In this document: positions 1 through 64,000 of the stretch, one piece after another
Layout: each line of letters starts with the position of its first letter
Numbering within the stretch: the first letter of the stretch is position 1
Assembly: GCF_000428825.1 (NCBI RefSeq)
Contig: NZ_AUAR01000007.1
Location: 124,001-188,000, forward strand
Length of the DNA: 64,000 nt
Direction of reading: 5' to 3'
Source: Desulfomicrobium escambiense DSM 10707
GTDB lineage: Bacteria; Desulfobacterota; Desulfovibrionia; Desulfovibrionales; Desulfomicrobiaceae
Position numbers and translations under genes: made by a program
The notes under the pieces: model-generated
What the model saw: only the letters and a program-made list of their open reading frames with translations
Database searches by the model: none
Told to the model about the DNA's origin: nothing

Positions 1-1
1 A

Positions 2-934
2 AGCCACCGCGGCTGCGGCGGCGGGTGCTCCTTCTGCACGCTGGCCCTGCACCAAGGCCGGCGCATCGCCTCGCGCAGCAGCGCCTCCATCGAGGACGAG
101 GTCAGGCGCATGGCCCAACGCCCCGGTTTCCGGGGGCAGATCACCGACGTGGGCGGTCCCAGCGCCAACATGTGGGGGGCCGAGTGCGCCAAGGACGACA
201 AGCCCTGCAAACGCGCCAGCTGCATGACGCCCACGGTCTGCCCCCATTTCCGCATGGACCAGAAGGCCCACCTGGACCTTCTGCGCCGGCTGCGCAAGAT
301 GCCCGGCGTGAAGGGGGTGCGCGTGGCCAGCGGCGTGCGCTTCGACCTGGCCCTGCAGGACATGCCCGCCCTGCAGGGGTACCTGCGCGAATTCGTCGGC
401 GGCCAGCTCAAGATCGCTCCCGAACACGTCTGCGACAACGTGCTGCGCCTGATGCGCAAGCCCGGCATCCGCGTCTTCGAGGAATTCCTGACGGTTTTCG
501 CCCGCGAATCCGAACGGGCCGGCAAGGAACAGTACGTCATCCCCTACCTCATGAGCGCCTTCCCCGGCACCACCGACGAGGACATGCGCGCCCTCGGGCG
601 CTGGCTCGCAGCTCGCGGCTGGAAACCCCGGCAGGTGCAGTGCTTCATCCCCATCCCCGGCGCTGTGGCCACGGCCATGTTCGTGGCCGGCATCACCCCC
701 GACGGCAAACCCGTCCATGTGGCCCGGACCGACGAGGAGCGGCTGCGCCAGCACCGCATTCTCATGCCGCCCGAGGAGCACAGACCCGCGCGCAAGGGCG
801 CATCCCCGGTCAAGCCACACAACTCGCCGCGCCCCGCCTCCTGCGGCGCCGCCTGTCCGCGCCAGAAACCGAGCGAACGGAATGCATCACCGCAAAAACG
901 CGCGGAAAAATCTGTGCGACGAGTGAAACGCTAG
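2..934 (+). CDS. YgiQ/UPF0313-type radical SAM protein, C-terminal part (5' end outside window)
   Basis: The reading frame is open from the window edge, so the N-terminus is missing; 310 codons remain. Codons 5-12 read CGGGCSFC, the CxxxCxxC motif that binds the radical SAM [4Fe-4S] cluster, and the following segments (GQITDVGGPSANMW, FVGGQLKIAPEH, YLMSAFPGTT) are those of the YgiQ/UPF0313 family, whose reaction is not established. Additional cysteines (AECAKDDKPCKRASC) are also typical. The last roughly 55 residues are Arg/Lys/Pro-rich and look disordered. The internal ATG at 110 lies downstream of the cluster motif and is not the real start. A hairpin terminator follows at 953-986. Confidence 0.85.
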   Translation, partial: SHRGCGGGCSFCTLALHQGRRIASRSSASIEDEVRRMAQRPGFRGQITDVGGPSANMWGAECAKDDKPCKRASCMTPTVCPHFRMDQKAHLDLLRRLRKMPGVKGVRVASGVRFDLALQDMPALQGYLREFVGGQLKIAPEHVCDNVLRLMRKPGIRVFEEFLTVFARESERAGKEQYVIPYLMSAFPGTTDEDMRALGRWLAARGWKPRQVQCFIPIPGAVATAMFVAGITPDGKPVHVARTDEERLRQHRILMPPEEHRPARKGASPVKPHNSPRPASCGAACPRQKPSERNASPQKRAEKSVRRVKR

Positions 935-952
935 CCCAACCCTCTTTTTTTG

Positions 953-986
953 CCCCGACCGCACCTGAAGTCGGGGTGAAATTTTT
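953..986 (+). terminator. Rho-independent terminator after the radical SAM gene
   Basis: CCCCGAC (953-959) pairs with GTCGGGG (970-976) around a 10-base loop and is followed within six bases by a run of five T. It lies 18 bases past the stop codon of the radical SAM gene. Confidence 0.7.
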
Positions 987-1320
987 ATGGCTGTCTTTTC
1001 AAGAAGATAGTTGTCTTTTTATTATTTCCGCTTTAATATCAGGGACAAGTGACATTTCCTGTCTGCCTCCCGCACGGCCTGCGGCCGCGAGATGCGGTTC
1101 CACGACGGCCCAATGAATTTTTTTTGGCAAACATGTCCAGAATAACTTCCCAAAGTTCTTGGTTTTTATTATCAAGGTTTCAATTTTCGGGGGGAAAGCC
1201 GCACGCGGACCGGACATGGCCAAGGCCGCAGCGGTGTGATGGCAGGGATGGTACATGCCGGCATGGGAGAAACCCGCGCCGCGATCCGCAGTATTCACGA
1301 ATCGCAATCCGGAGCAGAAG
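987..1320. other. Non-coding gap upstream of the HU-like gene
   Basis: No convincing gene is present. The DNA is locally more AT-rich than its neighbours and presumably holds the promoter of the HU-like gene, but I cannot assign -35/-10 boxes. A perfect 12-base palindrome CATGCCGGCATG lies at 1254-1265, 55 bases before the HU start codon, and could be a regulator site or chance. Confidence 0.4.
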
Positions 1321-1596
1321 ATGAACAAAAGCGAACTTATTCAGTCCCTTGCAGAAAAAATCAAAATCTCCAATGATGAAGCGTCAACCATCGTCGACAG
1401 CTTCTTCGATTCCATGCGCGACGCGCTGCTGCGCGGGGACCGGATCGAAATCCGCGGGTTCGGCAGCTTCAAGATCAAGCAGTACGAAGGCTACGTTGGG
1501 CGCAACCCCAAGACCGGCGACTCCGTGCAGGTCAAGCCCAAGAAGATGCCTTTCTTCAAGGCGGGCAAAGGACTGCTGGACTTCCTGAACAGCTAA
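1321..1596 (+). CDS. HU/IHF-family DNA-binding protein
   Basis: 91 residues, the normal length of HU/IHF subunits. The N-terminal MNKSELIQSLAEKI helix, the central RIEIRGFGSFKIK strand pair and the GRNPKTG segment at the base of the DNA-binding arm are all present; the family bends DNA as a dimer in the nucleoid. The ATG at 1321 is chosen because it gives the canonical MNKSEL start and has GGAG about eight bases upstream; the frame is open further upstream without family similarity. The next gene begins 87 bases later and may be separately expressed. HU cannot be separated from IHF by sequence alone here. Confidence 0.93.
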   Translation: MNKSELIQSLAEKIKISNDEASTIVDSFFDSMRDALLRGDRIEIRGFGSFKIKQYEGYVGRNPKTGDSVQVKPKKMPFFKAGKGLLDFLNS

Positions 1597-1683
1597 AACC
1601 CGTTGACAGCAGGCCGTTTCGGCGCAATTGCTCGCGGCACACTTTCAACGACGGTTTCAATCGGTCTCTCCAGGAAGGATTGA

Positions 1684-2580
1684 ATGCCGTGTCATGGAGC
1701 TCCGGCATTGCATTCCGTTATCCAGCGCGTAGCAGCCATCCACGATCTCTCCGGATTCGGCGGGGGGTCACTCTCAGCAGTGATCCCCATTCTTTCGGCC
1801 ATGGGCATACAGGTCTGCAGCCTGCCCACGGCCATCCTCTCTACCCACACTGGCGGCTTCACGGACTTCCATTTCCGCGACCTGTCCGACGACATGCGCC
1901 TCATCATCACGCACTGGCGCAGGCTGTCCCTGTCCTTTGCCGCCATCTACTCCGGGTTCCTGGGCTCCGTCGAACAGATCGACATCGTTCGCGACTTCAT
2001 CCGCGACTTCCGCAACCCCGACACGCTGGTGGTCGTCGATCCGGTCCTGGGCGATGACGGCAGGCTCTACAACACCATGGGCGAAGGGATGGTGGCCGGC
2101 ATGCGCAGCCTTGTCGCCTCGGCCGACGTCATCACCCCGAACATCACGGAAGCGGCCCTGCTGCTGGGCGAATCGTCCCTTCCGACCCCGTCCGACACGG
2201 CCGAGATCAAAGTCTGGACCGCCGCCCTTTCGGACCTCGGACCCCGCTGCGTCATCATCACCAGCGTGCCCGAAGACTCTGTCCGGGGCACGTCCGTCGT
2301 GGCCTACGACCGCGCGGCCGGCCGCTACTGGAAAGTCGCATGCCCTTACATTCCGGCATGTTACCCTGGGACTGGAGATATCTTCGCCAGCGTGATAAGC
2401 GGATCCCTCCTGCAGGGCGACTCGCTCCCCCTGTCCCTGGACAGGGCCGTGCAGTTCGTGTCCATGGCCATCAGGACGACATTCGGCCACAATTTTCCGG
2501 AGCGCGAAGGCGTTTTCCTGGAACGGGTGCTGCCAAGCCTGAACGCACCCGTGTCCATGAGCAGCTTCGAACTGATATGA
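1684..2580 (+). CDS. pdxY: Pyridoxal/pyridoxamine kinase
   Basis: 298-residue ribokinase-superfamily kinase that phosphorylates B6 vitamers in the salvage of pyridoxal 5'-phosphate. Diagnostic segments are the N-terminal IHDLSGFGGGSLSAVIPIL, the VDPVLGDDGRLY strand, the ITPNITEAALLLG segment and the anion-hole motif YPGTGDIFAS, with GTGD at residues 229-232 and D232 as expected catalytic base. The start at 1684 is supported by AGGAAGG just upstream. The stop overlaps the ATG of the following HAD gene (ATGA), opening a translationally coupled chain that runs into mla. The specific vitamer preference (PdxK versus PdxY) cannot be decided. Confidence 0.85.
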   Translation: MPCHGAPALHSVIQRVAAIHDLSGFGGGSLSAVIPILSAMGIQVCSLPTAILSTHTGGFTDFHFRDLSDDMRLIITHWRRLSLSFAAIYSGFLGSVEQIDIVRDFIRDFRNPDTLVVVDPVLGDDGRLYNTMGEGMVAGMRSLVASADVITPNITEAALLLGESSLPTPSDTAEIKVWTAALSDLGPRCVIITSVPEDSVRGTSVVAYDRAAGRYWKVACPYIPACYPGTGDIFASVISGSLLQGDSLPLSLDRAVQFVSMAIRTTFGHNFPEREGVFLERVLPSLNAPVSMSSFELI

Positions 2581-3419
2581 CTCCGTACCGCGGCATCTTC
2601 GTCAGCGACCTGGACGGCACCCTGCTGCGCGACGGACGCATCTCCCCCGAGGATCTCGACGCCTTCGCGACCCTCGGCAATCACGGCATCCTGCGGGTCG
2701 TCGCCACGGGACGCGCCCTGCACTCGGCCGAAGCCTGCCTGCCGGACGGCTTTCCGGCGGACTATCTCGTTCTTTCCACGGGAAATCAGGTCGTGCACTG
2801 GGGAACCCGAGAGGTACTGCGTTCTTCCCGCTTGTTGGCGGACGAAATTCAGGCTATCTGTTTAGCTTTGCGCGGGCTCGACCTGAGCTTCATGGTCCAT
2901 GACGATTTCCCGGGGAACCGGGGCTTCGCCTTCAGCCGAGGCCGGAAGCGGGTCGAGGACTTCGAGCGCAGGCTGACCCTCTATGCGGCGCATGGACGCG
3001 AGATGAGCGGTTGCCCGGGCATGGACGCCGCGTCCCAGGTCCTGGCCATTGTCGACGCCGAGGACGAGGGGATGCATGCACTCCTCGCCCGGGAGTTCGC
3101 GGGCCTGAGCGTCATCCGGGCCACCTCGCCCCTGGACGACCGCTCCGTATGGATTGAGATTTTCGCGGCGGGCGTCTCCAAGGCCAAAGGCGTGCGGGAC
3201 ATCGTCGACCGTCACGGACTGCAGGAAACGCTGATCGCCGCCATCGGCAACGACCACAACGACAGGGACATGCTCGACATGGCGCATGTGCCCTTCAAGA
3301 TCGGAAATTCATTTTTGGGCGACGACACCTACATCACCGCCCCGAACACCAGCGATGCTGTGGCCAGAGCCATCGCGCACTATATGGAATTGCTGCAGGC
3401 AGACGCAGAGCGTTCATGA
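2577..3419 (+). CDS. Cof-like HAD-superfamily (IIB) phosphatase
   Basis: 280 residues. Motif I is DLDGTLL with D11 as expected nucleophile and D13 as acid/base; motif IV is GNDHNDRDM near the C-terminus, as in Cof-type sugar-phosphate or PLP phosphatases of HAD subfamily IIB, and the middle holds the large C2 cap. Start at 2577 is set by ATGA overlap with the kinase stop; the longer frame upstream overlaps the kinase. Sitting directly after a pyridoxal kinase, a role in pyridoxal phosphate turnover is possible but is inference from context only. Its own stop overlaps the mlaE start. Confidence 0.85.
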   Translation: MTPYRGIFVSDLDGTLLRDGRISPEDLDAFATLGNHGILRVVATGRALHSAEACLPDGFPADYLVLSTGNQVVHWGTREVLRSSRLLADEIQAICLALRGLDLSFMVHDDFPGNRGFAFSRGRKRVEDFERRLTLYAAHGREMSGCPGMDAASQVLAIVDAEDEGMHALLAREFAGLSVIRATSPLDDRSVWIEIFAAGVSKAKGVRDIVDRHGLQETLIAAIGNDHNDRDMLDMAHVPFKIGNSFLGDDTYITAPNTSDAVARAIAHYMELLQADAERS

Positions 3420-4207
3420 AAAGCATATTCGCCTTCCCCGCGCTGATCGGGGCAACTTCGCTGTCCATCGTGCGCAACGTGGGACAGTGGGGAGTCTTCT
3501 CCCTGATGTCGCTCCTGGGCATGATCCACGTGCGCAAGCTTTTCCCCAAGGTGCTCTACAACATCCACTTCATCGGCTTCAAATCCCTGAACATCATCAT
3601 TCTCGTGGCCTTCTTCACGGGCATGGTCCTGGGACTGCAGGGCTACTACACCCTCATCAAGTTCAGCGCCGAAGGCATGCTCGGCGTGGCCGTGGCCCTC
3701 TCCTTGGTGCGCGAACTGGGGCCGGTGCTGACGGCCATCATGCTGATCGGCCGGGCAGGGTCGAGCATCAGCGCCGAGATCGGCATCATGCGCATCTCCG
3801 AGCAGATCGACGCCCTGTCCACCATGGACGTGGACCCCGTGCGCTACCTCGTCACGCCCAAGGTCATCGCTTCCCTGATCTGCTTCCCGCTGCTGACGGC
3901 GATCTTCGACTGCGTGGGCATCATGGGCGGCTACTTCTCGTCCCTGCTCCTGAGTACCCGCTCGGGCATCTACTTCAGCAAGATCCAGTCGAGCCTGCTC
4001 CTGGAGGACGTCACCGGGGGCTTCATCAAATCCTTCGTCTTCGCCTTCATCGTCATCACCATCTGCTGCTACTGCGGCTACTACACCCACCAGAACCAGT
4101 CGAGCGCCGGCGCCGAAGGCGTCAGCAACTCAACGACATCGGCCGTGGTCCAATCCTGCGTGTACGTCCTCATCGCCGACTACGTCATAACCTCCTTCCT
4201 GATGTGA
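3416..4207 (+). CDS. mlaE: MlaE-type ABC transporter permease
   Basis: 263 residues, usual MlaE length, with five or six hydrophobic segments. The conserved ELGPVLTAIMLIGRAGSSISAEIG stretch (about residues 100-123) and the following MRISEQIDAL are MlaE hallmarks. MlaE is the inner-membrane permease of the Mla system, moving phospholipids between the inner and outer membranes. The start codon overlaps the HAD stop (ATGA) and mlaF begins four bases after its stop, so the operon order is mlaE-F-D-C-A, a common order in deltaproteobacteria. Confidence 0.93.
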   Translation: MKSIFAFPALIGATSLSIVRNVGQWGVFSLMSLLGMIHVRKLFPKVLYNIHFIGFKSLNIIILVAFFTGMVLGLQGYYTLIKFSAEGMLGVAVALSLVRELGPVLTAIMLIGRAGSSISAEIGIMRISEQIDALSTMDVDPVRYLVTPKVIASLICFPLLTAIFDCVGIMGGYFSSLLLSTRSGIYFSKIQSSLLLEDVTGGFIKSFVFAFIVITICCYCGYYTHQNQSSAGAEGVSNSTTSAVVQSCVYVLIADYVITSFLM

Positions 4208-4211
4208 GCCC

Positions 4212-5402
4212 ATGAGCGAGACACCCCTCATCCAACTGCGCAACATCACGAAGGCCTTCAGCGGCAGGACCATTCTGAAGAACGCCTCCCTGGACATCCG
4301 GCGCAACGAGATCACGGCCATCATCGGCAAGAGCGGCGGGGGCAAGAGCGTCTTGGTCAAGCACATCATCGGACTCATCGAGCCCGACAGCGGCGACATC
4401 GTCTTCGACGGACAGGCCTACTCGACCATGAACCGCCGCCAGTTCTCGGCCGTGAAGAAGCGCTGCAGCTACATGTTCCAGAACAACGCCCTCTTCGACT
4501 CCATGACGGTCTTCGAGAACATCGCTCTGCCCCTGCGGGAGAAGTTCGTCTTCAAGCGCCGTCAGATCGAGGACAAGGTCAGGGCGCGCATCGAGCAGCT
4601 CGAACTGCAGGAAGTGGCCCAGATGTACCCCAAGCAGATCTCGGGGGGCATGCAGAAGCGCGTGGCCCTGGCGCGAGCCCTGGTCACGGAGCCGGAGATC
4701 ATCTTCTTTGACGAGCCCACCACGGGCCTGGACCCCATCCGCAAGAAGACCGTCTTCTCCATGATCCACCATTATTACGAGAAGCTGAACTTCACCGCGG
4801 TCATCATCACCCACGACATCCCGGACATCTTCTACATCGCCCAGACCGTAAACATCCTGGACGAGGGACACATCGTCTTTTCGGGCTCCCCCATCGCCCT
4901 GGAACAGTCGGCCGACCCGGAGCTCTACCCTTACACCCACGGCCACGAACTGCTCATCGACGAGCTGACGGGACTGCACAACAGGCTGGCCCTGACCCGC
5001 AAGATCGACGACTTCAGCGCGGAATCGGGCCGGGACGAGCACGTGGTCGTGGCCACCATCCGACTGGTCGGCATGCGGACCATCATGGACTACAAGGGGA
5101 ACCTCCTGGCCCACGCCATCATCAAGCAGCTGGCCAGATACGTGCAGGGCTTCCTGCCCGCGGGCGCCTGCGCCGGAATGTTCTCCAAGGAAATCCTCGT
5201 CCTGGCTGCCAAGACCAGGGACGCATCCCTTCTCGAAACCTTCCTGAAGCGTCTCGCGGACTATTTCGGGGCCCTGAGCGTCGAAACCTTCTGCCATCGG
5301 CACAGACTGCAGGTCGAAATCGGCGGGACCTTGGCCACCAAGGGCGTCAACGCCTGCACGGCTGTTCAGGAAGCACTTGCAACCTCCAAGAAGTACGTAT
5401 GA
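4212..5402 (+). CDS. mlaF: MlaF-type ABC ATPase with C-terminal degenerate GGDEF-like domain
   Basis: Residues 1-245 are a complete MlaF ATPase: Walker A GKSGGGKS (39-46), signature SGGMQ (144-148), Walker B IIFFDEPT with D167/E168, H-loop H201. MlaF powers phospholipid transport with MlaE. The protein is 396 residues against about 260-270 for ordinary MlaF. The extra part (about 246-396) begins with DELTGLHNR (250-258), the hallmark opening of GGDEF diguanylate cyclase domains, and continues with IMDYKGNLLAHAIIKQLAR where GGDEF proteins have the IND-YGH-GD helix. The catalytic GGDEF loop is replaced by AGMFSKEILVL (321-331), so cyclase activity is not expected. It could sense a nucleotide or act as a protein-interaction module; this is inference. 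Confidence 0.88.
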   Translation: MSETPLIQLRNITKAFSGRTILKNASLDIRRNEITAIIGKSGGGKSVLVKHIIGLIEPDSGDIVFDGQAYSTMNRRQFSAVKKRCSYMFQNNALFDSMTVFENIALPLREKFVFKRRQIEDKVRARIEQLELQEVAQMYPKQISGGMQKRVALARALVTEPEIIFFDEPTTGLDPIRKKTVFSMIHHYYEKLNFTAVIITHDIPDIFYIAQTVNILDEGHIVFSGSPIALEQSADPELYPYTHGHELLIDELTGLHNRLALTRKIDDFSAESGRDEHVVVATIRLVGMRTIMDYKGNLLAHAIIKQLARYVQGFLPAGACAGMFSKEILVLAAKTRDASLLETFLKRLADYFGALSVETFCHRHRLQVEIGGTLATKGVNACTAVQEALATSKKYV

Positions 5403-5857
5403 AAATCTCAAGCTCATCCATGCACATCTCCATCGGCCTGTTCATCCTGATCGGGCTCGGCTGTACGGCGTATCTGGCCATGACCCTGGCCAACACGACA
5501 TTCTTTTCCGGCGACTCGTACATGATCTCGGCCAAATTCACGGCCGTGAACGGCTTGCGCCCTGGAAGCAACGTCGAAATATCCGGCGTGGCCGTGGGCA
5601 AGGTCGCCGACATCACCCTGGATCAGACCCTGTACCAGGCCGTGGTGACCATGCAGGTCCAAAACGCCGTTGGCATCCCCGTGGACTCCGTGGCGGCCAT
5701 CAAGACCAGCGGCCTCATCGGCGACAAGTACGTCAGCATCACGCCCGGCGCCGATGACGCCATGCTCGAGACCGGAGGCGTGATCCAGGACACCCAGGCT
5801 GCCCTCGACATCGAGGAAATGATCTCCAAATACGTATTCGGAAGCGTCGAAAAATGA
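5399..5857 (+). CDS. mlaD: MlaD-type MCE-domain protein
   Basis: 152 residues: an N-terminal membrane anchor (about residues 8-30) followed by one MCE domain (about 38-117) with the typical GLRPGSNVEISGVAVGKV segment and the IKTSGLIGDKYVSITPG motif. MlaD forms a hexameric ring on the periplasmic face of MlaE and passes lipids to MlaC. The ATG at 5399 overlaps the mlaF stop (ATGA), and the stop overlaps the mlaC ATG. The start is also supported by the short basic N-terminus before the anchor. Confidence 0.93.
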   Translation: MKISSSSMHISIGLFILIGLGCTAYLAMTLANTTFFSGDSYMISAKFTAVNGLRPGSNVEISGVAVGKVADITLDQTLYQAVVTMQVQNAVGIPVDSVAAIKTSGLIGDKYVSITPGADDAMLETGGVIQDTQAALDIEEMISKYVFGSVEK

Positions 5858-6432
5858 AAAAACTGTTTCTTCTCCTGCTCCTGCTGCCCTCCGCGGCCCT
5901 GGCCCTGGACACGCCGACAAGCTACATCCGCTCCAATGTCGACGCCGTGGTCGCCATCCTGGCCTCGCCGGAATACAAGGACGAGGCGACCCGTGAGGCG
6001 CAGATGCAGAAAATCGAAGGCATCGTCGACGGGTTCTTCGACTCCGAGGAACTGTCCAAGCGCTCCCTCGGACAATACTGGCGGACCTTCACTCCACAGC
6101 AGCGCGACGAGTTCCAGGTTCTGTTCCTGGAACTCATCAAGAGCGTCTACCTGAAGAAATCCGTGGCCTACAACGGTGAGGTGGTCGCCTTCAACCAGGA
6201 GATCGTCAAATCAGACACTCAGGCCGAGGTGCATACGACCATCACCTCGCCGCAGCTGAATATCCCCGTCATCTACTACATGCTGCGCAAGGACGCCTCC
6301 TGGAAGGTCTACGACGTGTCCGTGGAGAACGTCAGCCTGGTCAAGAACTACCGGTCGCAGTTCCAGAGCATTTTGCAGAAGAATTCGCCCGATCAACTCA
6401 TCGCCATCCTGAAGGAAAAAACCAATGAGTAA
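5854..6432 (+). CDS. mlaC: MlaC-type periplasmic phospholipid-binding protein
   Basis: 192 residues with a cleavable signal peptide (MKKLFLLLLLLPSAALA, likely cut near residue 17). The rest matches the Tol-Toluene/Ttg2D family: FFDSEELSKRSLGQYW, FQVLFLELIKSVYLKK and YRSQFQSIL near the C-terminus. MlaC ferries phospholipids through the periplasm between the MlaD ring and the outer-membrane MlaA complex. It overlaps mlaD by four bases at its start and mlaA by eight bases at its end, consistent with translational coupling. Confidence 0.92.
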   Translation: MKKLFLLLLLLPSAALALDTPTSYIRSNVDAVVAILASPEYKDEATREAQMQKIEGIVDGFFDSEELSKRSLGQYWRTFTPQQRDEFQVLFLELIKSVYLKKSVAYNGEVVAFNQEIVKSDTQAEVHTTITSPQLNIPVIYYMLRKDASWKVYDVSVENVSLVKNYRSQFQSILQKNSPDQLIAILKEKTNE

Positions 6433-7183
6433 GCGCATCCTCATCCTCGTGTGCGTCGCCCTGGCCGTGTTCATGCTTCAGGGCTGCGCAGGAAAGAAAA
6501 CCGGCCCCTCCATGGCTGCGGACGCCTCGGCGCAGGCCGTTCAAAACGGAGACGAATACGAGGACAACGGGAACGGCGAGCCCTACCCCGACTCCATCGA
6601 GGGCTTCAACCGAGGCGTGTTCTCCTTCAACGACGGGTTCATCACCTACGTCTTCTCGCCCTTCGATACGTTCTACACCGGCTTCTTCCCCCAGGACATC
6701 CGCAACGGCTTCGGCAACTTCTACCGCAACCTGGCCTACCCCGTCAGGCTTGTGAACGCCCTGCTGCAGTTCAAGTTCGACAAGATGGCCAAGGAGACGG
6801 CCTCCTTCGCCCTGAACACGGTCTTTGGCGTGGGCGGCCTGTTCAACGTGACCCGCAACATGCCGGCCCTGCAGGCCTCCCCTGAGGACTTCTCCCAGAC
6901 CATGGCTTTCTACGGACTCGGTGAAGGCACGTACGTCGTACTCCCCATCATGGGCCCGTCCTCGGTGCGCGACATCTTCGGCACAGTGGCGGACTCCTTC
7001 CTGAACCCCCTGTCCCTGGTCACGCCCGACAGCGCCAAGTACGCCCTCGTCGGACATGACAAGACGAACGCGGCGTCGGCGGCCTTGCCTGCCTACAAGG
7101 AGATCAAGAAGGAATCCTTCGATCACTACACGAGCATGAAGGACGTCTTCTTCCAGTATAGACGGGGCCTCGAAAAGGAATAG
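6425..7183 (+). CDS. mlaA: MlaA (VacJ) outer-membrane lipoprotein
   Basis: 252 residues. A lipoprotein signal peptide ends in LQGC (lipobox, Cys about residue 21), followed by an acidic linker and the MlaA domain: DSIEGFNRGVFSFND, FYRNLAYPVRLVNALLQ, SFALNTVFGVGGLF and a conserved GEGTYVVLPIMGPSSVRD. MlaA removes phospholipids from the outer leaflet of the outer membrane. It closes the mlaEFDCA set, with no gene missing, although the MlaB STAS subunit is not present in the window. An mlaA at the end of the operon is common outside the enterobacteria. Confidence 0.92.
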   Translation: MSKRILILVCVALAVFMLQGCAGKKTGPSMAADASAQAVQNGDEYEDNGNGEPYPDSIEGFNRGVFSFNDGFITYVFSPFDTFYTGFFPQDIRNGFGNFYRNLAYPVRLVNALLQFKFDKMAKETASFALNTVFGVGGLFNVTRNMPALQASPEDFSQTMAFYGLGEGTYVVLPIMGPSSVRDIFGTVADSFLNPLSLVTPDSAKYALVGHDKTNAASAALPAYKEIKKESFDHYTSMKDVFFQYRRGLEKE

Positions 7184-7288
7184 CGACGAGACCGTGACAC
7201 CCCGTGGCTCAGCTTGACTTTTTCCCGAACGGACTATCTTTTGATGGCTGACCTCGATCAGGATCACCTCAACGATAGGGAGGAAGAC

Positions 7289-7531
7289 ATGTCCGACAAG
7301 AAGAAGCTCGTTGAAATCGAAGAAACCCGCCTGGCCTACATGGCCGGAGTTCTGCTCAAGGAAGTCGCGGAAGGTCTCTCCCGCCGCCGGTTCGAATTCA
7401 AGACTGAAGACGGCCCCGTGACGGTCGACGTACCCAAGGACGTGGAGATCGAATACAGCGTGGAACGCAAGGATAAAGACGGCGAAGCCAAGACCAAGCT
7501 GGAAATCGAAATCAGCTGGAAGACCTGCTGA
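7289..7531 (+). CDS. Small amphi-Trp domain protein
   Basis: 80 residues of highly charged sequence ending in EIEISWKTC, matching the amphi-Trp domain family, a short module of unknown function with a terminal tryptophan. ATG 7289 is preferred over the upstream ATG at 7214 because GGGAGGAAG lies immediately before it and the upstream 25 codons lack family similarity. It lies 105 bases after mlaA and is followed by a strong terminator, so it may be the last gene of the mla transcript or a separate unit. Function unknown. Confidence 0.75.
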   Translation: MSDKKKLVEIEETRLAYMAGVLLKEVAEGLSRRRFEFKTEDGPVTVDVPKDVEIEYSVERKDKDGEAKTKLEIEISWKTC

Positions 7532-7573
7532 GGCATCTGCCCGTTACCCGAAGCCCTGCTGAGACTCACTGCA

Positions 7574-7613
7574 CGAAAACCCTCGTCGCTCCATGCGGCG
7601 GGGGTTTTCGTTT
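7574..7613 (+). terminator. Rho-independent terminator, possibly bidirectional
   Basis: CGAAAACCC (7574-7582) pairs with GGGTTTTCG (7602-7610), with further pairing inside the loop, followed by TTT. The A-rich left arm lets it act on both strands, between the amphi-Trp gene and the convergent dctM. Confidence 0.8.
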
Positions 7614-7719
7614 GCTGTATCTTTACCGCTGCTTCACTGTTGCGGCACAGGTCAGAACCCGACGGTCGGAGCACCCACCAAACGTCGTTAAAACCTTACT
7701 GGCACGCTTGAAACGCGAT

Positions 7720-7743
7720 GGGGCCGGAATTTCTTCCGGCCCC
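7720..7743. other. Perfect hairpin near the dctM 3' end
   Basis: GGGGCCGGAA (7720-7729) and TTCCGGCCCC (7734-7743) form a perfect 10-bp stem around a TTTC loop. No T-run follows on either strand, so it is more likely an mRNA 3'-end stabiliser for the minus-strand dctM transcript than a terminator. Confidence 0.5.
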
Positions 7744-7798
7744 GGTACAGACGAGTTCGAAGGAACAGGAGCGGGGCTGCGCCCGCCTGTGGTTTCGG

Positions 7799-9109
7799 CT
7801 ACATGAGCGACGGAAGAAAAGTAACGATCTGGGGGAAGAGGAAAAGCAGGACGATGCCGAGCATGGTCGCCATCAGGAACGGGTAGATGCCGCGGAAGAT
7901 GGACTCCAGGCTGATGTTCTGCTTCATGCCGGTGGTCACACCGTAGACCACGTAGACGTTGATGCCAACGGGCGGCGTGATGACGCCCATCTCCGTGACC
8001 AGGACGATGATGACCCCGAACCAGATGGGGTCGTAGCCGAGGTTCATGACCACGGGATAGAAGACGGGCACGGTCAGCATGACCATGGCCAGGGAGTCCA
8101 TGAAGCAGCCGCCGAGGAAGTAGATGAGAACGATGAGCCCCATGACGGCCAGGGCCGGGACGTCCAGGCCGCCGATATAGCTTGCCGTGGTGAAGGGAAT
8201 GCGGGTCACGGCCAGGAACTTGCCGAAGACCACGGCCCCGGCCACGAGAAAGAGAATCATGGCCGAGGTCCGCAGAGTCTCCTCCAGGGATTTCATGATC
8301 AGCTTCAGGTTCAGCTGACGCCGGACCAGGCCGAGCACGAGCACGCTGAAGGCGCCGACGGAGGCTGCCTCGGTCGGCGTGAACCAGCCTTTGAACAGCC
8401 CGGTGAGGACGACGGCAAAGACGATGAGCGTGTCTGTCAGCCCCGACAGGGACCGGATGCGCTCGGACCAGGAGAAGTGCTCTGCCGGCGGGCCGTACTC
8501 GGGATGGCGCCTACAGGTCACGGCGATGGCCGCCAGGAAAAGGGCCGTCAGCAGAAAGGCCGGGAGGATGCCCGAAACGAAGAGCTTGCCGATGGACTGC
8601 TCCGTGAGCACGCCGTAGATGATGAGCACCACGCTCGGCGGCATGACCATGCCGAGCCCCCCGCCGGCGGCCACGGCGCCTGCGCTCAGGCGGTCACGGT
8701 AGCCGAAGCGCTTCATCTCGGGGATGGCCACAGTGGCCATTGTTGCGGCCGTGGCCGGGCTCGATCCGCAGACCGCGCCGAAGGCCGTGCAGGCCGAAAC
8801 CGTGGCCATGGCCAGGCCGCCGCGGATATGCCCGAAGAAGCGGTAGGCCGTGGAGTAGAGGCGGCGGCTGATGCCGGCGTTGAAAGCCAGTTGCCCCATG
8901 AGGATGAAGAGCGGGATGGTCGTCAGGTCATAGGAGACGAAGACTTCGTACATGCTGCGGCTGATCATGTTCAGGCCGCCCTGAACCGAGGTCAGGACAG
9001 AGAACCCGACGAAACCGACAACGGCCATGACGAAAGCCACGGGCATGCGCGTGCAGAACAGGGCGAGCATGGCCGCGATGCCGATGAAACCGATGACGGC
9101 CGGGTTCAT
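7799..9109 (-). CDS. dctM: TRAP transporter large permease (DctM)
   Basis: 436 residues, about 12 hydrophobic segments. Diagnostic segments include GSSPATAATMATVAIPEM, the MPPSVVLIIYGVLTEQSIGKLF stretch and FTPTEAASVGAF, typical of the DctM/IT superfamily subunit that carries the ion-coupled transport pathway. ATG 9109 is chosen over an in-frame GTG at 9121 because GGAGG sits six bases before it; it overlaps the dctQ stop by four bases. It is the distal gene of the minus-strand tetR-dctPQM operon. Substrate unknown. Confidence 0.93.
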   Translation of the reverse strand: MNPAVIGFIGIAAMLALFCTRMPVAFVMAVVGFVGFSVLTSVQGGLNMISRSMYEVFVSYDLTTIPLFILMGQLAFNAGISRRLYSTAYRFFGHIRGGLAMATVSACTAFGAVCGSSPATAATMATVAIPEMKRFGYRDRLSAGAVAAGGGLGMVMPPSVVLIIYGVLTEQSIGKLFVSGILPAFLLTALFLAAIAVTCRRHPEYGPPAEHFSWSERIRSLSGLTDTLIVFAVVLTGLFKGWFTPTEAASVGAFSVLVLGLVRRQLNLKLIMKSLEETLRTSAMILFLVAGAVVFGKFLAVTRIPFTTASYIGGLDVPALAVMGLIVLIYFLGGCFMDSLAMVMLTVPVFYPVVMNLGYDPIWFGVIIVLVTEMGVITPPVGINVYVVYGVTTGMKQNISLESIFRGIYPFLMATMLGIVLLFLFPQIVTFLPSLM

Positions 9110-9591
9110 GACTGCCTCCACTGGCGGAGGAAACGGAGGAAGTCGACGCTCATGGCCAGGGTGGTCACGGCGAAGCAGGCGGAGAGAACGTAGATCAGGA
9201 CATGCTCGGGCAATCCCAGGTTCATCGACACCTCGCCCGAGAGCTGCTTGTCACGCGCGTAGAAGCCTATCATGACCGTGGCCGTGGCGAAGAAAAGGAT
9301 CGAAAGGATCTCCCGAAAAAGCTTGAGCCGGCGGCGCACCCGCATCGACAGAAGCTGCACGAAAACCTCCACCCCGATGTGGGAGCGGTGCGAGTGGGCG
9401 TAGGGCAGGGTCAGCCCCAGGGCCAGAACAGCCAAAAAGCTGACCATCTCCTCGGATCCGAAGATCGGGCTCTGCTTCAGCCGCCCGCTGATGTCCGCCA
9501 CCGTGATCAGGACCATGGCCATCAGGCTCAGACACGCGGCGACGCGCATGACGCTTTCGACCCTGGCCAGTATTTTTTCGATTCCTTCCAC
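9106..9591 (-). CDS. dctQ: TRAP transporter small permease (DctQ)
   Basis: 161 residues with four predicted membrane helices, the standard architecture of DctQ. The HIGVEVFVQLL segment after the second helix is typical of the family. The start is a GTG at 9591 with GGGAG eight bases upstream. DctQ pairs with DctM to form the membrane complex of the TRAP transporter. The gene lies between dctP (94-base gap) and dctM (overlap of four bases). Confidence 0.9.
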   Translation of the reverse strand: MEGIEKILARVESVMRVAACLSLMAMVLITVADISGRLKQSPIFGSEEMVSFLAVLALGLTLPYAHSHRSHIGVEVFVQLLSMRVRRRLKLFREILSILFFATATVMIGFYARDKQLSGEVSMNLGLPEHVLIYVLSACFAVTTLAMSVDFLRFLRQWRQS

Positions 9592-9685
9592 AAATACGCT
9601 CCCTTACGCGAAAAGGCGGCGACGCCCTGAGTTGCGGTGGCCACAACACAGACCGTTGCCGCCTGTCAATCGATAATCGAACTGT

Positions 9686-10696
9686 CTACTTCAAATTGGC
9701 GCGCATGAAGTCGACCACGGCCTTGCCGTCGGCACCGGCCTTGGCGCACTCAGCCTCATACTCGGTGAAGATGGGCTCCATGGCCTTGGTCCAGCGCTCG
9801 GCCTCGGCCGGGTCCAGGGTGACCACGGCATTGCCCGGCTGGGCCAGGAAGAAGTCGAGCCCCTCCTTGTCGCTGTCGTCCCAGGCCTGGCCGTGCTTGC
9901 CGACCCACTCGACGCTGACGTCGGTCATGGCCTTCTGCACCTCGGGGGACAGGCCAGCCCAGACACCCTTGTTGATGACCACGAAGAAGGTCGTGGTGTA
10001 GGCCACGGCCGTGGTGTCTGTCAGGTAGTCGACGACCTCGGCCATCTTCCAGCCCTTGTTGGTTTCCACGGGGTAGATGCCGCCGTTGACGACGCCCTTC
10101 TGGATGGACTGGTAGGAGTCGGGCATGGACATGGCCACGGGATTGCCGCCCAGGGCCGTGATGACGGCCGCGCTGTTGCCCGTGGCGCGGATCTTCATGC
10201 CCTTGAGGTCGTCCATGGTCTTGACCGGCTTGCCGGCGGTGTGCAGCTTGCCCGGTCCGTGGGCGTGGAAATACAGGACGTGGACGTCGTCGAACTCCTT
10301 GGGCTTGAACTTCTCGAAGACGGCGTTGGCCAGGTTGGTGGCCTGGATGCCGGACGTGTAGCCCATAGGCAGGTCAACGCCGGACAGGACCGGAAAGCGC
10401 CCCTTGGTGTAGCCAAGGGCCGAGAGGCCGATGTCGGAAATGCCCTGGACCACGCCGTCATAGCAGTCCTTGGGCTTGGTCAGGGTGCCGGCCGGGTAGT
10501 AGTCGATGACGACCTGCCCGTTCGTGCGGGCCTCGACCTCGCGGCACCACTGTTCGGCCAACTGCGACTGGATGTGGGTCGGCGGGAAGAAGTTGCTGTA
10601 GGAGAGTTTGACCGGCCCGGCGGACATGGCCGAACCCGAGAAGCCCAGGACAAGCACGGCGGCGACCAGCGCCGCGACCCGAAAAGACAGCCTCAT
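9686..10696 (-). CDS. dctP: TRAP transporter substrate-binding protein (DctP)
   Basis: 336 residues with a signal peptide (MRLSFRVAALVAAVLVLGFS, cut near AMSA). The mature part follows the DctP fold: KLSYSNFFPPTHIQSQLAEQWC, the GVVQGISDIGLSALGY segment and the KGMKIRATGNSAAVITALGGNPVAM stretch, in which the Arg normally salt-bridges a substrate carboxylate. ATG 10696 with GGAGG upstream is favoured over an in-frame ATG at 10753, which would give a non-signal extension overlapping tetR. The protein delivers an organic acid to DctQM. Substrate cannot be read from sequence. Confidence 0.9.
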   Translation of the reverse strand: MRLSFRVAALVAAVLVLGFSGSAMSAGPVKLSYSNFFPPTHIQSQLAEQWCREVEARTNGQVVIDYYPAGTLTKPKDCYDGVVQGISDIGLSALGYTKGRFPVLSGVDLPMGYTSGIQATNLANAVFEKFKPKEFDDVHVLYFHAHGPGKLHTAGKPVKTMDDLKGMKIRATGNSAAVITALGGNPVAMSMPDSYQSIQKGVVNGGIYPVETNKGWKMAEVVDYLTDTTAVAYTTTFFVVINKGVWAGLSPEVQKAMTDVSVEWVGKHGQAWDDSDKEGLDFFLAQPGNAVVTLDPAEAERWTKAMEPIFTEYEAECAKAGADGKAVVDFMRANLK

Positions 10697-10749
10697 CTCG
10701 AAAATCCTCCGTGTGACAGGTGCGGCCGCGCCCCATGCGCCGGCCCGTT

Positions 10750-11346
10750 TCATGCCTGGGGGTCCAGGGCGTTGGCCAGGGCCAGCCGCATGGCGGCCCG
10801 GCGGAAATCCTTGCGGTCGATGGTGCCCGTGCCCAGCAGCGAATGGATCAGGAAACCCTCGAACAGGGCCGTGTTCAGGGCCCCGATCTTGCTCGCCGGG
10901 TAGCCGCTCTTCACGTACGGGGCGACGATGTCCTCGAAGATGTCGTTGGACAGCCTGTAGAGGGACTGGTTGAGCTGGGCGCGGAGTTCCTCGTTGCGGG
11001 AGGCGTGAATGGTGAACTCCAGGAAGACCGATGACCAGTTGCGATCGTCGATCATGGTCTCCAGAAAATCGAGGATGCGGTCCATGACTTCTTCGAGACT
11101 GCGGGCATGTTTCAGGGCCGCGTCGCGCATGGCCCGGTAGGACTGCATCTTGATGGCGATGATCTCCAGCATGATCTCGTCCTTGCTCTGCCAGTGCCGA
11201 TAGAAATTTCCCTTGGCATAGCCGGCGTCGGCCGTGATCTCGGCCACGGTCGTGGCCACGAATCCCTTGGCCGCGAAGAGCCTTTCGGCGGATTCGAGCA
11301 GCTCGCGCTGGGTCTGAAGCGATTTTTCCTGCTGTTTCCTGGCCAC
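10750..11346 (-). CDS. TetR-family transcriptional regulator of the TRAP operon
   Basis: 198 residues. The N-terminus holds a TetR helix-turn-helix (about residues 10-55: RELLESAERLFAAKGF, TTVAEITADAGYAKGNFYRHWQSKDEI); the C-terminal part is the variable ligand-binding and dimer domain. A GTG start at 11346 is preferred since AGGGG lies six bases upstream; a TTG at 11367 would abut the operator and lack a ribosome site. As first gene of the operon, directly downstream of a perfect palindrome over the transcription start, it probably represses itself and dctPQM. The inducer is likely the transported compound (inference). Confidence 0.88.
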   Translation of the reverse strand: MARKQQEKSLQTQRELLESAERLFAAKGFVATTVAEITADAGYAKGNFYRHWQSKDEIMLEIIAIKMQSYRAMRDAALKHARSLEEVMDRILDFLETMIDDRNWSSVFLEFTIHASRNEELRAQLNQSLYRLSNDIFEDIVAPYVKSGYPASKIGALNTALFEGFLIHSLLGTGTIDRKDFRRAAMRLALANALDPQA

Positions 11347-11368
11347 GTCATCCCCTTTATTGGACAAT

Positions 11369-11401
11369 GGTCACAAAATGACCAAAAGTCATTTTGTGAC
11401 C
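11369..11401 (-). promoter_or_regulatory. Perfect inverted-repeat operator for the TetR regulator
   Basis: GGTCACAAAATGAC (11369-11382) and GTCATTTTGTGACC (11388-11401) form an exact 14-bp inverted repeat around CAAAA. It sits between the -10 box and the tetR start codon, the classical place for TetR autorepression. Confidence 0.8.
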
Positions 11402-11430
11402 ACTTATTCGCGCAACGACAGGAATGTCAA
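11402..11430 (-). promoter_or_regulatory. Sigma-70-type promoter of tetR-dctPQM
   Basis: On the minus strand TTGACA (11430-11425) is followed after 17 bases by ATAAGT (11407-11402). The palindromic operator begins at the next base, so bound repressor would cover the start point. Confidence 0.6.
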
Positions 11431-11489
11431 GCGCCATCGAGAAGATTCCGCAACCTCTCTTGCGGAACACCCGAAACGCCCCACTTTCC

Positions 11490-11518
11490 TTGACAGCCTC
11501 CGAGCCCCCGACTAGCCT
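11490..11518 (+). promoter_or_regulatory. Probable promoter of the cobalamin operon
   Basis: TTGACA (11490-11495), a 17-base spacer and TAGCCT (11513-11518). It ends just before the riboswitch fold begins, so the aptamer would be at the very 5' end of the transcript. Confidence 0.5.
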
Positions 11519-11524
11519 TCCACC

Positions 11525-11690
11525 CACTTCGGATACCTTCGGGTGTAAAAGGGAATCCCGTGCAAATCGGGAGCGGACCCGCCGCCGTGAGTTTCAGCAA
11601 GGCCATCCTCCGCGCTGTCCACTGGGAACCATCCTGGGAAGGACGAGGACGGTGAAACGAGTCGGAAGACCTGTCCGAAGGCCAACCACA
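11525..11690 (+). ncRNA. Cobalamin (B12) riboswitch
   Basis: The conserved core is visible: GGGAATCCCGTGCAAATCGG followed by GAGCGGACCCGCCGCCGTGA, then the distal B12-box region with CACTGGGAACCATCCTGGGA and GAGTCGGAAGACCTGTC. These are the class hallmarks of the AdoCbl aptamer. It stands upstream of cbiK, the B12-type ABC transporter and cbi genes, so the run is expected to be turned down by adenosylcobalamin. The expression platform between 11690 and the cbiK start is not obvious; GC-rich hairpins near 11700-11745 are candidates. Confidence 0.9.
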
Positions 11691-11780
11691 GTCTGTGCCG
11701 TCCGCAACGGGGGTTTTGCGGGCCGCGCCCCGGACCCGCGTCCGTCTTCATCCATTTCCCCCGCCAAACCTGGAGGTCTC

Positions 11781-12665
11781 ATGTTCAAAGCCTCGCATGT
11801 TTGCGGACTCGTTCTCGTCATTTCCATTATGTTCCTCGGCGCCCAGGCTTTCGCCGGCCACGGTGGGGATCGGCCGACCAAAAAGGGCATCCTGCTGGTC
11901 GCCTTCGGCACCACGGTTCCCAAGGCTCGCGCCGCCCTGGACACCATCGACGCCAGGGCCAAGGCCCGCTTTCCCGACCTGGAGGTGCGCTGGGCCTATT
12001 CTTCGCGCATCGTGCGCCAGAAACTGGCCGGCGAGGGACTGCACTTCGATTCCCCGGCCATGGCCCTGGCGCGCATGATGGACGACGGCTTCACCCACGT
12101 GGCCGTGCAGTCCCTGCAGACCATCCCCGGCGAGGAGTTCCACGCCTTGCAGCGCACGGTCGAGGCGTTCTCGGGCCTGCCCAAGGGCATGGAACAGGTG
12201 ACCCTGGGCCTGCCGCTCCTGGCCGAACCGGCCGACGTCGAGGCCTGCGCCAAGGCCGTCATGGCCAGCCTGCCGCCTGAACGGAAAAAGAATGAAGCCG
12301 TCATCCTCATGGGACATGGCACCCATCACCCGGCCAACATCTACTATCCCGGCCTGCAGTACTCGCTGAGCCGGCTCGACCCCCTGGTCCTGGTTGGCAC
12401 CGTCGAGGGCACGCCCTCCCTGGACGATGTGCGCGCGACTCTGAAAGAACGAAAAGTCAGGAAAGCCTGGCTCCAGCCCCTCATGGCCGTTTCCGGCGAC
12501 CATGCCGTCAACGACATGGCCGGCGACGGGGACGACTCCTGGAAGTCCGTGCTCACGGCCGACGGCGTGGCCTGCGAAGCGGTGCTGCGCGGCACGGCCG
12601 AGATCCCGGCCTTCGTGGACATCTGGCTTGACCACCTGCAGGCCGCCGTGGAGCGGTTGAACTGA
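11781..12665 (+). CDS. cbiK: Sirohydrochlorin cobaltochelatase CbiK, exported form
   Basis: 294 residues. The CbiK domain begins at KKGILLVAFGTTVPKARAALDTI and includes the metal-site segment LMGHGTHHPANIYYPGLQ and the C-terminal LQPLMAVSGDHAVNDMAGD. CbiK inserts Co2+ into sirohydrochlorin in the anaerobic B12 route. The N-terminus is a clear signal peptide (hydrophobic residues 8-27, cut near AFA), so this is a periplasmic CbiK as described for the CbiK-P protein of Desulfovibrio vulgaris, where a role in iron or haem handling was suggested. ATG 11781 has GGAGG seven bases upstream. First gene after the riboswitch. Confidence 0.92.
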   Translation: MFKASHVCGLVLVISIMFLGAQAFAGHGGDRPTKKGILLVAFGTTVPKARAALDTIDARAKARFPDLEVRWAYSSRIVRQKLAGEGLHFDSPAMALARMMDDGFTHVAVQSLQTIPGEEFHALQRTVEAFSGLPKGMEQVTLGLPLLAEPADVEACAKAVMASLPPERKKNEAVILMGHGTHHPANIYYPGLQYSLSRLDPLVLVGTVEGTPSLDDVRATLKERKVRKAWLQPLMAVSGDHAVNDMAGDGDDSWKSVLTADGVACEAVLRGTAEIPAFVDIWLDHLQAAVERLN

Positions 12666-12667
12666 CC

Positions 12668-13675
12668 ATGACCGGGCCGCGTCACACCCGGGCCTGGCTG
12701 CTTCTGGCGGCCGCCGTGCCCCTCTCGGTCTACGCGGCCCTGTTCTTCGGGTCCTACCCCCTTTCGGCTGCAGCTATCCACGAGGCCCTGACGGCATGGC
12801 TGCGGGGCGGGCCCGAAACCCAGGATCTGGTCATCGTGCGCGACATCCGCCTGGGCCGCATCATCCTCTCGTTTCTGACCGGATCAGCCCTGGCCGTCTC
12901 GGGCGGGGTCTTCCAGGGCCTGCTGCGCAACCCCCTGGCCGACCCCTTCACCCTGGGCATATCCAGCGGCGCGGCCTGCGGGGCGGCCTTGGCCCTGGGC
13001 TTTGGCTGGGCCCTGCCGGGACCGTCAGCCCTGCCCCTGGCCGCCCTGGCCGGAGCCTTCGCGGCCATGGGGATGGTCCTGGGCCTGAGCCGTCTGGCCG
13101 GGGATTTCTCGCGCGAGAGCCTGGTCCTGGGCGGCATCGTCGTCTCGACGTTTCTGGGCGCGCTCATCGCCCTCATCAAGTCCCTGAACGAGGAGTCGGT
13201 CTCGGCCATCGTCTTCTGGATCATGGGCAGCTTTCAGGGCAGAGGGTTCGACCACGTGGGTGTCATGCTGCCCTACCTGGCCGTCGGGGGCGCAACGGTT
13301 TTTCTGCTGGCCCGCGAACTGGACATCCTGGCCCTGGGGACCGAGCAGGCCGCCCAGGTCGGAGTGGCCGTGAAGCGGGTGCGCATCGCCCTGCTGGTCG
13401 GCGCCGGCATGCTGACCGCCGCGGCCGTCAGCGTCTCCGGGATCATCGGCTTCGTGGGCCTCGTGGTGCCGCATCTGGTGCGGATGCTCGTCGGGCCGGA
13501 CTCCCGCCGGCTGCTCCTTTTCTCGGCCCTGGGCGGCGGGATTCTGCTGCTGTGGTCCGACGTCCTGGCCCGGACCATCCTGACACACGGTGCCGAACTG
13601 CCCGTGGGCGTGCTCACTGCCCTCTTCGGCGGGCCCTTCTTCTGCCTGATCATGGCCCGCAGGCGCACGGCATGA
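12668..13675 (+). CDS. btuC: FecCD/BtuC-type ABC transporter permease
   Basis: 335 residues, about ten hydrophobic segments; characteristic segments GGVFQGLLRNPLADPFTLGISSGAACGAALAL near the N-terminus and GIIGFVGLVVPHLVRMLVGPDSRRLL near the C-terminus. The family moves cobalamin, haem or Fe(III)-siderophores across the inner membrane. Placement after a B12 riboswitch and between cbi genes suggests cobalamin, cobinamide or a cobalt-corrinoid precursor. It starts two bases after cbiK and overlaps the ATPase gene at its end (ATGA). Confidence 0.88.
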   Translation: MTGPRHTRAWLLLAAAVPLSVYAALFFGSYPLSAAAIHEALTAWLRGGPETQDLVIVRDIRLGRIILSFLTGSALAVSGGVFQGLLRNPLADPFTLGISSGAACGAALALGFGWALPGPSALPLAALAGAFAAMGMVLGLSRLAGDFSRESLVLGGIVVSTFLGALIALIKSLNEESVSAIVFWIMGSFQGRGFDHVGVMLPYLAVGGATVFLLARELDILALGTEQAAQVGVAVKRVRIALLVGAGMLTAAAVSVSGIIGFVGLVVPHLVRMLVGPDSRRLLLFSALGGGILLLWSDVLARTILTHGAELPVGVLTALFGGPFFCLIMARRRTA

Positions 13676-14457
13676 GCGCGCCCATGATCGAGATTTCGGG
13701 CCTGGTGGCCGGCTACGACGGCCGGGCCGTGCTGCGCGGCGTCACCCTGAGCGTGGGGGCCGGCGAATTCACCGGCGTCCTCGGGCCCAACGGCAGCGGC
13801 AAGACGACCCTCGTCCGCGCTGTGTCCGGGGTCCTGCCGCCCCTGTCGGGGAGCATCCGCATCGGCGGCGACGACATCGCGGCGCTTCCGCCCAAGGCCC
13901 GGGCCGGCCGCTGCGCCACCGTGGCCCAGAAAACCCCGGCCCTGCCCGGCGTGCGCGCCCTGTCCCTGGTGCTCATGGGCCGCTACCCCTACGTGTCCCT
14001 TTTGGGGGGCTACGGCGCCGCCGACGTGGAGCGCGCCAGGGCAGCCATGGACGAGACGCGCAGCCTGCACCTGCGGGACCGGGCCGCGGACACCCTCTCG
14101 GGCGGCGAGCTGCAGCGCGTGGTCATGGCCAAGGCCCTGACCCAGGACACGGAGCTGCTGCTTCTGGACGAGGCGGCATCCAGCCTGGACGTGGCCCGAA
14201 CCGTGGACCTCTACGAGCTTTTGAAAGTCCGCAACGCCACCGGGACGACCATCCTGACCGTGGCCCATGACCTGAACCTGGCCGCCCTCTATTGCCGTCG
14301 GCTCGTCTTTCTGAAAAACGGGTCCGTCGCGGCCGACGGCCCGACCCGTGACGTGTTCACGGCCCAAACCCTGAGCGAAATCTATGAAACACCCCTTGCC
14401 GTGGCCCCGCACCCTCTCACGGGCGCTCCCCAGGCTCATCTTGTGCCTCGCCCTTAG
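13672..14457 (+). CDS. btuD: FepC/BtuD-type ABC transporter ATPase
   Basis: 261 residues: Walker A GPNGSGKTT (near residue 40), Q-loop region, signature LSGGELQRV, Walker B LLLLDEAASSLD and H-loop AHDLN. This is the energising subunit of the preceding FecCD-type permease. ATG 13672 overlaps the permease stop (ATGA); the frame is open far upstream in the shadow of the permease gene but lacks domain similarity there. Its last 74 bases overlap the substrate-binding gene that follows. Walker B has EA where many have EP. Confidence 0.9.
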   Translation: MSAPMIEISGLVAGYDGRAVLRGVTLSVGAGEFTGVLGPNGSGKTTLVRAVSGVLPPLSGSIRIGGDDIAALPPKARAGRCATVAQKTPALPGVRALSLVLMGRYPYVSLLGGYGAADVERARAAMDETRSLHLRDRAADTLSGGELQRVVMAKALTQDTELLLLDEAASSLDVARTVDLYELLKVRNATGTTILTVAHDLNLAALYCRRLVFLKNGSVAADGPTRDVFTAQTLSEIYETPLAVAPHPLTGAPQAHLVPRP

Positions 14458-15310
14458 CATCTGCCTGACGAGTTCGGCGGCGGCAGAAGTGCGCGTCACG
14501 GACGACCGGGGCGTGGAGATCCTTCTGGACGCCCCGGCCGCCCGGATTGTGCCCCTGTACGGCGCCTTCGGCGAGATCCTGGCCGACCTGGGCCGGGAGG
14601 AGGCCGTCGCCGCGCGCACGGCCGCCGACGATTTTCCGCCGGCCATCGCTTCAAAGCCGTCCATCGGCACGCACCTGCGGCCCAACGCCGAGCTGATCCT
14701 GGGCCTTTCGCCCGACCTCGTAGTGCAACTCGGCGGCCGTCCTGAAGCCCTTGAGGCCGTGCGATTTCTGGAGGAGCGGGGGCTGACCGTGGCCGTCTTC
14801 GACCTGGAAAATTTCGGGCAGCTCTTCTCGGTCATGGAGCGCCTGGGCGTGCTGACCGGCAGCGGCGAACGGGCCGCAGAACGCACGGCCGCCATGCGCG
14901 CCGAGCTGGCCGCCATCGGGGCCGCGCCCGCGGGCCCGCAGCCGCGCATCTTCTTCGAAGCCCGCTACCCCAACCTCCTGGCCGCGGGCCAGGGCTCCAT
15001 GGTCGCGGAGATCATGGCCGCGGCCGGCGGCCGGAACTGTGTCGAGGCCCCGGACAAGCTCGTGCGTCTTGGCGAAGAAGAGGTTTTGCGCCTGGCGCCG
15101 GACATCTACCTCATGCAACAGGGCCCCATGAACCCTTCCCCCGTGCCCCTGGCCGAGCGTCCCCTGTTCCGCACGCTGCCCTGCCTGGGCACTGGCCAGG
15201 TCTTCACCGTGGACCAGGCCCTCTTTTCCCGGCCTGGACCGCGCAGCATCGAGGCCGTGCGGCAGCTTTCAACCATCATCGCAAACTGGAAAACGGAGGT
15301 CCGCCCATGA
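14384..15310 (+). CDS. BtuF-like periplasmic corrinoid/siderophore-binding protein
   Basis: 308 residues: signal peptide (about 1-33, ending SSAAA), then a class III periplasmic binding fold with RVTDDRGVEILLDAPAARIVPLYG, a LGLSPDLVVQLGG strand and the long backbone helix. It would bind the ligand for the BtuCD-like pair. The start at 14384 gives a proper signal sequence but overlaps the ATPase gene by 74 bases; no later start would keep the signal. The stop overlaps cbiL (ATGA). Binding of a corrinoid is inferred from riboswitch and neighbours; iron-siderophore binding remains possible. Confidence 0.85.
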   Translation: MKHPLPWPRTLSRALPRLILCLALSICLTSSAAAEVRVTDDRGVEILLDAPAARIVPLYGAFGEILADLGREEAVAARTAADDFPPAIASKPSIGTHLRPNAELILGLSPDLVVQLGGRPEALEAVRFLEERGLTVAVFDLENFGQLFSVMERLGVLTGSGERAAERTAAMRAELAAIGAAPAGPQPRIFFEARYPNLLAAGQGSMVAEIMAAAGGRNCVEAPDKLVRLGEEEVLRLAPDIYLMQQGPMNPSPVPLAERPLFRTLPCLGTGQVFTVDQALFSRPGPRSIEAVRQLSTIIANWKTEVRP

Positions 15311-16017
15311 GCGGCCATTTATACGGCATCGGCGTCGGCCCAGGCGACCCGGAACTTTTGACCCTCAAGGCGGCGAAAATCCTCGGCAGCGTCGACGTCA
15401 TCCTGGCCGCGTCCTCGACCAAGAACGACGACTCCATGGCCCTGGACATCGCCCGCCCGCACCTGCGGCCCGAAGCTCGCGTCGTCCGCCTGGGCTTCCC
15501 CATGAGCCGCGACGAGGGCACCCTCCAGGCCGCCTGGGAGGAGAACGCCCGGCTGGTCCTGGCGGAACTCGACGCCGGGCACGACGCCGCCTTCCTGACC
15601 CTGGGCGACCCCCTGCTCTACTCCACCTTCGCCTACCTGCTGCGCACCCTGCGCCGACTGGACCCCGAACGGGGCGTGACCGTGGTCCCCGGCATCACGT
15701 CCTTCCAGGCAGTGGCCGCGGCCACGGAAACCGTGCTGGCCGAAGGGTCCCAGAACCTCATGGTGCTCCCGGGCATCCGCGACGCCGGGGAATTGCGCCG
15801 CAACCTCGACGGTGCGGACAACGCCGTCATCCTCAAGGCCTACACCAATTTCGCCGCCATCCGCGAGGAACTCCGCACTTTGCCGTCGCGCCCCCATTGC
15901 GTTTTCGCCTCGAAAATGGGCATGAAGGAGCAGTTCATCACGCGCAGCCTCGAAGAGGCTCCGGACAACCCGACGTACCTATCGCTCATGCTCCTGACCG
16001 CAAACGAACCACGCTGA
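15307..16017 (+). CDS. cbiL: Cobalt-precorrin-2 C20-methyltransferase
   Basis: 236-residue tetrapyrrole methylase. The opening LYGIGVGPGDPELLTLKAAKIL is typical of CbiL/CobI, and LGDPLLYSTFAYLL plus VPGITSFQAVAAATE form the SAM and substrate site. It methylates C20 of cobalt-factor II in the anaerobic cobalamin pathway. The ATG overlaps the upstream stop (ATGA). With cbiD, cbiET, cbiFG and cbiH nearby, it supplies the early ring methylation; CbiC, CbiJ and CbiP homologues are not in this window. Confidence 0.9.
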   Translation: MSGHLYGIGVGPGDPELLTLKAAKILGSVDVILAASSTKNDDSMALDIARPHLRPEARVVRLGFPMSRDEGTLQAAWEENARLVLAELDAGHDAAFLTLGDPLLYSTFAYLLRTLRRLDPERGVTVVPGITSFQAVAAATETVLAEGSQNLMVLPGIRDAGELRRNLDGADNAVILKAYTNFAAIREELRTLPSRPHCVFASKMGMKEQFITRSLEEAPDNPTYLSLMLLTANEPR

Positions 16018-16032
16018 ACCAAGGATACGCAT

Positions 16033-17385
16033 ATGCCCAAAGCCATCCTCATCGCCGGCACCTCCAGCGGGTGCGGAAAAACATCGGTCGCCCTGGGCCT
16101 GATGAAGGCCTTCGCCCGCAAGGGCCTCGTGGTCCAGGGCTTCAAATCCGGGCCGGATTTCATCGATCCGGGCCTGCACCGCATGGCCACGGCCCTGCCG
16201 AGCCACAACCTTGACGGCTGGATGCTCCCCACCGAAGAGATCCGCCGCATCTTCCGCCGCAACCACGAAGGGTGCGACATCTCCATCATCGAGGGGGCCA
16301 TGGGGCTCTTCGACGGCATCGGCGCCATCAGCGAGGAAGGCTCGGCCGCGCAGCTGGCCAAGATCCTGGGCGTGCCCGTGCTGCTGGTGGTCAACGCCCG
16401 CGGCATGGCCCGCTCGGCCGCGGCCCTGGTCAAGGGCTACGCCGAGTTCGACCCGGCCCTGAGCCTCGACGCCGTGCTCTTCAACATGACCGGCAGCCAA
16501 GCCCACGGGCAGATCCTGTCCCAGGCCCTGGAAGGCCAGGACGTGCGCGTCCTGGGCAGCCTGCCGAGGATGCCCGGCCTGGAGCTGCCCTCACGGCACC
16601 TGGGCCTGGTCACGGCCGAAGACCTGGACCGCCGGGAGGAACGCCTGAACGGCCTGGCCGACTGGGTCGAGAGCGCCCTGGACCTTGACGCCCTGCTGGC
16701 GGCCCTGCCCGAGTTCTCCCTGCCCTCCCTGAACGACGGCGGCGTGAAGATGCCCGAGGTCCGCATCGGCTACGCCCGCGACCGGGCCTTCTGCTTCTAC
16801 TACGAGGAGAACCTGCGCATGCTGCGCCAGGCCGGGGCCGAGCTGGTGCCCTTCTCCCCCCTGGAGGACTACAACCTGCCGCCGGCCCTCAAGGGCCTGT
16901 ACCTGGGCGGCGGGTACCCCGAGCTCCACGCCGAGAAGCTGGCCGCCAACACCGCCATGCTCGGCAAGATCCGCGACTTCTGCGCCAGCGGCAAGCCGGT
17001 CTACGCCGAGTGCGGCGGCTTCATGTACCTGATGAAGAGCCTGCGCACCCGCGACGGCCGGGAGCACGCCATGGCCGGGGTCTTCGATTTCTCCTGCGCC
17101 ATGCAGGGCCGGCACCAGGCCCTGGGCTACCGCGAGGTGGAGCTGGCGTCGCCAACGGCGCTGGGCGGAGCGGGCGAACGCGTTCGCGGGCACGAATTCC
17201 ACTATTCGCAGCTGCGCGGCGAGGATCCGGCGGCCGCCGAGGCCTACCGCGTCTTCGACCGCTGCGGCCGCAGCGACGGGGCCGGCGGCTTCCTGAAGGG
17301 CAACTGCCTGGGCTCCTACGTGCACCTGCACTTCGGCTCAAACCCGGCCATGGCCGAGCGCTTCGTCGGAGCCTGCGGAGTATGA
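16033..17385 (+). CDS. cbiA: Cobyrinate a,c-diamide synthase
   Basis: 450 residues. The N-terminal dethiobiotin-synthase-like ATP site reads AGTSSGCGKTSVALGLM (residues 8-24), and the C-terminal class I glutamine amidotransferase domain holds YAECGGFMYL with the nucleophilic Cys and a late HEFHYS histidine. CbiA amidates the a and c side chains of cobyrinate or of its cobalt-containing precursor, using glutamine and ATP. The 15-base gap from cbiL contains AAGGA. The stop overlaps the cbiD ATG. Confidence 0.92.
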   Translation: MPKAILIAGTSSGCGKTSVALGLMKAFARKGLVVQGFKSGPDFIDPGLHRMATALPSHNLDGWMLPTEEIRRIFRRNHEGCDISIIEGAMGLFDGIGAISEEGSAAQLAKILGVPVLLVVNARGMARSAAALVKGYAEFDPALSLDAVLFNMTGSQAHGQILSQALEGQDVRVLGSLPRMPGLELPSRHLGLVTAEDLDRREERLNGLADWVESALDLDALLAALPEFSLPSLNDGGVKMPEVRIGYARDRAFCFYYEENLRMLRQAGAELVPFSPLEDYNLPPALKGLYLGGGYPELHAEKLAANTAMLGKIRDFCASGKPVYAECGGFMYLMKSLRTRDGREHAMAGVFDFSCAMQGRHQALGYREVELASPTALGGAGERVRGHEFHYSQLRGEDPAAAEAYRVFDRCGRSDGAGGFLKGNCLGSYVHLHFGSNPAMAERFVGACGV

Positions 17386-18446
17386 CCCTGCGCCACGGCT
17401 TCACCACGGGCACGGCGGCGGCCGCGGCGGCCAAGGCCGCGGCCCTGCATCTGCTCGAAGGGCGGATGCCGGACGCTGTGGACGTGCCCCTGCCCATGGG
17501 CGGACGCATGTCCGTGGTCGTCCTGGAAAGCCGGCCCGAGAACGGCGGCGTGCTGGCGGCCGTGGTCAAGGATGGCGGCGACGACCCCGACGCGACACAT
17601 AAGGCCGTGATCCGGGCCTTCGTGCGGCCCAAGGACGGCATCGGCATCGTCCTGCACGGCGGACGGGGTGTCGGCCTGGTGACCAGGCCGGGGCTCCCCG
17701 TGGCCGTGGGCGAGGCGGCCATCAACCCCGTCCCGCGCGAGCAGATCCGGCAGGCCGTGTCCGAGACGGGGCTCGGCGGCGCGGACGTGGAGATCCGCGT
17801 GGACCGGGGCGAGGAGATCGCGCAGAAAACCTTCAACCCGCGCCTGGGGATCGTCGGCGGCATCTCCATCCTCGGCACCAGGGGCACGGTCAAGCCCTTC
17901 AGCAACGCCGCCTACCAAGCCACCATCCGCCAATGCCTGGACGTCATGCAAGCCTGCGGCGTCAAGCGCCCCTGCCTGACCACGGGCGGCCGCAGCGAGT
18001 GCTTCCTGCGCCGGGCCCGGCCGGACACGCCCGAGACGGCCTGCGTGCAGGTAGCCGACTTCTTTTTCTACTCCATGCGCGAAGCCGGGCGGCGCGATTT
18101 CATCGCAGTGCAGTGGGGCGTGTTCTTCGGCAAGCTGGTCAAACAGGCCCAGGGGCACCGCTACACCCATGCCCGCAGCGCTGACCTGGACCTCCCGGCC
18201 CTGGCCGGCTGGTGCGCCGAGTGCGGGTTTCCGGCCGATGTCTGCGCCGACGTGGCCGGGGCCAACACGGCCATGCAGGCGCTGCAGACCGTCGCGCCCA
18301 TGCCCCAGGCGCAGGGGCTCTACGCCCTGCTGACGGGCAGGGCTTCCCGGTTCGCAAGGGAATTCAGCGGCCGCGGCCTGGCCGTGGACTACCTGCTCTT
18401 CGATTTCGACGGACGCCTCCTGCACGACACCTCGGAGGCGGCATGA
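17382..18446 (+). CDS. cbiD: Cobalt-precorrin-5B C1-methyltransferase
   Basis: 354 residues with the diagnostic N-terminus LRHGFTTGTAAAAAAKAA and internal INPVPREQIRQAV and GGISILGTRGTVKPFS. CbiD methylates C1 during anaerobic ring contraction chemistry. ATG 17382 overlaps the cbiA stop; the long open frame upstream is a shadow of cbiA. Stop overlaps the ATG of cbiET (ATGA). Confidence 0.92.
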   Translation: MTLRHGFTTGTAAAAAAKAAALHLLEGRMPDAVDVPLPMGGRMSVVVLESRPENGGVLAAVVKDGGDDPDATHKAVIRAFVRPKDGIGIVLHGGRGVGLVTRPGLPVAVGEAAINPVPREQIRQAVSETGLGGADVEIRVDRGEEIAQKTFNPRLGIVGGISILGTRGTVKPFSNAAYQATIRQCLDVMQACGVKRPCLTTGGRSECFLRRARPDTPETACVQVADFFFYSMREAGRRDFIAVQWGVFFGKLVKQAQGHRYTHARSADLDLPALAGWCAECGFPADVCADVAGANTAMQALQTVAPMPQAQGLYALLTGRASRFAREFSGRGLAVDYLLFDFDGRLLHDTSEAA

Positions 18447-19720
18447 TCCACGTCGTAGGCCTCGGCCTGTGCCCCGAGCACCGCTCCCCGGAACTGCTGC
18501 GTCTCGTGTGTTCCGCCGCCCTCGTGGCTGGCGGCCGCAAGGTCCTCGATGGCATGGGCATCGAGAAGGAGCGCAGGCTGACCCTGACCTCCATGGCGGG
18601 TTTCGCGGCCGATCTGCGCCGCCATGCCGCGAAACAGGCGGGCGACATCTGCGTCCTGGCCGACGGCGACCCCCTGCTCTTCGGCATCGGCGCGAGCCTG
18701 CTGCGCTTTTTCGAACCCGGCGAACTGACGTTCCACCCCAACATATCCGCCTTGCAGGCGGCCTGCGCCCGATTCGGGCTGCCCTGGCACGACTGCGCAG
18801 CCCTGTCCCTGCACGGCCGCGAGGGCCTCACGCCTCTTTTCGCGGCCCTGACCCACGGCCGCCTGGCCGCCCTGTACACGGACGCGCGCATGAGCCCCGA
18901 CGCAGTGGCCCGGCTTCTCCTGGAAAGGGGCGTCACGGGCTGGCGCATGCACGTGGCCGAGGCCCTCTGCTCGCCAGAGGAGCGCCTGACCACCACGACC
19001 CTGGCCCAAGCCGCAGAGCGGCCCTGGCATCCGCTCAACATCGTCGTGCTGGAGCGAACCGAAACGCCGCCCTTGGCCCTGGCCCTGGGATTGGACGAAG
19101 GCGCACTGGCCCGCGAGGACGGCCTCATGACCAAGCAGCCCGTGCGCGCCCTGGCCCTGTCGTTCCTGCGCCTGGCCCCGGACTCGGTCCTGTGGGACCT
19201 CGGCGCGGGCAGCGGCGCCGTCAGCCTGGAGGCGACGCGCCTGCTGACCCGCGGTCGCGTGGTGGCCGTCGAGCGCCGGGCAGGGCGAGCGGCGCAGGTC
19301 CGGGACAACATCGTCCGGACCGGCGCTTGGCTGATCGAGGTGGCCGAGACGTCCCTCGAAGCATTCCTGAACGACCGCATGCGGGAAGCTTCCGAGGCAG
19401 CCCCGGCCCGGAAGGACGATACGCCGGAACCCGAGCCCCGCCCCGACGCTCCCACGCATGTCTTCCTCGGCGGCGGCGCCTCGGGCCCGGTCCTCCTGTC
19501 CTGCGCCCGCCTGCTGCGGCCCGGCGGACGCATGGTCGCGGCCGCCGTGCTGCTCTCGACCCTCGAAACCGTCCGCGCCGTCATCGACGAACTGGGCTGG
19601 CCCCTCACGGTTCACCAGCTCATGCACCACGCCAGCGCCCCGCTGGGGACCGATCTGCGCCTGGTGCCGTCCAACCCGGTTTTCCTGCTGGAAACGCATA
19701 AACCTTCAAGCGATACATGA
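18443..19720 (+). CDS. cbiET: Bifunctional cobalt-precorrin-7 C5/C15 methyltransferase-decarboxylase (CbiE-CbiT)
   Basis: 425 residues. N-terminal half (1 to about 205) is the tetrapyrrole methylase CbiE (MIHVVGLGLCPEH, LADGDPLLFGIGASLL). The C-terminal half is a Rossmann SAM methyltransferase of CbiT type: MTKQPVRALALSFLRL, then motif I LWDLGAGSGAVSLEATRL. This is the CobL-like fusion that methylates C5 and C15 and decarboxylates the acetate side chain at C12. An acidic, low-complexity insert (about residues 315-335, EASEAAPARKDDTPEPEPRPD) is unlike ordinary CbiT. Coupled by ATGA at both ends. Confidence 0.92.
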   Translation: MIHVVGLGLCPEHRSPELLRLVCSAALVAGGRKVLDGMGIEKERRLTLTSMAGFAADLRRHAAKQAGDICVLADGDPLLFGIGASLLRFFEPGELTFHPNISALQAACARFGLPWHDCAALSLHGREGLTPLFAALTHGRLAALYTDARMSPDAVARLLLERGVTGWRMHVAEALCSPEERLTTTTLAQAAERPWHPLNIVVLERTETPPLALALGLDEGALAREDGLMTKQPVRALALSFLRLAPDSVLWDLGAGSGAVSLEATRLLTRGRVVAVERRAGRAAQVRDNIVRTGAWLIEVAETSLEAFLNDRMREASEAAPARKDDTPEPEPRPDAPTHVFLGGGASGPVLLSCARLLRPGGRMVAAAVLLSTLETVRAVIDELGWPLTVHQLMHHASAPLGTDLRLVPSNPVFLLETHKPSSDT

Positions 19721-21501
19721 ATATCTCACCGCACGTGTACTTCATCGGCGCAGGCCCCGGAGACCCGGACCTGATCACGGTCCGCGGCCGCGACCTGGTG
19801 TCACGCGCGGACCTGGTGCTCTACGCCGGGTCCCTGGTCCCGGCCGAGGTCGTGGCCTGCGTGAAGCCCGGAGCGAAGATGATCGACTCGGCCGGCTTGA
19901 GCCTGGACGAGACCCACGCCCTGATCCTCGAAACCGTTCGGCGCGGCGGCACCGTCGCCCGCGTGCACACCGGCGACCCTTCCCTGTTCGGGTCCGTGCG
20001 CGAGCAGACTGCCCTGCTGGACCGCGACGGAGTGCCCTGGAGTGTCATCCCCGGCGTGACGGCGGCCTTCGCCGCCGCGGCCCGGGCCGGGGTGTCCTTC
20101 ACCGTGCCCGAGGCCACCCAGAGCCTGGTCATCACCCGCCTGCACGGCCGCACACCGGTGCCGCAGGCCGAACGCCTGCGGGAGCTGGCCCGCCACCGCT
20201 CCTCCGTGGCCGTGTACCTCTCGGCCGACAAGGTTTCGGAACTGACGGCGGAACTGCGCCTGGCGGGGTTGGCCGAGGACACGGTCATCGTGGTCGGACA
20301 CAAGGTCGGGCACCCGCAGGAACGGATCATCCGCACCACCCTGGCGGGGCTCGAAGCCGACATGGCGGGCGTCACGCGCCAGGCCGTCTTTCTCGTCCTG
20401 CCGGCCGAAGAGGCGCCCGTCGTCCCGTCGCGGCTCTACGACCCGGCCTTCGGACACGGCTTCCGCGCGGCCGCGCGGCCGGAATCCTGGCCGCGCCTGG
20501 CCGTGTACGCCCTGACTCGCCAAGGGCTTGAACTGGCGCAGCGCATCGCCGCCATGGCCCCGGCCGACCTGTTCGCCCCCAGGCGCCTGGCCGGGGAAGG
20601 GGTTTGCGGTTTCGAGCGCATCGCCGACCAGGTCCACACCAATTTCCATCTCCACCACGCCCACGTCTTCGTGGCCGCGTCAGGCATCGTCGTGCGCGCC
20701 ATCGCGCCCCTGCTGCAATCCAAGACCACGGACCCGGCCGTGGTCGTCTGCGACCAGAACGGCGAAAACGTCATCAGCCTCCTCTCGGGGCACCTCGGCG
20801 GAGCCAACGACCTGGCCCGCCGTCTGGCCGCCCATCTCGGCGGCAGGGCAGTCATCACCACGGCCACGGACACGGCCGGGACGCCGGCCATCGACACCCT
20901 GGCCGCGGATCGCGGCTGCGCCATCGCCGACCCGGCACGCATCGCCGCGGTCAATGCCGTTCTGGCCGAAGGAGGCACGGTCACGGTCCACGACCCGCAG
21001 AACGACCTGGGACTGCGCGGGAATGCCGAATGGAGGGATTTCTTCGAACTTGCGGAGCAGCCTACGGCGCAGGTCGTGGTCACGCTGGAGGCGTCGTGCG
21101 CCGCGGGATTGGTCCTGCATCCACGCCGCCTCTTCGCCGGCGTGGGCTGCCGCCGCGGCGTCTCGCGGGACGAGGTACTGCAGGCCCTGCGCGAAGCCCT
21201 TGATGCCGGCGGCCTGGCCCCGGCCGCACTGGCCGGCTTGGCCAGCGTGGACCTCAAGGCCGACGAGGAGGGACTTCTGGAGGCGGCCGGGCACCTGAAT
21301 CTGCCCACTTATTTCTTCGAACCGTCCGTGCTGGACGAAACGCCGGTCCCCAACCCCTCGCAGCGGGTACGGGACAGGATAGGAGCGGGAAGCGTATGCG
21401 AAGCGGCGAGCGTGCTGGCGGCGAGAATGAAAAACCCGGAAGCGCGGCTGATCGTGCCCAAGACCGTCCGCGGGAACGTGACGGTGGCCCTGGCCGGCTG
21501 A
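19717..21501 (+). CDS. cbiFG: CbiF-CbiG fusion: cobalt-precorrin-4 C11-methyltransferase and cobalt-precorrin-5A hydrolase
   Basis: 594 residues. Residues 1 to about 250 are CbiF: VYFIGAGPGDPDLITVRGRDLV, TGDPSLFGSVREQ, VIPGVTAAFAAAARAGVSFT. Residues about 265-594 are CbiG: a central domain with HVFVAASGIVVRAIAPLLQSK and LLSGHLGGANDLARRLA, and a C-terminal FAGVGCRRGVS domain. Two consecutive pathway steps (C11 methylation, then deacylation opening the lactone) are therefore in one polypeptide. The start overlaps cbiET (ATGA). No frameshift or internal start suggests separate genes. Confidence 0.9.
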   Translation: MNISPHVYFIGAGPGDPDLITVRGRDLVSRADLVLYAGSLVPAEVVACVKPGAKMIDSAGLSLDETHALILETVRRGGTVARVHTGDPSLFGSVREQTALLDRDGVPWSVIPGVTAAFAAAARAGVSFTVPEATQSLVITRLHGRTPVPQAERLRELARHRSSVAVYLSADKVSELTAELRLAGLAEDTVIVVGHKVGHPQERIIRTTLAGLEADMAGVTRQAVFLVLPAEEAPVVPSRLYDPAFGHGFRAAARPESWPRLAVYALTRQGLELAQRIAAMAPADLFAPRRLAGEGVCGFERIADQVHTNFHLHHAHVFVAASGIVVRAIAPLLQSKTTDPAVVVCDQNGENVISLLSGHLGGANDLARRLAAHLGGRAVITTATDTAGTPAIDTLAADRGCAIADPARIAAVNAVLAEGGTVTVHDPQNDLGLRGNAEWRDFFELAEQPTAQVVVTLEASCAAGLVLHPRRLFAGVGCRRGVSRDEVLQALREALDAGGLAPAALAGLASVDLKADEEGLLEAAGHLNLPTYFFEPSVLDETPVPNPSQRVRDRIGAGSVCEAASVLAARMKNPEARLIVPKTVRGNVTVALAG

Positions 21502-22256
21502 CCGTGGTGGGCCTGGGGCCCGGCAGCGCGGACCTCCTGGCGCCCATGGCCCTGGAGAGCCTCGTGCGGGCCGGGGCCGTGGTCGGCTATGACCGGTACA
21601 TGGATCTGGTGAATCCGGAGCTTCTGGCAGGCAAGACCCTGTTTTCGAGCCCCATGAAGAAGGAGATGGAACGCACGGCCAAGGCCGTGGACTTCGCCCT
21701 TTCGGGCCTGGACACGGTGGTGGTCAGCTCCGGCGACAGCGGCGTCTACGGCATGGCAGGATTGGTGCTGGAGTATCTGGAACGGGAAGGGCTCCTGGAC
21801 GCCATGGAGTTGGACATCGTGCCCGGCATCCCGGCCCTGTGCGCGGCGGCCGCCCTCCTGGGCGCACCCCTCATGCACGATTTCTGCGCCGTCTCCCTCT
21901 CGGACCTGCTGACCCCGCTGCCGCTGATCATGCGCCGCGTGCGCTGCGCGGCCGAGGGCGACTTCGTCATCGCCCTCTACAACCCCAAGTCACGCAAACG
22001 CGGTTCCTACCTCGCCCAGGCCCTGGCCATGATCGCGGAACACCGCGGCCCGGACGCGCCCGTGGGCTTCGTGCGCAACGCCTACCGGCCCGACCAGGAT
22101 GTGCGCACCGCCACGCTCGGCAGCTGCGACCCCGAATGGGCGGACATGCTGACCACGGTCATCGTGGGCAATTCCGCAACGCGACTCGTGAATGATAAGA
22201 TGCTGACACCGCGGGGATATTACGAGAAATACGGACAGGAAAACGCCGGGAATTGA
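21396..22256 (+). CDS. cbiH: Cobalt-precorrin-3B C17-methyltransferase
   Basis: 286 residues; the methylase domain begins near residue 36 with LTVVGLGPGSADLLAPMALESL and continues with VVGYDRYMDLV and SSGDSGVYGMAGLVLEYLE. CbiH methylates C17 and drives ring contraction. The ATG at 21396 overlaps cbiFG by 106 bases and gives a hydrophilic 35-residue leader without family similarity; a GTG at about 21504 would give a shorter, canonical protein, so the start is uncertain. It is the last gene of the B12 run, facing the convergent glycosyltransferase 23 bases downstream. Confidence 0.88.
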   Translation: MRSGERAGGENEKPGSAADRAQDRPRERDGGPGRLTVVGLGPGSADLLAPMALESLVRAGAVVGYDRYMDLVNPELLAGKTLFSSPMKKEMERTAKAVDFALSGLDTVVVSSGDSGVYGMAGLVLEYLEREGLLDAMELDIVPGIPALCAAAALLGAPLMHDFCAVSLSDLLTPLPLIMRRVRCAAEGDFVIALYNPKSRKRGSYLAQALAMIAEHRGPDAPVGFVRNAYRPDQDVRTATLGSCDPEWADMLTTVIVGNSATRLVNDKMLTPRGYYEKYGQENAGN

Positions 22257-22279
22257 TTCCGGACCGCGTTGCTCACCGT

Positions 22280-23977
22280 TCAGGTGAAACGCAAAAGATC
22301 GCCTTTCAGCATCCACATCACGGTAGGCGTCGCCGCCGGATGCCCTTCGGCGCGGGCCTTCAGGGACGCCCAATCCACGGGATGCCGGGTCCAGACCAGC
22401 ACCATGCGCATGAGTTCCAGGTCGACCCGGCCCTCCACGCCCGCATAGACTACCGGAAAATCCTTGCCCCGGTACACGGCCTGCCCCAAGTCCGTTATTT
22501 CCAGCATATCTTTGTCTTGCAGCCTCCGCGTCGGGTAAGCGCCGAAAATCCTGCCGTGGTCCAGCGCCAGGGGATGGAGGCTCTCTCCCTCTCCCGGCGC
22601 GGGCGCAGGTTCCGCCCCCAGCCGCTCCCATAGTGCAAGATACCGCCCGATGACCGTCGGCCAGTCGAAGGCCGCCGAGTGCTCTCGGGCCGCCCGCCCC
22701 ATCTCCTCCCTGACCTCCGGCCGCAGCATGACCCGAAGGCTTCCGGCCAGTTCACCCACGTCCACGGCCACGTCCTGGGCCAGCCAGAGGTGGTATGCCG
22801 TGTCGTACAGGAGCGGCGCCAGGAGCGAGACCTCGCCGACCTCGCCGCTGTCCGCCGTGGGGACCAGCAGCCCCGTTTTCCCGTGGGCCACGAGGTCACG
22901 GTAGCCGTCGTAGTCTGAGGCGATGACGGGCTTGCCCGCGGCGGCCGCCTCCAGGAGGGTCAAGCCGAAAGTCTCCTGGGGGTTGTCGGCCAGGGACACG
23001 ACCACGTCGGCCCGCCCCAGAAGCGCCTTCTTGGCCGCATCGTCGGGGCAGCGCACGACCACCAGGCGCAGGCCGATGTTGGCCGCCAGGTTGGTCAGGG
23101 TCCCGGGCAGGGACGCGCCCTCGTCGGGGCTCCCGGCCAGAACCAGACAGACGCCGCCCAGGTCCGCGCCGCCCTGGCGCAGACGCTGGAAGGCCCGCAG
23201 CAGCGGCAACAAATCCATCTTCGAATAGGGGCTGATGCGCCCCGGCACCAGAAACACGGTTTTTCCCGCCGCAACGTCCGGCAGGCTTCCCCCTCCAAGA
23301 TCCGCGAACTCATCCCGCCACACGCCGAGTGGTACCATGTCCACCTGCGGCGCGGGAGCGTTGCAGTGCTCGCGAAGCGCGGCCAGTTCCTCGCGCACCA
23401 CAGCCGCCCCGGCCCGCGACGTGGCCACGATGCAGTCACGGGCCGTGGCCCCGGCCCAGACGTGCTGGGCGAAGGACTGGCCGTAGCGGGCGTAGGACAG
23501 GGAATGGGTCACGCCCGTTATGGGGAAGACGTTGCGGGCCAGGCGGTTGCGCACGGCGGCCAGGAAACCCTGGTGGGTCAGGCAGTCCGAGAGGTGGAAG
23601 CAGTGATACGCCGTGGAGGCCAGATACTTTGGCAGGGCTGAGCGCGGCAGGATGCGGATCTTGGGCGCCGCGCCGGGGCAGGCGGAGTGCACGAAGGTCT
23701 CCAACGCCGCCCCGCTGTGCCGGTCTGGCAGGAAGAAGTGGTACTGCTCGAACCGGTCCACGGTCAGCAGAGCGTGCAGAAATCCCGTGTTCGCGACCCT
23801 GCGGCCGAGAATGGGCCCGTCCTCCACGAACGGGTCGAGGGTGCCCCAGACGGGGCCTGATTCATGCGCCATGCCCGCATCAAGCAATATCCGGGCCTGC
23901 GCGTCGCAACGCAGCGGGATGAAGGCGCCCGTTCCCACTGTGACGCCAGACACAGCGAACGACTTACGCTCGGTCAT
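22280..23977 (-). CDS. GT4-family glycosyltransferase
   Basis: 565 residues. The C-terminal half has the GT4 donor-site features: FLVPGRISPYSKMDLLPLLRAF, CLVLAGSPDEG, ADVVVSLADNPQETFGLTLLEAAAAGKPVIASDYDGYRDLV, with the E-x7-E type motif. The N-terminal half (HCFHLSDCLTHQGF, FPITGVTHSLSYARYGQ) resembles acceptor domains. It probably adds a sugar from a nucleotide donor to a cell-surface glycan; the acceptor is unknown. ATG 23977 is chosen because the much longer open frame upstream runs antisense through the GGDEF gene. No strong Shine-Dalgarno is visible. Divergent from the GGDEF gene by 108 bases. Confidence 0.82.
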   Translation of the reverse strand: MTERKSFAVSGVTVGTGAFIPLRCDAQARILLDAGMAHESGPVWGTLDPFVEDGPILGRRVANTGFLHALLTVDRFEQYHFFLPDRHSGAALETFVHSACPGAAPKIRILPRSALPKYLASTAYHCFHLSDCLTHQGFLAAVRNRLARNVFPITGVTHSLSYARYGQSFAQHVWAGATARDCIVATSRAGAAVVREELAALREHCNAPAPQVDMVPLGVWRDEFADLGGGSLPDVAAGKTVFLVPGRISPYSKMDLLPLLRAFQRLRQGGADLGGVCLVLAGSPDEGASLPGTLTNLAANIGLRLVVVRCPDDAAKKALLGRADVVVSLADNPQETFGLTLLEAAAAGKPVIASDYDGYRDLVAHGKTGLLVPTADSGEVGEVSLLAPLLYDTAYHLWLAQDVAVDVGELAGSLRVMLRPEVREEMGRAAREHSAAFDWPTVIGRYLALWERLGAEPAPAPGEGESLHPLALDHGRIFGAYPTRRLQDKDMLEITDLGQAVYRGKDFPVVYAGVEGRVDLELMRMVLVWTRHPVDWASLKARAEGHPAATPTVMWMLKGDLLRFT

Positions 23978-24052
23978 TTGGCGAAAGAACGCACATTCCC
24001 CGCCCGAATCCGAAGACAGCGACGAAATGGCAACAAACTTGCTACTTACGTA

Positions 24053-24067
24053 AAAAATGTCATTTTT
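24053..24067. promoter_or_regulatory. Short AT-rich palindrome between divergent genes
   Basis: AAAAATG (24053-24059) and CATTTTT (24061-24067) are exact inverted halves around one T, 19 bases before the GGDEF start codon. It could be an operator or part of a promoter; the binding protein is unknown. Confidence 0.35.
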
Positions 24068-24085
24068 CCGTTGTCTGGAGGAAGC

Positions 24086-25537
24086 ATGAATACCAGCAAA
24101 CGCCCAACCCTGGGCGTGGCCCTCGCCCCGAAACTCGCTGCCGAATTGGCATCGCATCTGCCCGACTCGCACCGGCTGGACAACCTTCCCGTCGGCGAGG
24201 CGATGGCGTTCATGGCGACGAATGCGCAGGGCGGCCTCGCCTTTGTGGCTGTCTCCACCTGGGAGGCGCTGGACGCGGAAAGCAGAGAAAAAATCGCGGC
24301 CCATGAATCCTGGCAGCTCCTGCTCATCGCCGACCAGGCCGATCCGCAAGCCCTGGAATTCATGGCTACGGGTTCGTTCCTGACCCTCATGACCTGCCCC
24401 CTGGATGGGGCAAAAATTGCCCGCGCCCTGCATCAGGCGGAAGAAGTGTCCAGCATGTATCAGGATATCTTCATGATGGCGCGGGAAATAAGCCTCGAGC
24501 GCGAACTCCTGGCCCGCAAGAACGAGCAGCTGGCATTCCTCAACCAGGTCCTGACCCGTGCCAGTCAAACCCTTGACCCGGCGGTGATCCTCTCCAACAG
24601 CGCCGAGGATCTGGACCTGCTGCTCGATGTGCGCTCGGTGTTCGGAGTCTTCTGGAATGCCGCCGAAGGCCAGACCGAGGCCGAACTGTTCCTGCCTGAA
24701 AATCTCCCCCAGGCAAGGCAGGAAGACTGGGTCAACCACCTGCTGAGCGTGGCCGGGCGGCTGTGCAGGGATGCCATCCGCGGCTACCAGGTGTCCTTCC
24801 TGACGCCCCGGGAAGGCATCGAAGGCGATGCGCCGGAATTGGATCAGCTGGTCACCATCCCCTTGAGCGTTGGGCCGGAGCCCTTCGGGACCCTGGTCAT
24901 CTGCTCGCGGGAGGCTTCGGCCCTCGGCCAGGACCGTCTGCGCATCCTGACCTCGGCCGCCAACCACCTTGCCCTGGCCATGCGCAACAGCCTGGAGTTC
25001 CGCAAGACCAAGGCCCGGGCCGACCATGACGGCCTGACGCGCATCTCCAATCGTCACCATTTTGACATGCGGCTGCGCGAAGAACTCAAGCGCCACCAGC
25101 GCCACCAGGACGAACTGAGCCTGATGATGATCGACCTGGACTACTTCAAGTCCGTCAACGACACCTACGGCCATCAGGCCGGCGACATGGTGCTCAAAGA
25201 GGTCGGCCGCATCCTGCAGAAGACCCTGCGCGAATCCGACTTCCCGGCCCGTTACGGCGGGGAGGAGTTCGTGGTCATCCTGCCCCAGACCAGGGAGGAC
25301 CAGGCCTGGACCCTGGCTGAACGACTGCGCGCCGTCATCGGGCAGACCGTGTTCCGCGTGCAGCGCAAGCGGTTCAGGGTCACGGCCTCCATCGGTATCG
25401 CCGGCGTGCAGCCCGGCGCCCTGGCCAAGCCCGAGTCCCTCATCTTCAAGGCCGACCAGGCCCTCTACCTGGCCAAGGCCAGCGGACGGAACATGGTCTG
25501 CTGCTCGGCCATCGAGGAGACGTCCGTGGCGCACTGA
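24086..25537 (+). CDS. GAF-GGDEF diguanylate cyclase
   Basis: 483 residues. Residues 1 to about 115 are a poorly recognised N-terminal domain, followed by a short coiled-coil (EISLERELLARKNEQLAFLNQVL), a GAF-like domain (about 150-310) and a C-terminal GGDEF domain opening with HDGLTRISNRHHFD. The active loop is GGEEF (391-395) and the inhibitory I-site RESD (381-384) stands at the correct five-residue distance, so it should make c-di-GMP with product inhibition. ATG 24086 has GGAGG upstream. No membrane segment is evident, so it is a cytosolic sensor; signal unknown. Confidence 0.9.
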   Translation: MNTSKRPTLGVALAPKLAAELASHLPDSHRLDNLPVGEAMAFMATNAQGGLAFVAVSTWEALDAESREKIAAHESWQLLLIADQADPQALEFMATGSFLTLMTCPLDGAKIARALHQAEEVSSMYQDIFMMAREISLERELLARKNEQLAFLNQVLTRASQTLDPAVILSNSAEDLDLLLDVRSVFGVFWNAAEGQTEAELFLPENLPQARQEDWVNHLLSVAGRLCRDAIRGYQVSFLTPREGIEGDAPELDQLVTIPLSVGPEPFGTLVICSREASALGQDRLRILTSAANHLALAMRNSLEFRKTKARADHDGLTRISNRHHFDMRLREELKRHQRHQDELSLMMIDLDYFKSVNDTYGHQAGDMVLKEVGRILQKTLRESDFPARYGGEEFVVILPQTREDQAWTLAERLRAVIGQTVFRVQRKRFRVTASIGIAGVQPGALAKPESLIFKADQALYLAKASGRNMVCCSAIEETSVAH

Positions 25538-25561
25538 AACGAAGATTTGTCCCGAAGAACG

Positions 25562-25604
25562 CGAATGGCCGCGGGCTGAGACACGCCCGCGGCCATTCGT
25601 TTTT
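25562..25604. terminator. Strong terminator between convergent GGDEF and dctM genes
   Basis: A perfect 15-bp stem, arms 25562-25576 and 25585-25599, loop TGAGACAC, followed by TTTTT on the plus strand. It ends five bases before the dctM stop on the other strand and may serve both. Confidence 0.9.
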
Positions 25605-25609
25605 CCGTG

Positions 25610-26884
25610 CTACCTGAGGATCGACGGCAGCCAGGTTGAGATGACCGGAATGTAGGTCACCATCAGCAGGCAGAGGAAGAGCAGGGCGAGAAACGGCAGC
25701 ACGGACCGGGCGATCTCCGTCAGCGGCTTGCCGGTAATGCCCATGGCCACGAAGAGGTTCAGGCCGAAGGGGAAGGTCAGGAAGCCGATCTCGACGTTGA
25801 CGATCATCATGATGCCCCAGGCCACGGGGTCGATGCCGAAATGGGTCAGCATGGGCAGGAAGATGGGCGTGAGGACCAGGATGGAGGTCACGATGTCCAT
25901 GACGCAGCCGATGAGCAGCAGGAGCACGTTGACCAGAAAGAGAAAGACGTACTTGTTGCCGATGTGCGCGCTGATGAACTGGGCGGCCTGGGCCGGCAGC
26001 TGCTCCCGCGTCAGCAGCCAGATGAAGGGCATGGCGCAGGCGATGATGAACAGCAGGGCCGAGGACAGCACCGCGCTCTTGACCAAGATGGCCCGGAACT
26101 TGGCCCAGGTCAGGGAGCGGTAGACGAAGGTCTCGACCAGCAGGGCGTAGACCACGGACACCCCCGCCGCCTCGGTGGGCGTGAAGATGCCCGAGTAGAT
26201 CCCGCCCAGAACGATGACCGGCATGGCCAGCCCCCACAAGGCCCGGCCGAGGATGCGCATGGTCTCCCCGAAGGAATGGGAGGACGTCGCCCCCCAGCCG
26301 TGGCGCCGGGCCATGTACAGGGCGAAGGCGCCCAGCACGACGACGCGCACCACGCCGGGCACGACCCCGGCCATGAACATGTCGCTGACCGAGGTGTTGC
26401 CCACCAGGGAATAGAGGACCATGGGGATGGACGGCGGGATGAGGATGCCCAGGGTGCCGGCGCTGGTGATGAGGCCGATGCTGAACTTCTCGTCGTAGCC
26501 CGCGCGGATGAGGGCCGGGATCATGATACTGCCAACGGCGATGACCGTGGCCGGGCTCGACCCCGAGATGGCCGCGAAGAACATGCAGGTCAGGATGCCG
26601 GCCAGGGCCAGGCCGCCCCGGAAGCGCCCCACGCAGGCGTTCATGGACTCGACGAGATAATGCGCGATGCGCCCCTCGGCCATGATGTTCCCGGCCAGGA
26701 TGAAGAACGGGATGGACAGGAGCAGGAAGTTGTCCAGGCCGCGGAAGAGCTGCTGCACCAGGGCCGTCAGGGGCACGTTCATGAACAGCGTCACTGCCCC
26801 GGCCGTGGTGGCCAGGACAACGATGGCGATGGGCGTGGACAGCAGGAGCAGTCCCAGAAAAACGCAGACGATGAACCAGACCAT
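25610..26884 (-). CDS. dctM: TRAP transporter large permease (DctM), second operon
   Basis: 424 residues, about 12 hydrophobic segments: GLDNFLLLSIPFFILAGNIMAEG, FFAAISGSSPATVIAVGSIMIPAL, IPPSIPMVLYSLVGNTSVSDMF and FTPTEAAGVSVVYA are DctM signatures. ATG 26884 is used since the 39 codons upstream in frame overlap dctQ in an Arg-rich shadow. It is the last gene of a dctP-dctQ-dctM set on the minus strand. Unlike the first TRAP locus this one has no TetR gene attached. Confidence 0.92.
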   Translation of the reverse strand: MVWFIVCVFLGLLLLSTPIAIVVLATTAGAVTLFMNVPLTALVQQLFRGLDNFLLLSIPFFILAGNIMAEGRIAHYLVESMNACVGRFRGGLALAGILTCMFFAAISGSSPATVIAVGSIMIPALIRAGYDEKFSIGLITSAGTLGILIPPSIPMVLYSLVGNTSVSDMFMAGVVPGVVRVVVLGAFALYMARRHGWGATSSHSFGETMRILGRALWGLAMPVIVLGGIYSGIFTPTEAAGVSVVYALLVETFVYRSLTWAKFRAILVKSAVLSSALLFIIACAMPFIWLLTREQLPAQAAQFISAHIGNKYVFLFLVNVLLLLIGCVMDIVTSILVLTPIFLPMLTHFGIDPVAWGIMMIVNVEIGFLTFPFGLNLFVAMGITGKPLTEIARSVLPFLALLFLCLLMVTYIPVISTWLPSILR

Positions 26885-27381
26885 CAGGCCCCCTCCCCTT
26901 CTCCGCCGGCAAGGACGATGCGCACCTGCTCCCAAGCCTTGTGGCCAAAACGTGCGGCGATGCTGAGCCCGAAGACGGGAATGGGCAGATAGGCCACCCA
27001 CATGGGCAGGCCGAGGGCTGCCATGGTCATGCCGTAACGGGCCAGCAGCGCGGTCTGCTCCCAGCCGAACCAGGCGATGACCAGCATGACCGCGGCGCTC
27101 AGAAGGTTGGCCAGGGCGCGCAGGCCCGCGCCGACGCGTCTGGGGGCGTACTGGGTCACGGCCTCCATGGAGAAATGCGCCCCGTGTTTCACGGCCATTC
27201 CCGCCCCGGCGAAGGTGGCGAAGACTACGAGGTAGCGGCTGCCTTCGTCGAACCAGTCGAAGGTCAGACCAAGGAAATAGCGGGTCAGGACCTGGATGGT
27301 CGTGCCCACGGCCAGGAGCAGGAGCAGGCCGCCCACGGCCAGCTCTTCCAGATTGCCGAGAATGTTCAGAAACTTCTTCAT
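26884..27381 (-). CDS. dctQ: TRAP transporter small permease (DctQ), second operon
   Basis: 165 residues with four predicted helices and the family segment GLTFDWFDEGSRYLVVFATFAGAGMAVKHGAHFSME. ATG 27381 (MKKFLNILG) is preferred over the in-frame ATG at 27441, whose extra codons run through the terminator hairpin at 27391-27417. The stop touches the dctM start. Its ribosome site (GAGAG) is modest and lies immediately downstream of that terminator, so translation of dctQM depends on readthrough or an unseen promoter. Confidence 0.88.
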   Translation of the reverse strand: MKKFLNILGNLEELAVGGLLLLLAVGTTIQVLTRYFLGLTFDWFDEGSRYLVVFATFAGAGMAVKHGAHFSMEAVTQYAPRRVGAGLRALANLLSAAVMLVIAWFGWEQTALLARYGMTMAALGLPMWVAYLPIPVFGLSIAARFGHKAWEQVRIVLAGGEGEGA

Positions 27382-27390
27382 GTCGCTCTC

Positions 27391-27417
27391 AAAAAAGGCA
27401 GGGCCCGCAGGCCCTGC
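27391..27417 (-). terminator. Internal terminator between dctP and dctQ
   Basis: On the minus strand GCAGGGCC (27417-27410), loop TGCG, GGCCCTGC (27405-27398), one C, then TTTTTT (27396-27391). A textbook hairpin plus U-tract placed inside the operon, likely lowering dctQM relative to the abundant binding protein. Confidence 0.85.
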
Positions 27418-27471
27418 ATCGTTGGCATCATATGCGGCCACGGCACCGGGTCCGGGGCCGTCAGCAGAAGC

Positions 27472-28527
27472 CTATTTACTGTACTCGCTCACCTTGGCCA
27501 CGATCAGGTCGTAGTAGCGCTTGCCCGCCCACTTGCCGAACTTGGGGTCGTTCGGGATGGTACCGGCCTGCTGGGCGAACTTCTCGTGCACGGGCAGGAC
27601 CGCGTCGTGGAAGGCCTGACGCTCTTCGGGCGTCAGTTCGGCGATGGTCGCCCCGAACTTGTCCTTGGCCAGCTGTTCGAGCTCCGCGCGCATCTTCGTG
27701 TTCTCGGAGCGGTTGATGTCCTCGGCGATCTTGGCCGCATCGACGAAGATCTTCTGCTGCTCCGGAGTCAGGCTTTCCCAGACCGGCAGGCTGACCATCT
27801 TGTACAGGCAGGTCAGGGAGTGGGAGGAACGCGTGAGGAACTTGGCCACTTCCGTGAACTTCATCATGACCGAGGTCGGGATGGGGTTCTCCTGCATGTC
27901 CACGGCGCCCTGCTGCAGGGCCGTGTACAGTTCGGGGAACGGGATGCCCACGGGGTTGGCGCCCAGGGCCCGGAAGCTGTCCAGGAAGACGGGGGAGTCC
28001 ATGACGCGCACGCGCACGCCCTTCATCTGCTCAGGCGACGTGATGGTGCGGTCGCGCACGCCGAAATCGCGCATCTCGTTCTCGGCGTAGCCGATGGGCA
28101 TGAGCCCCATCTGCGGCATGAGGGCGTCCATGACGGTCTTGAACTCCTCGTCGGCCAGGACCTTGTAGGCCACCTCCTTGCTCGGGAAAAGGAAGAAGAG
28201 GTCCAGCAGTCCCACCTGCGGGATGAGGTTGGACATGACCGCCGTGGTGCAGTCCATCATGTCCAGGGTGCCGAACTGGACCTGCTCCAGCATGGAGCGC
28301 TCGTTGCCGAGCTGGCCCAGGGGGAAGACCTCGATCTTGATCTCGCCCTTCGTCTCCTTCTCGACGTGCTCGGCGAAGGCCAGTGCCGCGCGGTGCATGG
28401 GGAAGGGCTTGTTGTCGATCTGGGTCGGGGCGATGTGGCCGAACTTCAGGACGCGCGCGGCCTGGGCCGAGACGGCGCAGAACAGGGCCAGGACCAGGAA
28501 CAGGATCGCAACTCCTTTCGCTTTCAT
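27472..28527 (-). CDS. dctP: TRAP transporter substrate-binding protein (DctP), second operon
   Basis: 351 residues with signal peptide MKAKGVAILFLVLALFCAVS cut near AQA. The mature part follows DctP: LKFGHIAPTQIDNKPFPMHRAALAFAEHVEK, GVRVRVMDSPVFLDSFRALGANPVGIPFPE (the Arg expected to bind carboxylate) and QQGAVDMQENP. The start has GGAGT upstream. The gene is divergent from the D-lactate-dehydrogenase-like gene 275 bases away, which suggests a lactate-like hydroxy acid as substrate; this is inference from context. Confidence 0.9.
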   Translation of the reverse strand: MKAKGVAILFLVLALFCAVSAQAARVLKFGHIAPTQIDNKPFPMHRAALAFAEHVEKETKGEIKIEVFPLGQLGNERSMLEQVQFGTLDMMDCTTAVMSNLIPQVGLLDLFFLFPSKEVAYKVLADEEFKTVMDALMPQMGLMPIGYAENEMRDFGVRDRTITSPEQMKGVRVRVMDSPVFLDSFRALGANPVGIPFPELYTALQQGAVDMQENPIPTSVMMKFTEVAKFLTRSSHSLTCLYKMVSLPVWESLTPEQQKIFVDAAKIAEDINRSENTKMRAELEQLAKDKFGATIAELTPEERQAFHDAVLPVHEKFAQQAGTIPNDPKFGKWAGKRYYDLIVAKVSEYSK

Positions 28528-28665
28528 TGGGGACTCCTGCGGAACCGTGCTGAACGATCTCGTCGCAACAGCACAACCCTCTGTTTTTATTGATTATATT
28601 GAAAAAAAGACCGTATGCGAAGTATAAACAATTATCGATCGTCGCGTCCCTTGGCAACCCTTTTC

Positions 28666-28678
28666 TGACCATCGGTCA
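28666..28678. promoter_or_regulatory. Candidate operator between dctP and the D-lactate dehydrogenase gene
   Basis: TGACC-ATC-GGTCA is a perfect inverted repeat in the divergent intergenic region (28528-28802). It is placed to control either or both genes. The regulator is not in the window and the assignment is tentative. Confidence 0.35.
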
Positions 28679-28802
28679 CTCCGACAGAAGGGCGGAAAAC
28701 GCGGCGCATTGACTTCAACACAACCGGCACCTAGTGATTCTGACTTTCAAGCATACCCGCCCCGGCTCAGCGTTTCCGGGGCCTTGACCATACGGAGCGA
28801 CC

Positions 28803-31601
28803 ATGCTGCCACCAGATCTTTGCGCCGGGCTGGCGCGCATCCTGCCCCCCGACCGCGTCCACCTCGATGCCGTGCGTGCACGCGTGTTCGCCCTGGACGC
28901 GAGCATCTACCAGCCCCGCGCCAGGGCCGTCGTGGACATCGAGCGCGAAGCCGAAGTCCTGGCCCTGCTTGAGCTGATGCGCGTGCACGGCGCAGGCGTG
29001 ACCTTCCGCGGCGCGGGCACGAGCCTCAACGGACAGGCCACGGGCGAGGACATCGTGGCGCGCATCCGCGGGCCGCGGTGGCGGGACCATAAGGTGCTGG
29101 AGGAGGGACGCTTCATCCGCCTGGGCTGCGGGCTGACGGGCGGCGAGGCCGACGCGCTGCTGGCGCCCTTCGGGCGGCGCATCGGCCCGGACCCGGCCTC
29201 GGCCGCGGCCGCGACCATCGGCGGCATCGTCGCCAACAACGCGGCGGGCATGTGCTGCACCGTGGACCAGAACACCTTCGCCACCTTGCGCTCCCTGCGC
29301 GTCATCCTGGCCGACGGCGCGGTTCTCGACACCGGCGACGCGGACAGCGTGGCGGCCTTCCGCGCCAGCCACGCCCCCGTCCTGGAGCGCCTCACGGCCC
29401 TGCGCGAACGCATCATGGCCGACCCGCAGCTCGCGGCGCGCATCCGGCGCAAGTACTCCATCAAGAACACCACGGGCTACGCCGTGAACGCCCTGACCGA
29501 GTGCGAGGACCCCGTCGACATCCTGACCCACCTCATGATCGGCTCCGAGGGGACGCTCGGCTTCGTCAGCTCCGTGACTCTGGAGACCGTGCCCGTTTTC
29601 CCCCTGCGGGCCACGGCCCTGGTGGTCTTCCCCGACCTCGACGCCGCGGCACGGGCGGTCATGGCCCTGCGCGGCTGCTGCCCGGTGCAGGCCGCCGAAC
29701 TGCTGGACCGCACCTCCATCCGCGCCGTTGAGAACCTGCCCGCCGCCCCGCCCCTGCTGCGCGAACTGGGTGACGACGCCTGCGCCGTGCTCATGGAGAC
29801 CCGCGCGACAGACCCGGAAACCCTGCGGCGCAACACGGCTGACATTCTCGCCGCCCTGGAGGGCATTGCGCAGGTCGCCCCGGCGCGCTTCACCACGGAC
29901 GGGGCCGAATGCGAACGGCTGTGGGCCGTGCGGCGCGGACTCTTCTCGGCCGTGAGCAGCTACCGGGCCGCCGACGAGTACGTCATCACCGAGGACATCA
30001 ATATCCCGGTGGAGCGCCTGGCCGAAGGGTGCGCGGCCTTCAGGCGCCTCTTCGCCCGCCACGGCTACGAAGCCGGGGTCATGGGGCACGCCTTCCACGG
30101 CAATTTCCACTTCACCCTGCCCACGCGCATCAGCGACCCCCGCGAACTGGACCGCCTGCACGGCTTCCTGGACGATCTGGCCGAGGTCATCACCCGCGAC
30201 TTCGACGGCTCCCTCAAGGCCGAACACGGCACGGGCCGGGCCATCGCGCCCTACGTGCGTCTGGAGTGGGGGGACACGGTCTACGCGGTCATGCGCGAGA
30301 TCAAGGCCCTGCTGGACCCGCACGGCGTCCTCAACCCCGGCGTCATGTTCGACGAGGACCCGCACGCCCACCTGCGGGGGCTGAAACTCCCCCTGACCAG
30401 CCACCCGCGCATCGACATGTGCGTGGACTGCGGTTTCTGCGAGCCTGTCTGCCCCTCGCGGCACATGGCCTTCACCCCGCGTCAGCGCATCGCGGCCTGG
30501 CGGGAGATCAGCCGGTTGGAACAGGATGGCCGAAGCGACGAGGCCCGACATTGGCGCGCCGCCTTCGCGGAACTGGGCGAATCGACCTGCGCCACGGACG
30601 GCCTGTGCACGACCCGCTGCCCCCTGGCCATCGACGTGGCGTCCTTCATCCGCGACCTGCGCCACGACGCCCTTTCTCCGGCGGCCCGCACCGTCGCCAA
30701 CGCCGCGGCCGGCCATTTCGCAGGCGCAACGGCCCTGGCCCGGACCGCCCTCGGCACGGCCGACCTGGCGCACCTGGCCCTGGGGCCCGAAAAACTCGAA
30801 TCCGTGAGTCGCATCATGACCAGGCTGAGCGGACAGCGCCTGCCTGGCTGGATGCCCGGCCTGCCCCGGCCGGCAGCTCGGATCGTGCGGAAACCCGCCG
30901 CCGAGCACAGGGAGACCGTCGTCTACCTGCCGTCCTGCGCCACGCGCACCATGGGCGACACGCGCCGCGCCCCTGCCGAGAGTCTGGTCGAGGTCACGGT
31001 GCGCCTGCTGGAGCGGGCCGGCTTCGCCGTGCGCATCCCTGACGGCGTCGAGGGCCTGTGCTGCGGCAAGGCCTTCGAAACCAAGGGTCTGTATGCCCAA
31101 GCCGAGACGAAGCTGCGCGAACTGGAGCGGGCCCTGCACGCCGCGTCGGACAACGGCCGACACCCCGTCCTGTGCGACACAAGCCCATGCCTGGCGCGTA
31201 TGAAAAAGGATATCCGGGGCCTGTCGCTGTTCGAGCCCGTCGAGTTCGCCCGCGTCTTCCTGCTCCCCCGGCTGCGCTTTCAGCCGGTGGATCGGCGCAT
31301 CGCCCTGCACCCGACCTGCTCCACCCGCCTCATGGGCCTGGCCGACGCCTTCCACGAACTGGCCCGCGGCCTGGCGGTGGAAGTCGTCCTGCCGCGGGGG
31401 ATTCTGTGCTGCGGCTTCGCCGGCGACAAGGGCTTCCACCGCCCGGAGCTGAACGCCTCGGCCCTGGCCGGTCTGGCCGAGCAGGTCCGGGACTGCGCCG
31501 AAGGCTACTCGACCTCGCGCACCTGCGAGATCGGACTGGCAATCCATGGGGGCATCCCGTACCGCAACATCCTCTACCTGCTGGAGGAATGCTCCAGATA
31601 G
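28803..31601 (+). CDS. FAD-linked D-lactate dehydrogenase-type oxidoreductase with Fe-S/CCG domains
   Basis: 932 residues, a GlcD-GlcF type fusion. Residues 1 to about 450 are the FAD-binding type 4 module (VTFRGAGTSLNGQATGEDIV, GPDPASAAAATIGGIVANNAAG, SEGTLGFVSSVTLE). Then two cysteine motifs for Fe-S clusters (CVDCGFCEPVCP and CATDGLCTTRCP) and two CCG-type segments (LCCGKAFETKG, LCCGFAGDKGF). Such proteins oxidise D-lactate or related 2-hydroxy acids to the keto acid and pass electrons to the membrane or other carriers. Divergent from a TRAP transporter and 500 bases before lutC. Glycolate or 2-hydroxyglutarate remain alternative substrates. Start has GGAGCG upstream. Confidence 0.88.
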   Translation: MLPPDLCAGLARILPPDRVHLDAVRARVFALDASIYQPRARAVVDIEREAEVLALLELMRVHGAGVTFRGAGTSLNGQATGEDIVARIRGPRWRDHKVLEEGRFIRLGCGLTGGEADALLAPFGRRIGPDPASAAAATIGGIVANNAAGMCCTVDQNTFATLRSLRVILADGAVLDTGDADSVAAFRASHAPVLERLTALRERIMADPQLAARIRRKYSIKNTTGYAVNALTECEDPVDILTHLMIGSEGTLGFVSSVTLETVPVFPLRATALVVFPDLDAAARAVMALRGCCPVQAAELLDRTSIRAVENLPAAPPLLRELGDDACAVLMETRATDPETLRRNTADILAALEGIAQVAPARFTTDGAECERLWAVRRGLFSAVSSYRAADEYVITEDINIPVERLAEGCAAFRRLFARHGYEAGVMGHAFHGNFHFTLPTRISDPRELDRLHGFLDDLAEVITRDFDGSLKAEHGTGRAIAPYVRLEWGDTVYAVMREIKALLDPHGVLNPGVMFDEDPHAHLRGLKLPLTSHPRIDMCVDCGFCEPVCPSRHMAFTPRQRIAAWREISRLEQDGRSDEARHWRAAFAELGESTCATDGLCTTRCPLAIDVASFIRDLRHDALSPAARTVANAAAGHFAGATALARTALGTADLAHLALGPEKLESVSRIMTRLSGQRLPGWMPGLPRPAARIVRKPAAEHRETVVYLPSCATRTMGDTRRAPAESLVEVTVRLLERAGFAVRIPDGVEGLCCGKAFETKGLYAQAETKLRELERALHAASDNGRHPVLCDTSPCLARMKKDIRGLSLFEPVEFARVFLLPRLRFQPVDRRIALHPTCSTRLMGLADAFHELARGLAVEVVLPRGILCCGFAGDKGFHRPELNASALAGLAEQVRDCAEGYSTSRTCEIGLAIHGGIPYRNILYLLEECSR

Positions 31602-31695
31602 CCGGAATGGCTCAGATGAATGACACGGCTCTCCGCCTGCCCATGCACGGCTCACGTTGGCAGGCATTACTTGGTGCGGTGCCGGAAGACGTCAA

Positions 31696-31814
31696 AGGCA
31701 TAGATCCCCGCCTTCGCGGGGATGACGTGTTCCAGATGCGTCATGCTGCAACATGTCCGCGATGTCCTCAGGCTCCACACCGGGTCATCCCCGCGAAGGC
31801 GGGGATCCATTGGC
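31696..31814. repeat. Paired palindromic repeat (REP/BIME-like), copy 1
   Basis: Two copies of the unit ATCCCCGCCTTCGCGGGGAT with flanking GAC lie in opposite orientation about 80 bases apart (near 31704-31726 and 31785-31808). Each unit is itself a hairpin. A closely related pair with ATTCCCGCC in place of ATCCCCGCC occurs at 50725-50848. Units of this kind are widespread intergenic repeats in proteobacteria. Confidence 0.8.
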
Positions 31815-31963
31815 CGGACGACTCCGCTCGCGTCCGTCCTGCAACGGACGGAATCCGCATCGTTCTGAGCATCCGGCTCCGCCTTGCTGCACCGGACACC
31901 ACGGACTCCGTTCTACACCAAAACTAATCAGGCCCCCTCTGCGGAGTTTGCCCCACAGATCCT

Positions 31964-31987
31964 GGGTGAAATCCCCCACCTTCACCC
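31964..31987. promoter_or_regulatory. Candidate enhancer-binding site upstream of lutC
   Basis: GGGTGAA (31964-31970) and TTCACCC (31981-31987) are exact inverted halves separated by ten bases, about 65-90 bases upstream of the sigma-54 promoter. This is the usual distance for a sigma-54 activator site. A related CCTGGGTGA sequence recurs inverted at 32088-32096. Confidence 0.5.
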
Positions 31988-32050
31988 GACTCCTTCCCCG
32001 CCTCATCACCCAACCAGCTGAAAACACATCACGAAAGTGCCCGGCATTTC

Positions 32051-32066
32051 TGGCACGCATCCTGCC
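32051..32066 (+). promoter_or_regulatory. Sigma-54 promoter of lutC-lutBA
   Basis: TGGCACGCATCCTGCC matches the RpoN consensus: GG at 32052-32053 and GC at 32064-32065, exactly 12 bases apart. The expected start point is near 32076, 26 bases before the lutC ATG. In Desulfovibrio vulgaris the lactate operon is known to be activated through sigma-54 (LurR), which fits. Confidence 0.75.
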
Positions 32067-32101
32067 TAAGATACGGCAAACGAAATCACCCAGGAGGACG
32101 T

Positions 32102-32734
32102 ATGGGACCAACCCCAGAGGTTTTGGAAAAATTCAGGAAAAAAGCGGAACTCGTCTCGGCCATCGTTTCGGAAGTTGATTCCATGGCCCAGGCCATTGCC
32201 TATACTGTCGACCTGTGCACCCAGAAAGAGGCCTGCCAGCTGCTCATGAGCGGATGCGAGGAGTCCCTTTCGGACAGGGGCCATGACCTGTGCGAACTCA
32301 AGCAGTGGGGCAAAGTCATCGCCGCCCCGGCCCTGAACGACGCCGACATGGCCGAACTGGTCAAGCAGGCCGCCAGCCGCGGCATCTCGGTCATCAAGGA
32401 AGGGATGCGCAAGAACCTGGCCGGCATCGACATCGGATTCACCATGGCCGACTACGGCATCGGCGAGACCGGGAGCCTGGTCATCGACTCCTCCAGCGAG
32501 GAACTGCGCCTGGCGACCATGATCAGCGAAATCCACGTCGCGGTCATTCCCAAGTCCCGCATCCGGGCCACGGCCGAGGACATGTACGACGAGATCAAGG
32601 GCTTCCAGAGCCGCAAGCCCAACTATCTGGCCTTCGTCACCGGCGCGAGCCGCACGGCCGACATCGAACGCGTTCTGGCCCTGGGCGTGCACGGGCCCCT
32701 GGAACTGCACATCCTGATTCTGGAGGACAAATAA
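32102..32734 (+). CDS. lutC: LUD-domain lactate utilisation protein (LutC)
   Basis: 210 residues matching the LUD (LutC/YkgG) domain: ADYGIGETGSLVIDSSSEELRLATMISEIHVAVIPKSRI is the family core. LutC is a non-Fe-S subunit of the LutABC L-lactate oxidation complex. AGGAGGA precedes the ATG at 32102. The stop shares one base with the lutBA start, so both are translated from the same sigma-54-driven mRNA. Confidence 0.9.
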   Translation: MGPTPEVLEKFRKKAELVSAIVSEVDSMAQAIAYTVDLCTQKEACQLLMSGCEESLSDRGHDLCELKQWGKVIAAPALNDADMAELVKQAASRGISVIKEGMRKNLAGIDIGFTMADYGIGETGSLVIDSSSEELRLATMISEIHVAVIPKSRIRATAEDMYDEIKGFQSRKPNYLAFVTGASRTADIERVLALGVHGPLELHILILEDK

Positions 32735-34872
32735 TGCAGACGGCCAAAACTCTTTCCGATTACAACAAGGAGCTGCGCGAGGCTCTGGACAACACCTTCC
32801 TGCGCGGCGCCATGGAAAAGTTCGCCACGGCCTACCCCGTCGGCCGGGCCAACGCCTTCCGTGAATACGACGTGACCGCCCTCATCGACGAGGTCGCCAA
32901 GGTCAAGGACGCCGGCATCTCCCGCCTGAACGACCTCTACGCCGAATTCAAGGCCAAGGCCGAAGCCAACGGCGTGAAGGTGCACTGGGCCAAGGACGGC
33001 GACGAGGCCAACGAGATCGTGGCCCGCATCGCCAAGGAAAACAGCTGCAAGATGATCGTCAAGTCCAAGTCCATGACGGCCGAGGAGACCCTCCTCAACC
33101 ACCGTCTGGAAAAGGACGGGCTCGAAGTCGTCGAGACCGACCTCGGCGAGTGGATCATCCAGCTGCGCAGCGAAGGCCCGAGCCACATGGTCATGCCGGC
33201 CATCCACCTGTCCCGCTACCAGGTCGCCGAACTCTTCTCCCAGGTCACCAGGCAGGACCAGTCCTCGGACATCCAGCGCCTGGTCAAGGTCGCCCGTCGC
33301 GAGCTGCGCGCCAAGTACGCCCAGGCCGACATGGGCGTCAGCGGCGCCAATTTCGCCATCGCCGAGACGGGCACCATCGGCCTGATGACCAACGAGGGCA
33401 ACGCCCGCCTGGTCACCACCCTGCCCCGCGTGCACGTCGCCATCGCCGGCATCGACAAGCTCTGCGGCACCCTGGAGGACGCCCTGAAGATCCTGCGCGT
33501 GGTGCCCAAGAACGCCACGGGCCAGGCCATCACCTCCTACGTGACCTGGATCAGCGGCGCCAACGAGTGCCAGACCGCGCCCGGCGGCAAGAAGGAGATG
33601 CACATCATCTTCCTCGACAACGGCAGAAGCGAGATGGCCAAAGACCCGCTCTTCGCCCAGGTCCTGCGCTGCGTGCGCTGCGGCGCCTGCGCCAACGTCT
33701 GCCCGGTCTACCGCATGGTCGGCGGCCACCAGATGGGCCACATCTACATCGGCGCCATCGGCCTCATCCTGACCTACTTCTTCCACGGCAAGGACAAGGC
33801 CCGCAACCTGGTGCAGAACTGCATCAACTGCGAAGCCTGCAAGCACATCTGCGCCGCGGGCATCGACCTGCCCAGGCTCATCAAGGAAATTCACTCCCGC
33901 ATCCTGGACGAGGAAGGCCACCCGCTGCCGTCCCTTCTGCTCGGCAAGCTGATGAAGAACCGCAAGCTCTTCCACACCTTCCTGCGCACGGCCAAGATGG
34001 CCCAGCGCCCGCTGACGGGCGGCACGCAGTACATCCGGCACCTGCCCCACATCTTCTCCAAGGATCACGGGTTCAAGGCCCTGCCGGCCATTGCGGCCAA
34101 GCCCTTCCGCGACCGCTTCGAGGCCATCAAGCCGCGGGTGTCCGCGCCCAAGTACCGCATCGCCCTGTTCTCGGGCTGCGTGCAGGACTTCGTCTACCCC
34201 GAGCAGCTCGAAGCGGCCGTGAAGGTCCTGGGCGCCCACGGCGTCGAGATCGACTTCCCCATGGACCAGTCCTGCTGCGGCCTGCCCCTGCAGATGATGG
34301 GCGAGAAGAAGGCCAGCATCGACGTGGCGAAGCAGAACATCGAGGCCATGGCCGGCAACTATGACTACATCATCACGCTGTGCGCCTCCTGCGCCTCGCA
34401 CCTCAAGCACAACTACCCGTTCCTGCTGGGCGAGAACGACGCGGCGGCCAAGGCCTTCGCCGACAAGGTCATCCCCTTCTCGGCCTTCATGACCGACGTG
34501 CTCGGCGTGACCGACGAGAAGTTCACGCAGACCCACCAGCGCGCCACCATGCACGCCCCCTGCCACCTCTGCCGCGGCATGGGCGTGGTGGAGCAGCCCC
34601 GCAAGCTGCTGGCCCTGGGCGGCTACGAGTACGCCCAGGCCGAACAGGAGCAGGTCTGCTGCGGCTTCGGCGGCACCTACTCCGCCAAGTTCCCGGGCGT
34701 GTCCGAACAGATCCTCAAGAACAAGCTGGCCGACGCGGCCCGCACCGCGGCCGAGGTCCTGGTGACCGAATGCCCGGGCTGCATCATGCAGCTCAGGGGC
34801 GGCGCGGAAGTGAACAAGTCCGGCTTCGCCGTGCGGCACATCGCCGAAGTCTTGGCGGACCACCTCAAATAG
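32734..34872 (+). CDS. lutBA: LutB-LutA fusion, iron-sulfur L-lactate dehydrogenase subunit
   Basis: 712 residues. Residues 1 to about 300 are a LUD domain (GANFAIAETGTIGLMTNEGNARLVTTLPRVHVAIAG); two [4Fe-4S] motifs follow (CVRCGACANVCP and CINCEACKHICA), as in LutB; the remainder is a LutA/CCG module (SGCVQDFVYPEQ, QSCCGLPLQMMG, CASCASH, HAPCHLCRG, QVCCGFGGTYS). Separate LutA and LutB of Bacillus are here one chain, as reported for the Desulfovibrio lactate operon. With LutC it oxidises L-lactate to pyruvate. Two terminators follow at once. Confidence 0.9.
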   Translation: MQTAKTLSDYNKELREALDNTFLRGAMEKFATAYPVGRANAFREYDVTALIDEVAKVKDAGISRLNDLYAEFKAKAEANGVKVHWAKDGDEANEIVARIAKENSCKMIVKSKSMTAEETLLNHRLEKDGLEVVETDLGEWIIQLRSEGPSHMVMPAIHLSRYQVAELFSQVTRQDQSSDIQRLVKVARRELRAKYAQADMGVSGANFAIAETGTIGLMTNEGNARLVTTLPRVHVAIAGIDKLCGTLEDALKILRVVPKNATGQAITSYVTWISGANECQTAPGGKKEMHIIFLDNGRSEMAKDPLFAQVLRCVRCGACANVCPVYRMVGGHQMGHIYIGAIGLILTYFFHGKDKARNLVQNCINCEACKHICAAGIDLPRLIKEIHSRILDEEGHPLPSLLLGKLMKNRKLFHTFLRTAKMAQRPLTGGTQYIRHLPHIFSKDHGFKALPAIAAKPFRDRFEAIKPRVSAPKYRIALFSGCVQDFVYPEQLEAAVKVLGAHGVEIDFPMDQSCCGLPLQMMGEKKASIDVAKQNIEAMAGNYDYIITLCASCASHLKHNYPFLLGENDAAAKAFADKVIPFSAFMTDVLGVTDEKFTQTHQRATMHAPCHLCRGMGVVEQPRKLLALGGYEYAQAEQEQVCCGFGGTYSAKFPGVSEQILKNKLADAARTAAEVLVTECPGCIMQLRGGAEVNKSGFAVRHIAEVLADHLK

Positions 34873-34877
34873 CAAAC

Positions 34878-34905
34878 GGGCCGGCGAAAGCCGGCCCGCA
34901 TTTTT
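34878..34905 (+). terminator. Terminator after lutBA, first of two
   Basis: GGGCCGGC (34878-34885), GAAA tetraloop, GCCGGCCC (34890-34897), then GCATTTTT. A strong stem five bases after the lutBA stop. Confidence 0.9.
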
Positions 34906-34917
34906 CTCTCCTTGCGC

Positions 34918-34954
34918 GCCGGGAGCCTCAATTGCGAGGGGCTCCCGGCTTTTT
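34918..34954. terminator. Second terminator after lutBA
   Basis: GCCGGGAGCC (34918-34927) pairs with GGCTCCCGGC (34940-34949) and is followed by five T. It stands in tandem with the previous hairpin and lies upstream of the convergent DUF3047-like gene's stop. Confidence 0.85.
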
Positions 34955-35035
34955 CATTCGGATGGATGCCCAGACCCTTCAGGGCGCGCAGGACAGGCAG
35001 GGCCGCGCCCCAAGCTCCTCTCCCGCCGGTCGTGC

Positions 35036-35650
35036 TCAGTCGGCCGAAAACCTGGGCTGCCCGTACCAGGCCCGGGCGCTCTGACCCGAATTGTCGGTGT
35101 CGGTCATGATGGCCACGGCGTCGATCTCCGCGATGTCCTCTCCAAAAGCCCGCATCCAGTCCTCCCGGATGTTGCGCTTTTCCGTGACGAGTCGTCCCAG
35201 ACTGTCCGTCCCGCTTCGCACTGCGACCATGTAGGCGTTGGAGGTGAAGGCGTTGGGCCACATGGCGTCCTGCGCTTCGGTGCTGGACCAGACGTAGGAC
35301 AGGGCTTTCGTCTTCCAGAAGGCGATGCCGCCCTTGGCCACGACGTAAATGCGGGCCGGATAGTCGTCACCGGATTTCTCCCGCTCGTTCACGCCTGCCA
35401 GCACGTTTTCCACCTTCCAGGACCAGGTCAGCCACGGAGTCAGGCGCAGATCGACGCGCCCCTCGTGGAACAGCCCCGAAGCCGTGCCCCCGCTCTCGGC
35501 CATGAGCAGCCCCTCGGCCGGCAGCGGGGTGTAGACCGTGCGCCCCGCGAAGACCTTTTCCTTCCAGCCTGGATGATCCGGCGCGGTCAGGTCGGGCAGG
35601 CTCCCGGCCCACAGCGCCGTCACGCAGCACAGCAGCAGGCAGGCCGTCAA
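35036..35650 (-). CDS. DUF3047-like exported protein
   Basis: 204 residues from the suggested TTG start. An export signal (TACLLLCCVTALWAGS) precedes a domain with WSWKVENVLAGVNEREKSGDDYPARIYVV, typical of DUF3047 proteins, whose function is unknown. The start is uncertain: TTG 35650 follows AGGAAAG, while an ATG at 35740 has a good GAGGAG but would overlap the flgE ATG on the other strand and give a long n-region across the flgE promoter. No operon partner is evident. Confidence 0.6.
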   Translation of the reverse strand: MTACLLLCCVTALWAGSLPDLTAPDHPGWKEKVFAGRTVYTPLPAEGLLMAESGGTASGLFHEGRVDLRLTPWLTWSWKVENVLAGVNEREKSGDDYPARIYVVAKGGIAFWKTKALSYVWSSTEAQDAMWPNAFTSNAYMVAVRSGTDSLGRLVTEKRNIREDWMRAFGEDIAEIDAVAIMTDTDNSGQSARAWYGQPRFSAD

Positions 35651-35656
35651 CCGGGC

Positions 35657-35672
35657 TGGAACCTTTCCTGCA
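35657..35672 (+). promoter_or_regulatory. Sigma-54 promoter of flgE
   Basis: TGGAACCTTTCCTGCA carries GG at 35658-35659 and GC at 35670-35671, exactly 12 bases apart, matching the RpoN spacing with one mismatch at the start of TTGC. The predicted start point is near 35683, about 56 bases before the flgE ATG. Sigma-54 control of hook genes is established in several flagellated proteobacteria. Confidence 0.6.
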
Positions 35673-35738
35673 ACCTGTCCTGCGCGCGGGAAAAAAATGC
35701 CGCGTCGACCACGATTTCCCTCAGCCGCGGAGGCGCCC

Positions 35739-37280
35739 ATGAGTATCTCCTCGTCCATCTATATCGGCACGACCGGCATGATCGCCCATCAGGAAAAGAT
35801 GTCCGTCATCTCCGACAACATCGCCAACATGAACACCGTGGGGTTCAAGTCTTCACGGATGCTTTTCAGCACCCTTATCAGCGAGCAGCTTCCGGCGTCC
35901 ACCGTGGGCAACCAGATCGGCCAGGGCGTGGGCATCAGCTCCATCCATCGCGACATGACCGTCGGGGCTCTGGAGCCGACCAACACAGCCACGGACCTGT
36001 CCATCGCCGGCCAGGGCTTCTTCATCGTCTCGCCGGACACCTCGGACGCCACCTACTACACTCGGGCCGGAAGCTTCCGCTTCGACAAGGACGGATACCT
36101 GCGCGACCCGCAGGGCAACGTCCTGCAGGGCTACAGGCTGCCCGTCGGCGACCCGGACGACGCCGAACTGAACCTTCCGCAGGCCGCATCCGCCAACCTC
36201 CAGGATATCGTCCTGTCCACCAACGAGGGAGGCATGGCCGTGTCCGAGCCCGAGGCGACCACCGAAATCCAGATGATCATCAATCTGAACTCGGGATCCC
36301 CGGAACGCAGCACCGATGGCGCAAACCCCTTCACGTCGCTCTTCGACAAGTGGGACCCGACAGCGGAGGATCCCTTGGGCTCCAGTTCCTACGCCTACGG
36401 ATCACAGCTCAAGATCTACGACGCAGCGGGCCAGGCCCACGAACTGAGCGTCTACTTCGACCCGGTCAACGACCTCTCGGGCGACACCAACGGCACGCGG
36501 GTCTGGGAGTACGTGGTGGCCATCCCGCCGGGCGAGGACGCCTCGGCCCTGTCCGCCAAGAAGGGCATCGTCATGACCGGCACCATGACCTTCACCCCCG
36601 CGGGCGAACTCCTCGGCATGAGCGCCTTCTCGGGAACGTCCGACGACAAGAGCGACTGGACGCCCGTGTCCTTCGATGAAAACGGGTTTCCCGTCTTCAC
36701 GGCCACGGTGAACGGAGCGGCGCCGATCAGCAGTTCCCTCAATTTCGGGCTGCGCTCGTCGGGGGGGTGGAGCATGCCCGCCGGAGTGGCCACACTGGAC
36801 GATCTGGGCACGGACATCGCCAACCTGCCGAACATGCTCGACCCCGACAGACAGGTCCTGGGCATGACCAACTTCAGCGCCGGGTCGAGCACCCTGTCAC
36901 AATCCCAGAACGGATACTCGCGCGGCATCCTGCAAAGCGTGTCCGTGGACGCCGGGGGGACGATGCTCGGCAACTTCTCCAACGGGCAGATCCAGGCCCT
37001 CTACAAGATCCCCCTGGCCGACTTCATCAATCCGCAGGGCCTCTACCGCGAAGGCGGCAACCTCTTCTCGGCCACCAAAGACTCCGGCGGGGTGATCCTG
37101 GGCTGGGCCACGGAAGGCCGCCTGGGAGAGGTCGTCTCCAGTTCCCTGGAGAACTCCAACGTCGACCTGGCCACGGAATTCGTGCACATGATCATGACAC
37201 AAAAGGGATTCGACGCGAACAGCAAGGTCATCACCACCAGCGACCAGGTCGTGCAGACGGCCCTGCAGATTAAGAAGTAG
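35739..37280 (+). CDS. flgE: Flagellar hook protein FlgE
   Basis: 513 residues. The N-terminal coiled-coil segment IYIGTTGMIAHQEKMSVISDNIANMNTVGFKSSR and the C-terminal LENSNVDLATEFVHMIMTQKGFDANSKVI are the D0 helices of FlgE. The middle (GSFRFDKDGYLRD, TATDLSIAGQGFF) is a hook core, with an extra variable domain. The protein forms the curved hook between rod and filament. ATG 35739 has GGAGG upstream and a sigma-54 promoter 70-80 bases before it. No other flagellar gene is in the window, so it is a solitary hook gene. The stop abuts the convergent epimerase gene. Confidence 0.92.
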   Translation: MSISSSIYIGTTGMIAHQEKMSVISDNIANMNTVGFKSSRMLFSTLISEQLPASTVGNQIGQGVGISSIHRDMTVGALEPTNTATDLSIAGQGFFIVSPDTSDATYYTRAGSFRFDKDGYLRDPQGNVLQGYRLPVGDPDDAELNLPQAASANLQDIVLSTNEGGMAVSEPEATTEIQMIINLNSGSPERSTDGANPFTSLFDKWDPTAEDPLGSSSYAYGSQLKIYDAAGQAHELSVYFDPVNDLSGDTNGTRVWEYVVAIPPGEDASALSAKKGIVMTGTMTFTPAGELLGMSAFSGTSDDKSDWTPVSFDENGFPVFTATVNGAAPISSSLNFGLRSSGGWSMPAGVATLDDLGTDIANLPNMLDPDRQVLGMTNFSAGSSTLSQSQNGYSRGILQSVSVDAGGTMLGNFSNGQIQALYKIPLADFINPQGLYREGGNLFSATKDSGGVILGWATEGRLGEVVSSSLENSNVDLATEFVHMIMTQKGFDANSKVITTSDQVVQTALQIKK

Positions 37281-38084
37281 TCACACGAAGGCTTCGCCCC
37301 GGGCCACCAGATCCACGGGGCCGTGAATCCAGGCCCGGCGGACGGGGCCGGATTCTTCGAGGCGGACCCCGATGGAGTTGCCGCTGGGCTGCAGCACCGC
37401 GAGGTCCGTAGGAAAATTTTGCCCTCTCCCCAGCCACAGGGCCAGGGCCAGGCTGCCGGAGCCGCACCCGGTCTCGAAATGGGTCGAGGCGGTGGAACGG
37501 ACCCAGACCACGGGCTTGATGGCGCAGGACGGGTCCGTCCGGTACCAGATGCAGCCCACGGCCTCGGCCTCCACGCCGAAACGGGTCCGCAGGCTCTCGG
37601 CGGCCCCTGCGACGTCGCCGGGAAAGGGGTGCCGTTCCTCGTCGAGGCAGATATGGGCGATGCCGGGCAGACGCACCAGCCCGAGGCCCTGGCCGAGTTC
37701 GCGCACACCCATGCCGGCCTCTTTGGGCAGCGGCATCTGCGCCCAGCACTCTCCGCCTTCCACGCGCAGCCCCACCGGCGCATCGACCCCGGACACCGAA
37801 AGCTCGCCGCGCACGCCGCCCTCGTGGGGCGAAAGCCCCGAACCCTCACACGCCATCACTGCGGCCGCGGCCCGGCACGCGTTGCCGCAGAACTCCCCGC
37901 CCATCATGTCCAGACGCACGGGCCGGGCCGACAGGTCCAGGTAGCCGACCTGCTCTGCCTGGAGGTGCCCCGCTCCCATGAGCACCCGCGACACGGCGGC
38001 CCTTTCGCCCGCAGGCACGGGGTCGAGGATCAGGATGGTGGGGTTGCCCCCCGGAACGGCCTTGTAGAATCGCAGTGTGCGCAC
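37281..38084 (-). CDS. DapF-like amino-acid epimerase/racemase
   Basis: 267 residues. The diaminopimelate-epimerase fold is indicated by two cysteine motifs: GGEFCGNACRAAAA (first catalytic Cys) and TGCGSGSLALAL (second). Usual DapF has GNGxRC; here the first motif is GGEFCGNACR, a variation seen in related racemases such as histidine racemase. GTG 38084 is chosen with AAGGAGG upstream. Diaminopimelate epimerase is the default call, but the motif change and lone context leave the substrate open. No metallophore genes are next to it. Divergent from uppP, and its stop meets flgE. Confidence 0.7.
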   Translation of the reverse strand: MRTLRFYKAVPGGNPTILILDPVPAGERAAVSRVLMGAGHLQAEQVGYLDLSARPVRLDMMGGEFCGNACRAAAAVMACEGSGLSPHEGGVRGELSVSGVDAPVGLRVEGGECWAQMPLPKEAGMGVRELGQGLGLVRLPGIAHICLDEERHPFPGDVAGAAESLRTRFGVEAEAVGCIWYRTDPSCAIKPVVWVRSTASTHFETGCGSGSLALALWLGRGQNFPTDLAVLQPSGNSIGVRLEESGPVRRAWIHGPVDLVARGEAFV

Positions 38085-38210
38085 CTCTGCCTCCTTGCGC
38101 GGTCGAAAAGCCTGACTTAGTCCATGAACACCCGTCGGGCAAGGCGCTCTTGACCCCCACCGCCCCGCGCGCGTAGGAGGTTCTTTTTTCACGTTCCAGC
38201 CCCACACCCC

Positions 38211-39002
38211 ATGACAACATACCTGAACGCCATCATCCTGGGCATCGTCGAAGGCCTGACCGAGTTTCTGCCCGTGTCCTCCACCGGCCACCTGATCATC
38301 GCCGGACACCTCCTGGGCTTCACGGGCCCCAAGGCGGAAACCTTCGAAATCGTCATCCAGCTCGGCGCCATCCTGGCCGTGGTGGCCATGTACCTGCCGA
38401 CCTTCTGGGGGCTCGTGCGGCCCACGGGACGGGCCTTCGGGGGCGTGCGCGGGCTGTGGCTGCTTTTCCTCACGTCCCTGCCCGCGTCTCTGCTGGGCCT
38501 CTTCGCCCACTCGGCCATCAAGGAGCACCTCTTCTCGCCCGTGACCGTGGCCTTCGCCCTGATCATCGGCGCCCTGGCCATCCTCCTGGTCGAACGTCTC
38601 AAGATCAAAAAAAGCGTCGGGGACCTGGACGCCATGACCCCGGCCCTGGCCCTTGGCGTCGGCTGCTTCCAGTGCCTGGCCCTGTGGCCCGGCTTCTCGC
38701 GCTCGGCCGCGACCATCATGGGCGGCATGATCCTGGGCGTGGACCGGCGGGTGGCGGCGGAATACTCCTTCATCGCCGCCGTGCCCATCATGTTCGCGGC
38801 CACGGGCTACGACCTGCTCAAGAGCTGGCGGATCTTCGGCACCGACGATTTCCTCGTTCTGGCCGTGGGCTTCGCCATATCGTTCGTCTCGGCCTGGGCC
38901 GCGGTCAAGGTCTTCATCGCGCTGCTCTCCCGCCTGACCCTGCGGCCCTTCGCCTGGTACCGCCTGGCCCTGGCCCCGGTCGTGCTCTGGATCTTCTGGT
39001 GA
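38211..39002 (+). CDS. uppP: Undecaprenyl-diphosphatase UppP (BacA)
   Basis: 263 residues, about seven to eight hydrophobic segments. The signature motifs are EGLTEFLPVSSTGH (residues 14-27) and PGFSRSAATIMGG, which hold the catalytic residues. UppP recycles undecaprenyl phosphate for peptidoglycan and glycan synthesis at the membrane. No clear Shine-Dalgarno precedes the ATG, but the start matches the family. The CYTH gene begins five bases after the stop. Confidence 0.93.
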   Translation: MTTYLNAIILGIVEGLTEFLPVSSTGHLIIAGHLLGFTGPKAETFEIVIQLGAILAVVAMYLPTFWGLVRPTGRAFGGVRGLWLLFLTSLPASLLGLFAHSAIKEHLFSPVTVAFALIIGALAILLVERLKIKKSVGDLDAMTPALALGVGCFQCLALWPGFSRSAATIMGGMILGVDRRVAAEYSFIAAVPIMFAATGYDLLKSWRIFGTDDFLVLAVGFAISFVSAWAAVKVFIALLSRLTLRPFAWYRLALAPVVLWIFW

Positions 39003-39006
39003 GGCC

Positions 39007-39621
39007 ATGACCGTCGAACACGAAGCCAAATTTCCCCTGACCGAATGCACGGGCCTCGAAGAACGGCTCCGCGCCCTCGGCAGCCTGCGCACGTCCTGGC
39101 ACTTCGAGTCCAACACGGTCTACGATCGCGGAGAAGAGCTTGCGTCCACGGGCCGCCTCCTGCGCCTTCGCCGCGCGCTGGTCGTGACGCTGACCTTCAA
39201 GGAGCCCGTGCCCGGCCCCGGCGTACCCGGCGTCAAAAGCCGCCTGGAACGGGAGTGCCGAGTTGACGATCCCGGATGCATGGACCTCATCCTGCGCGGC
39301 CTGGGCTACACCGCGAGCTTCACGTACGAAAAATTCCGCGCCATGTGGGATGTGGACGGCGCCACCGTGTGCCTGGACATCCTGCCCTTCGGCCACTTCG
39401 CCGAGATCGAAGGGGCGCCCGCGGCCATCCCGGAGCTGGCCGGCCGCCTCGGCCTGGACATGGCGGCGGCCCTGGCCGTCAGCTACCACAGATTGCACCG
39501 CGAATGGCGAAGCGCGCAGGGGCTCCCCCCAGCCGAGAGCTTCGTCTTCGAACCCGCCGAACGAGAACGTCTGAACACCCTGCTGGGCTGCGAGGCCCGG
39601 ACCGGAGGAGATACATGCTAA
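39007..39621 (+). CDS. CYTH-domain protein (class IV adenylate cyclase/triphosphatase-like)
   Basis: 204 residues; the N-terminal ExExK motif is EHEAK (residues 4-8), followed by alternating charged strands (RLLRLRRA, LTFKEPV, SRLERE, FEKFRAMW-like) that line the triphosphate tunnel. CYTH proteins act on triphosphates, as cyclase or thiamine/inorganic triphosphatase. It lies between uppP and the aminopeptidase gene, whose ATG overlaps its stop. The exact substrate cannot be assigned. Confidence 0.85.
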   Translation: MTVEHEAKFPLTECTGLEERLRALGSLRTSWHFESNTVYDRGEELASTGRLLRLRRALVVTLTFKEPVPGPGVPGVKSRLERECRVDDPGCMDLILRGLGYTASFTYEKFRAMWDVDGATVCLDILPFGHFAEIEGAPAAIPELAGRLGLDMAAALAVSYHRLHREWRSAQGLPPAESFVFEPAERERLNTLLGCEARTGGDTC

Positions 39622-40826
39622 GCGACATCCAGCTCGAAAAATACGCCAAGGTCCTGTTCTGGGGCATGCAGAAGGCCCGCGTCACCCCCTTCGCCCCCGG
39701 CGACATCGTCCTCATCCGCACGGACCTGCAGGCACTGGCCCTGGCCGAGAAGATGCAGGCCCTGGTCTTGGAAAAGGGCCTCAACCCCGTGGTGCGCATG
39801 AACCTGCCGAGCACCCTGGAAAAGGGATTCTTCACCGGTGCCGGACAGGACCAGCTGTCCTTCGTCGTGCCCGGCGACCGCGAACTTTTCGAAGACCTGG
39901 GCGGCCTCGTCTCGCTCCTGGCCCCGGACTCCATCACGCATCTGAAGGACACCCCGCCGGCCAAGATCGCCAGCTTCTCCCTGGCCCGCAAATACCTGCG
40001 CGACATCCTGGACCGCCGGGAGGCCATGCGCAAATTCGGTTGGACCCTGTGCCTCATGCCCACCCCGGCCCTGGCCGAGAACTCCGGGCTGTCCCTCGCC
40101 GACTACGCCGCCCAGATCGTCCGCGCCTCCTACCTCGACGACGCCGACCCCGTGGCGGCCTGGGAGGGCATCTTCCGCCAGGCCGAAGGCGTCAAGGCCT
40201 GGCTCAACGGCATGGACGTCGAACACTATCACGTGCAGTCCGCCTCCACGGACCTCAAGGTCTTCCCCGGCCGCGACCGGCGCTGGATCGGCGTTTCGGG
40301 GCACAACATCCCGAGCTTCGAGCTGTTCATGTCCCCGGATCACCGCCTGACCGAGGGCGTCTACCACGCCGACCAACCCTCCTACCGCAGCGGCAACCTC
40401 GTCAGCGGCGTGACCCTGGAGTTTACCGGGGGCAAGGCCCGCGTGGCCGGGGCCGACCAGGGCGAGGCGTTCGTGCGGTCCCAGCTGGAGATGGACCCCG
40501 GTGCCTGCCAGCTTGGCGAATTCTCACTGACGGACAAGCGCTTCTCACGCATCGACGCCTTCATGGCCCACACCCTCTTCGACGAAAACTTCGGCGGCGA
40601 GCACGGAAACTGTCACGTGGCCGTGGGCGCGTCCTACGCGGACACCTATGCGGGGGACCCGGCCGAACTGACCGAGGAGAGAAAAAAGGAACTGGGCTTC
40701 AACGACTCGGCCCTGCACTGGGACCTCGTCAACACCGAGCCCAAAAAAGTGACCGCCTTCCTGCGCGACGGCACGAAGACGGTCATTTACGAAGACGGCA
40801 TGTTCGCCATGCCGCAGGCAGGCTAG
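39615..40826 (+). CDS. M29-family aminopeptidase
   Basis: 403 residues matching AmpS/PepS-type thermophilic aminopeptidases. Metal and catalytic segments are visible in the C-terminal half: ADQPSYRSGNLVSGVTLEF, QLGEFSLTD, DENFGGEHGNCHVAVG with its Glu/His, and SALHWDLV carrying the H-x-D motif. It removes N-terminal amino acids using two divalent metals. ATG 39615 follows GGAGGAGATAC and overlaps the CYTH stop; the longer upstream frame is a shadow. Its stop overlaps that of the convergent HPt gene. Confidence 0.88.
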   Translation: MLSDIQLEKYAKVLFWGMQKARVTPFAPGDIVLIRTDLQALALAEKMQALVLEKGLNPVVRMNLPSTLEKGFFTGAGQDQLSFVVPGDRELFEDLGGLVSLLAPDSITHLKDTPPAKIASFSLARKYLRDILDRREAMRKFGWTLCLMPTPALAENSGLSLADYAAQIVRASYLDDADPVAAWEGIFRQAEGVKAWLNGMDVEHYHVQSASTDLKVFPGRDRRWIGVSGHNIPSFELFMSPDHRLTEGVYHADQPSYRSGNLVSGVTLEFTGGKARVAGADQGEAFVRSQLEMDPGACQLGEFSLTDKRFSRIDAFMAHTLFDENFGGEHGNCHVAVGASYADTYAGDPAELTEERKKELGFNDSALHWDLVNTEPKKVTAFLRDGTKTVIYEDGMFAMPQAG

Positions 40827-41173
40827 GAACCGCCGCAGAACTCGCGCATGGCCTCCAGGGTCTGGCCGCAGACGCGGTCCAGATCCCGGCGGAGCCGGTC
40901 CACGTCATCCCAGGACCCGGCCTTGGCGGCCCGCTCGGTCTCGGCCGCGATCTCGCATAGCTGGGACGCGCCCACCGTGGCCGAAGCGCCCTTGAGGGAG
41001 TGGGCCGTGCGCTCCACGCCGAAGAGATCCCGCTCCGCGGAGCAAGCGTCCATCTTTTCGAGCTTCTTGGGAGCGTCGCTGACGAAAAGCTGGAACAGGC
41101 TGACCAGCAGTTCCCGGTCCCCGGACATGCGTTCCAGGGTCTCCTCCATGGACAGAAGCGGTGCATTCGTCAC
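40823..41173 (-). CDS. HPt phosphotransfer-domain protein
   Basis: 116 residues forming a single HPt four-helix bundle. The phosphorylatable His lies in RTAHSLKGASATVGA (H58 counted from the GTG start). The GTG at 41173 is favoured by AGGAG seven bases upstream; ATG 41188 would add five residues. Lone HPt proteins shuttle phosphoryl groups between hybrid kinases and response regulators; the hybrid kinase at 47455 is a possible partner but this is guesswork. Convergent with the aminopeptidase gene. Confidence 0.85.
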   Translation of the reverse strand: MTNAPLLSMEETLERMSGDRELLVSLFQLFVSDAPKKLEKMDACSAERDLFGVERTAHSLKGASATVGASQLCEIAAETERAAKAGSWDDVDRLRRDLDRVCGQTLEAMREFCGGS

Positions 41174-41372
41174 GTCTGCTCTCCTCATATGCGGCTGAAT
41201 GAATTCGACATCACTCACGTACTTTTTTTTCACGTTGCTGAAAAGCGCTTTTCCTCCCCGAACCGGCATGCCCGGCTTTTCGCCATCCCGCACGCCCCTT
41301 GCCACTTCACAATCTTGCCTATAGTCTTATCTAACTTTTTCCCGAGCACAACGCCAACAGGACGACACTGCC

Positions 41373-41882
41373 ATGGACCACATGTCCTCCAATCTGGAAG
41401 ACTATCTCGAAGTCATCTTTTCCCTGGAATCCGCGCATTCCGAGGCACGCGCCAAGGATATCGCCGACGCCATGGGCGTGCAGCGCGCCTCCGTGACCAA
41501 CGCCCTGCAGAAACTCTCCCAGCGCGGCCTCATCAACTACCAGCCCTACAGTTCGGTGACGCTCACTCCCGAGGGCTTCCGCACGGCCACGCGCATCGTG
41601 CACCGCCACAAGGTGCTTTTCGACTTCCTGCACACGTTCCTGCAGATCCGCCCCGAAGTGGCCGAGGACACGGCCTGCAAGCTGGAGCACCACATCGACG
41701 ACGAGAGCCTGGAGACCCTGACCAGGTTCGCCCGCTTCATCATGACCTGCCCGCGCACGGGCAAGGACTGGCTCGATAACTTCACCAGGACCTGCAACGA
41801 ACGGGGCACCTGCACCAACTGCGCGGAATGCATCCGCTCCTGCCTGGAACGTCAGGACGACAAATGCTCCAAGTCGTCCTGA
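41373..41882 (+). CDS. DtxR-family metalloregulator with C-terminal cysteine cluster
   Basis: 169 residues. A winged helix (about 7-70: DYLEVIFSLES, AKDIADAMGVQRASVTNALQKL) and dimer domain with C102, E105 and H106 (ACKLEHHIDD) match DtxR/IdeR/MntR metal ligands. The C-terminal tail has a dense cysteine group, C141, C147, C150, C153, C157 and C165 (TCNERGTCTNCAECIRSC), which could hold an Fe-S cluster or a metal. The SH3-like third domain is absent. Placed directly before feoA-feoB with a DtxR-like box between, it probably controls Fe2+ uptake. An ATG at 41382 is an alternative start. Confidence 0.85.
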   Translation: MDHMSSNLEDYLEVIFSLESAHSEARAKDIADAMGVQRASVTNALQKLSQRGLINYQPYSSVTLTPEGFRTATRIVHRHKVLFDFLHTFLQIRPEVAEDTACKLEHHIDDESLETLTRFARFIMTCPRTGKDWLDNFTRTCNERGTCTNCAECIRSCLERQDDKCSKSS

Positions 41883-41959
41883 CGAACGGCTTGCGCGACG
41901 GGCCCCGAATGATCGGGAAAAAACTGCGGAATCCGGCCGCTCTGCGGCGGCCTCTTGGC

Positions 41960-41987
41960 TTGACAAATTAGACGTCCTAAATATTCT
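41960..41987 (+). promoter_or_regulatory. feo promoter with DtxR-like operator
   Basis: TTGACA (41960-41965), a 16-base spacer and TATTCT (41982-41987). Between them lies ATTAG-ACGTC-CTAAAT (41967-41982), an imperfect inverted repeat like the DtxR-type TTAGG/CCTAA box. Repressor binding would block the promoter. Confidence 0.6.
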
Positions 41988-42034
41988 TCCCCCCGGCGTG
42001 AATCCGGCCGACCATGCAGCTTCAAGGAGAACTC

Positions 42035-42286
42035 GTGTCAACCATCGTCAACTTGCGACAAATGCACGTGGACCAGCGCGGCATCATCAAGACCGTCGCC
42101 GCCCAGGGCGAACTCGGCCGCCGCATCCGGGACATGGGGCTTGTCCCCGGGACCGAAGTCACCGTCATCGGTCGAGCTCCCCTGAAGGACCCCGTCGCCC
42201 TGCGCCTCAAGGGTTTCACGCTGACCCTGCGCAACAGCGAGGCGGACTTCATCACCGTCGAACTCCCGGAAAAAGCCCTTGACTGA
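42035..42286 (+). CDS. feoA: FeoA protein, first copy
   Basis: 83 residues, SH3-like FeoA fold: LGRRIRDMGLVPGTEVTVIGRAPLKDPVALRLKGFTLTLR. FeoA is a small cytosolic partner of the Fe2+ transporter FeoB. A GTG start at 42035 is supported by AAGGAGA five bases upstream; the ATG at 42014 has no ribosome site and adds seven residues before it. The feoB TTG overlaps the end. Confidence 0.88.
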   Translation: MSTIVNLRQMHVDQRGIIKTVAAQGELGRRIRDMGLVPGTEVTVIGRAPLKDPVALRLKGFTLTLRNSEADFITVELPEKALD

Positions 42287-44444
42287 AGCCATCGCCACCA
42301 TAGCCCTGGCCGGCAACCCCAACGCCGGCAAGACCACGCTCTTCAACGCCCTGACGGGGTCGAGGCAGCACGTCGGCAACTATCCCGGCATCACCGTCGA
42401 GAAGAAGGAAGGTTTCGTGGAGATGCCCTCGGGCGCGGTCCGCGTCATCGACCTGCCCGGCACCTACTCCATGACGGCCTATTCCCAGGAAGAGCTCGTG
42501 GCCCGGGACTTTCTCGTCAAGGAGCGCCCCCAGGGCATCATCAACGTCATCGACGCCACCAGCCTGGAGCGCAACCTGTACCTGACCGTGCAGTTTCTGG
42601 AACTGGGCATCCCGGTGACCCTGGCCCTGAACATGGTCGACGCCCTGGAGTCCAAGGGCATCCGCATCGACTCGGACCGCCTGGCCGACCTCATGCGCCT
42701 GCCCGTGGTCCGCACCGTGGCCCGCAGCGGCCTGGGCGTGCGCGAGGCTCTGCAGGCCGCCCTGTCGCATCCCCGACAATCATGGGAACCCCTGTTCATT
42801 TCCTACGGCCCCGACCTGGACCCCGTCCTCGCGGAGATGACCGCGCTGATCGCGGCGGCGGGATTCATGGCCGACACGTACCCCCCGCGCTGGCTGGCCC
42901 TCAAGTTCCTGGAAAACGACCTGGTCGTTCGCCAGCTCTTCGAGGCCGACTACGAGTTGCACCGGCGCCTGCGCGACATGGCCGCAGAGGTGTCCCGCCA
43001 CTGCGAGAAAACCCTCAAGACCCAGCCCGAATTTCTCATCGCCGACTACCGCTACGGCTACATATCCTCCATCCTGCGTCAGGGCGTGCTGACCGTCATG
43101 CCCGACCTGCAGGGCCGGGCCGACCTGTCGGACAAGATCGACGCCGTGCTGACCCATCAGGTGGCCGGCCCGGCCATCATGTTCGCCATCCTCTACGGCC
43201 TGTTCAGCCTGACCTTCACCCTCGGAGAGGCGCCCATGGGCTGGGTCGAGGCCGTCTTCACCCGGCTGGCCGAACTGGCCGGCAAGATGCCGCCCGGCCT
43301 GACGCGCTCCCTGATCATCGACGGCGTCATCGCCGGCGTGGGCGGGGTGCTGGGCTTCGTGCCCCTGATCCTGATCATGTTCCTGGGCATCACCTTCCTG
43401 GAGGATTCGGGGTACATGGCGCGCATGGCCTACATGCTCGACCGCGTCTTCCGCATCTTCGGGCTGCACGGCAGCTCCGTGGTCCCGTTCATCATCTCCG
43501 GCGGCATCCCCGGCGGCTGCGCCGTGCCGGGCGTCATGGCGGCGCGCACGCTCAGAAGCCCCAAGGAGAAGCTGGCCACGCTCCTGACGGCGCCCTTCAT
43601 GGCCTGCGGGGCCAAGGTCCCGGTCTTCATCCTGCTGGCGGCCGCGTTTTTCCCCGAGCACGGGGCGCAGGTCATGTTCCTCATCACCCTGGCCGGCTGG
43701 GCAGCGGCCCTGGTGGCGGCCAAATTGATGCGCTCCACCATCATCCGCGGCCCGTCGACCCCCTTCGTCATGGAACTTCCACCCTACCGCATGCCCACGC
43801 TCATGGGCCTCGTGCTGCACACCTGGGAGCGCGGCTGGCAGTACATCAGGAAGGCCGGCACCATCATCCTGGCCATCGCCGTGCTGATCTGGGCCATGAT
43901 GACCTTCCCCGGACTGCCCCAGGAAAAGGCCGCGCCCTACGAGGCCGAAATGTCCGGCATCCGGGAGCAGTTGCAGACTGCACCCGACGAGGTTGCCCGC
44001 GGCAACCTCGAGGCCTCCCTCGCGGCCCTGGAGCTGCACCTCAAGGAGGAGGCCCTGACCTATTCCCTGGCCGGCCGCCTGGGCCAGGCCATCGAGCCCG
44101 TCACGTCCTGGGCCGGCTTCGACTGGCGCACCAACATCGCCCTGCTGGGCGGCATCGCGGCCAAGGAGGTCATCGTCTCCACCCTGGCCACGGCCCACGC
44201 CCTGAGCGACGCGGAGGACCAGAACTTCGCCGCCCGCATTGCCTCCGCGCCGGGCTGGAACACCAGCGTGGCCGTGAGCCTCATGATCTTCGTGCTCCTC
44301 TACTCGCCGTGCTTCGTCACCGTGGTGGCCATCGCCCGCGAGGCGTCCTGGGGCTGGGCGGCCTTCAGCGTCGTCTTCAACACGACATTCGCCTTTGCCC
44401 TGGCCACGGCAACCTATCAACTCGGCATGCGCATGGGGTGGTGA
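42279..44444 (+). CDS. feoB: Ferrous iron transporter FeoB
   Basis: 721 residues. The N-terminal G domain has G1 GNPNAGKTT (about residues 12-20), the GNYPGITVEKKEG G2 region and DLPGTYSM (G3). The membrane part has two Gate motifs (GGIPGGCAVPGVMAARTL, and GGIAAKEVIVSTLAT). FeoB moves Fe2+ into the cell with GTP turnover. The first codon is TTG at 42279, overlapping feoA by eight bases. The stop shares a base with the second feoA. Typical length for the family. Confidence 0.94.
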   Translation: MTEAIATIALAGNPNAGKTTLFNALTGSRQHVGNYPGITVEKKEGFVEMPSGAVRVIDLPGTYSMTAYSQEELVARDFLVKERPQGIINVIDATSLERNLYLTVQFLELGIPVTLALNMVDALESKGIRIDSDRLADLMRLPVVRTVARSGLGVREALQAALSHPRQSWEPLFISYGPDLDPVLAEMTALIAAAGFMADTYPPRWLALKFLENDLVVRQLFEADYELHRRLRDMAAEVSRHCEKTLKTQPEFLIADYRYGYISSILRQGVLTVMPDLQGRADLSDKIDAVLTHQVAGPAIMFAILYGLFSLTFTLGEAPMGWVEAVFTRLAELAGKMPPGLTRSLIIDGVIAGVGGVLGFVPLILIMFLGITFLEDSGYMARMAYMLDRVFRIFGLHGSSVVPFIISGGIPGGCAVPGVMAARTLRSPKEKLATLLTAPFMACGAKVPVFILLAAAFFPEHGAQVMFLITLAGWAAALVAAKLMRSTIIRGPSTPFVMELPPYRMPTLMGLVLHTWERGWQYIRKAGTIILAIAVLIWAMMTFPGLPQEKAAPYEAEMSGIREQLQTAPDEVARGNLEASLAALELHLKEEALTYSLAGRLGQAIEPVTSWAGFDWRTNIALLGGIAAKEVIVSTLATAHALSDAEDQNFAARIASAPGWNTSVAVSLMIFVLLYSPCFVTVVAIAREASWGWAAFSVVFNTTFAFALATATYQLGMRMGW

Positions 44445-44698
44445 TGTTCTTCTGCAAAACCAAGGACACGGCCGGTGGGGTACGGACCCTGAACGACCTC
44501 AAGGACGGCGAGAAGGCCGTGGTGCGCTGCCTTTCCCGTTCCCAGGGCTGCCATCTGAGCAAACTCACGGCCATGGGCATCACCCCGGGCACCGAGATCG
44601 AGATGCTCTCCAACTCCGGCGGGCCGCTTCTCGTCCTGGTCCGATCCAGCCGGCTCTGCCTCTGCCGCAGCCTGGGGCAGGCCGTCGTCGTGGAATGA
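44444..44698 (+). CDS. feoA: FeoA protein, second copy
   Basis: 84 residues with LNDLKDGEKAVVRCL, LTAMGITPGTEIEMLSNSGGPLLVLV and GQAVVVE, the FeoA fold. It contains extra cysteines (FCK, CLSRSQGC, RLCLCR). ATG 44444 overlaps the feoB TGA, so the three feo genes are co-translated. Two FeoA copies flanking FeoB are common in anaerobes. The downstream glycosyltransferase overlaps its stop (ATGA). Confidence 0.88.
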   Translation: MFFCKTKDTAGGVRTLNDLKDGEKAVVRCLSRSQGCHLSKLTAMGITPGTEIEMLSNSGGPLLVLVRSSRLCLCRSLGQAVVVE

Positions 44699-45399
44699 AG
44701 GTCTCCGTCGTCATCCCGGTCTTCAGGGAAGGGGAAATCGCCACGCTGCTGGCCGACCTCCTGGCCAGACCGGACGCCGGCGCCCTCGAAATCGTCGTGG
44801 TCGACGGCGCTCCCGGACAGGACACCCTGAGCCGCATCCCGGCCCATCTGGCCCAAAACCCTCGCCTGTCCCTCCTGGCCTCCCCTCCCGGTCGGGCCGT
44901 CCAGCAGAACGCCGGGGCCGGGGCCGCACGGGGCGACATCCTCCTTTTCCTCCACGCCGACACACGCCTCCCGGACAACGCCTTCTCCCTCGTCCGCCAG
45001 TGCCTGGCCGACCCGGCGCTGTCCGGCGGCGCCTTCAGCCTGGGCTACGCTGAAGCCTCCGCGGGACTTGCGTTCATCGCTGCCGCGGCCAACGCGCGGT
45101 CGAACTTCACGCGCGTGCCCTACGGCGACCAGGCCATCTTCCTGCGCCGGTCGGTTTTTCGGCAGCTCGGCGGTTTCCCGGCCCTGCCAGTCATGGAGGA
45201 TCTGGAACTCATGACCAGACTGCGCCGACAGGGGCACGCCATCCGCATCCTGGCCTTCCCCGTGCGCACCTCGGGCCGCAGGCAACTGCGCGAAGGCCTC
45301 GTGCGCTGCACCCTGCGCAACCTTTTCCTGCGCCTGCTGTACCATCTCGGCGTTCCGGCCGAACTCCTGGCCGGCCTGTACCTCAGGCACGGAGGCTAG
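44695..45399 (+). CDS. TIGR04283-type GT2 glycosyltransferase
   Basis: 234 residues, a GT-A fold. VSVVIPVFREGEIATLL, EIVVVDGAPG and FLHADTRLP (the DxD-like site) match the family called 'arsenosugar biosynthesis glycosyltransferase' TIGR04283. The name comes from neighbours of arsenosugar genes elsewhere; no arsenic gene is visible here, so the real acceptor is unknown. It overlaps the second feoA and is one base before its partner. Confidence 0.85.
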   Translation: MKVSVVIPVFREGEIATLLADLLARPDAGALEIVVVDGAPGQDTLSRIPAHLAQNPRLSLLASPPGRAVQQNAGAGAARGDILLFLHADTRLPDNAFSLVRQCLADPALSGGAFSLGYAEASAGLAFIAAAANARSNFTRVPYGDQAIFLRRSVFRQLGGFPALPVMEDLELMTRLRRQGHAIRILAFPVRTSGRRQLREGLVRCTLRNLFLRLLYHLGVPAELLAGLYLRHGG

Positions 45400-45400
45400 G

Positions 45401-46066
45401 GTGCGCGTGCTGCTCTTCACCAGATACCCCCGCCCCGGGGCGGTCAAGACGCGGCTGGGCGCGGTCGTCGGCATGGACCGGGCCGCGGCCCTGCAGACCG
45501 CCTTCATCCGCGACGAACTGCGCATGCTCCAAAGCCTGGGGGTGCGCGTGACCGTCTGCTGCGAACCGTCGACGCCGACAGATGCATACCGGGCCCTTTT
45601 CGGGCCGCACCACGACTACGCCGCCCAGCGCGGGGCGGACCTGGGCGAACGGATGCTTGGCGCCCTGCACGACGCCCTGGACACGGGCGAACCTGGCGCC
45701 GTGCTCATCGGCAGCGATCTGCCGGACCTCCCGGCGGGCAGCATCGATAAGGCTTTCGACGCACTGACGCAGTCCGCCCTCTGCCTGGGCCCGACGCCCG
45801 ACGGCGGCTTCCACCTCCTGGGGCTGGCCGCCCCGCTGCCGGCCGACGTTTTTGCCGGCGTTTCGTGGGGAGGCCCGCATGTCCTGGCCCGCACCCTGGA
45901 CAACTGCCGCCGCCATGGGCTCCCACCAATCCTCCTCGACCCCTGGCCCGACGTGGACACGGTCGAGGATCTGGCCGACTATGCCCGGCGCAACCGCGAC
46001 GCCGATTCGCAGACCATGGCCTGCATCCGCCGCTTCAACCTGGTGCCCGACGCATGGAAAAGCTGA
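45401..46066 (+). CDS. TIGR04282/DUF2064-type glycosyltransferase
   Basis: 221 residues with LLFTRYPRPGAVKTRLG near the start, GADLGERMLGAL and VLIGSDLPDLPAG, which is the DUF2064/TIGR04282 pattern, a nucleotidyl/glycosyl-transferase fold commonly paired with TIGR04283. The start is GTG 45401, one base after the partner's stop. The kinase-like gene overlaps its end by 13 bases. It probably uses a nucleotide-sugar; product unknown. Confidence 0.82.
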   Translation: MRVLLFTRYPRPGAVKTRLGAVVGMDRAAALQTAFIRDELRMLQSLGVRVTVCCEPSTPTDAYRALFGPHHDYAAQRGADLGERMLGALHDALDTGEPGAVLIGSDLPDLPAGSIDKAFDALTQSALCLGPTPDGGFHLLGLAAPLPADVFAGVSWGGPHVLARTLDNCRRHGLPPILLDPWPDVDTVEDLADYARRNRDADSQTMACIRRFNLVPDAWKS

Positions 46067-47010
46067 TCTCCGAGTTTCTGCTGGAACAGGGCTGGGTGAA
46101 CGACGTTCCCGCAATCTCCTTCCTGGCCGCTGGCGAATACAACCAGAACTTCCGCGTGCGCTGCGGCGGCCGGGACATGGTCTTCCGCATCAACCGCGGC
46201 AGCCAGCTGGGCCTGGACGACCAGATCGGCTACGAGTTCCGAGTCCTTAAGTGCGTGGCCCACTCGGGCGTGACGCCGCGTCCCCTGCGCGTCCACACGG
46301 ACCACGCGCCCTTCGGCGGCGGGGTCATGCTCATGGAGTTCCTGCCCGGCTCGGCGCTCGATTACGGCCGCGACCTGCACAAGGCTGCCCGGATCTTCGC
46401 CCGCATCCACGCCCTGCCGCCCTGCCCCGGCCTGCTCGCCCAGGAGGACCCCGTGGCGGCCATCGCGGCCGAAAGCCTCGGGCTCATCAACCGCTACCCG
46501 GACCACGCGCTGACCGGCGAGCGCGCGCGCCTGCTTGATTACCACGCACGCATCGTCCGCCTGGGCGAAGACAGCCGCCCGCTCTTCGCCGGGGACCGCC
46601 CGTGCGTGGTCAACACCGAGGTCAACTCCGGCAATTTCCTCATCGGGCCGGACGGCGCCTTTCTCGTGGACTGGGAAAAGGCCGTCGTCTCCAGCCGCCA
46701 CCAGGACCTCGGCCACTTCCTGGCCCCGACGACCACGCTGTGGCGAACGGAAACCGTCATCGCCCCCGACCGGCGCCGGGCATTCCTGGCCGCCTACCAC
46801 GCCGACCTGGACGACGCGCCGCCCCTGGAGGCCCTGGACCGCCTCTGCGCCGTCATGGAGCGGGTCATCGTCCTGCGCGGCCTGTCCTGGTGCTTCATGG
46901 CCCACCACGAGTACGCGCACGGCATGAAGCCCCTGACCGACCCGCTGACCAGGGAGAAGATCGGCCGCTACATGCGCGAACTGGATTTCTTCATCGCCTC
47001 CCGCGCCTGA
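46054..47010 (+). CDS. APH/choline-kinase-like phosphotransferase
   Basis: 318 residues. The kinase-like fold is shown by the glycine and lysine-poor N-lobe (AAGEYNQNFRVRCGGRDMVFRINRG), MLMEFLPGSALDY as the hinge, and the catalytic loop VNTEVNSGNFLI, where the usual HxD aspartate is replaced by glutamate (NTE). The metal site is LVDWEKA. Some homologues have similar variants, so activity may persist. Third member of the glycosyltransferase trio and likely to phosphorylate their product or precursor (inference). It is not a resistance determinant by sequence. Confidence 0.78.
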   Translation: MEKLISEFLLEQGWVNDVPAISFLAAGEYNQNFRVRCGGRDMVFRINRGSQLGLDDQIGYEFRVLKCVAHSGVTPRPLRVHTDHAPFGGGVMLMEFLPGSALDYGRDLHKAARIFARIHALPPCPGLLAQEDPVAAIAAESLGLINRYPDHALTGERARLLDYHARIVRLGEDSRPLFAGDRPCVVNTEVNSGNFLIGPDGAFLVDWEKAVVSSRHQDLGHFLAPTTTLWRTETVIAPDRRRAFLAAYHADLDDAPPLEALDRLCAVMERVIVLRGLSWCFMAHHEYAHGMKPLTDPLTREKIGRYMRELDFFIASRA

Positions 47011-47104
47011 GCCCCGCCGGGCGGCGTATGACAGAGACACTTGCCAGCGGCCCGGCTTTGCCGCAATGTCTGACGCGCCACTGCCGCCGTGAGGGTGAAA
47101 TTCC

Positions 47105-47455
47105 ATGTCCAAAGACGCCTACAAGACTGTCTATTCCACCGAAAATACCGTGTGCCGCAAATGCGGCCGACCGACCTGCGTCTGCGCCGCCAAGTCGGCC
47201 AAACCCGCCGCGGCCGCGGGGCCCGTGCGCGTCGGACGGGAGACGAAGGGTCGCAAGGGCGCCGGGGTCACCGTCGTGACCGGCCTGTCCATGAGTGAAA
47301 CCCAACTTCGGGACCTGCTCTCGGCCTGCAAGAAGCGCCTGGGTTGCGGCGGCACCCTGCGCGACGGGGTGCTCGAGTTCCAGGGCGAGCACCGCGACGC
47401 CCTGCTGGCCCATCTCGCCGGTCTGGGCATCGCCGCCAAGAAATCGGGGAACTGA
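47105..47455 (+). CDS. yciH: SUI1/YciH-family translation factor homologue
   Basis: 116 residues. The second half is the SUI1 (eIF1-like) domain: GVTVVTGLSMSETQLRDLLSACKKRLGCGGTLRDGVLEFQG. Its N-terminus adds a CRKCGRPTCVCA knuckle that could bind zinc. Bacterial YciH affects translation start selection. The hybrid kinase ATG shares a base with the stop (TGATG), so they are coupled although unrelated in known function. Confidence 0.85.
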   Translation: MSKDAYKTVYSTENTVCRKCGRPTCVCAAKSAKPAAAAGPVRVGRETKGRKGAGVTVVTGLSMSETQLRDLLSACKKRLGCGGTLRDGVLEFQGEHRDALLAHLAGLGIAAKKSGN

Positions 47456-50400
47456 TGCAGGGCGACAGCGAACTCTCTCTCAAACGCCGTCTCGCCCACT
47501 TCGAACGCGCCCAGCGCCATGCGCGCATCGGGTCCTTCGAGCACGACATGCGTACGGGGCAGACCTTCTGGTCCGACGAGATGTATCACCTGCTTGGCTT
47601 CGAACCCGGCGAGGTCTCCCCGTCCCTGGACCATTTCCTGAAGCTCCTGGTCAAGGAGAGCCGGGCGCGCTTCCTGCGCAAGATGCGCATCAGCGCCGTC
47701 ACCGGGCGCCCCTTCCGCATCGAGATCCGCTACGTCCTGAAGACCGATTCCCCGCGCGTGGCCCATATCAGGGCCGAATTCGAGGCGGATGAAACCGGGG
47801 CGATGAGCATCGTCTCCGGCACCTTCCAGGACGTGACCCGCCGGCGCAACACGGAAAACGCCCTACGCCGCAGCGAAGCCCGCTACCGCTCCATCTTCGA
47901 CCACGCCCTGGAGGGCATTTCCCAGACCACTCCAAGCGGCGCCTTCCTGAGCGCCAACTCCGCCATGGCCTCGATCCTGGGCTTCAATAGCCCCGAGGAA
48001 CTCATGGCCTCCATCGGCAACATCGACCGCGATCTCTACGTCGACCCCGAAGACCGCGAACGCTACCTCGACCTGCTGCACGAGCACGGGAGCATCCGCG
48101 GCTTCCAGACACGCATGAAGCGCAAGGACGGAGCGGTCATCTGGGTCTCCCTCAACGCGAGCCTCATCCGGGACGCGGCCACGGGCGAACCCTGCCTGCT
48201 CGGGACCATGGAGGACATCAGCCGGCGCAAGCGCTTCGAACTGGCCCTCATGGAGTCGCAAAAGCGCTTCCAGAACCTTCTGCAGCGGATCAACTTCATC
48301 GCCGTCACCCTGGACCTGGGTGACCGCATCGTCTTCGCCAACCCCTACCTGCAGCGCCTGACGGGCTGGCACGACGCGGAACTGCTCGGCCGCAACTGGT
48401 TCGAAAAGCTGGTGCCAACGGATCAGGGCGAAGCCATGCGCTCGGTCCTCGAAGCAGCCTCCGACACGGCGCCCGCCGATCCCCGCGAGTCCGACGCCGA
48501 GATCCTGACCCGCGATGGCAGGCGCCTGCTCATCCGCTGGAATACCGTGACCGAAACGGACATCCAGGGCGCGGTCACGGGCGTGACCTGCATGGGCGTG
48601 GACATCACGGCCATCCGCAAGGCCGGCGACACCCTGGCCCGCAGCGCCCTCCTGCACTCCATGCGCCTGCGCATCCACGAAGCGGCCCACGCCACGAAGG
48701 ACTTCTCGGCCCTCATGCGCAGCGTGCACGCGATCCTGTGCGAGGCCATCGACGCCAAGAACCTCATCACGGCGATCCTCAACACCGACAGGAACTCCCT
48801 GGAATTCCCCTACTGGGTCGATGAAACGACCGACATCGCGAGCGCCTCCCCGCGCATCGAGAACGTGGACGACCCCGAAAACCGGCGCCTGACCCTCGAA
48901 CTCATGCGCGGCAACATCCCCAACATCCTGAGCGGCGAGGACATGCGCGCCCTGTCCGACGCCGGAAAACTCACGGTCGTGGGCGGCGTCCCGCGAAGCT
49001 GGATGGGCGTCCCCCTTACGGTGCGCGGAGCGGGCATCGGCGCGCTCATCGTGCAGAACTACGCCACCGCGAAGCAGTACACCCGTCATGACCTGGACAT
49101 CCTGCTCGAGGTTTCGGAGCAGATCGCCCTGGCCATTGAACGCCAGCGGCACGACGAGTTCTCCCAGACGGCCGAGGAGATCATCCGGGACATCCCCGCG
49201 GGCCTCTTCATCTACAAGTACCAGGATCCCGACAACCTCGTCCTGGAGAACGCCAACCCCGTGGCCCTGCGCCTCATCGGCCGGCGCCTGGAGGAGGCCC
49301 GGGGCATGCTCTTCACGGACATCTGGCCGCGCGGGACCATGCTCGAAACTTATCTGAACTGCCTGCGCACCAAGGTCCGTTTCAACTGCGACGCCCACCG
49401 CTACGAGGACGAGCGCATCAAGGGCTACTTCCGCCTCCACGCCTTCGCCCTGCCCGGCGAGAAGCTGGCCGTGGCCTTCGATGACGTGACGGAACGCCAG
49501 CGCACCCAGCAGGCCCTCATCCGGGCCAAGGAGGCGGCGGAATCGGCCAACCGGGCCAAGAGCGAATTTCTGGCCAACATCAGCCACGAGGTGCGCACGC
49601 CGCTGAACGGCATCATGGGCATGCTGCAGCTCTGCCTGCAGTCCGAAGCGCCCCCGGAGCTGGCGGAATACCTACGCACTGCCCTGGAGTCCTCGCGCAA
49701 CCTGCTACGGGTGCTGAACGACGTCCTCGATTTCACCAAGGTCGACGCGGGCAAGATGGAGCTGCTGGAATGGGTGTTCGATCTGGACGATCTGCTGGGG
49801 CAGGCCGTGAATTTCTTCAAGGCCCTGGCCATGGACAAGAGGATACGCCTGCACCTGGAAAAGCCGCCGGTCCTCGGCCGTTTCGTCGGGGATGAGGGAC
49901 GCCTGCGGCAGATTCTCTTCAACCTGATGGGCAACGCACTCAAGTTCACGGACTCAGGCCAAGTCACCCTCGAAGCCTGGCCCGTAGGCCGGACCAACGG
50001 TCACGAACGCCTGCTCTTCGCGGTCCGGGACCAGGGCATCGGCATTCCGCCGGAAAAGCTGGACTACATCTTCGAGTCCTTCACCCAGGTCGATGGCAGC
50101 TACTCGCGGCGCTACCAGGGCACCGGGCTGGGGCTGCCCATCGTGCGCAGGCTCGTGCACCTCATGGGCGGCAACATCTCCGTGGAGAGCGTCGAGAACG
50201 AAGGCACGACCATCTTCTTCGTCCTGCCCCTGCTGCGGTCCGAAGCCATGCCTGCCAGTAAGGCCGAAACCGCCGCCCCGGCCGGCGAGGTCCGCCCCCT
50301 GCACGTGCTGCTGGTGGAGGACGACGTGGTCAACATGACCATGGCCAGGCGCATGCTCGAAAAGATGGGCCACAGCGTCGCCTGCGCCCGCACGGGCCTG

Positions 50401-50664
50401 GAGGCCCTCGACTGCCTGCAGGTCCCCGGCATCGACATCGTGCTCATGGACATCCAGATGCCGGACATGGACGGCATGGAGGCCACGGGCATCGTCCGCA
50501 CCGACGCCCGCTTCGCGCCCTACGCCCGGGTCCCGATCATCGCCCTGACGGCCCACGCCATGGCCGGTGACGAAGAGCGATTCCTGTCGTCCGGCATGGA
50601 CGCCTACCTCTCCAAACCCTTCGACCACACCCGCCTGCAGGCGCTACTGCACCGCTTCTTCTGA
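47455..50664 (+). CDS. Multi-PAS/GAF hybrid histidine kinase
   Basis: 1069 residues, cytosolic (no membrane segment). Order: PAS-like (about 20-130), PAS (140-260), PAS (270-390), GAF (410-570), PAS-like (575-680), HisKA with FLANISHEVRTPLNG and H711, HATPase_c with GNALKFTD, DQGIGIPPEKLD and GTGLGLPIVRRL, then a receiver domain with VLLVEDDVVN and D999 in LMDIQMPDMDG. No HPt domain is attached, so the phosphoryl group may go to a free HPt such as that at 40823. The signal is unknown; the many PAS modules suggest redox or small-molecule sensing. Confidence 0.93.
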   Translation: MQGDSELSLKRRLAHFERAQRHARIGSFEHDMRTGQTFWSDEMYHLLGFEPGEVSPSLDHFLKLLVKESRARFLRKMRISAVTGRPFRIEIRYVLKTDSPRVAHIRAEFEADETGAMSIVSGTFQDVTRRRNTENALRRSEARYRSIFDHALEGISQTTPSGAFLSANSAMASILGFNSPEELMASIGNIDRDLYVDPEDRERYLDLLHEHGSIRGFQTRMKRKDGAVIWVSLNASLIRDAATGEPCLLGTMEDISRRKRFELALMESQKRFQNLLQRINFIAVTLDLGDRIVFANPYLQRLTGWHDAELLGRNWFEKLVPTDQGEAMRSVLEAASDTAPADPRESDAEILTRDGRRLLIRWNTVTETDIQGAVTGVTCMGVDITAIRKAGDTLARSALLHSMRLRIHEAAHATKDFSALMRSVHAILCEAIDAKNLITAILNTDRNSLEFPYWVDETTDIASASPRIENVDDPENRRLTLELMRGNIPNILSGEDMRALSDAGKLTVVGGVPRSWMGVPLTVRGAGIGALIVQNYATAKQYTRHDLDILLEVSEQIALAIERQRHDEFSQTAEEIIRDIPAGLFIYKYQDPDNLVLENANPVALRLIGRRLEEARGMLFTDIWPRGTMLETYLNCLRTKVRFNCDAHRYEDERIKGYFRLHAFALPGEKLAVAFDDVTERQRTQQALIRAKEAAESANRAKSEFLANISHEVRTPLNGIMGMLQLCLQSEAPPELAEYLRTALESSRNLLRVLNDVLDFTKVDAGKMELLEWVFDLDDLLGQAVNFFKALAMDKRIRLHLEKPPVLGRFVGDEGRLRQILFNLMGNALKFTDSGQVTLEAWPVGRTNGHERLLFAVRDQGIGIPPEKLDYIFESFTQVDGSYSRRYQGTGLGLPIVRRLVHLMGGNISVESVENEGTTIFFVLPLLRSEAMPASKAETAAPAGEVRPLHVLLVEDDVVNMTMARRMLEKMGHSVACARTGLEALDCLQVPGIDIVLMDIQMPDMDGMEATGIVRTDARFAPYARVPIIALTAHAMAGDEERFLSSGMDAYLSKPFDHTRLQALLHRFF

Positions 50665-50724
50665 TTCCCGACGGGCCGCGACGCCCCGCTTGGCGTACGG
50701 CATGACTCGGCACGACGAAAGACA

Positions 50725-50848
50725 TGGATTCCCGCCTTCGCGGGAATGACATGTGGCCTGGCCGCGGGATGCGTTCTTCCGCCGGCTTGGACGAAGCGCG
50801 TTCTGACGGGCCGCCTCACCGTCATTCCCGCGAAGGCGGGAATCCACT
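50725..50848. repeat. Paired palindromic repeat (REP/BIME-like), copy 2
   Basis: ATTCCCGCCTTCGCGGGAAT plus GAC (near 50728-50750) and the inverted unit (near 50821-50845) are about 70 bases apart. The layout is the same as the 31.7-kb copy, with one base changed in each stem and kept paired. Confidence 0.8.
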
Positions 50849-50868
50849 CTTTCCCCCAAAACGGGCGC

Positions 50869-50900
50869 AAAAAAACCTCCGCAGGTCGCCCCGCGGAGGT
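50869..50900 (-). terminator. Terminator after greA
   Basis: On the minus strand ACCTCCGC (50900-50893) pairs with GCGGAGGT (50882-50875) and is followed by a run of T (50875-50869). It lies 30 bases beyond the greA stop. Confidence 0.85.
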
Positions 50901-50929
50901 CGTGTCTCACGCCTTGTTGCGCAGTCCGT

Positions 50930-51418
50930 CTACTTGAGCCCGGCCGTTCCCTGGAAGGTCACGGAGACGACCTCGTAGTCCACGCGGCCTTTGGGGACCT
51001 GCACGGAAATCTCGTCGCCCTCCCGCTTGCCGAGCAGGGCGCGGCCCACGGGGGATTCGATGGAGATGGTGCCCTTGGTGTGGTCGGCCTCGTCGGGGCC
51101 GAGCAGGGTGTAGGTCTTCTGGTCGCCCGTCTCCATGTCCTCGAGGGTCACGGTGGCGCCGAACACGGCCCGGTCGCTCTGCAGTGTGTCGATGTCGATG
51201 ACGTCGAAGCGGATCATGCGCGACTCGATGTGGCTGATCCGGGCCTCAAGCAGGCCCTGGCGCTCGCGGGCCGCATCGTACCCCGCGTTCTCGCGCAGGT
51301 CGCCCTCCTCGCGGGCTTCCTTGATTGCCTGAATGACGGCGGGCCGTTCCTTCTTCAGTTCGTCCAGTTCCTTTTCCAAGCGCTTGTAGCCTTCGACTGA
51401 AATGGGAATCCTGTTCAT
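50930..51418 (-). CDS. greA: Transcription elongation factor GreA
   Basis: 162 residues: the N-terminal coiled-coil (GYKRLEKELDELKKERPAVIQAIKEAREEGDLRENAGYDAARERQ) with the acidic tip, and the FKBP-like C-terminal domain (YTLLGPDEAD, SPVGRALLGKREGDEISV). GreA rescues backtracked RNA polymerase. ATG 51418 follows AAGGAC; upstream in-frame codons carry no family similarity. The ilvBN terminator sits between ilvN and greA, so greA has its own or readthrough transcription. Confidence 0.95.
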   Translation of the reverse strand: MNRIPISVEGYKRLEKELDELKKERPAVIQAIKEAREEGDLRENAGYDAARERQGLLEARISHIESRMIRFDVIDIDTLQSDRAVFGATVTLEDMETGDQKTYTLLGPDEADHTKGTISIESPVGRALLGKREGDEISVQVPKGRVDYEVVSVTFQGTAGLK

Positions 51419-51455
51419 CGTCGTCCTTACTGTGCAGAGATTGTCGTATGGCAAT

Positions 51456-51497
51456 AAAAAAAGATGCTTTGCCCGCCAATGGACTGACGGGCAAAGC
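51456..51497 (-). terminator. Terminator of the ilvBN operon
   Basis: GCTTTGCCCG and CGGGCAAAGC (arms 51466-51475 and 51488-51497) form a 10-bp stem. On the minus strand it is followed by ATC and seven T (51462-51456). Confidence 0.85.
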
Positions 51498-51571
51498 GGG
51501 ATCGTCTTTTCAAAAGCAAAACTGCTCCCTACGTAGTGCATCGGGCACTGCGGGTCAAGGGGCGCAACGGT

Positions 51572-51856
51572 TCAATCGGCCATGACCTCTCCCAGGCGGG
51601 CGAAGGTTTCCGTCGCGGCGGGCCGCAGGCGCACGTCGTGCACGTCCTGCAGCTTGCGCATCTGGCGGATCATCTGCTCCAACCGGTCGTCCTCGTTGAC
51701 CAGGAGCCAGATGCGGCTCTCGCCGCCGCCGTTCAAGGGCAGGCAGAGAATGGCTTCGACGTTGAAGGCGCGCCGGGAGAAGAGCCCGCAGACGTGGGAC
51801 ATGACGCCGGGGTGGTTGCTGACAAGGACATCGAGGACGGTGCGCGGGCTACTCAT
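51572..51856 (-). CDS. ilvN: Acetolactate synthase small subunit
   Basis: 94 residues with a single ACT domain (VLVSNHPGVMSHVCGLFSRRAFNVEAI). It binds valine and regulates the catalytic subunit. Short relative to enteric IlvH (about 160 residues), but similar to IlvN. The ATG at 51856 is chosen because AGGTGAG precedes it; it overlaps the ilvB stop by eight bases. Confidence 0.88.
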   Translation of the reverse strand: MSSPRTVLDVLVSNHPGVMSHVCGLFSRRAFNVEAILCLPLNGGGESRIWLLVNEDDRLEQMIRQMRKLQDVHDVRLRPAATETFARLGEVMAD

Positions 51857-53528
51857 GGTTCTCACCTCCGAGCATGGTTCTGTTGGCGGCCCCGGGAGGG
51901 ACCATGGGCCAGACTTTCTCGTCGCGGTCCACGGGCACGTGGATGAGGGCCGGCCCCTTGTGGGACAGAGCCTCGCGCAGCACGGCGTCGGGGTCCGCCG
52001 CTCCGGCCAGGTCCCAGGTCTTCCAGCCGAAGCCCTGGGCGATGCGCGGGAAATCGACGTTCACCTCGTAGAGGGACGAGAAGTAGTTGGCCTTGAAGAA
52101 GAGTTCCTGCTGCTGGTGCACGAGGCCCAGGCAAACGTTGTTCAGCAGGACGACGGTCACGTCCGCGCCCTGCTCGGCGGCCGTGGCCATCTCCTGGATG
52201 TTCATGAGCAGGCTCCCGTCGCCGCTCACGCAGACGACCTTGCGCTCCGGGGCGGCCAGAGCCGCGCCGATGGCCGTGGGCAAGCCGAAGCCCATGGTCC
52301 CCAGGCCACCCGAGGTCAGCCAGGACATGCCGGGCTGAAAGGGGTAGCTCTGGGCCGCCCACATCTGGTGCTTGCCCACGTCGGTCACGACCACGGCCGT
52401 GTCGCCGCACAGCTCACCCACGCGGCGGATGAGTTCCTGAGGCGTGGCGTGCCCGCCCTTGTCCGGGATGCACGACGGGAAGGCGCGCTTGAGAGCCGCG
52501 ATGTAGTCGAGCCACTCCTGACGAGGCGCTTGCGAGACCTTGGGCAGGATGGCCCGCACCACGTCGCCCACGTCGCCGAGGATGGCCACCGAGGCGGGCC
52601 GAAGCTTTTCCAGTTCGCTGTGGTCGATGTCGATGTGGATGACCCGGGCCTGGGGGCAGAACTCCGCCACCTTGCCCGTGGCCCTGTCGTCGAAGCGCAC
52701 GCCCGCGGCCACGATGAGGTCGCAGGCCTCCATGGCCATGTTGGTGTGGCGCTGGGCGTGCATGCCGAGCATCCCCATGCTCAGGGGGTGGTCGTGGGGC
52801 ACGGCCGTGAGGCCCATGAGGGTCGAGGTCACGGGCATGGACGCGCGCTCGGCCAGTTCGAGGATCTCCCGGCCCGCGCCCGAGGCCACCACCCCGCCGC
52901 CGACCCACAGGACGGGCCGCCGGGCGGCGTCGATCATGCTCACGGCCGACTCCAGGTCGGCGTCGAAGAAGGCCGGAGCCGGGTCCTTTTCGCCGGGCTC
53001 GGGCCAGCTCTCGAACGTCACGGTTTCCAGCTGCACGTCGCGGGGGATGTCGACGAGCACCGGGCCGGGGCGGCCCGAGGCCGCGATGGCGAAGGCCTCG
53101 GGGATGACGCGCAGGAGGTCGGCGGCCTCGCGCACCAGGAAGTTGTGCTTGGTGATGGGGATGCTCATGCCGTAGGTGTCCACCTCCTGGAAGGCGTCGG
53201 TGCCGATCATGGCCCGGGGCACCTGGCCGGTGATGCAGACCACGGGCACGGAGTCGAGCTTGGCGTCGGCGATGGCCGTCAGGATGTTGGTCGCGCCGGG
53301 GCCGGAGGTGGCAAAGCACACGGCCGGGCGGCCCGTGACCCGGGCCATGCCCTGGGCCGCGAAGCCGGCGCCCTGTTCGTGGCGGGCCAGGACGTGGCGG
53401 ATGCGCGCGCTGCGCGAGAGGGCGTCGTAGAGGGGGAGGTTTGCGCCGCCGGGAATCCCCGCGATGGTGCGGATGCCCTGGCGTTCGAGAAGGCTGATGG
53501 TCAGTTGCGCGCCGGTCATGGAAAACAT
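51849..53528 (-). CDS. ilvB: Acetolactate synthase large subunit
   Basis: 559 residues, a ThDP enzyme. The catalytic Glu lies in ARHEQGAGFAAQGMAR, and the ThDP/Mg2+ motif is CVSGDGSLLMNIQEM with the late NN. The central FAD/Rossmann domain is present. The enzyme joins two pyruvates (or pyruvate with 2-oxobutyrate) in Val/Leu/Ile synthesis. It is preceded by a valine-rich leader and attenuator, so expression should respond to charged Val-tRNA. Overlaps ilvN at its end. Confidence 0.94.
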   Translation of the reverse strand: MFSMTGAQLTISLLERQGIRTIAGIPGGANLPLYDALSRSARIRHVLARHEQGAGFAAQGMARVTGRPAVCFATSGPGATNILTAIADAKLDSVPVVCITGQVPRAMIGTDAFQEVDTYGMSIPITKHNFLVREAADLLRVIPEAFAIAASGRPGPVLVDIPRDVQLETVTFESWPEPGEKDPAPAFFDADLESAVSMIDAARRPVLWVGGGVVASGAGREILELAERASMPVTSTLMGLTAVPHDHPLSMGMLGMHAQRHTNMAMEACDLIVAAGVRFDDRATGKVAEFCPQARVIHIDIDHSELEKLRPASVAILGDVGDVVRAILPKVSQAPRQEWLDYIAALKRAFPSCIPDKGGHATPQELIRRVGELCGDTAVVVTDVGKHQMWAAQSYPFQPGMSWLTSGGLGTMGFGLPTAIGAALAAPERKVVCVSGDGSLLMNIQEMATAAEQGADVTVVLLNNVCLGLVHQQQELFFKANYFSSLYEVNVDFPRIAQGFGWKTWDLAGAADPDAVLREALSHKGPALIHVPVDRDEKVWPMVPPGAANRTMLGGENHE

Positions 53529-53574
53529 CGTGCACTCCTTGTTCGGCTCGTCCGTTGACCGGCGAGGGGGTGAG

Positions 53575-53616
53575 CCGAAAAAGGAAAACCCCCGCCGGCG
53601 CCTGCGCTGGCGGGGG
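53575..53616 (-). terminator. ilv attenuator hairpin
   Basis: On the minus strand CCCCCGCC (53616-53609) pairs with GGCGGGGG (53596-53589), followed by TTTTCC and TTTTT. It lies between the leader peptide and ilvB, the position expected for transcription attenuation. Confidence 0.85.
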
Positions 53617-53637
53617 TGAAGCGTCGTCCAAATCCCG

Positions 53638-53718
53638 TTACAGCGTCAGGGCGTCCCTAACTACGCATACTACGACGACTACGACTAGGCTGACGAAGGC
53701 GTTGCAGATGCGGTTCAT
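53638..53718 (-). CDS. ilvL: ilvBN leader peptide
   Basis: A 26-codon reading frame beginning MNRICNAFVS followed by LVVVVVVCVV and ending RDALTL; 8 Val and 3 Leu codons stand in the regulatory part. It has an AGGA ribosome site, and is followed by an attenuator terminator and ilvB. Stalling on Val codons when charged tRNA-Val is low should prevent the terminator from forming. The frame is too short for usual gene callers. Confidence 0.85.
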   Translation of the reverse strand: MNRICNAFVSLVVVVVVCVVRDALTL

Positions 53719-53763
53719 GGGATGTTCCTCGGGATTTCGGGTAATCGAGTATCGAATGATTCG

Positions 53764-53792
53764 TGCCTATGACTTTCGAAATTCCATGTCAA
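53764..53792 (-). promoter_or_regulatory. Promoter of the ilv operon
   Basis: TTGACA (53792-53787), a 17-base spacer and TAGGCA (53769-53764) on the minus strand, about 45 bases before the leader peptide ATG. Confidence 0.55.
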
Positions 53793-53958
53793 GGGACTCT
53801 TGACCGCGAAGGGACGGCAGGTCAAAAAACACCTTCATACGGTCGCGCCCGGTCAGTGCGGCGAATTCGCGCCGGGCCTTGATTCAGACCCGCGATGCGG
53901 GCATAGTGAGCCCGCGGCCAATCTTCGTGTTCACCTTCAACCACACAGAGGAGGGCTC

Positions 53959-54510
53959 ATGCCCACATCGGAATACACGCTTTTCAGCGGCGGCGCACCG
54001 GGAGCGGAAGCGGAATTCGGCCGGATGGCCGAAAAATTCGGCGTGCAGGAAGTGACCTTCACCTTCGAAGGCCACAAGATCGAACGTTCCAGAGGCCTGA
54101 GAGTCCTGACCCCCGAAGAACTCATGCGCAAGGACGTGAGCCTGAGCTACGTCTCGAAGCTGCTGAACCGCACCTTCACCAACGCGCCCACGATGCGCAG
54201 CATCCTGCAGACCATCATGTACCAGATCGACTCGGGCCACGAGGTCTTCGTCGTCGGCACCATCATGGAGGACGGCACGGTCAAGGGCGGCACGGGCTGG
54301 GGCACCGAGTTCGCCAAGATCTGCAACAAGCCCCTCTACGCCTTCGGCCAGGTCCGCAACGCCTGGCACAAGTGGACCGGCGAGATCTGGGAGCGCTGCG
54401 AGACCCCGACCATCACCAACCACCACTTCTGCGGCACCGGCACCCGCTTCCTGGAAGACAACGGCCGCCAGGCCATCGCCGACCTGTTCGCCAAGTCCTT
54501 CGGCAAATAG
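53959..54510 (+). CDS. Putative SLOG/LOG-like nucleotide-binding protein
   Basis: 183 residues. The N-terminal LFSGGAPGAEAEFGRMAEKFG resembles the glycine-rich phosphate loop of SLOG-superfamily proteins. The C-terminal half (GGTGWGTEFAKICNKPLYAFGQ and RFLEDNGRQAIADLFAKSFG) fits the same Rossmann-like fold. No precise family name is recognised. ATG 53959 follows GAGGAGGG. It has no gene partner on the plus strand and ends in a large hairpin terminator. A role in nucleotide sensing is only a guess from the fold. Confidence 0.55.
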   Translation: MPTSEYTLFSGGAPGAEAEFGRMAEKFGVQEVTFTFEGHKIERSRGLRVLTPEELMRKDVSLSYVSKLLNRTFTNAPTMRSILQTIMYQIDSGHEVFVVGTIMEDGTVKGGTGWGTEFAKICNKPLYAFGQVRNAWHKWTGEIWERCETPTITNHHFCGTGTRFLEDNGRQAIADLFAKSFGK

Positions 54511-54527
54511 AGCCTTCCCGCCTTTCC

Positions 54528-54570
54528 ATAGGTCCTATGGGTCCCATCCGACCCATAGGACCTATTTTTT
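54528..54570. terminator. Long bidirectional terminator
   Basis: A perfect 16-bp inverted repeat, ATAGGTCCTATGGGTC (54528-54543) and its complement (54550-54565), loop CCATCC, followed by TTTTTT. It serves the SLOG-like gene; on the minus strand it overlaps the stop codon of the FAD-dependent dehydrogenase. Confidence 0.88.
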
Positions 54571-56133
54571 CATCTCCCGCAGCACCGCCTGCGCCACCGC
54601 CACCCCGTCCATGGCCGCCGAGACGATGCCCCCCGCATAACCCGCCCCTTCCCCGCAGGGAAAAAGCCCGGACACCTCCGGGTGCATGAGCGTCTCGCGG
54701 TCGCGCGGGATGCGCACCGGCGAACTCGTGCGCGACTCCGCGGCCAAAAGCGTGGCCTCGGCGCTGTCGAAGCCCTTGTGCTTGGCGCCCAGGATGGACA
54801 GGCCCTCGCGCAGGGCCCGGGCCACGAAGCCGGGCAGCAGCTCGTGCAGCGGGGCCGCGTATACCCCGGGGATGTAGGAGGTCTTGCCCAGGACCCCGGA
54901 CAGCCGCCCGGCTAGGAAATCCGGCACGCGCTGGGCCGGGGCGCGCTGCGTCGTCCCGTCGCCGGCCCGGAACATGTCCTGCTCCACCGAAGCCTGGAAC
55001 CGCAGCAAGGCCAGGGGATCGCGTTCCGCTACGTCGTCGGGCCGGACCTCGGCCACCAGTCCGGCGTTGGCGAAGGGCGCGCTGCGGCTGGCCAGGCTCA
55101 TGCCGTTCAGGACCAGTTCGCCCGGCGCCGTGGAGGCCGGAACCACGAACCCACCCGGACACATGCAGAAAGAGAAGACGCCCCGCTCGGCCGTCTGGCA
55201 GGCCAGCCGGTAGCTGGCCGCGGGCAGGGCCGGATGGCGCGGCGACTGGTGGTAGAACATGCGGTCCACCAGCGCCTGCGGGTGTTCGATGCGCACGCCC
55301 AGGGCAAAGGGCTTGGCCTCGATGCGCACACCCTGCCGCTGCAGGAGATGGTAGACGTCGCGGGCCGAATGCCCTGTGGCCAGGATCACGGCGTCGCCCT
55401 CGACGCTCTCCCCGCCCGCCAGGCGCACGCCCCGCACCCTACCCCCGTCGAGGAGGAGGTCGGACACGTGGGCCCCAAAATGAATCTCACCGCCGGCGGC
55501 CACAATGGCCTCGCGCATGCCCCGCACGAGCCGCGGCAGGACGTTGGAGCCCAGATGCGGGTGGGCATCCACGCGGATGTCTTCCGATGCCCCGAAGGAC
55601 ACGAAGAGGTCCAGGATGCGGTCCACGTCGCCGCGCTTGGTGGCGCGGGTGTAGAGCTTGCCGTCGGAATAGGTGCCGGCCCCGCCCTCGCCGAAGCAGT
55701 AGTTGGAATGCGGGTCGATGAGCCCTTCGGAATAGATCCTCTTCACGTCCTTGAGGCGCGAGCGCACGTCCCGGCCGCGCTCCAGAAGCACGGGCCTGAT
55801 GCCCGCCTCCAGAAGCGTCAGGGCGGCGAAGTACCCGCCGGGCCCGGCCCCGACCACCACCGCCCGTTTCCCGCCAAGCGGAGCCGGCCGGAAGATCGAG
55901 GCGCCCCGTTCCTCCCCGCCCACGGCCACGCGCAACTGAAAGCGCGGCATGCGGGCGCGGGCGTCGATGGAGCGGCGCACCACGCGCACGGGCGCGGGGT
56001 CGCTGTCCGGGCGCCCGGCCTTGGCCAGGGCGTGAGCGCGGATGTGCGCGGCGTCGCCGATCCGGTCGGGTTCGACCAGGATCTCGACATGAACCGTGTC
56101 GGTCGTCGATGTCCGTTGATTCGTCAAAACCAT
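54562..56133 (-). CDS. NAD(P)/FAD-dependent dehydrogenase (COG2509 type)
   Basis: 523 residues. Rossmann FAD motif GGKRAVVVGAGPGGYFAALTLLEAG (near residue 90), SNYCFGEGGAGTYSDGKLYTR and the C-terminal GLFPCGEGAGYAGGIVSAAMDG are typical of this uncharacterised FAD-dependent family. The N-terminal 85 residues are a separate conserved domain. The ATG at 56133 lies only two bases from GGAGG; a TTG at 56127, coupled to the HAD stop, may be the true start. Substrate unknown. Confidence 0.82.
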   Translation of the reverse strand: MVLTNQRTSTTDTVHVEILVEPDRIGDAAHIRAHALAKAGRPDSDPAPVRVVRRSIDARARMPRFQLRVAVGGEERGASIFRPAPLGGKRAVVVGAGPGGYFAALTLLEAGIRPVLLERGRDVRSRLKDVKRIYSEGLIDPHSNYCFGEGGAGTYSDGKLYTRATKRGDVDRILDLFVSFGASEDIRVDAHPHLGSNVLPRLVRGMREAIVAAGGEIHFGAHVSDLLLDGGRVRGVRLAGGESVEGDAVILATGHSARDVYHLLQRQGVRIEAKPFALGVRIEHPQALVDRMFYHQSPRHPALPAASYRLACQTAERGVFSFCMCPGGFVVPASTAPGELVLNGMSLASRSAPFANAGLVAEVRPDDVAERDPLALLRFQASVEQDMFRAGDGTTQRAPAQRVPDFLAGRLSGVLGKTSYIPGVYAAPLHELLPGFVARALREGLSILGAKHKGFDSAEATLLAAESRTSSPVRIPRDRETLMHPEVSGLFPCGEGAGYAGGIVSAAMDGVAVAQAVLREMKK

Positions 56134-56786
56134 TCCTCCCGCATGAGCAGCGCCCGGGACAGGGACGGGTACATGGCCGCGGCCCCCCCGCGCACGTCGT
56201 CCTCGGGCACGGCCAGATCCGGGACCATGATGGCCCGGGCGCCGGACGCGATGGCCGCCCGCATGCCGGGGTTCGAGTCCTCGAACACGACGCAGTCCGC
56301 CGCGCGCACCCCGAGGCAGGCGCTGGCCCGGTGGTAGATGTCCGGGTCCGGCTTGGGGCGCTCGACCTGCTCGACGGTCATCGTGGCCGCAAAGCGGAAG
56401 AGCTCGGGCCAGGCCTCGCGGTTGCGCTCCACGGCCTCGCGCGACGAGGACGTGGCCAGGGCCATGGGCACGCCCTGCCCTTCGAGCCACAGCACCATCT
56501 CCAGGGCGCCCTCCTTGGGCGGGATGGCCGCCGTCCTGCGCTCTGCCTCGCGCGCCGCCTTCCAGTTGCGCCGGAACTCGTCGAGGGGAAAATCCTTAAA
56601 CCACTGAGTGAGCTTTTGCTCGCACAGCACATTGGGCACGCCCACGAGATGGGCGTAGTGCGCGTCGTCGAGATCGAAACCCAGCAGGGCGGCCTCGCGT
56701 TGCCAGATCCGCTTGAGGGTGACCTCGGTGTCGAGAAGCAGGCCGTCCATGTCGAAGAGGACGGCCGCGGGGCGTTTGGTGTTCAT
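56124..56786 (-). CDS. HAD-superfamily (IA) hydrolase, beta-phosphoglucomutase-like
   Basis: 220 residues. Motif I LFDMDGLLLDTE, cap domain, motif II ALATSSSRE, lysine in ERPKPDPDIYHRA, and acidic motif FEDSNPGMRAA. This resembles PGMB/GPP-type phosphatases. It overlaps the FAD gene start by ten bases. No strong ribosome site is seen before its ATG. Substrate unknown. Confidence 0.88.
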   Translation of the reverse strand: MNTKRPAAVLFDMDGLLLDTEVTLKRIWQREAALLGFDLDDAHYAHLVGVPNVLCEQKLTQWFKDFPLDEFRRNWKAAREAERRTAAIPPKEGALEMVLWLEGQGVPMALATSSSREAVERNREAWPELFRFAATMTVEQVERPKPDPDIYHRASACLGVRAADCVVFEDSNPGMRAAIASGARAIMVPDLAVPEDDVRGGAAAMYPSLSRALLMREEWF

Positions 56787-56868
56787 GGGGTAAGGAGCTA
56801 AGGCCGAACGGGGCAGGAAGCAAGAGTCAAATCGACCGGTAGGACAGCGTCGACTGCGGCGCCCCGAG

Positions 56869-57351
56869 TCAGCGCCCTGCGGCGGAAGGAACGGAAACGA
56901 AGCACTGGCGCACGACCCGCCCCCAATAGGGGTCGTCGAACTCGTCCTGGGAGTACTCGCACCCCGTGAATTCGTCGATGACTCGGCACCAGAAGCAGGT
57001 GGCGTACCCCGCATCCCGAAGCTGCTTGACCTGCCAGGGGCCTGGGTGCGCCGCGAAAATGCGGCTCGCGAAATCCTTGCCCAGGCGGCGCCCCCGCATG
57101 GACGGCACGATGTAGAACTCGCAGACCTCGCAGCCCTCCCCTTCCGCGACCTTGATGGCGGCGAAGCCGACGGGGGAACCGTCGACGTGAAGCAGATAGC
57201 CCCTGACAGGCCCGCCCAGGGCCGTGTCGAGGTCGAACAGCCCATCCGGGCCGGGAAGCTTGCCGGTGATGGCCGAGAATTCGGCTTCGTAGGCCTGGCA
57301 GAGGTTCAAATAGACGTGGATGTTTGCGTCGTCGACGTCGCGTATTTCCAT
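56869..57351 (-). CDS. GNAT-family acetyltransferase
   Basis: 160 residues. GFAAIKVAEGEGCEVCEFYIVPSMRGRRLGKDFASRIFA contains the acetyl-CoA site (RGRRLG) and preceding beta-bulge strand of GNAT enzymes. The C-terminal part has WCRVIDEFTGCEYSQDEFDDPYWG. ATG 57351 has GGGAGG upstream; the very long open frame upstream runs antisense through the potassium channel gene. Acceptor unknown. Confidence 0.82.
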   Translation of the reverse strand: MEIRDVDDANIHVYLNLCQAYEAEFSAITGKLPGPDGLFDLDTALGGPVRGYLLHVDGSPVGFAAIKVAEGEGCEVCEFYIVPSMRGRRLGKDFASRIFAAHPGPWQVKQLRDAGYATCFWCRVIDEFTGCEYSQDEFDDPYWGRVVRQCFVSVPSAAGR

Positions 57352-57531
57352 GAAAGGCCTCCCTGCAGCGTGAAGAAACCCGCTGATGTCCCGACGCGTC
57401 CACACTGTCAACCGCATGGGGCCGATGCGACGGCGGGAGCCTGAACGGGCGATGATGCCGCCGATCCGCCTTGATCCCCGCGGCCATCCTGGGCTAGGCT
57501 CACGTTTCAACGCCAACACCGAAGGACACAC

Positions 57532-59247
57532 ATGAAATTCCTGGTCTCGCAGATGACGGCTTTGGTCAACCGCGCCAAGCAGCGAAGCAACACGCGCCTC
57601 ATGAACAGATTCCTGCTCATCCTGCTCGGCTTCTTCCTCTTCTACACCGTCATCTTCCACTTCGTCATGGCCTACGAAGGGCAGAAGCACTCCTGGCTCA
57701 CGGGCCTGTACTGGACCCTGACGGTCATGAGCACCCTGGGCTTCGGCGACATCACCTTCACCTCGGACCTGGGACGCCTCTTCTCCATCATCGTCATGCT
57801 GAGCGGCGTCGTCTTCCTGCTCATTGTCTTCCCCTTCACCTTCATCCAGTTCTTCTACGCGCCCTGGCTGGACGCCCAGAACAGGGCCAGGGCCCCGCGC
57901 TTCGTGCCCGAAGGTGTCCGCGGCCACGTCATCCTGACCCATTTCGACGCCGTCTCCCTCAACCTGGTCGACAAACTCGACCAGTACGGCATCCCCAACG
58001 TCATCCTCGTGGCCGATCTGCAGCAGGCCCTGAACCTGCACGACACGGGCCTCAACGTGGTCGTGGGGGAAGTCGACGACCCCGAGACCTACAACCGGCT
58101 GCGCGTCCACGACGCGGCCATGGTCGTGGTCATGAACGACGACGTGGCCAGCACGAACATCATCTTCACCATCCGCGAGGTCAACGACACCGTGCCGGTC
58201 ATCGCCAACGCCGACATGGAGGACTCCGTCGACATCCTCGACCTGGCGGGCAGCACGCACACCTTCCAGTTCACCAAAAAACTGGGGGAAGTCCTGGCCG
58301 GACGGGTCCTGGGGCTGAACACGAAGGCCAACGTCATCGGCGCCTTCAACGAACTGCTCATCGCCGAGGCTCCGGTCTCGGACTCGCCGCTGCAGGGCAA
58401 GACCCTGGCCGAAAGCCACCTGCGCGAACTGACCGGGGTCAATGTCGTCGGCGTGTGGGAAAAGGGCCGGATCGGGCTTCCGGGTCCGCGGACCGTCATC
58501 GGGGCGTCGACGATCCTGGTCCTGGCCGGTTCGCGGGCGCAGCTGGACGGCTACGACAGGCTCGTCGGCGCGGGGGAACGCGATCCCGAAAACCGGGGGC
58601 CGGTTCTGATCCTCGGCGGCGGACGGGTCGGGATGTCCGTCGCCCAGACCCTGGCCGGGCGGGGCATCGATTACCGGATCGTGGAAAAAAAGGCACCGAA
58701 AACAGGGGGCGACGAGCGCCTCATCCTCGGCAGTGCGTCGGATCTGGACGTCCTCATCCAAGCGGGCATCCAGGACACGCCCTCCATCATCATCACCACC
58801 CACGACGACGACCTGAACATCTTCCTGACCATCTACTGCCGCCGCCTGCGACCCGACGCCCAGATCATCAGCAGGGCCAGCCTGGACCGCAACGTCAACA
58901 CCATGCACCGCGCCGGGGCCAACCTCGTCATGTCCTACGCGTCGCTGTGCACCACAACCATCATCAACCTGCTCAAGCCCGAAAAGCTGCTCGTGATCTC
59001 CGAAGGACTGAACATCTTCCGCTCCCAGCCGGGCACGGCCATCATCGGCAAGGCCCTGCGGGATCAGGACATCCGCGAGGAAACAGGCTGCAGCGTCATC
59101 GCCATCAGGCGCGGCGAAAGCATGCTCATCAACCCCGACCCCGATACCGTCACGGAAGCGAAGGACGAACTCATCCTCATCGCCACGGCCGAAGCCGAGA
59201 AGAAATTCACGGAGCGGTATCAGGGGCCCGTCGGCATGCGAAAATAA
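57532..59247 (+). CDS. GsuK-like RCK-gated potassium channel
   Basis: 571 residues. Two membrane helices flank a pore with the filter TLGFGD (residues 68-73), a variant of TVGYGD. Then a first RCK domain without a Gly-rich dinucleotide motif (HVILTHFDAVSLNLVDKL), and a second TrkA-N domain that keeps GGGRVGMS (about 362-369). Each RCK is followed by a C-terminal TrkA-C type segment. This architecture is the same as the multi-ligand gated GsuK of Geobacter. It conducts K+ and is likely gated by nucleotides or ions. No operon partner. Confidence 0.88.
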   Translation: MKFLVSQMTALVNRAKQRSNTRLMNRFLLILLGFFLFYTVIFHFVMAYEGQKHSWLTGLYWTLTVMSTLGFGDITFTSDLGRLFSIIVMLSGVVFLLIVFPFTFIQFFYAPWLDAQNRARAPRFVPEGVRGHVILTHFDAVSLNLVDKLDQYGIPNVILVADLQQALNLHDTGLNVVVGEVDDPETYNRLRVHDAAMVVVMNDDVASTNIIFTIREVNDTVPVIANADMEDSVDILDLAGSTHTFQFTKKLGEVLAGRVLGLNTKANVIGAFNELLIAEAPVSDSPLQGKTLAESHLRELTGVNVVGVWEKGRIGLPGPRTVIGASTILVLAGSRAQLDGYDRLVGAGERDPENRGPVLILGGGRVGMSVAQTLAGRGIDYRIVEKKAPKTGGDERLILGSASDLDVLIQAGIQDTPSIIITTHDDDLNIFLTIYCRRLRPDAQIISRASLDRNVNTMHRAGANLVMSYASLCTTTIINLLKPEKLLVISEGLNIFRSQPGTAIIGKALRDQDIREETGCSVIAIRRGESMLINPDPDTVTEAKDELILIATAEAEKKFTERYQGPVGMRK

Positions 59248-59747
59248 AGCACTCGGCGGACGCAATGCCCGTCGCCGCCCAAACCGCCGTTCGAACTCCA
59301 GGCCTGCCTCACCCGCACGTCCCCGCCCGGGTCATGCGTCACGTCAATTCATGCCGCTTCTTACATATTTCTACGAAAAAACATTGATTCGCACTGAAGT
59401 TTCAGTGTATCGTCTTGTAAAATTCATTATTTTCTATTTACATTACTGAAATATTAACAATTTTAAATTCAAGCATCCGTTTTTCGCAATGACGAGACTT
59501 CTGAGATGCATGTCATTATTCTCGATGACAGAAGCGTCATATCCTTCATACATGCTCATTAATGATATTTTTTCGCAATAAAGACACCCTGATTTGCCGC
59601 CATGACATCACAGCCCGCAACAAACATCTCGCATTCCGCACAGGGCCGCGCACACGGCAATTCGGAGTCACGGCCCGGACGGCAGATTTCCGGCAGGCTC
59701 GCCGAATATTCCCGTACAACAGCCATCGAAACGGAAGGGGGAATTCG
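59248..59747. other. AT-rich non-coding gap upstream of the cytochrome genes
   Basis: Five hundred bases without a credible gene, with an AT-rich core (about 59380-59580) unlike the rest of the window. It holds a near-perfect palindrome at 59392-59407 (CACTGAA-GT-TTCAGTG). The promoter of the cytochrome pair must be in this stretch, but I cannot assign boxes. Its composition suggests acquired or regulatory DNA. Confidence 0.6.
59392..59407. promoter_or_regulatory. Candidate operator upstream of the cytochrome pair
   Basis: CACTGAA (59392-59398) and TTCAGTG (59401-59407) are exact inverted halves around GT, in the AT-rich gap. It is 340 bases before the nrfH-like ATG. The regulator is unknown. 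Confidence 0.4.
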
Positions 59748-60299
59748 ATGAAAAAATTCCTGAAACCGACCCTCTTGATCGTATTTGGGATTGTGATCGG
59801 TTTTCCAATCTTCAGCATGACATACTACACCATGGTGAGGACAAGCACTCCGCAATTCTGCGCATCGTGCCACGAAATCCAGTGGGCCTACGATACCTGG
59901 AAGACATCGACGCATGTGAACAACCTTCAAGGCTTTGTAGCGGACTGCATGGATTGTCACCTTCCTGCGCCGCATGACACGGTGAATTTCTTCTATATGA
60001 AGACTGTGCATGGAATCAAAGACGTCGTCGCGCATTTCATGATGGATTCTCCAGATGACTACGACCATGGGGAAAACCGCAGGAAAGCCTACGCGTCATT
60101 CAAAAATGACCAATGTCTCAAATGTCACCGCAACATCCAATACATCCCCAACAAGCGAGGAGCGATGCTCGCTCACAAGCAGGTTCTCTATCCAATGGCA
60201 GGCATGGAGAAACGCTGCGTGGAATGCCACTACGACCTCGTGCATAACAACAGAAAAATCTACGACTACCACAGACTCGACTTGATCGCCAAAAGGTGA
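59748..60299 (+). CDS. NapC/NrfH-family tetrahaem membrane cytochrome c
   Basis: 183 residues: one N-terminal membrane anchor (about 8-30) and four CxxCH sites: CASCH (38-42), CMDCH (67-71), CLKCH (123-127), CVECH (157-161). NapC/NrfH proteins take electrons from menaquinol and pass them to a periplasmic oxidoreductase; here the partner is the octahaem protein 36 bases downstream, as in HaoCA of epsilonproteobacteria. ATG 59748 is chosen over an upstream ATG at 59562, which lacks an anchor. Codon choice is more AT-rich than its neighbours. Confidence 0.9.
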   Translation: MKKFLKPTLLIVFGIVIGFPIFSMTYYTMVRTSTPQFCASCHEIQWAYDTWKTSTHVNNLQGFVADCMDCHLPAPHDTVNFFYMKTVHGIKDVVAHFMMDSPDDYDHGENRRKAYASFKNDQCLKCHRNIQYIPNKRGAMLAHKQVLYPMAGMEKRCVECHYDLVHNNRKIYDYHRLDLIAKR

Positions 60300-60335
60300 A
60301 TATTTTCGACACGACAATTCTCAAGGAGGGAAGGA

Positions 60336-61718
60336 ATGAAACACGCTGTATTTTCGATCCTCATCACCCTTTTTCTGCTCTGCCTTGCGTCCGGCGTCGG
60401 AGCGGACATGAGCAAGGTCAAGGAGTTCCGCATCGAACGCGGCATGTCCGAACAGGCCAAAGCCTGCATCGAGTGCCACAAGACAGAGACTCCCGGCCTC
60501 TTCGCCGACTGGGCGGGCAGCCGCCACGCCAACGCCAACATCAGCTGCCTGGACTGCCATCAGGCCGAGGAACATGACGCCGACGTTTCCGACCCCCACT
60601 ACAAGCAGTACCAGCGGGACGACAACAAGTGGGGCAAGCAGGAATACCGCGTTCCCGTCGCCGCGGCGGTCACGCCCAAAGACTGCTCACGCTGCCACCC
60701 CGACGAGGTCAAGCAGTACGGCCGGAGCAAGCACGCCAACACCATCGAGATCATGTGGAAAATCGACCCCTGGCTCAACAAGGGCATGAACAGCGACTGG
60801 GAGCGCACGGCAGGCTGCTACTACTGCCACGGGACCGTGCTGAAGAAGGACGCCAAGGGCAACCTCGACGCATCGACCTGGCCCAACGTGGGCGTGGGCC
60901 GCGTGAACATGGACGGTTCCCTGGGCAGCTGCACCTCCTGCCACACCAGGCACCGCTTCTCCGTGGCCGAGGCACGCAAGCCGGAGGCATGCGGTCAGTG
61001 CCACCTCGGCCCCGACCACCCGCAAATCGAAATCTACACCGAGTCCAAGCACGGCGCCATCACCGAGACCAACAAGCATGAATATCGCTGGGACGCCGCT
61101 CCGGGCACCTGGACGGCCGGCGTCGACTACCGTTCGCCAAGCTGCGCGGCCTGCCACATGTCCGGCTCGGGCGAAGTCATCGGCTCGCATGACGTCACCG
61201 AGCGCCTCGGCTGGGAGCTGCAGGCCCCGCTGACCGTCCGGCCCCAGGACTTCGCGGCCTTTCCGGCCAAGACCAACTGGCAGGACGAACAGGAAAAGAT
61301 GAAGAAGGTCTGCGTGCAGTGTCACAGCAAGAGCTGGGTGGACGCGCACTACGTCAAGACCGACCAGTCCGTGACCGAGTACAACGAGGTCTACTACAAG
61401 CCCGCCAAAGCCATGCTCGACGACTTGTACGCCAAAGGCCTTCTCGACAGCGGAAAATTCTTCGACGAGAAGCTCGAGGTCGAGTTCTACGAGCTCTGGC
61501 ATCACGAAGGCCGCCGGGCCCGCATGGGCACGGCCATGATGGCCCCGGATTACACGTGGTGGCATGGTTTCTACGAATGCAAGCACCGCTACAACAACTT
61601 CATGGCCGAGGCGCGCCACCTCATCGCCACAGGCACCAAGGCCGAGATCTTCAAGGATTTCCCCAACGCCAACGGCGACACCACCAAGCCGCAGGTCATC
61701 TTCGGATCCAAGCAGTAG
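60336..61718 (+). CDS. Octahaem HAO-like cytochrome c
   Basis: 460 residues: signal peptide (1 to about 23, ending GVGA) and eight CxxCH motifs at about residues 44, 71, 117, 161, 199, 219, 270 and 326. The spacing and the late YTWWHGFYECKHRYNNFMAEARHL match the hydroxylamine oxidoreductase family, including epsilonproteobacterial Hao, which is thought to reduce nitrite or hydroxylamine. It is not a pentahaem NrfA. Paired with the NrfH-like gene it forms a menaquinol-linked reductase. I cannot tell by eye whether the P460 cross-linking Tyr is kept. Confidence 0.88.
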   Translation: MKHAVFSILITLFLLCLASGVGADMSKVKEFRIERGMSEQAKACIECHKTETPGLFADWAGSRHANANISCLDCHQAEEHDADVSDPHYKQYQRDDNKWGKQEYRVPVAAAVTPKDCSRCHPDEVKQYGRSKHANTIEIMWKIDPWLNKGMNSDWERTAGCYYCHGTVLKKDAKGNLDASTWPNVGVGRVNMDGSLGSCTSCHTRHRFSVAEARKPEACGQCHLGPDHPQIEIYTESKHGAITETNKHEYRWDAAPGTWTAGVDYRSPSCAACHMSGSGEVIGSHDVTERLGWELQAPLTVRPQDFAAFPAKTNWQDEQEKMKKVCVQCHSKSWVDAHYVKTDQSVTEYNEVYYKPAKAMLDDLYAKGLLDSGKFFDEKLEVEFYELWHHEGRRARMGTAMMAPDYTWWHGFYECKHRYNNFMAEARHLIATGTKAEIFKDFPNANGDTTKPQVIFGSKQ

Positions 61719-61739
61719 CCATCTGCGCCACGAACGAAA

Positions 61740-61772
61740 GCGGGGATTCGGGCTTGATGCCCGCATCCCCGC
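61740..61772 (+). terminator. Hairpin after the octahaem gene
   Basis: GCGGGGAT (61740-61747) and ATCCCCGC (61765-61772) close a stem extended by CGGGC/GCCCG around TTGAT. It lacks a good T-run, so termination is likely but not certain. Confidence 0.6.
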
Positions 61773-61830
61773 TTCCCTATTTCCGGCGCCCCCCGCCGCA
61801 GCGTGGGCCGGTATCGGGCAGGCGGAACCG

Positions 61831-62982
61831 TCACCGGCCCATGGCCCGTCTCAGGATGGACGTCAGCCGGTCATGGTCCAGGGCCACCGGATTGCCTTTC
61901 ATGCTCGACGCCGCGGCGGCCTTGCGCGCAGCCTCGTCCACACGCTCGTCGTCCAGCCCGAGCGCGCGCAGGTCCCTGATCCCGAGGTCGGCGCACAGCG
62001 AACGGACGAACCGGACCCCGGCCGAGGCGTCCCTCTGTCCCGTCAGCAACCGGCTCGCCTCGGCATAGCGGTCCAGGGCCGGATGGTCCGGATCGGCAGC
62101 GTACAGGGCCGCGATGTTGGCCTCCATGACGTGCGGGAGCAGCGCTGCGCAGATCTCGCCGTGGGCGGCGCCGAGCATGGCGCCCAGGGGCGCGGCGAAC
62201 CCGTGCACGGCCCCGAGCTTGGCGTTGGCCAGGGCCATGCCCGAGAAGAGGCTGGCCAGAGCCATGTCCGAACGCGCCGCCAAGTCCGTCCCGTCGGCCA
62301 CGGCCCGGCGCAGGGAGCGTGCGGCGCGGACCATGCCGTCCCGGCACAGGGGGTCGGTCAGGGGGTTGGCGGCGTGGGAGACGAAGGCCTCCATGAGCTG
62401 GGTCAGGGCGTCCATGCCCGTGGCCGCGGTCTGCCTGGGAGGCAGGGTCACGGCCAACTCCGGATCGACCACGGCCAGACGGGGGATCATCTCGGGAGAG
62501 CGCAGGCTGACCTTCACCCCGTGCGCCCCTGACAGCAGCACGGCGTTGGCCGTGACCTCGGAGCCCGTCCCGGCCGTGGTCGGCGCGGCGATCAGGGGCA
62601 GGGGCGGGTGTTCGAGGGGCATGCCCCGCCCCACCACTTCGAGATAGTCGAAGACGTCCCGCGTGTTGGGCACAAGGGCGGCCATGGCCTTGCCCGCGTC
62701 CAGGACGCTACCGCCGCCCACGGCCACGACCGCGTCGCAGCCCCTGGTTCTGGCCGACAGGGCGTGCGCGGCAACGAAAGCGGCTTCGGGCTCTCCCTTT
62801 ACGGGGATGACGAACACGTCGTCCATGACAGCGGACAGCGCTTCGGCCAGCCAGGCGCAGCCTTCGGGCCGGCTTCCGGTCACCAGCAGGCAACGCCTGC
62901 CCAGGCGGGAGGCCTGCGCGGCTATTTCCAGACGCGAGCCGGGGCCGAAAAGAACGCGGGCCGTGGAGAACGTGAACGCCAT
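61831..62982 (-). CDS. Iron-type alcohol dehydrogenase family protein with altered metal site
   Basis: 383 residues. Rossmann NAD motif AVGGGSVLDAGKAMAAL and PTTAGTGSEVTANAVL are those of the Fe-ADH family. In the metal site, D is kept (GMDALTQ), but the following ligand position is Gln rather than His, and the usual AHPLG is AAPLG; a further His (AAHGE) is kept. Such changes occur in a subgroup, so metal binding or substrate may differ. ATG 62982 has GGGAGG upstream. Single gene. The substrate is unknown. Confidence 0.85.
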   Translation of the reverse strand: MAFTFSTARVLFGPGSRLEIAAQASRLGRRCLLVTGSRPEGCAWLAEALSAVMDDVFVIPVKGEPEAAFVAAHALSARTRGCDAVVAVGGGSVLDAGKAMAALVPNTRDVFDYLEVVGRGMPLEHPPLPLIAAPTTAGTGSEVTANAVLLSGAHGVKVSLRSPEMIPRLAVVDPELAVTLPPRQTAATGMDALTQLMEAFVSHAANPLTDPLCRDGMVRAARSLRRAVADGTDLAARSDMALASLFSGMALANAKLGAVHGFAAPLGAMLGAAHGEICAALLPHVMEANIAALYAADPDHPALDRYAEASRLLTGQRDASAGVRFVRSLCADLGIRDLRALGLDDERVDEAARKAAAASSMKGNPVALDHDRLTSILRRAMGR

Positions 62983-63094
62983 GGAACCTCCCATCTGCTC
63001 AAGGACGCGGTACGGCGGGAATCAACCGTCCGGACGGGATGTATACCCGGCCCTGCGCATCGCCACAACCCGGACTTTCCAGCCGCACGCCACG

Positions 63095-63124
63095 AAAAAA
63101 GCCGCGTCCTTGCGGAGGCGGCTT
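63095..63124 (-). terminator. Terminator after the serine acetyltransferase gene
   Basis: On the minus strand AAGCCGC (63124-63118) pairs with GCGGCTT (63105-63099) and runs into TTTTTT (63100-63095). It is 24 bases beyond the stop codon. Confidence 0.85.
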
Positions 63125-63147
63125 CTTTCCCGGCGCAGCGGCAACGC

Positions 63148-63999
63148 CTAAAGGTTGCGGTACATCTTCGCCCCGGGGGGCACGTCGTCCACGACCCACA
63201 TGTTGCCGCCGATGACCGCGCCCTCGCCAATGGTGATGCGGCCGAGGATGGTCGCCCCGGAGTAGACCGTCACGTTGTCCTCGACGATGGGGTGGCGGGC
63301 GATGCCCTTGACCAGGTGCCCGTTCTCGCCCTTGGGGAAGCTCTTGGCTCCCAGGGTCACGCCCTGGTAGAGGCGGACGTTCCGGCCGATGATGCACGTC
63401 TCGCCGATGACCGTGCCCGTGCCGTGGTCGATGAAGAAGGACTCGCCGATGGTCGCGCCGGGATGGATGTCGATGCCCGTGGCCGAGTGGGCCATCTCGC
63501 TGATGATGCGCGGGATGAGCGGTACGCCGAGCTTGTGCAGCTCGTGGGCGATGCGGTGGTTGGTCACGGCCCGGATGGACGGGTAGCAGAAGATGGTCTC
63601 GCCGGGGTTCTTGGCCGCCGGGTCGCCTGCGAAGGCGGCCTGCACGTCCGTGGCCAGCAGCCGGCGCACGTGCGGCAGCGTCTGCAGGAACTGGTTGCAC
63701 ATGCTTTCGGCGCGCACGGCGCAGTCGGCCGAGCAGGCGTGCTCGTCCTTGTCGCAGGCGAAGCAGAAGCCGCGCTCGACCTGCTTGGTCAGCTCGCGGC
63801 GGACCTTCTCCAACTTGGAACCGACGAAATAGGCCATGTTCTCGGGAGTGATGAAGGGCTCCTTGAAAAAGCCGGGGAACAGCACCGAGCGCAGGCGCTC
63901 GACGATGTCCGAGAGGAGCTCCACCGAGGGCATGGGCGAGCCGAAGGACGGCTGGTGGTAGACGCCCATGTAGGATTCCGGGGCGCAGAGGCTTTCCAC
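63148..63999 (-). CDS. cysE: Serine O-acetyltransferase (EpsC/CysE type), 5' end probably outside window
   Basis: 283 residues are visible. The C-terminal left-handed beta-helix is clear: DIHPGATIGESFFIDHGTGTVIGETCIIG, LYQGVTLGAKSF and IGGNMWVVDDVPPGAK. The enzyme makes O-acetylserine for cysteine synthesis. The N-terminal part contains CFACDKDEHACSADC and a later MC, a cysteine-rich stretch not found in classical CysE. The frame reaches the window edge, so a longer N-terminus is likely; the GTG at 63999 may not be the start. Confidence 0.88.
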   Translation of the reverse strand: MESLCAPESYMGVYHQPSFGSPMPSVELLSDIVERLRSVLFPGFFKEPFITPENMAYFVGSKLEKVRRELTKQVERGFCFACDKDEHACSADCAVRAESMCNQFLQTLPHVRRLLATDVQAAFAGDPAAKNPGETIFCYPSIRAVTNHRIAHELHKLGVPLIPRIISEMAHSATGIDIHPGATIGESFFIDHGTGTVIGETCIIGRNVRLYQGVTLGAKSFPKGENGHLVKGIARHPIVEDNVTVYSGATILGRITIGEGAVIGGNMWVVDDVPPGAKMYRNL

Positions 64000-64000
64000 C

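Follow-up and report, generated by a model that had tools for sequence, protein, structure and literature searches.

The closest described counterpart of the ATPase analysed here is MlaF of E. coli (MlaFEDB structures 6xbd and 6xgy), which has the same ATPase fold and has MlaE, MlaD and MlaC as partners. In E. coli MlaF, the last 25 or so residues, from around residue 245 onwards, form a tail that wraps around the neighbouring subunit and contacts MlaB, and is required together with MlaB for assembly of the MlaFEDB complex (PMC7367683). A signature motif with Met, SGGM, is well conserved in Mla-like ATPases (PMC7367683). MlaB is the sole known partner proposed to regulate the Mla system, and is sparsely distributed among diderms (PMC10665443).

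The GGDEF domains of SadC (4wxw, 4wxo), PleD and WspR are partnered with sensors. Among ABC ATPases, MetN (3tui, 3dhw) also carries a folded domain after the ATPase part, which is a methionine-binding ferredoxin-like domain and not a GGDEF domain; up to 323 residues of the modelled full-length protein described below can be aligned with MetN, at an rmsd of 7.6. An ammonium transporter chain (8qj3, 8qpf) likewise combines a transporter with a C-terminal GGDEF-family domain, but it is not an ABC protein and is related to the present MlaF via the GGDEF domain alone.

The DNA analysed here, termed the window, is a 64,000-nucleotide stretch of the Desulfomicrobium escambiense DSM 10707 genome. As proposed by an earlier sequence-only reading, Pfam, motif and fold analyses identify a gene of this window (4212-5402, forward strand) as an mlaF, located in an mla operon, whose product carries a degenerate GGDEF domain. 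ORF analysis of the window indicates a genuine ORF of 396 residues, as compared with 269 residues in E. coli, in agreement with the proposed excess of about 130 residues. Three other genomes of the genus encode this protein at 90-97% identity, and the nearest named relatives of the locus are Desulfomicrobium assemblies (97% and 96% identity). The antisense frame of mlaF is also open, with no support for an antisense gene. The operon is compact in the order mlaE-F-D-C-A and each gene is confirmed by Pfam (Table 1); the mlaF stop and the mlaD start overlap by 4 bases. Unlike E. coli MlaF with its short tail, the window MlaF continues into about 150 residues that form a GGDEF-like domain; mlaA is present in addition to the E. 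coli-type partners, and no mlaB is found near mlaF in this operon.

Table 1. Features of the mla operon and of the fused mlaF in the window
Feature	Position	Strand	Support
mlaE, permease of the Mla ABC transporter	3416..4207	+	Pfam MlaE 2.8e-77; TIGR00056 above cut-off
mlaF, ABC ATPase part, residues 1-245	4212..4946	+	ABC_tran 3.5e-34
Linker helix between the ABC and GGDEF-like parts, residues 236-253	4917..4970	+	AlphaFold model
Degenerate GGDEF domain, residues 250-396	4959..5399	+	PF00990, profile against PDB, Foldseek, VIA
MFSKEIL, residues 323-329, aligned with RYGGDEF of active cyclases	5178..5198	+	Alignment
mlaD, MCE-domain protein	5399..5857	+	TIGR04430 160.8 bits (cut-off 135)
mlaC, periplasmic lipid carrier	5854..6432	+	Pfam MlaC 1.1e-45
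mlaA, outer-membrane lipoprotein	6425..7183	+	Pfam MlaA 2.6e-60

Just upstream of mlaE (window 1684-3419) are genes for a pyridoxamine kinase and a Cof-type HAD hydrolase. Because the HAD gene and mlaE share 4 bases at the HAD stop and the mlaE start, these two genes may be on the same transcript as the mla operon. The same genome includes a second MCE-type system (G000:C10:20367-22147, L151), in which MlaE has an N-terminal STAS domain and the ATPase has no GGDEF-like extension.

The closest solved structure to residues 1-245 is E. coli MlaF (6xbd; Z 30.6, 38% identity over 250 residues). The phmmer match to E. coli MlaF (1.4e-51) ends at residue 243, inside the linker helix, and the position of the E. 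coli handshake tail is occupied by the GGDEF-like domain. The ABC ATPase fold contains all five motifs, i.e., Walker A (GKSGGGKS from residue 39), the Q-loop (Q90), the signature (SGGMQ from residue 144, thus including SGGM), Walker B (D167/E168) and the H-loop (H201). As these residues are kept across an alignment of 31 relatives, the ATPase should be active. The gene is encoded alongside mlaE, mlaD and mlaC; the best NCBIfam match, NF008809, reaches 197 bits where its cut-off demands 441, indicating that the protein is an Mla-type ATPase rather than a member of the narrow E. coli-like equivalog.

The extension opens with DELTGLHNR at residue 250 and keeps DYKGN at residue 293, as the sequence-only reading had noticed. 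PF00990 matches residues 249-375 of the full protein with 24.4 bits and the extension alone with 27.3 bits (cut-off 23.8), and singly matches the extensions of 29 of 31 relatives. A profile of 31 extensions compared with solved structures retrieves SadC (E 7.5e-23), WspR (4.9e-15) and PleD (1.1e-12). AlphaFold models the whole protein with a pLDDT of 90.4 and the separately modelled extension with 85.8; the top Foldseek matches of the extension model are all GGDEF entries (SadC 4wxo, E 3.2e-7), and VIA gives Z values of 14-16 to about 50 GGDEF entries. The profile score above the gathering threshold and the fold both place the extension in the GGDEF superfamily. These profile-based and structure-based results settle the genuine GGDEF fold of the extension, with evidence far beyond chance. 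The extension is thus not an unrelated helical domain shared by all MlaF proteins of the order, several of which lack it.

Although the fold and the overall sequence profile are common with SadC, PleD and WspR, the first metal ligand, the guanine-binding residues and most GGDEF-loop residues have been lost. Residues were mapped using a printed alignment with SadC, and 72 distinct extensions were compared. In PleD numbering, we take the GGDEF sites to be D327 for the metal Asp, N335 and D344 for the guanine ligands, H340, and R359 and D362 for the I-site. In the window protein, the metal Asp position is R284, the guanine ligand positions are M292 and H301, the H340 position is N297, and the I-site positions are P316 and A319. 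RYGGEEF corresponds to MFSKEIL, in which Glu is retained at the third GGDEF position. The sequence-only reading had given the catalytic loop as AGMFSKEI; the degeneracy stands whereas the register does not, the GGDEF positions in an alignment with relatives being S-K-E-I-L. Intact GG(D/E)EF is found in none of the 72 extensions, and the D327 position is never Asp (n = 72), being mostly Thr, Arg or Ser. Most relatives have lost the same ligand sites as the window protein.

These replacements bear on the idea that the domain serves as a receptor for c-di-GMP or another nucleotide and so gates phospholipid transport, a role of the kind played by degenerate GGDEF domains whose I-site is intact. 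Degenerate GGDEF domains are discussed as c-di-GMP receptors in the literature, and c-di-GMP signalling is likely in this organism, given 27 other GGDEF matches in the genome. In addition, RxxD at the I-site position is kept in 6 of the 72 extensions (L063, L064, L066, L076, L079 and L083; families f42, f75 and f39), which lie on early-branching lineages; these six MlaF proteins would be the best candidates for c-di-GMP binding. The lineage of the window is without RxxD, however, and the gating by GTP or c-di-GMP envisaged in the sequence-only reading is unsupported in the window protein because its metal, guanine-binding and RxxD residues are all replaced. With the sites also lost in most relatives, a receptor role is unlikely. 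It is quite unlikely that Mla transport in many Desulfobacterota is under c-di-GMP or nucleotide control, which would be exerted directly in the RxxD-bearing early branches and through an altered site elsewhere.

The fusion is old and widespread. The layout first seen in this genome is real but not peculiar to it: in the genus, 16 of 16 genomes have matches reaching well into the extension, and in a draw from the phylum, 49 of 395 genomes, belonging to 19 families, have matches extending almost as far as the fused profile does. Further searches added families f3, f4 and f5, bringing the total for the phylum to at least 22 families. The searches covered this phylum and Pseudomonadota, where 0 of 299 genomes matched at E 1e-98 with a profile that also recovers fused copies in the window's phylum. 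In a phylogeny built on the ATPase part without the extension, the fused forms fall in one clade (SH-aLRT 99) of 78 rows, of which 70 are fused and 8 are not. Among these 8, one is a second copy interrupted by the end of its locus, and a basal one, G147, may predate the fusion; the others are best read from the tree as losses or truncations (G285, G379, G341, whose extension is partly degraded, and an orphan group in f5). Because the fused ATPases form one clade, the simplest reading of the tree would be a single early fusion followed by vertical descent and few losses. Two genomes have two fused mlaF genes each, those of L109 (G192:C15) and L041 (G547); in L109, one is in mlaE-F-D-C-A and the second follows mlaA in the same orientation.

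Fused genes are closely tied to the operon. All 30 fused loci sampled across the phylum are mla loci, and mlaE and mlaD flank the fused mlaF at 29 of them, the remaining locus being cut by a contig end. In f5, three genomes with mlaF in mlaE-F-D-C-A keep the domain (one in full, two in more diverged form); eleven genomes have a lone mlaF elsewhere from which the domain is absent, and their operon is mlaE-D-C-A without mlaF in all seven cases in which the mlaE locus was read. Because the eleven orphans group in a single clade (100/99), loss of the domain with relocation was probably one event. This pattern links the domain to operon-borne mlaF. The f5 operons lacking mlaF, together with lone unextended mlaF genes, span several genera (L131-L133, L181-L188, L192 and L195-L200). 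In one f5 genome (L193, G025:C5), the mla operon includes a distantly related MlaF-like ATPase in a 286-residue frame without the extension, which is perhaps a replacement.

The gene order was also inspected for MlaB. A STAS profile gave no match within about 5 kb of the 30 fused mlaF genes, but this profile, built from 11 seeds, is weak as it missed a Pfam-detected STAS domain in a control locus (G017:C15:644175, inside L153). Among the genome-wide Pfam STAS_2 matches listed, none is beside a fused mlaF. Because unfused mlaE-F-D-C-A operons of the phylum likewise have no nearby STAS/MlaB gene, gene order does not discriminate in favour of the domain being a straight swap for MlaB.

GGDEF domains often act via protein contacts. 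The domain might be a docking adaptor which tethers the Mla pump to, e.g., a diguanylate cyclase or phosphodiesterase and does not itself determine the ATPase rate. A rapidly diverging sequence on a retained fold is consistent with such a role, identity to the window copy being 13-38% outside near relatives; but no partner gene is linked to the operon among the few families looked for, and the adaptor role is unlikely.

Selection on the extension bears on whether it has any function. Within the genus, dN/dS for residues 249-396 is 0.10-0.24 in most pairs, as compared with 0.02-0.14 for residues 1-235; two very close pairs, which differ by few changes, give 0.60 and 0.34 for the extension. All 13 pairs have a ratio below 1 for the extension, mostly near 0.2, which indicates that the extension is under purifying selection, weaker than that on the ATPase part. 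Loss of the active site throughout, repeated loss or truncation and this weaker constraint could suggest a functionless vestige, but this is very improbable in view of the dN/dS values and of an open frame with the same fold retained in at least 22 families. Because dN/dS is about 0.2, the extension would have a job, most likely in assembly or regulation of the MlaFED complex. That the domain is an active diguanylate cyclase is practically out of the question, since, although the fold matches active cyclases and some cyclases with a single altered motif residue are reported to be active (PMC3974145), neither the first metal Asp nor an intact GG(D/E)EF occurs in any of the 72 extensions.

Overall, we lean, with some reserve, to the following explanation. 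A GGDEF domain would have been fused once, early in Desulfobacterota, to the MlaF C-terminus at the site of the E. coli handshake tail, would have lost catalysis, and would have been retained in the MlaFED transporter for structural and regulatory purposes. The analysis establishes the fusion with its fold and junction, the single clade, the replacement of catalytic and ligand residues, purifying selection and the link to the operon; the action of the domain within the transporter is inferred. Because the GGDEF-like domain begins exactly where the E. coli tail begins, the domain may have assumed a clamping or regulatory function in the dimer of MlaF. Within the dimer, the two copies of the domain might touch one another, the adjacent ATPase or a partner, and such contacts might set MlaF dimerisation, MlaE association or the ATPase rate, which in E. 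coli is the job of the tail and MlaB. The window protein would probably work without GTP or c-di-GMP at the usual sites. Against this explanation, at least three mlaF genes that are still in the operon (G285, G379 and G341) have lost the domain or carry it truncated, so the Mla pump can presumably do without it.

The MlaF–GGDEF fusion itself is what is novel here, as regulatory domains at the C-terminus of ABC ATPases and GGDEF domains on transporters are each known already. In keeping with the sequence-only reading, which knew of no MlaF with this layout, no description of the fusion was found in the open-access literature, and no NCBIfam model names the architecture. Regulation of Mla transport is unsettled, and this clade offers a natural comparison of a pump with a tail, one with a GGDEF-like domain and one with neither. 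If the domain binds nucleotide, outer-membrane lipid balance would be tied to second-messenger signalling.

Follow-up and report, generated by a model that had tools for sequence, protein, structure and literature searches.

The window analysed in this work, a stretch of 64,000 nt from Desulfomicrobium escambiense DSM 10707 (GCF_000428825.1, NZ_AUAR01000007.1, positions 124,001-188,000, forward strand), harbours a pair of adjacent genes for multihaem proteins between a TrkA-domain gene and an alcohol dehydrogenase (ADH) gene (Table 1), and no other ORF listed for this interval was taken as a gene. As a sequence-only reading of the locus had claimed, the two members of the pair are real ORFs with the expected haem motifs and family matches in Pfam: the first product matches Cytochrom_NNT (PF03264; E 2.5e-37, 128.7 bits against a cut-off of 24.1) and the second Multi-haem_cyto (PF13447; E 5.4e-32, 111.5 bits against 21.9). 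Among the best 80 of the 171 relatives found (loci L002-L081), the two genes are adjacent in 78, and in 72 of these the visible part of the first gene amounts to 160 aa or more; in L055 and L063 the contig ends too near hao for the first gene to be visible. Judged by its sequence, the pair is a fresh member of an established enzyme type.

Table 1. Genes and other features of the cassette and its flanks (window coordinates).
Feature	Coordinates	Strand	Remarks
K+ channel/TrkA-domain protein (left flank)	57532..59247	+	
AT-rich leader of the cassette	59248..59747	+	48.6% GC; core 59360-59590, 31.6% GC
Promoter-like pair	59384..59413	+	TTGATT (59384-59389), 18 nt, TATCGT (59408-59413); read from the leader alignment; weak
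7-2-7 inverted repeat, CACTGAA-GT-TTCAGTG	59392..59407		exact 7-nt arms; centre without self-complementarity
Tetrahaem NapC/NrfH-family membrane quinol dehydrogenase, HaoC/CycB-like	59748..60299	+	ATG start, 183 aa, four CxxCH
Octahaem HAO-family cytochrome c, predicted to be reductive (Trp408 where HAO has the P460 Tyr)	60336..61718	+	460 aa, eight CxxCH
GC hairpin directly 3' of hao	61738..61774	+	-30 kcal/mol, z -5.2; no long T run
Iron-containing alcohol dehydrogenase (ADH) family (right flank)	61831..62994	-	

The first gene had been labelled nrfH-like, and the label holds for the NapC/NrfH family at large and fails for NrfH proper, since the product scores below the cut-off of the NrfH equivalog TIGR03153 (75.1 against 134.2 bits) and NrfHA is encoded separately in the genome. 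With Desulfovibrio vulgaris NrfH (PDB 2j7a) it shares the family, the four haems and the equivalents of Lys82 and Asp89, which we take to be quinol-site residues; the aligned K85 and D92 are invariant in 24/24 rows. Apart from its score, the window protein departs from D. vulgaris NrfH in having HaoA rather than NrfA as its partner and in carrying Ile in place of Met49, presumably the ligand of haem 1. The window protein shares this Ile with 78 of 80 relatives, and the other NrfH of the genome carries CGSCHSM.

The eight CxxCH motifs of the second product recur in 91/91 close rows. No CxxCK is present in the window protein or in these 91 rows, and identity with the octahaem nitrite reductases (ONR/TvNiR) was discarded for want of the CxxCK active-site haem. 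The best sequence match in the PDB is 4qo5 (E 7e-44; 2.6e-65 by profile), which we take to be the Ignicoccus hospitalis octahaem cytochrome, although its C-terminal motif QDWTTF is diverged and it stands nearer to L103, another octahaem protein of the genus (E 3e-109). Nitrosomonas europaea HAO (PDB 4fas/1fgj; E 6e-28) matches residues 40-372 in sequence and residues 270-434 of the AlphaFold model in fold (Z 10, rmsd 3.2-3.3 over 150-152 residues), that is, in the C-terminal part only. The nine top rows of the fold search are all octahaem HAO-family entries and the tenth drops to Z 5.5, with the caveat that helical models can produce Z values below about 13 and that the model is of middling quality (pLDDT 66.6), being poor over 197-243 and 249-278, the binding region of haems 5-7. 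The reductive HAO-like complex of Kuenenia (Kustc0457/Kustc0458, PDB 6h5l), compared through its octahaem subunit alone, is likewise an HAO-type octahaem protein with a weakly aligned QDVSWWWG devoid of Tyr and a fold match of Z 8.4 (rmsd 5.1), but its sequence match is partial.

A tyrosine cross-link to the P460 haem is what makes HAO an oxidase, and the sequence-only reading had named this residue among the things to check. In N. europaea HAO, Tyr467 falls in the GGWTYTEGW of the 4fas chain. It aligns with Trp408 of the window protein when the HAO of R. pomeroyi, which has Tyr there, is used as a bridge (BLASTP), and extending the fold match without gaps from where it ends (434 = 493 of 1fgj; 433 = 492 of 4fas) leads to the same pairing, 408 = 467, in a block (401-410) whose pLDDT is only 68. 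A direct phmmer search with the C-terminal 55 residues returned an unrelated match only, and passage through L103 gave no C-terminal HAO alignment. Trp408 is found in 91/91 close homologue rows and is replaced by His in the two next relatives. One study describes a Met eight residues before the Trp (PMC8940962), which suggests a possible register shift; a shift by one residue (Met401-Trp409) would place Trp409, again not a Tyr, at the P460 position. Given the absence of the cross-linking Tyr at the aligned position, the octahaem protein would work reductively, unlike N. europaea HAO, and its replacement by Trp408 supports a reductive role of the HaoCA or "reverse-HURM" kind, HaoCA being the name of the related Campylobacterota epsilon-Hao system.

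The precedent for such a role is the reverse-HURM scheme of Nautilia profundicola, in which HaoA and CycB/NapC operate with Hcp (PMC3701875). By published descriptions rather than by sequence, the window pair resembles this scheme and the Campylobacterota epsilon-Hao in joining an octahaem HAO without the P460 Tyr to a NapC/NrfH-family partner, with Hcp in the same cell (PMC3701875, PMC8940962). It differs from these systems in its host, a sulfate reducer that has NrfHA as well and no NapA over cut-off, and in forming one operon-like two-gene unit. The replacement of NrfA and the cooperation with Nap that mark reverse-HURM are hence not seen in this genome. The literature searched, in which few subscription papers were included, contains no treatment of the cassette in Desulfomicrobium.

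The commonest neighbour of the pair in its relatives is the gene for Hcp (hydroxylamine reductase). Clustering places it in 16 of 85 loci, where the density of hcp in the genomes of the genus (35 over cut-off in 54 Mb) would lead one to expect about 0.5; tblastn on a set that differs slightly (with L002, without L119) gives 18 of 85. The gene lies within 400 bp downstream of hao in 11 of the 14 loci measured, and its identity was confirmed by NCBIfam in the three tested; no hcp is seen next to the pair in the other 69 of the 85, many of which, however, are short contigs. On a D. ovata plasmid the pair has a TetR gene on one side and a ferredoxin/norR/qNOR block on the other, and the same 25 kb also carry hcp, fprA and a Crp/Fnr gene. 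The published HcpR box (TTGACN4GTCAA) occurs in exact form in 5 of the 77 leaders, those of L007, L021, L059, L065 and L072, where 0.0 would be expected, and is absent from the remaining 72, among them that of the window, whose best approximation has 3 mismatches. No enrichment was detected in the 77 leaders for CRP-type HcpR, HcpR2, NorR or sigma-54 boxes, and FNR/DNR boxes show at most a slight excess (5 against 2.6 expected with one mismatch, 27 against 19.3 with two). The hcp neighbours and HcpR boxes thus point, in part of the relatives, to a putative link with nitrogen-oxide stress.

Taken together with Trp408, these neighbours and boxes lend support to the HaoCA-type module for nitrite or hydroxylamine reduction proposed by the sequence-only reading, and we consider it probable that the pair constitutes a two-gene respiratory cassette, reductive on nitrogen oxides and additional to other defences against nitrosative stress. 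The tetrahaem protein would draw electrons from menaquinol at the inner membrane and hand them to the periplasmic octahaem protein, which would act reductively on nitrite, NO or hydroxylamine; hydroxylamine, if any is released, would be finished by cytoplasmic Hcp, as in the reverse-HURM scheme, and the cassette as a whole would amount to an added sink for nitrogen oxides. The genome of the window also encodes NrfHA and three hcp over cut-off, the latter on other contigs than the pair, and it is for this reason that we regard the pair as an extra module. The same genes, together with the hcp and HcpR boxes near the cassette in some relatives, make use against nitrosative stress the most likely one; yet, since NrfA already reduces nitrite, the cassette may act on something other than nitrite, or even on no nitrogen oxide at all.

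Two other functions may be envisaged. Growth by nitrite ammonification instead of stress defence, with HaoA as an alternative to NrfHA that completes respiration by reducing nitrite fully to ammonium, would be in line with data on Nautilia, where nitrate brings an 8.5-fold increase in haoA transcripts and a 7.1-fold increase in those of cycB/napC (PMC3701875), and with those on Desulfurivibrio, where a second octahaem protein (no kinship to the HAO family is implied) is strongly up during ammonification (PMC12142623). We nonetheless deem it unlikely, for the pair is patchily distributed, NrfHA is already in the genome and NrfA-like matches occur in 16/16 Desulfomicrobium genomes, whereas NapA over cut-off occurs in none of the 16 (by a model uncalibrated for the NapA of sulfate reducers), so that no in-house source of nitrite is evident. 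An oxidative, HAO-like dehydrogenase that supplies the quinone pool with electrons taken from hydroxylamine (or hydrazine), the forward HURM of nitrifiers, is very improbable: the shared octahaem family, the sequence matches to the HAO of N. europaea and Kuenenia, an invariant Tyr406 (91/91) two residues from Trp408 and the single separate change to the oxidative Tyr form inferred within Desulfobacterota by a 2025 study (PMC12758564) would agree with it, and possible cross-linking by Tyr406 leaves a small doubt, but the Tyr467 position is Trp in 91/91, the hcp/HcpR surroundings of some relatives fit reductive detoxification, and the Tyr-bearing HAO of Ruegeria is followed by haoB where the window pair is flanked by TrkA and ADH.

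The evolutionary history of the cassette has to be weighed against its composition. As had been noted, nothing else in the window is as rich in AT as the leader and first gene: the 200-nt segments of lowest GC in the 64 kb start at 59351-59401 (31.5-33%, the mean being 65.7%), and GC3, which is 87.4 +/- 5.2% (minimum 74.6%) in 20 window genes, drops to 65% in the nrfH-like gene, while that of hao (87.9%) is normal. An AT-rich leader is present in 4/4 Desulfomicrobium holders, alike in composition and diverged in sequence, down to 50% column identity; the extreme AT-richness of the L047 leader is a run of N and was left out of the GC ranking. Between holders, pS is 0.37-0.45 for hao, 0.20-0.58 for flanking genes and 0.67-0.82 for the first gene, and because hao falls within the flanking range and the first gene higher still, the odd composition is of long standing in the genus. 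Composition as a sign of recent transfer was consequently rejected: it is shared by all holders, the GC3 of hao is normal and the tree places the pair with the genus.

HAO-type proteins are frequent in Desulfobacterota, and in this order alone 67 of the 297 sampled genomes have a close relative of the pair. Within Desulfomicrobium it occurs in 4 of 16 genomes and occupies two positions, each next to one and the same TrkA gene: the position is identical in G000 and G010, the G003 copy lies beside the same ADH gene and the position in G002 differs. In six genomes (G014, G001, G013, G015, G007 and G008, the last with its ADH gene cut at the contig end) the site is empty and TrkA adjoins ADH; visual inspection revealed neither exact insert ends nor a target-site duplication, the intergenic DNA being too diverged. 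The tree unites the four Desulfomicrobium copies (support 100) and joins to them G017 and L003 of the same family (99), yet the copy of a further family member, G021 (L047), groups elsewhere, next to a locus from Desulfovibrio (98), and the Desulfovibrionales are scattered over several branches. The divergence of both genes between the sister lineages G002 and G010 is 0.92-0.94 of that to G000, against a maximum of 0.74 in 20 background genes; three of these (7799, 25610 and 27472) are probably paralogue comparisons, and the maximum is still 0.74 in the 17 that remain. The HAD gene beside the pair, computed apart from this set, has the same ratio, 0.94.

These observations suggest a patchy and partly mobile history within Desulfomicrobium. 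The reductive function advanced by the sequence-only reading is favoured as a prediction, whereas its case for horizontal transfer falls as far as composition is concerned, and plain vertical inheritance, which it had set as the alternative, does not fit well either: the phylogeny it had called for shows genus and same-family grouping side by side with patchiness, two positions, plasmid copies, a displaced G021 copy and deep divergence. Descent from a family ancestor with many independent losses and no transfer within the genus is possible, if somewhat doubtful; the genus clade with its same-family sisters, the position shared by G000 and G010, the ADH neighbour common to G003 and the failure of the AU test to reject the species grouping (p 0.12-0.41 where tested) all accord with it, but the position in G002, the branching of G021 and of other Desulfovibrionales, and the excess ratio between G002 and G010, although HAD shares it, do not. 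Recent acquisition from a low-GC donor, of which the leader and first gene would be the unameliorated remainder, is improbable, since the low GC3, the empty sites in near relatives, the plasmid copies elsewhere and a distance ratio above 20/20 background genes are offset by the normal hao, by an odd composition common to four holders with such diverged leaders, by its age as read from synonymous differences and by the tree.

A broader proposal can be made tentatively: leader, quinol dehydrogenase, reductive HAO and terminator might move together as a nitrosative-stress cassette of sulfate reducers, inserting repeatedly beside TrkA and adding an HcpR-controlled periplasmic sink for nitrogen oxides. 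Speculatively, it could travel by itself, in the company of hcp, or on plasmids that also bear qNOR, FprA, Crp/Fnr and NorR genes, in cells already endowed with NrfHA; and, should this hold, which we regard as less likely than not, the Trp408 form and the Ile-for-Met quinol dehydrogenase would make up a distinct electron-transfer pair. To our knowledge, few HAO-type proteins without the P460 Tyr have been purified so far, and the locus offers a compact, testable case, with close Desulfomicrobium species that have or lack the pair at an otherwise intact site. Its share in the handling of nitrite, NO and hydroxylamine should be readable because holders and non-holders alike have hcp over cut-off and NrfA-like genes (16/16). 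The tie between reductive HAO and the HcpR box in some relatives yields a concrete prediction of the inducer, and the pair bears on the tolerance of sulfate reducers to nitrate or nitrite treatment.

The exact palindrome reported for the leader is weakly confirmed in the inverted repeat of Table 1, exact in its arms and not at its centre, although another palindrome may have been meant, as no coordinates had been given. Of shuffled sequences, 25% contain one or more hairpins of this kind (arm 7, spacer 0-10), with 0.038 expected for the exact geometry, and alignment shows no conservation in the other three Desulfomicrobium leaders; a regulator site was ruled out on both counts. The repeat sits within the spacer of the promoter-like pair, of which TTGATTC is kept in 4/4 leaders and, in our reading, is followed in each by a -10-like hexamer; a promoter scan of the leader called none on the + strand. 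The hairpin 3' of hao, which a terminator scan did not include among its calls, is the probable end of the transcription unit, and each of the three remaining holders has a hairpin of differing sequence at the same place, with z values of -2.6, -5.3 and -3.5.

The stretch at 59248-61718 that a sequence-only reading had singled out was borne out in part. Composition scans of the window confirm that the leader (59248-59747) and the nrfH-like gene are AT-rich, and the palindrome of the leader proves to lie at chance level in shuffles. The palindrome sits within the spacer of a promoter-like pair, and TTGATTC is the best-kept element across the aligned leaders. Leader, genes and terminal hairpin look like a single transcription unit, the two reading frames being separated by 36 nt and each preceded by a ribosome-binding-like purine run. 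A longer alternative frame for the first gene begins at 59562 and extends into the leader. A hairpin also follows hao, with a different sequence each time, in the three other Desulfomicrobium genomes that hold the pair. The tetrahaem protein belongs to the NapC/NirT/NrfH family (Pfam) and falls under every NCBIfam equivalog cut-off it matches, including TorC and NrfH (75.1 vs 134.2 bits), while the octahaem protein (HaoA) matches Multi-haem_cyto in Pfam and, in PDB, 4qo5 and HAO structures.

Features of the predicted transcription unit (window coordinates)
Feature	Position	Strand	Basis
Tetrahaem protein, 183 aa	59748-60299	+	ORF calling, start chosen by analyst
Octahaem protein, 460 aa	60336-61718	+	ORF calling
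Strong hairpin after hao	61738-61774	+	Fold computation

The pair is present in four of 16 Desulfomicrobium genomes (G000, which is the window's own, G002, G003 and G010), and HAO of this type occurs in 67 of the 297 genomes and 26 of the 55 genera sampled across the order (E 1e-150). On an rpoB tree of 11 genomes of the genus (five others gave no unbroken rpoB), the four holders require four changes, be they gains or losses, and the closest relatives of G000, G010 and G002 all lack the pair. The sequence-only reading had proposed phylogeny as a check, and a HAO tree of 93 rows, built by a quick method, does group hao with its genus and family: the four holders fall together (support 100), then with G017 of the same family and locus L003 (99), in a branch of 17 rows that are all Desulfovibrionales except L006 and L079. 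At a higher level descent does not appear vertical, since the copy of G021, also of the family (L047, its protein identical to that of L095), branches together with a locus of Desulfovibrio (98), and further Desulfovibrionales are scattered among Desulfobacterales.

In G000 and G010 the pair lies between a K+ channel/TrkA-domain gene (TrkA) and an iron-containing alcohol dehydrogenase gene (ADH); in G003 it stands ahead of ADH, with no TrkA match, and in G002 upstream of TrkA. TrkA directly adjoins ADH, without the pair, in G014, G001, G013, G015, G007 and G008, and precedes CysE in G009, which has neither ADH nor the pair. Between holders, pS is 0.37-0.45 for hao, inside the range of flanking genes (0.20-0.58), and higher (0.67-0.82) for the first gene, with dS of 1.6 or more or not computable. 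Given an rpoB identity of 91% between G002 and G010 and of 84% to G000, vertical descent would place the pair of G002 closer to that of G010 than to that of G000. The corresponding distance ratio (G002-G010 vs to G000) is 0.92 for hao and 0.94 for the first gene, above the maximum of 0.74 (median 0.61) for 20 background genes, and this, together with the Desulfovibrio affinity of the G021 copy, leaves plain vertical inheritance a doubtful account, even if a HAD-family gene a few genes away (~56124-56780) is equally deep (0.94) and AU tests on trees of the pair give no rejection of the species grouping (p 0.12-0.41 where tested). Moderate evidence thus favours movement of the pair within the genus and speaks against its recent arrival from an outside donor as well as against strictly vertical descent.

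The earlier argument for horizontal transfer from AT-rich composition does not survive in its original form, the oddity being common to all four holders. Their upstream 400 nt have 32-43% GC in loci of 54-64%, the lowest values relative to the own locus in a ranking of 77 loci (L047 was dropped, its leader being a run of N). GC3 is 65-67% in the first gene and 81-91% in hao in all four, and the gap between the two genes, which averages 4 points over 87 loci (including some duplicates from two collections), is 14-26 in Desulfomicrobium. The unusual composition of the cassette therefore goes back a long way in Desulfomicrobium and is no sign of a recent donor. The four leaders align poorly (50% mean column identity), so that composition has persisted without sequence; a promoter or silencer function is possible. 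A second AT-rich patch, apart from the pair, lies at 961-1500 (45.5% GC at 961-1160, 51.8% at 1001-1500).

As regards function, alignment to Nitrosomonas HAO, also proposed earlier, places HaoA on the reductive side. The P460 tyrosine is Tyr467 of Nitrosomonas europaea HAO, the Y of GGWTYTEGW in the 4fas chain (counted from residue 416). R. pomeroyi HAO (L117, a plasmid record) aligns with it nearly end to end, and BLASTP sets Trp408 of the window's protein opposite the equivalent tyrosine. A MAFFT alignment of 103 rows gives the same register, with Trp408, Trp409 and His410 invariant in 91 of 91 close rows and His at 408 in the two next relatives (L098 and L099). Tyr406 (61551-61553), two residues ahead, is invariant in all of these, its column holding Phe in R. 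pomeroyi and Trp465 in N. europaea. An AlphaFold model of HaoA (A3, 36 rows; mean pLDDT 66.6) matches 4fas with 433 opposite 492; the structural aligner reports end points only, and our own gap-free extension would bring 408 opposite 467. Model blocks over 341-440 average pLDDT 84-96, except 391-400 (77) and 401-410 (68), the latter containing the key site.

Unlike both reference enzymes, which have Tyr, the window's clade thus has Trp, as cited for Campylobacterota Hao in PMC8940962. With no Tyr at this position HaoA would, by the usual rule, be a reductase, the rule itself being drawn from few enzymes. A 2025 study (PMC12758564) infers that the oxidative Tyr form of anammox HAOs was preceded by a reductive one bearing His at the key position, that a reductive form prevails in most other bacteria and that a separate His-to-Tyr change took place within Desulfobacterota; this last point lends some weight to an oxidative role of the pair, which the invariant Trp408 renders very improbable.

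The surroundings of the pair in relatives (the best 80 of 171, a sample leaning to close kin) were compared by ORF clustering at 85 loci (L003-L081 and L118-L123; L002 shares a contig with L122 and was omitted). Once the two genes themselves and antisense ORFs over them are set aside, the commonest neighbour is hcp (16 of 85 loci), and all three representatives tested are hydroxylamine reductases (NCBIfam). Among 14 measured distances, 11 are 69-398 bp downstream of hao, one is 1.9 kb downstream and two are upstream. Chance would yield about 0.5 such neighbours in 805 kb (35 hcp over cut-off per ~54 Mb), a rough figure that applies the density of the genus to other orders. In G003, a divergent hcp (L122, 2496-4220, minus strand) replaces TrkA beside the pair. 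In Desulfosarcina ovata the pair is carried by the mobilizable plasmid Do28_1 (L119, 2213-22863), where it forms part of a nitrogen-oxide island with hcp, fprA, a Crp/Fnr gene, norR, qNOR and hemerythrin; a Tn3-family transposase is found within a few kb of the pair. A 72 kb plasmid of Desulfobaculum bizertense (L118, 11419-13416) carries the same pair, with formate dehydrogenase and FeFe hydrogenase genes about 6-10 kb away.

Of the 85 loci, 8 contain sigma-54 activators, which are of various kinds, and 6 contain Crp/Fnr genes, counts to which no weight is given. The delta-proteobacterial HcpR box, TTGACN4GTCAA in PMC1274295, has an exact copy ahead of the pair in 5 of 77 loci (shuffles give 0.0), with 7 at one mismatch (1.2 expected) and 15 at two (11.5 expected); the 805 kb hold 22 exact copies, several directly ahead of neighbouring hcp. 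The CRP-like HcpR box that the same source gives for Desulfovibrio is not enriched upstream of the pair in the 77 loci relative to shuffles, and the window's own leader contains neither box.

We consider it fairly probable that the pair constitutes a reductive module for removing nitrogen oxides, substrate and purpose being the weakest steps and the low model confidence at 401-410 tempering the assignment; its earlier description as a HaoCA-type module reducing nitrite or hydroxylamine is one that we, too, infer. Electrons would pass from menaquinol through the NapC/NrfH-type protein to HaoA and a nitrogen oxide in the periplasm, and cytoplasmic Hcp would deal with hydroxylamine or NO. The electron route is that of the reverse-HURM scheme (HaoA and CycB/NapC with Hcp) of Nautilia profundicola, as described in PMC3701875, except that here it would operate beside NrfHA rather than replace it. 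No NrfA-like match in the genus (0 of 16) is above the E. coli-type equivalog cut-off; the one checked, in the window's genome, has a CxxCK haem and an NrfH neighbour. NapA has no match over cut-off in the 16 Desulfomicrobium genomes, so nitrite would come from outside the cell, which would suit a defence role.

The pair's tetrahaem protein shares with D. vulgaris NrfH the equivalents of Lys82 and Asp89 (24 of 24 aligned rows), whereas Met49, which we take to be the haem-1 ligand, is replaced by Ile in 78 of 80 relatives. Contig 4 of the window's genome encodes a separate NrfH (CxxCHxM) adjoining the NrfA with the CxxCK site. Given this difference at haem 1, the cell's two NrfH-type proteins probably work with separate reductases. 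Modules of HAO and quinol dehydrogenase are already known, and the pair is a further example; holders and non-holders in Desulfomicrobium provide a better-than-usual natural comparison set for probing its role. Two genomes without the pair, G001 and G015, each have another octahaem cytochrome, with roughly 28% identity to HaoA (L103, 997-2526, minus strand; L104, 955-2517, plus strand), the best PDB match of the L103 protein being 4qo5 (E 3e-109). Whole genomes of three other Desulfovibrionales (G184, G093 and G194) hold two or three HAO-type gene copies.
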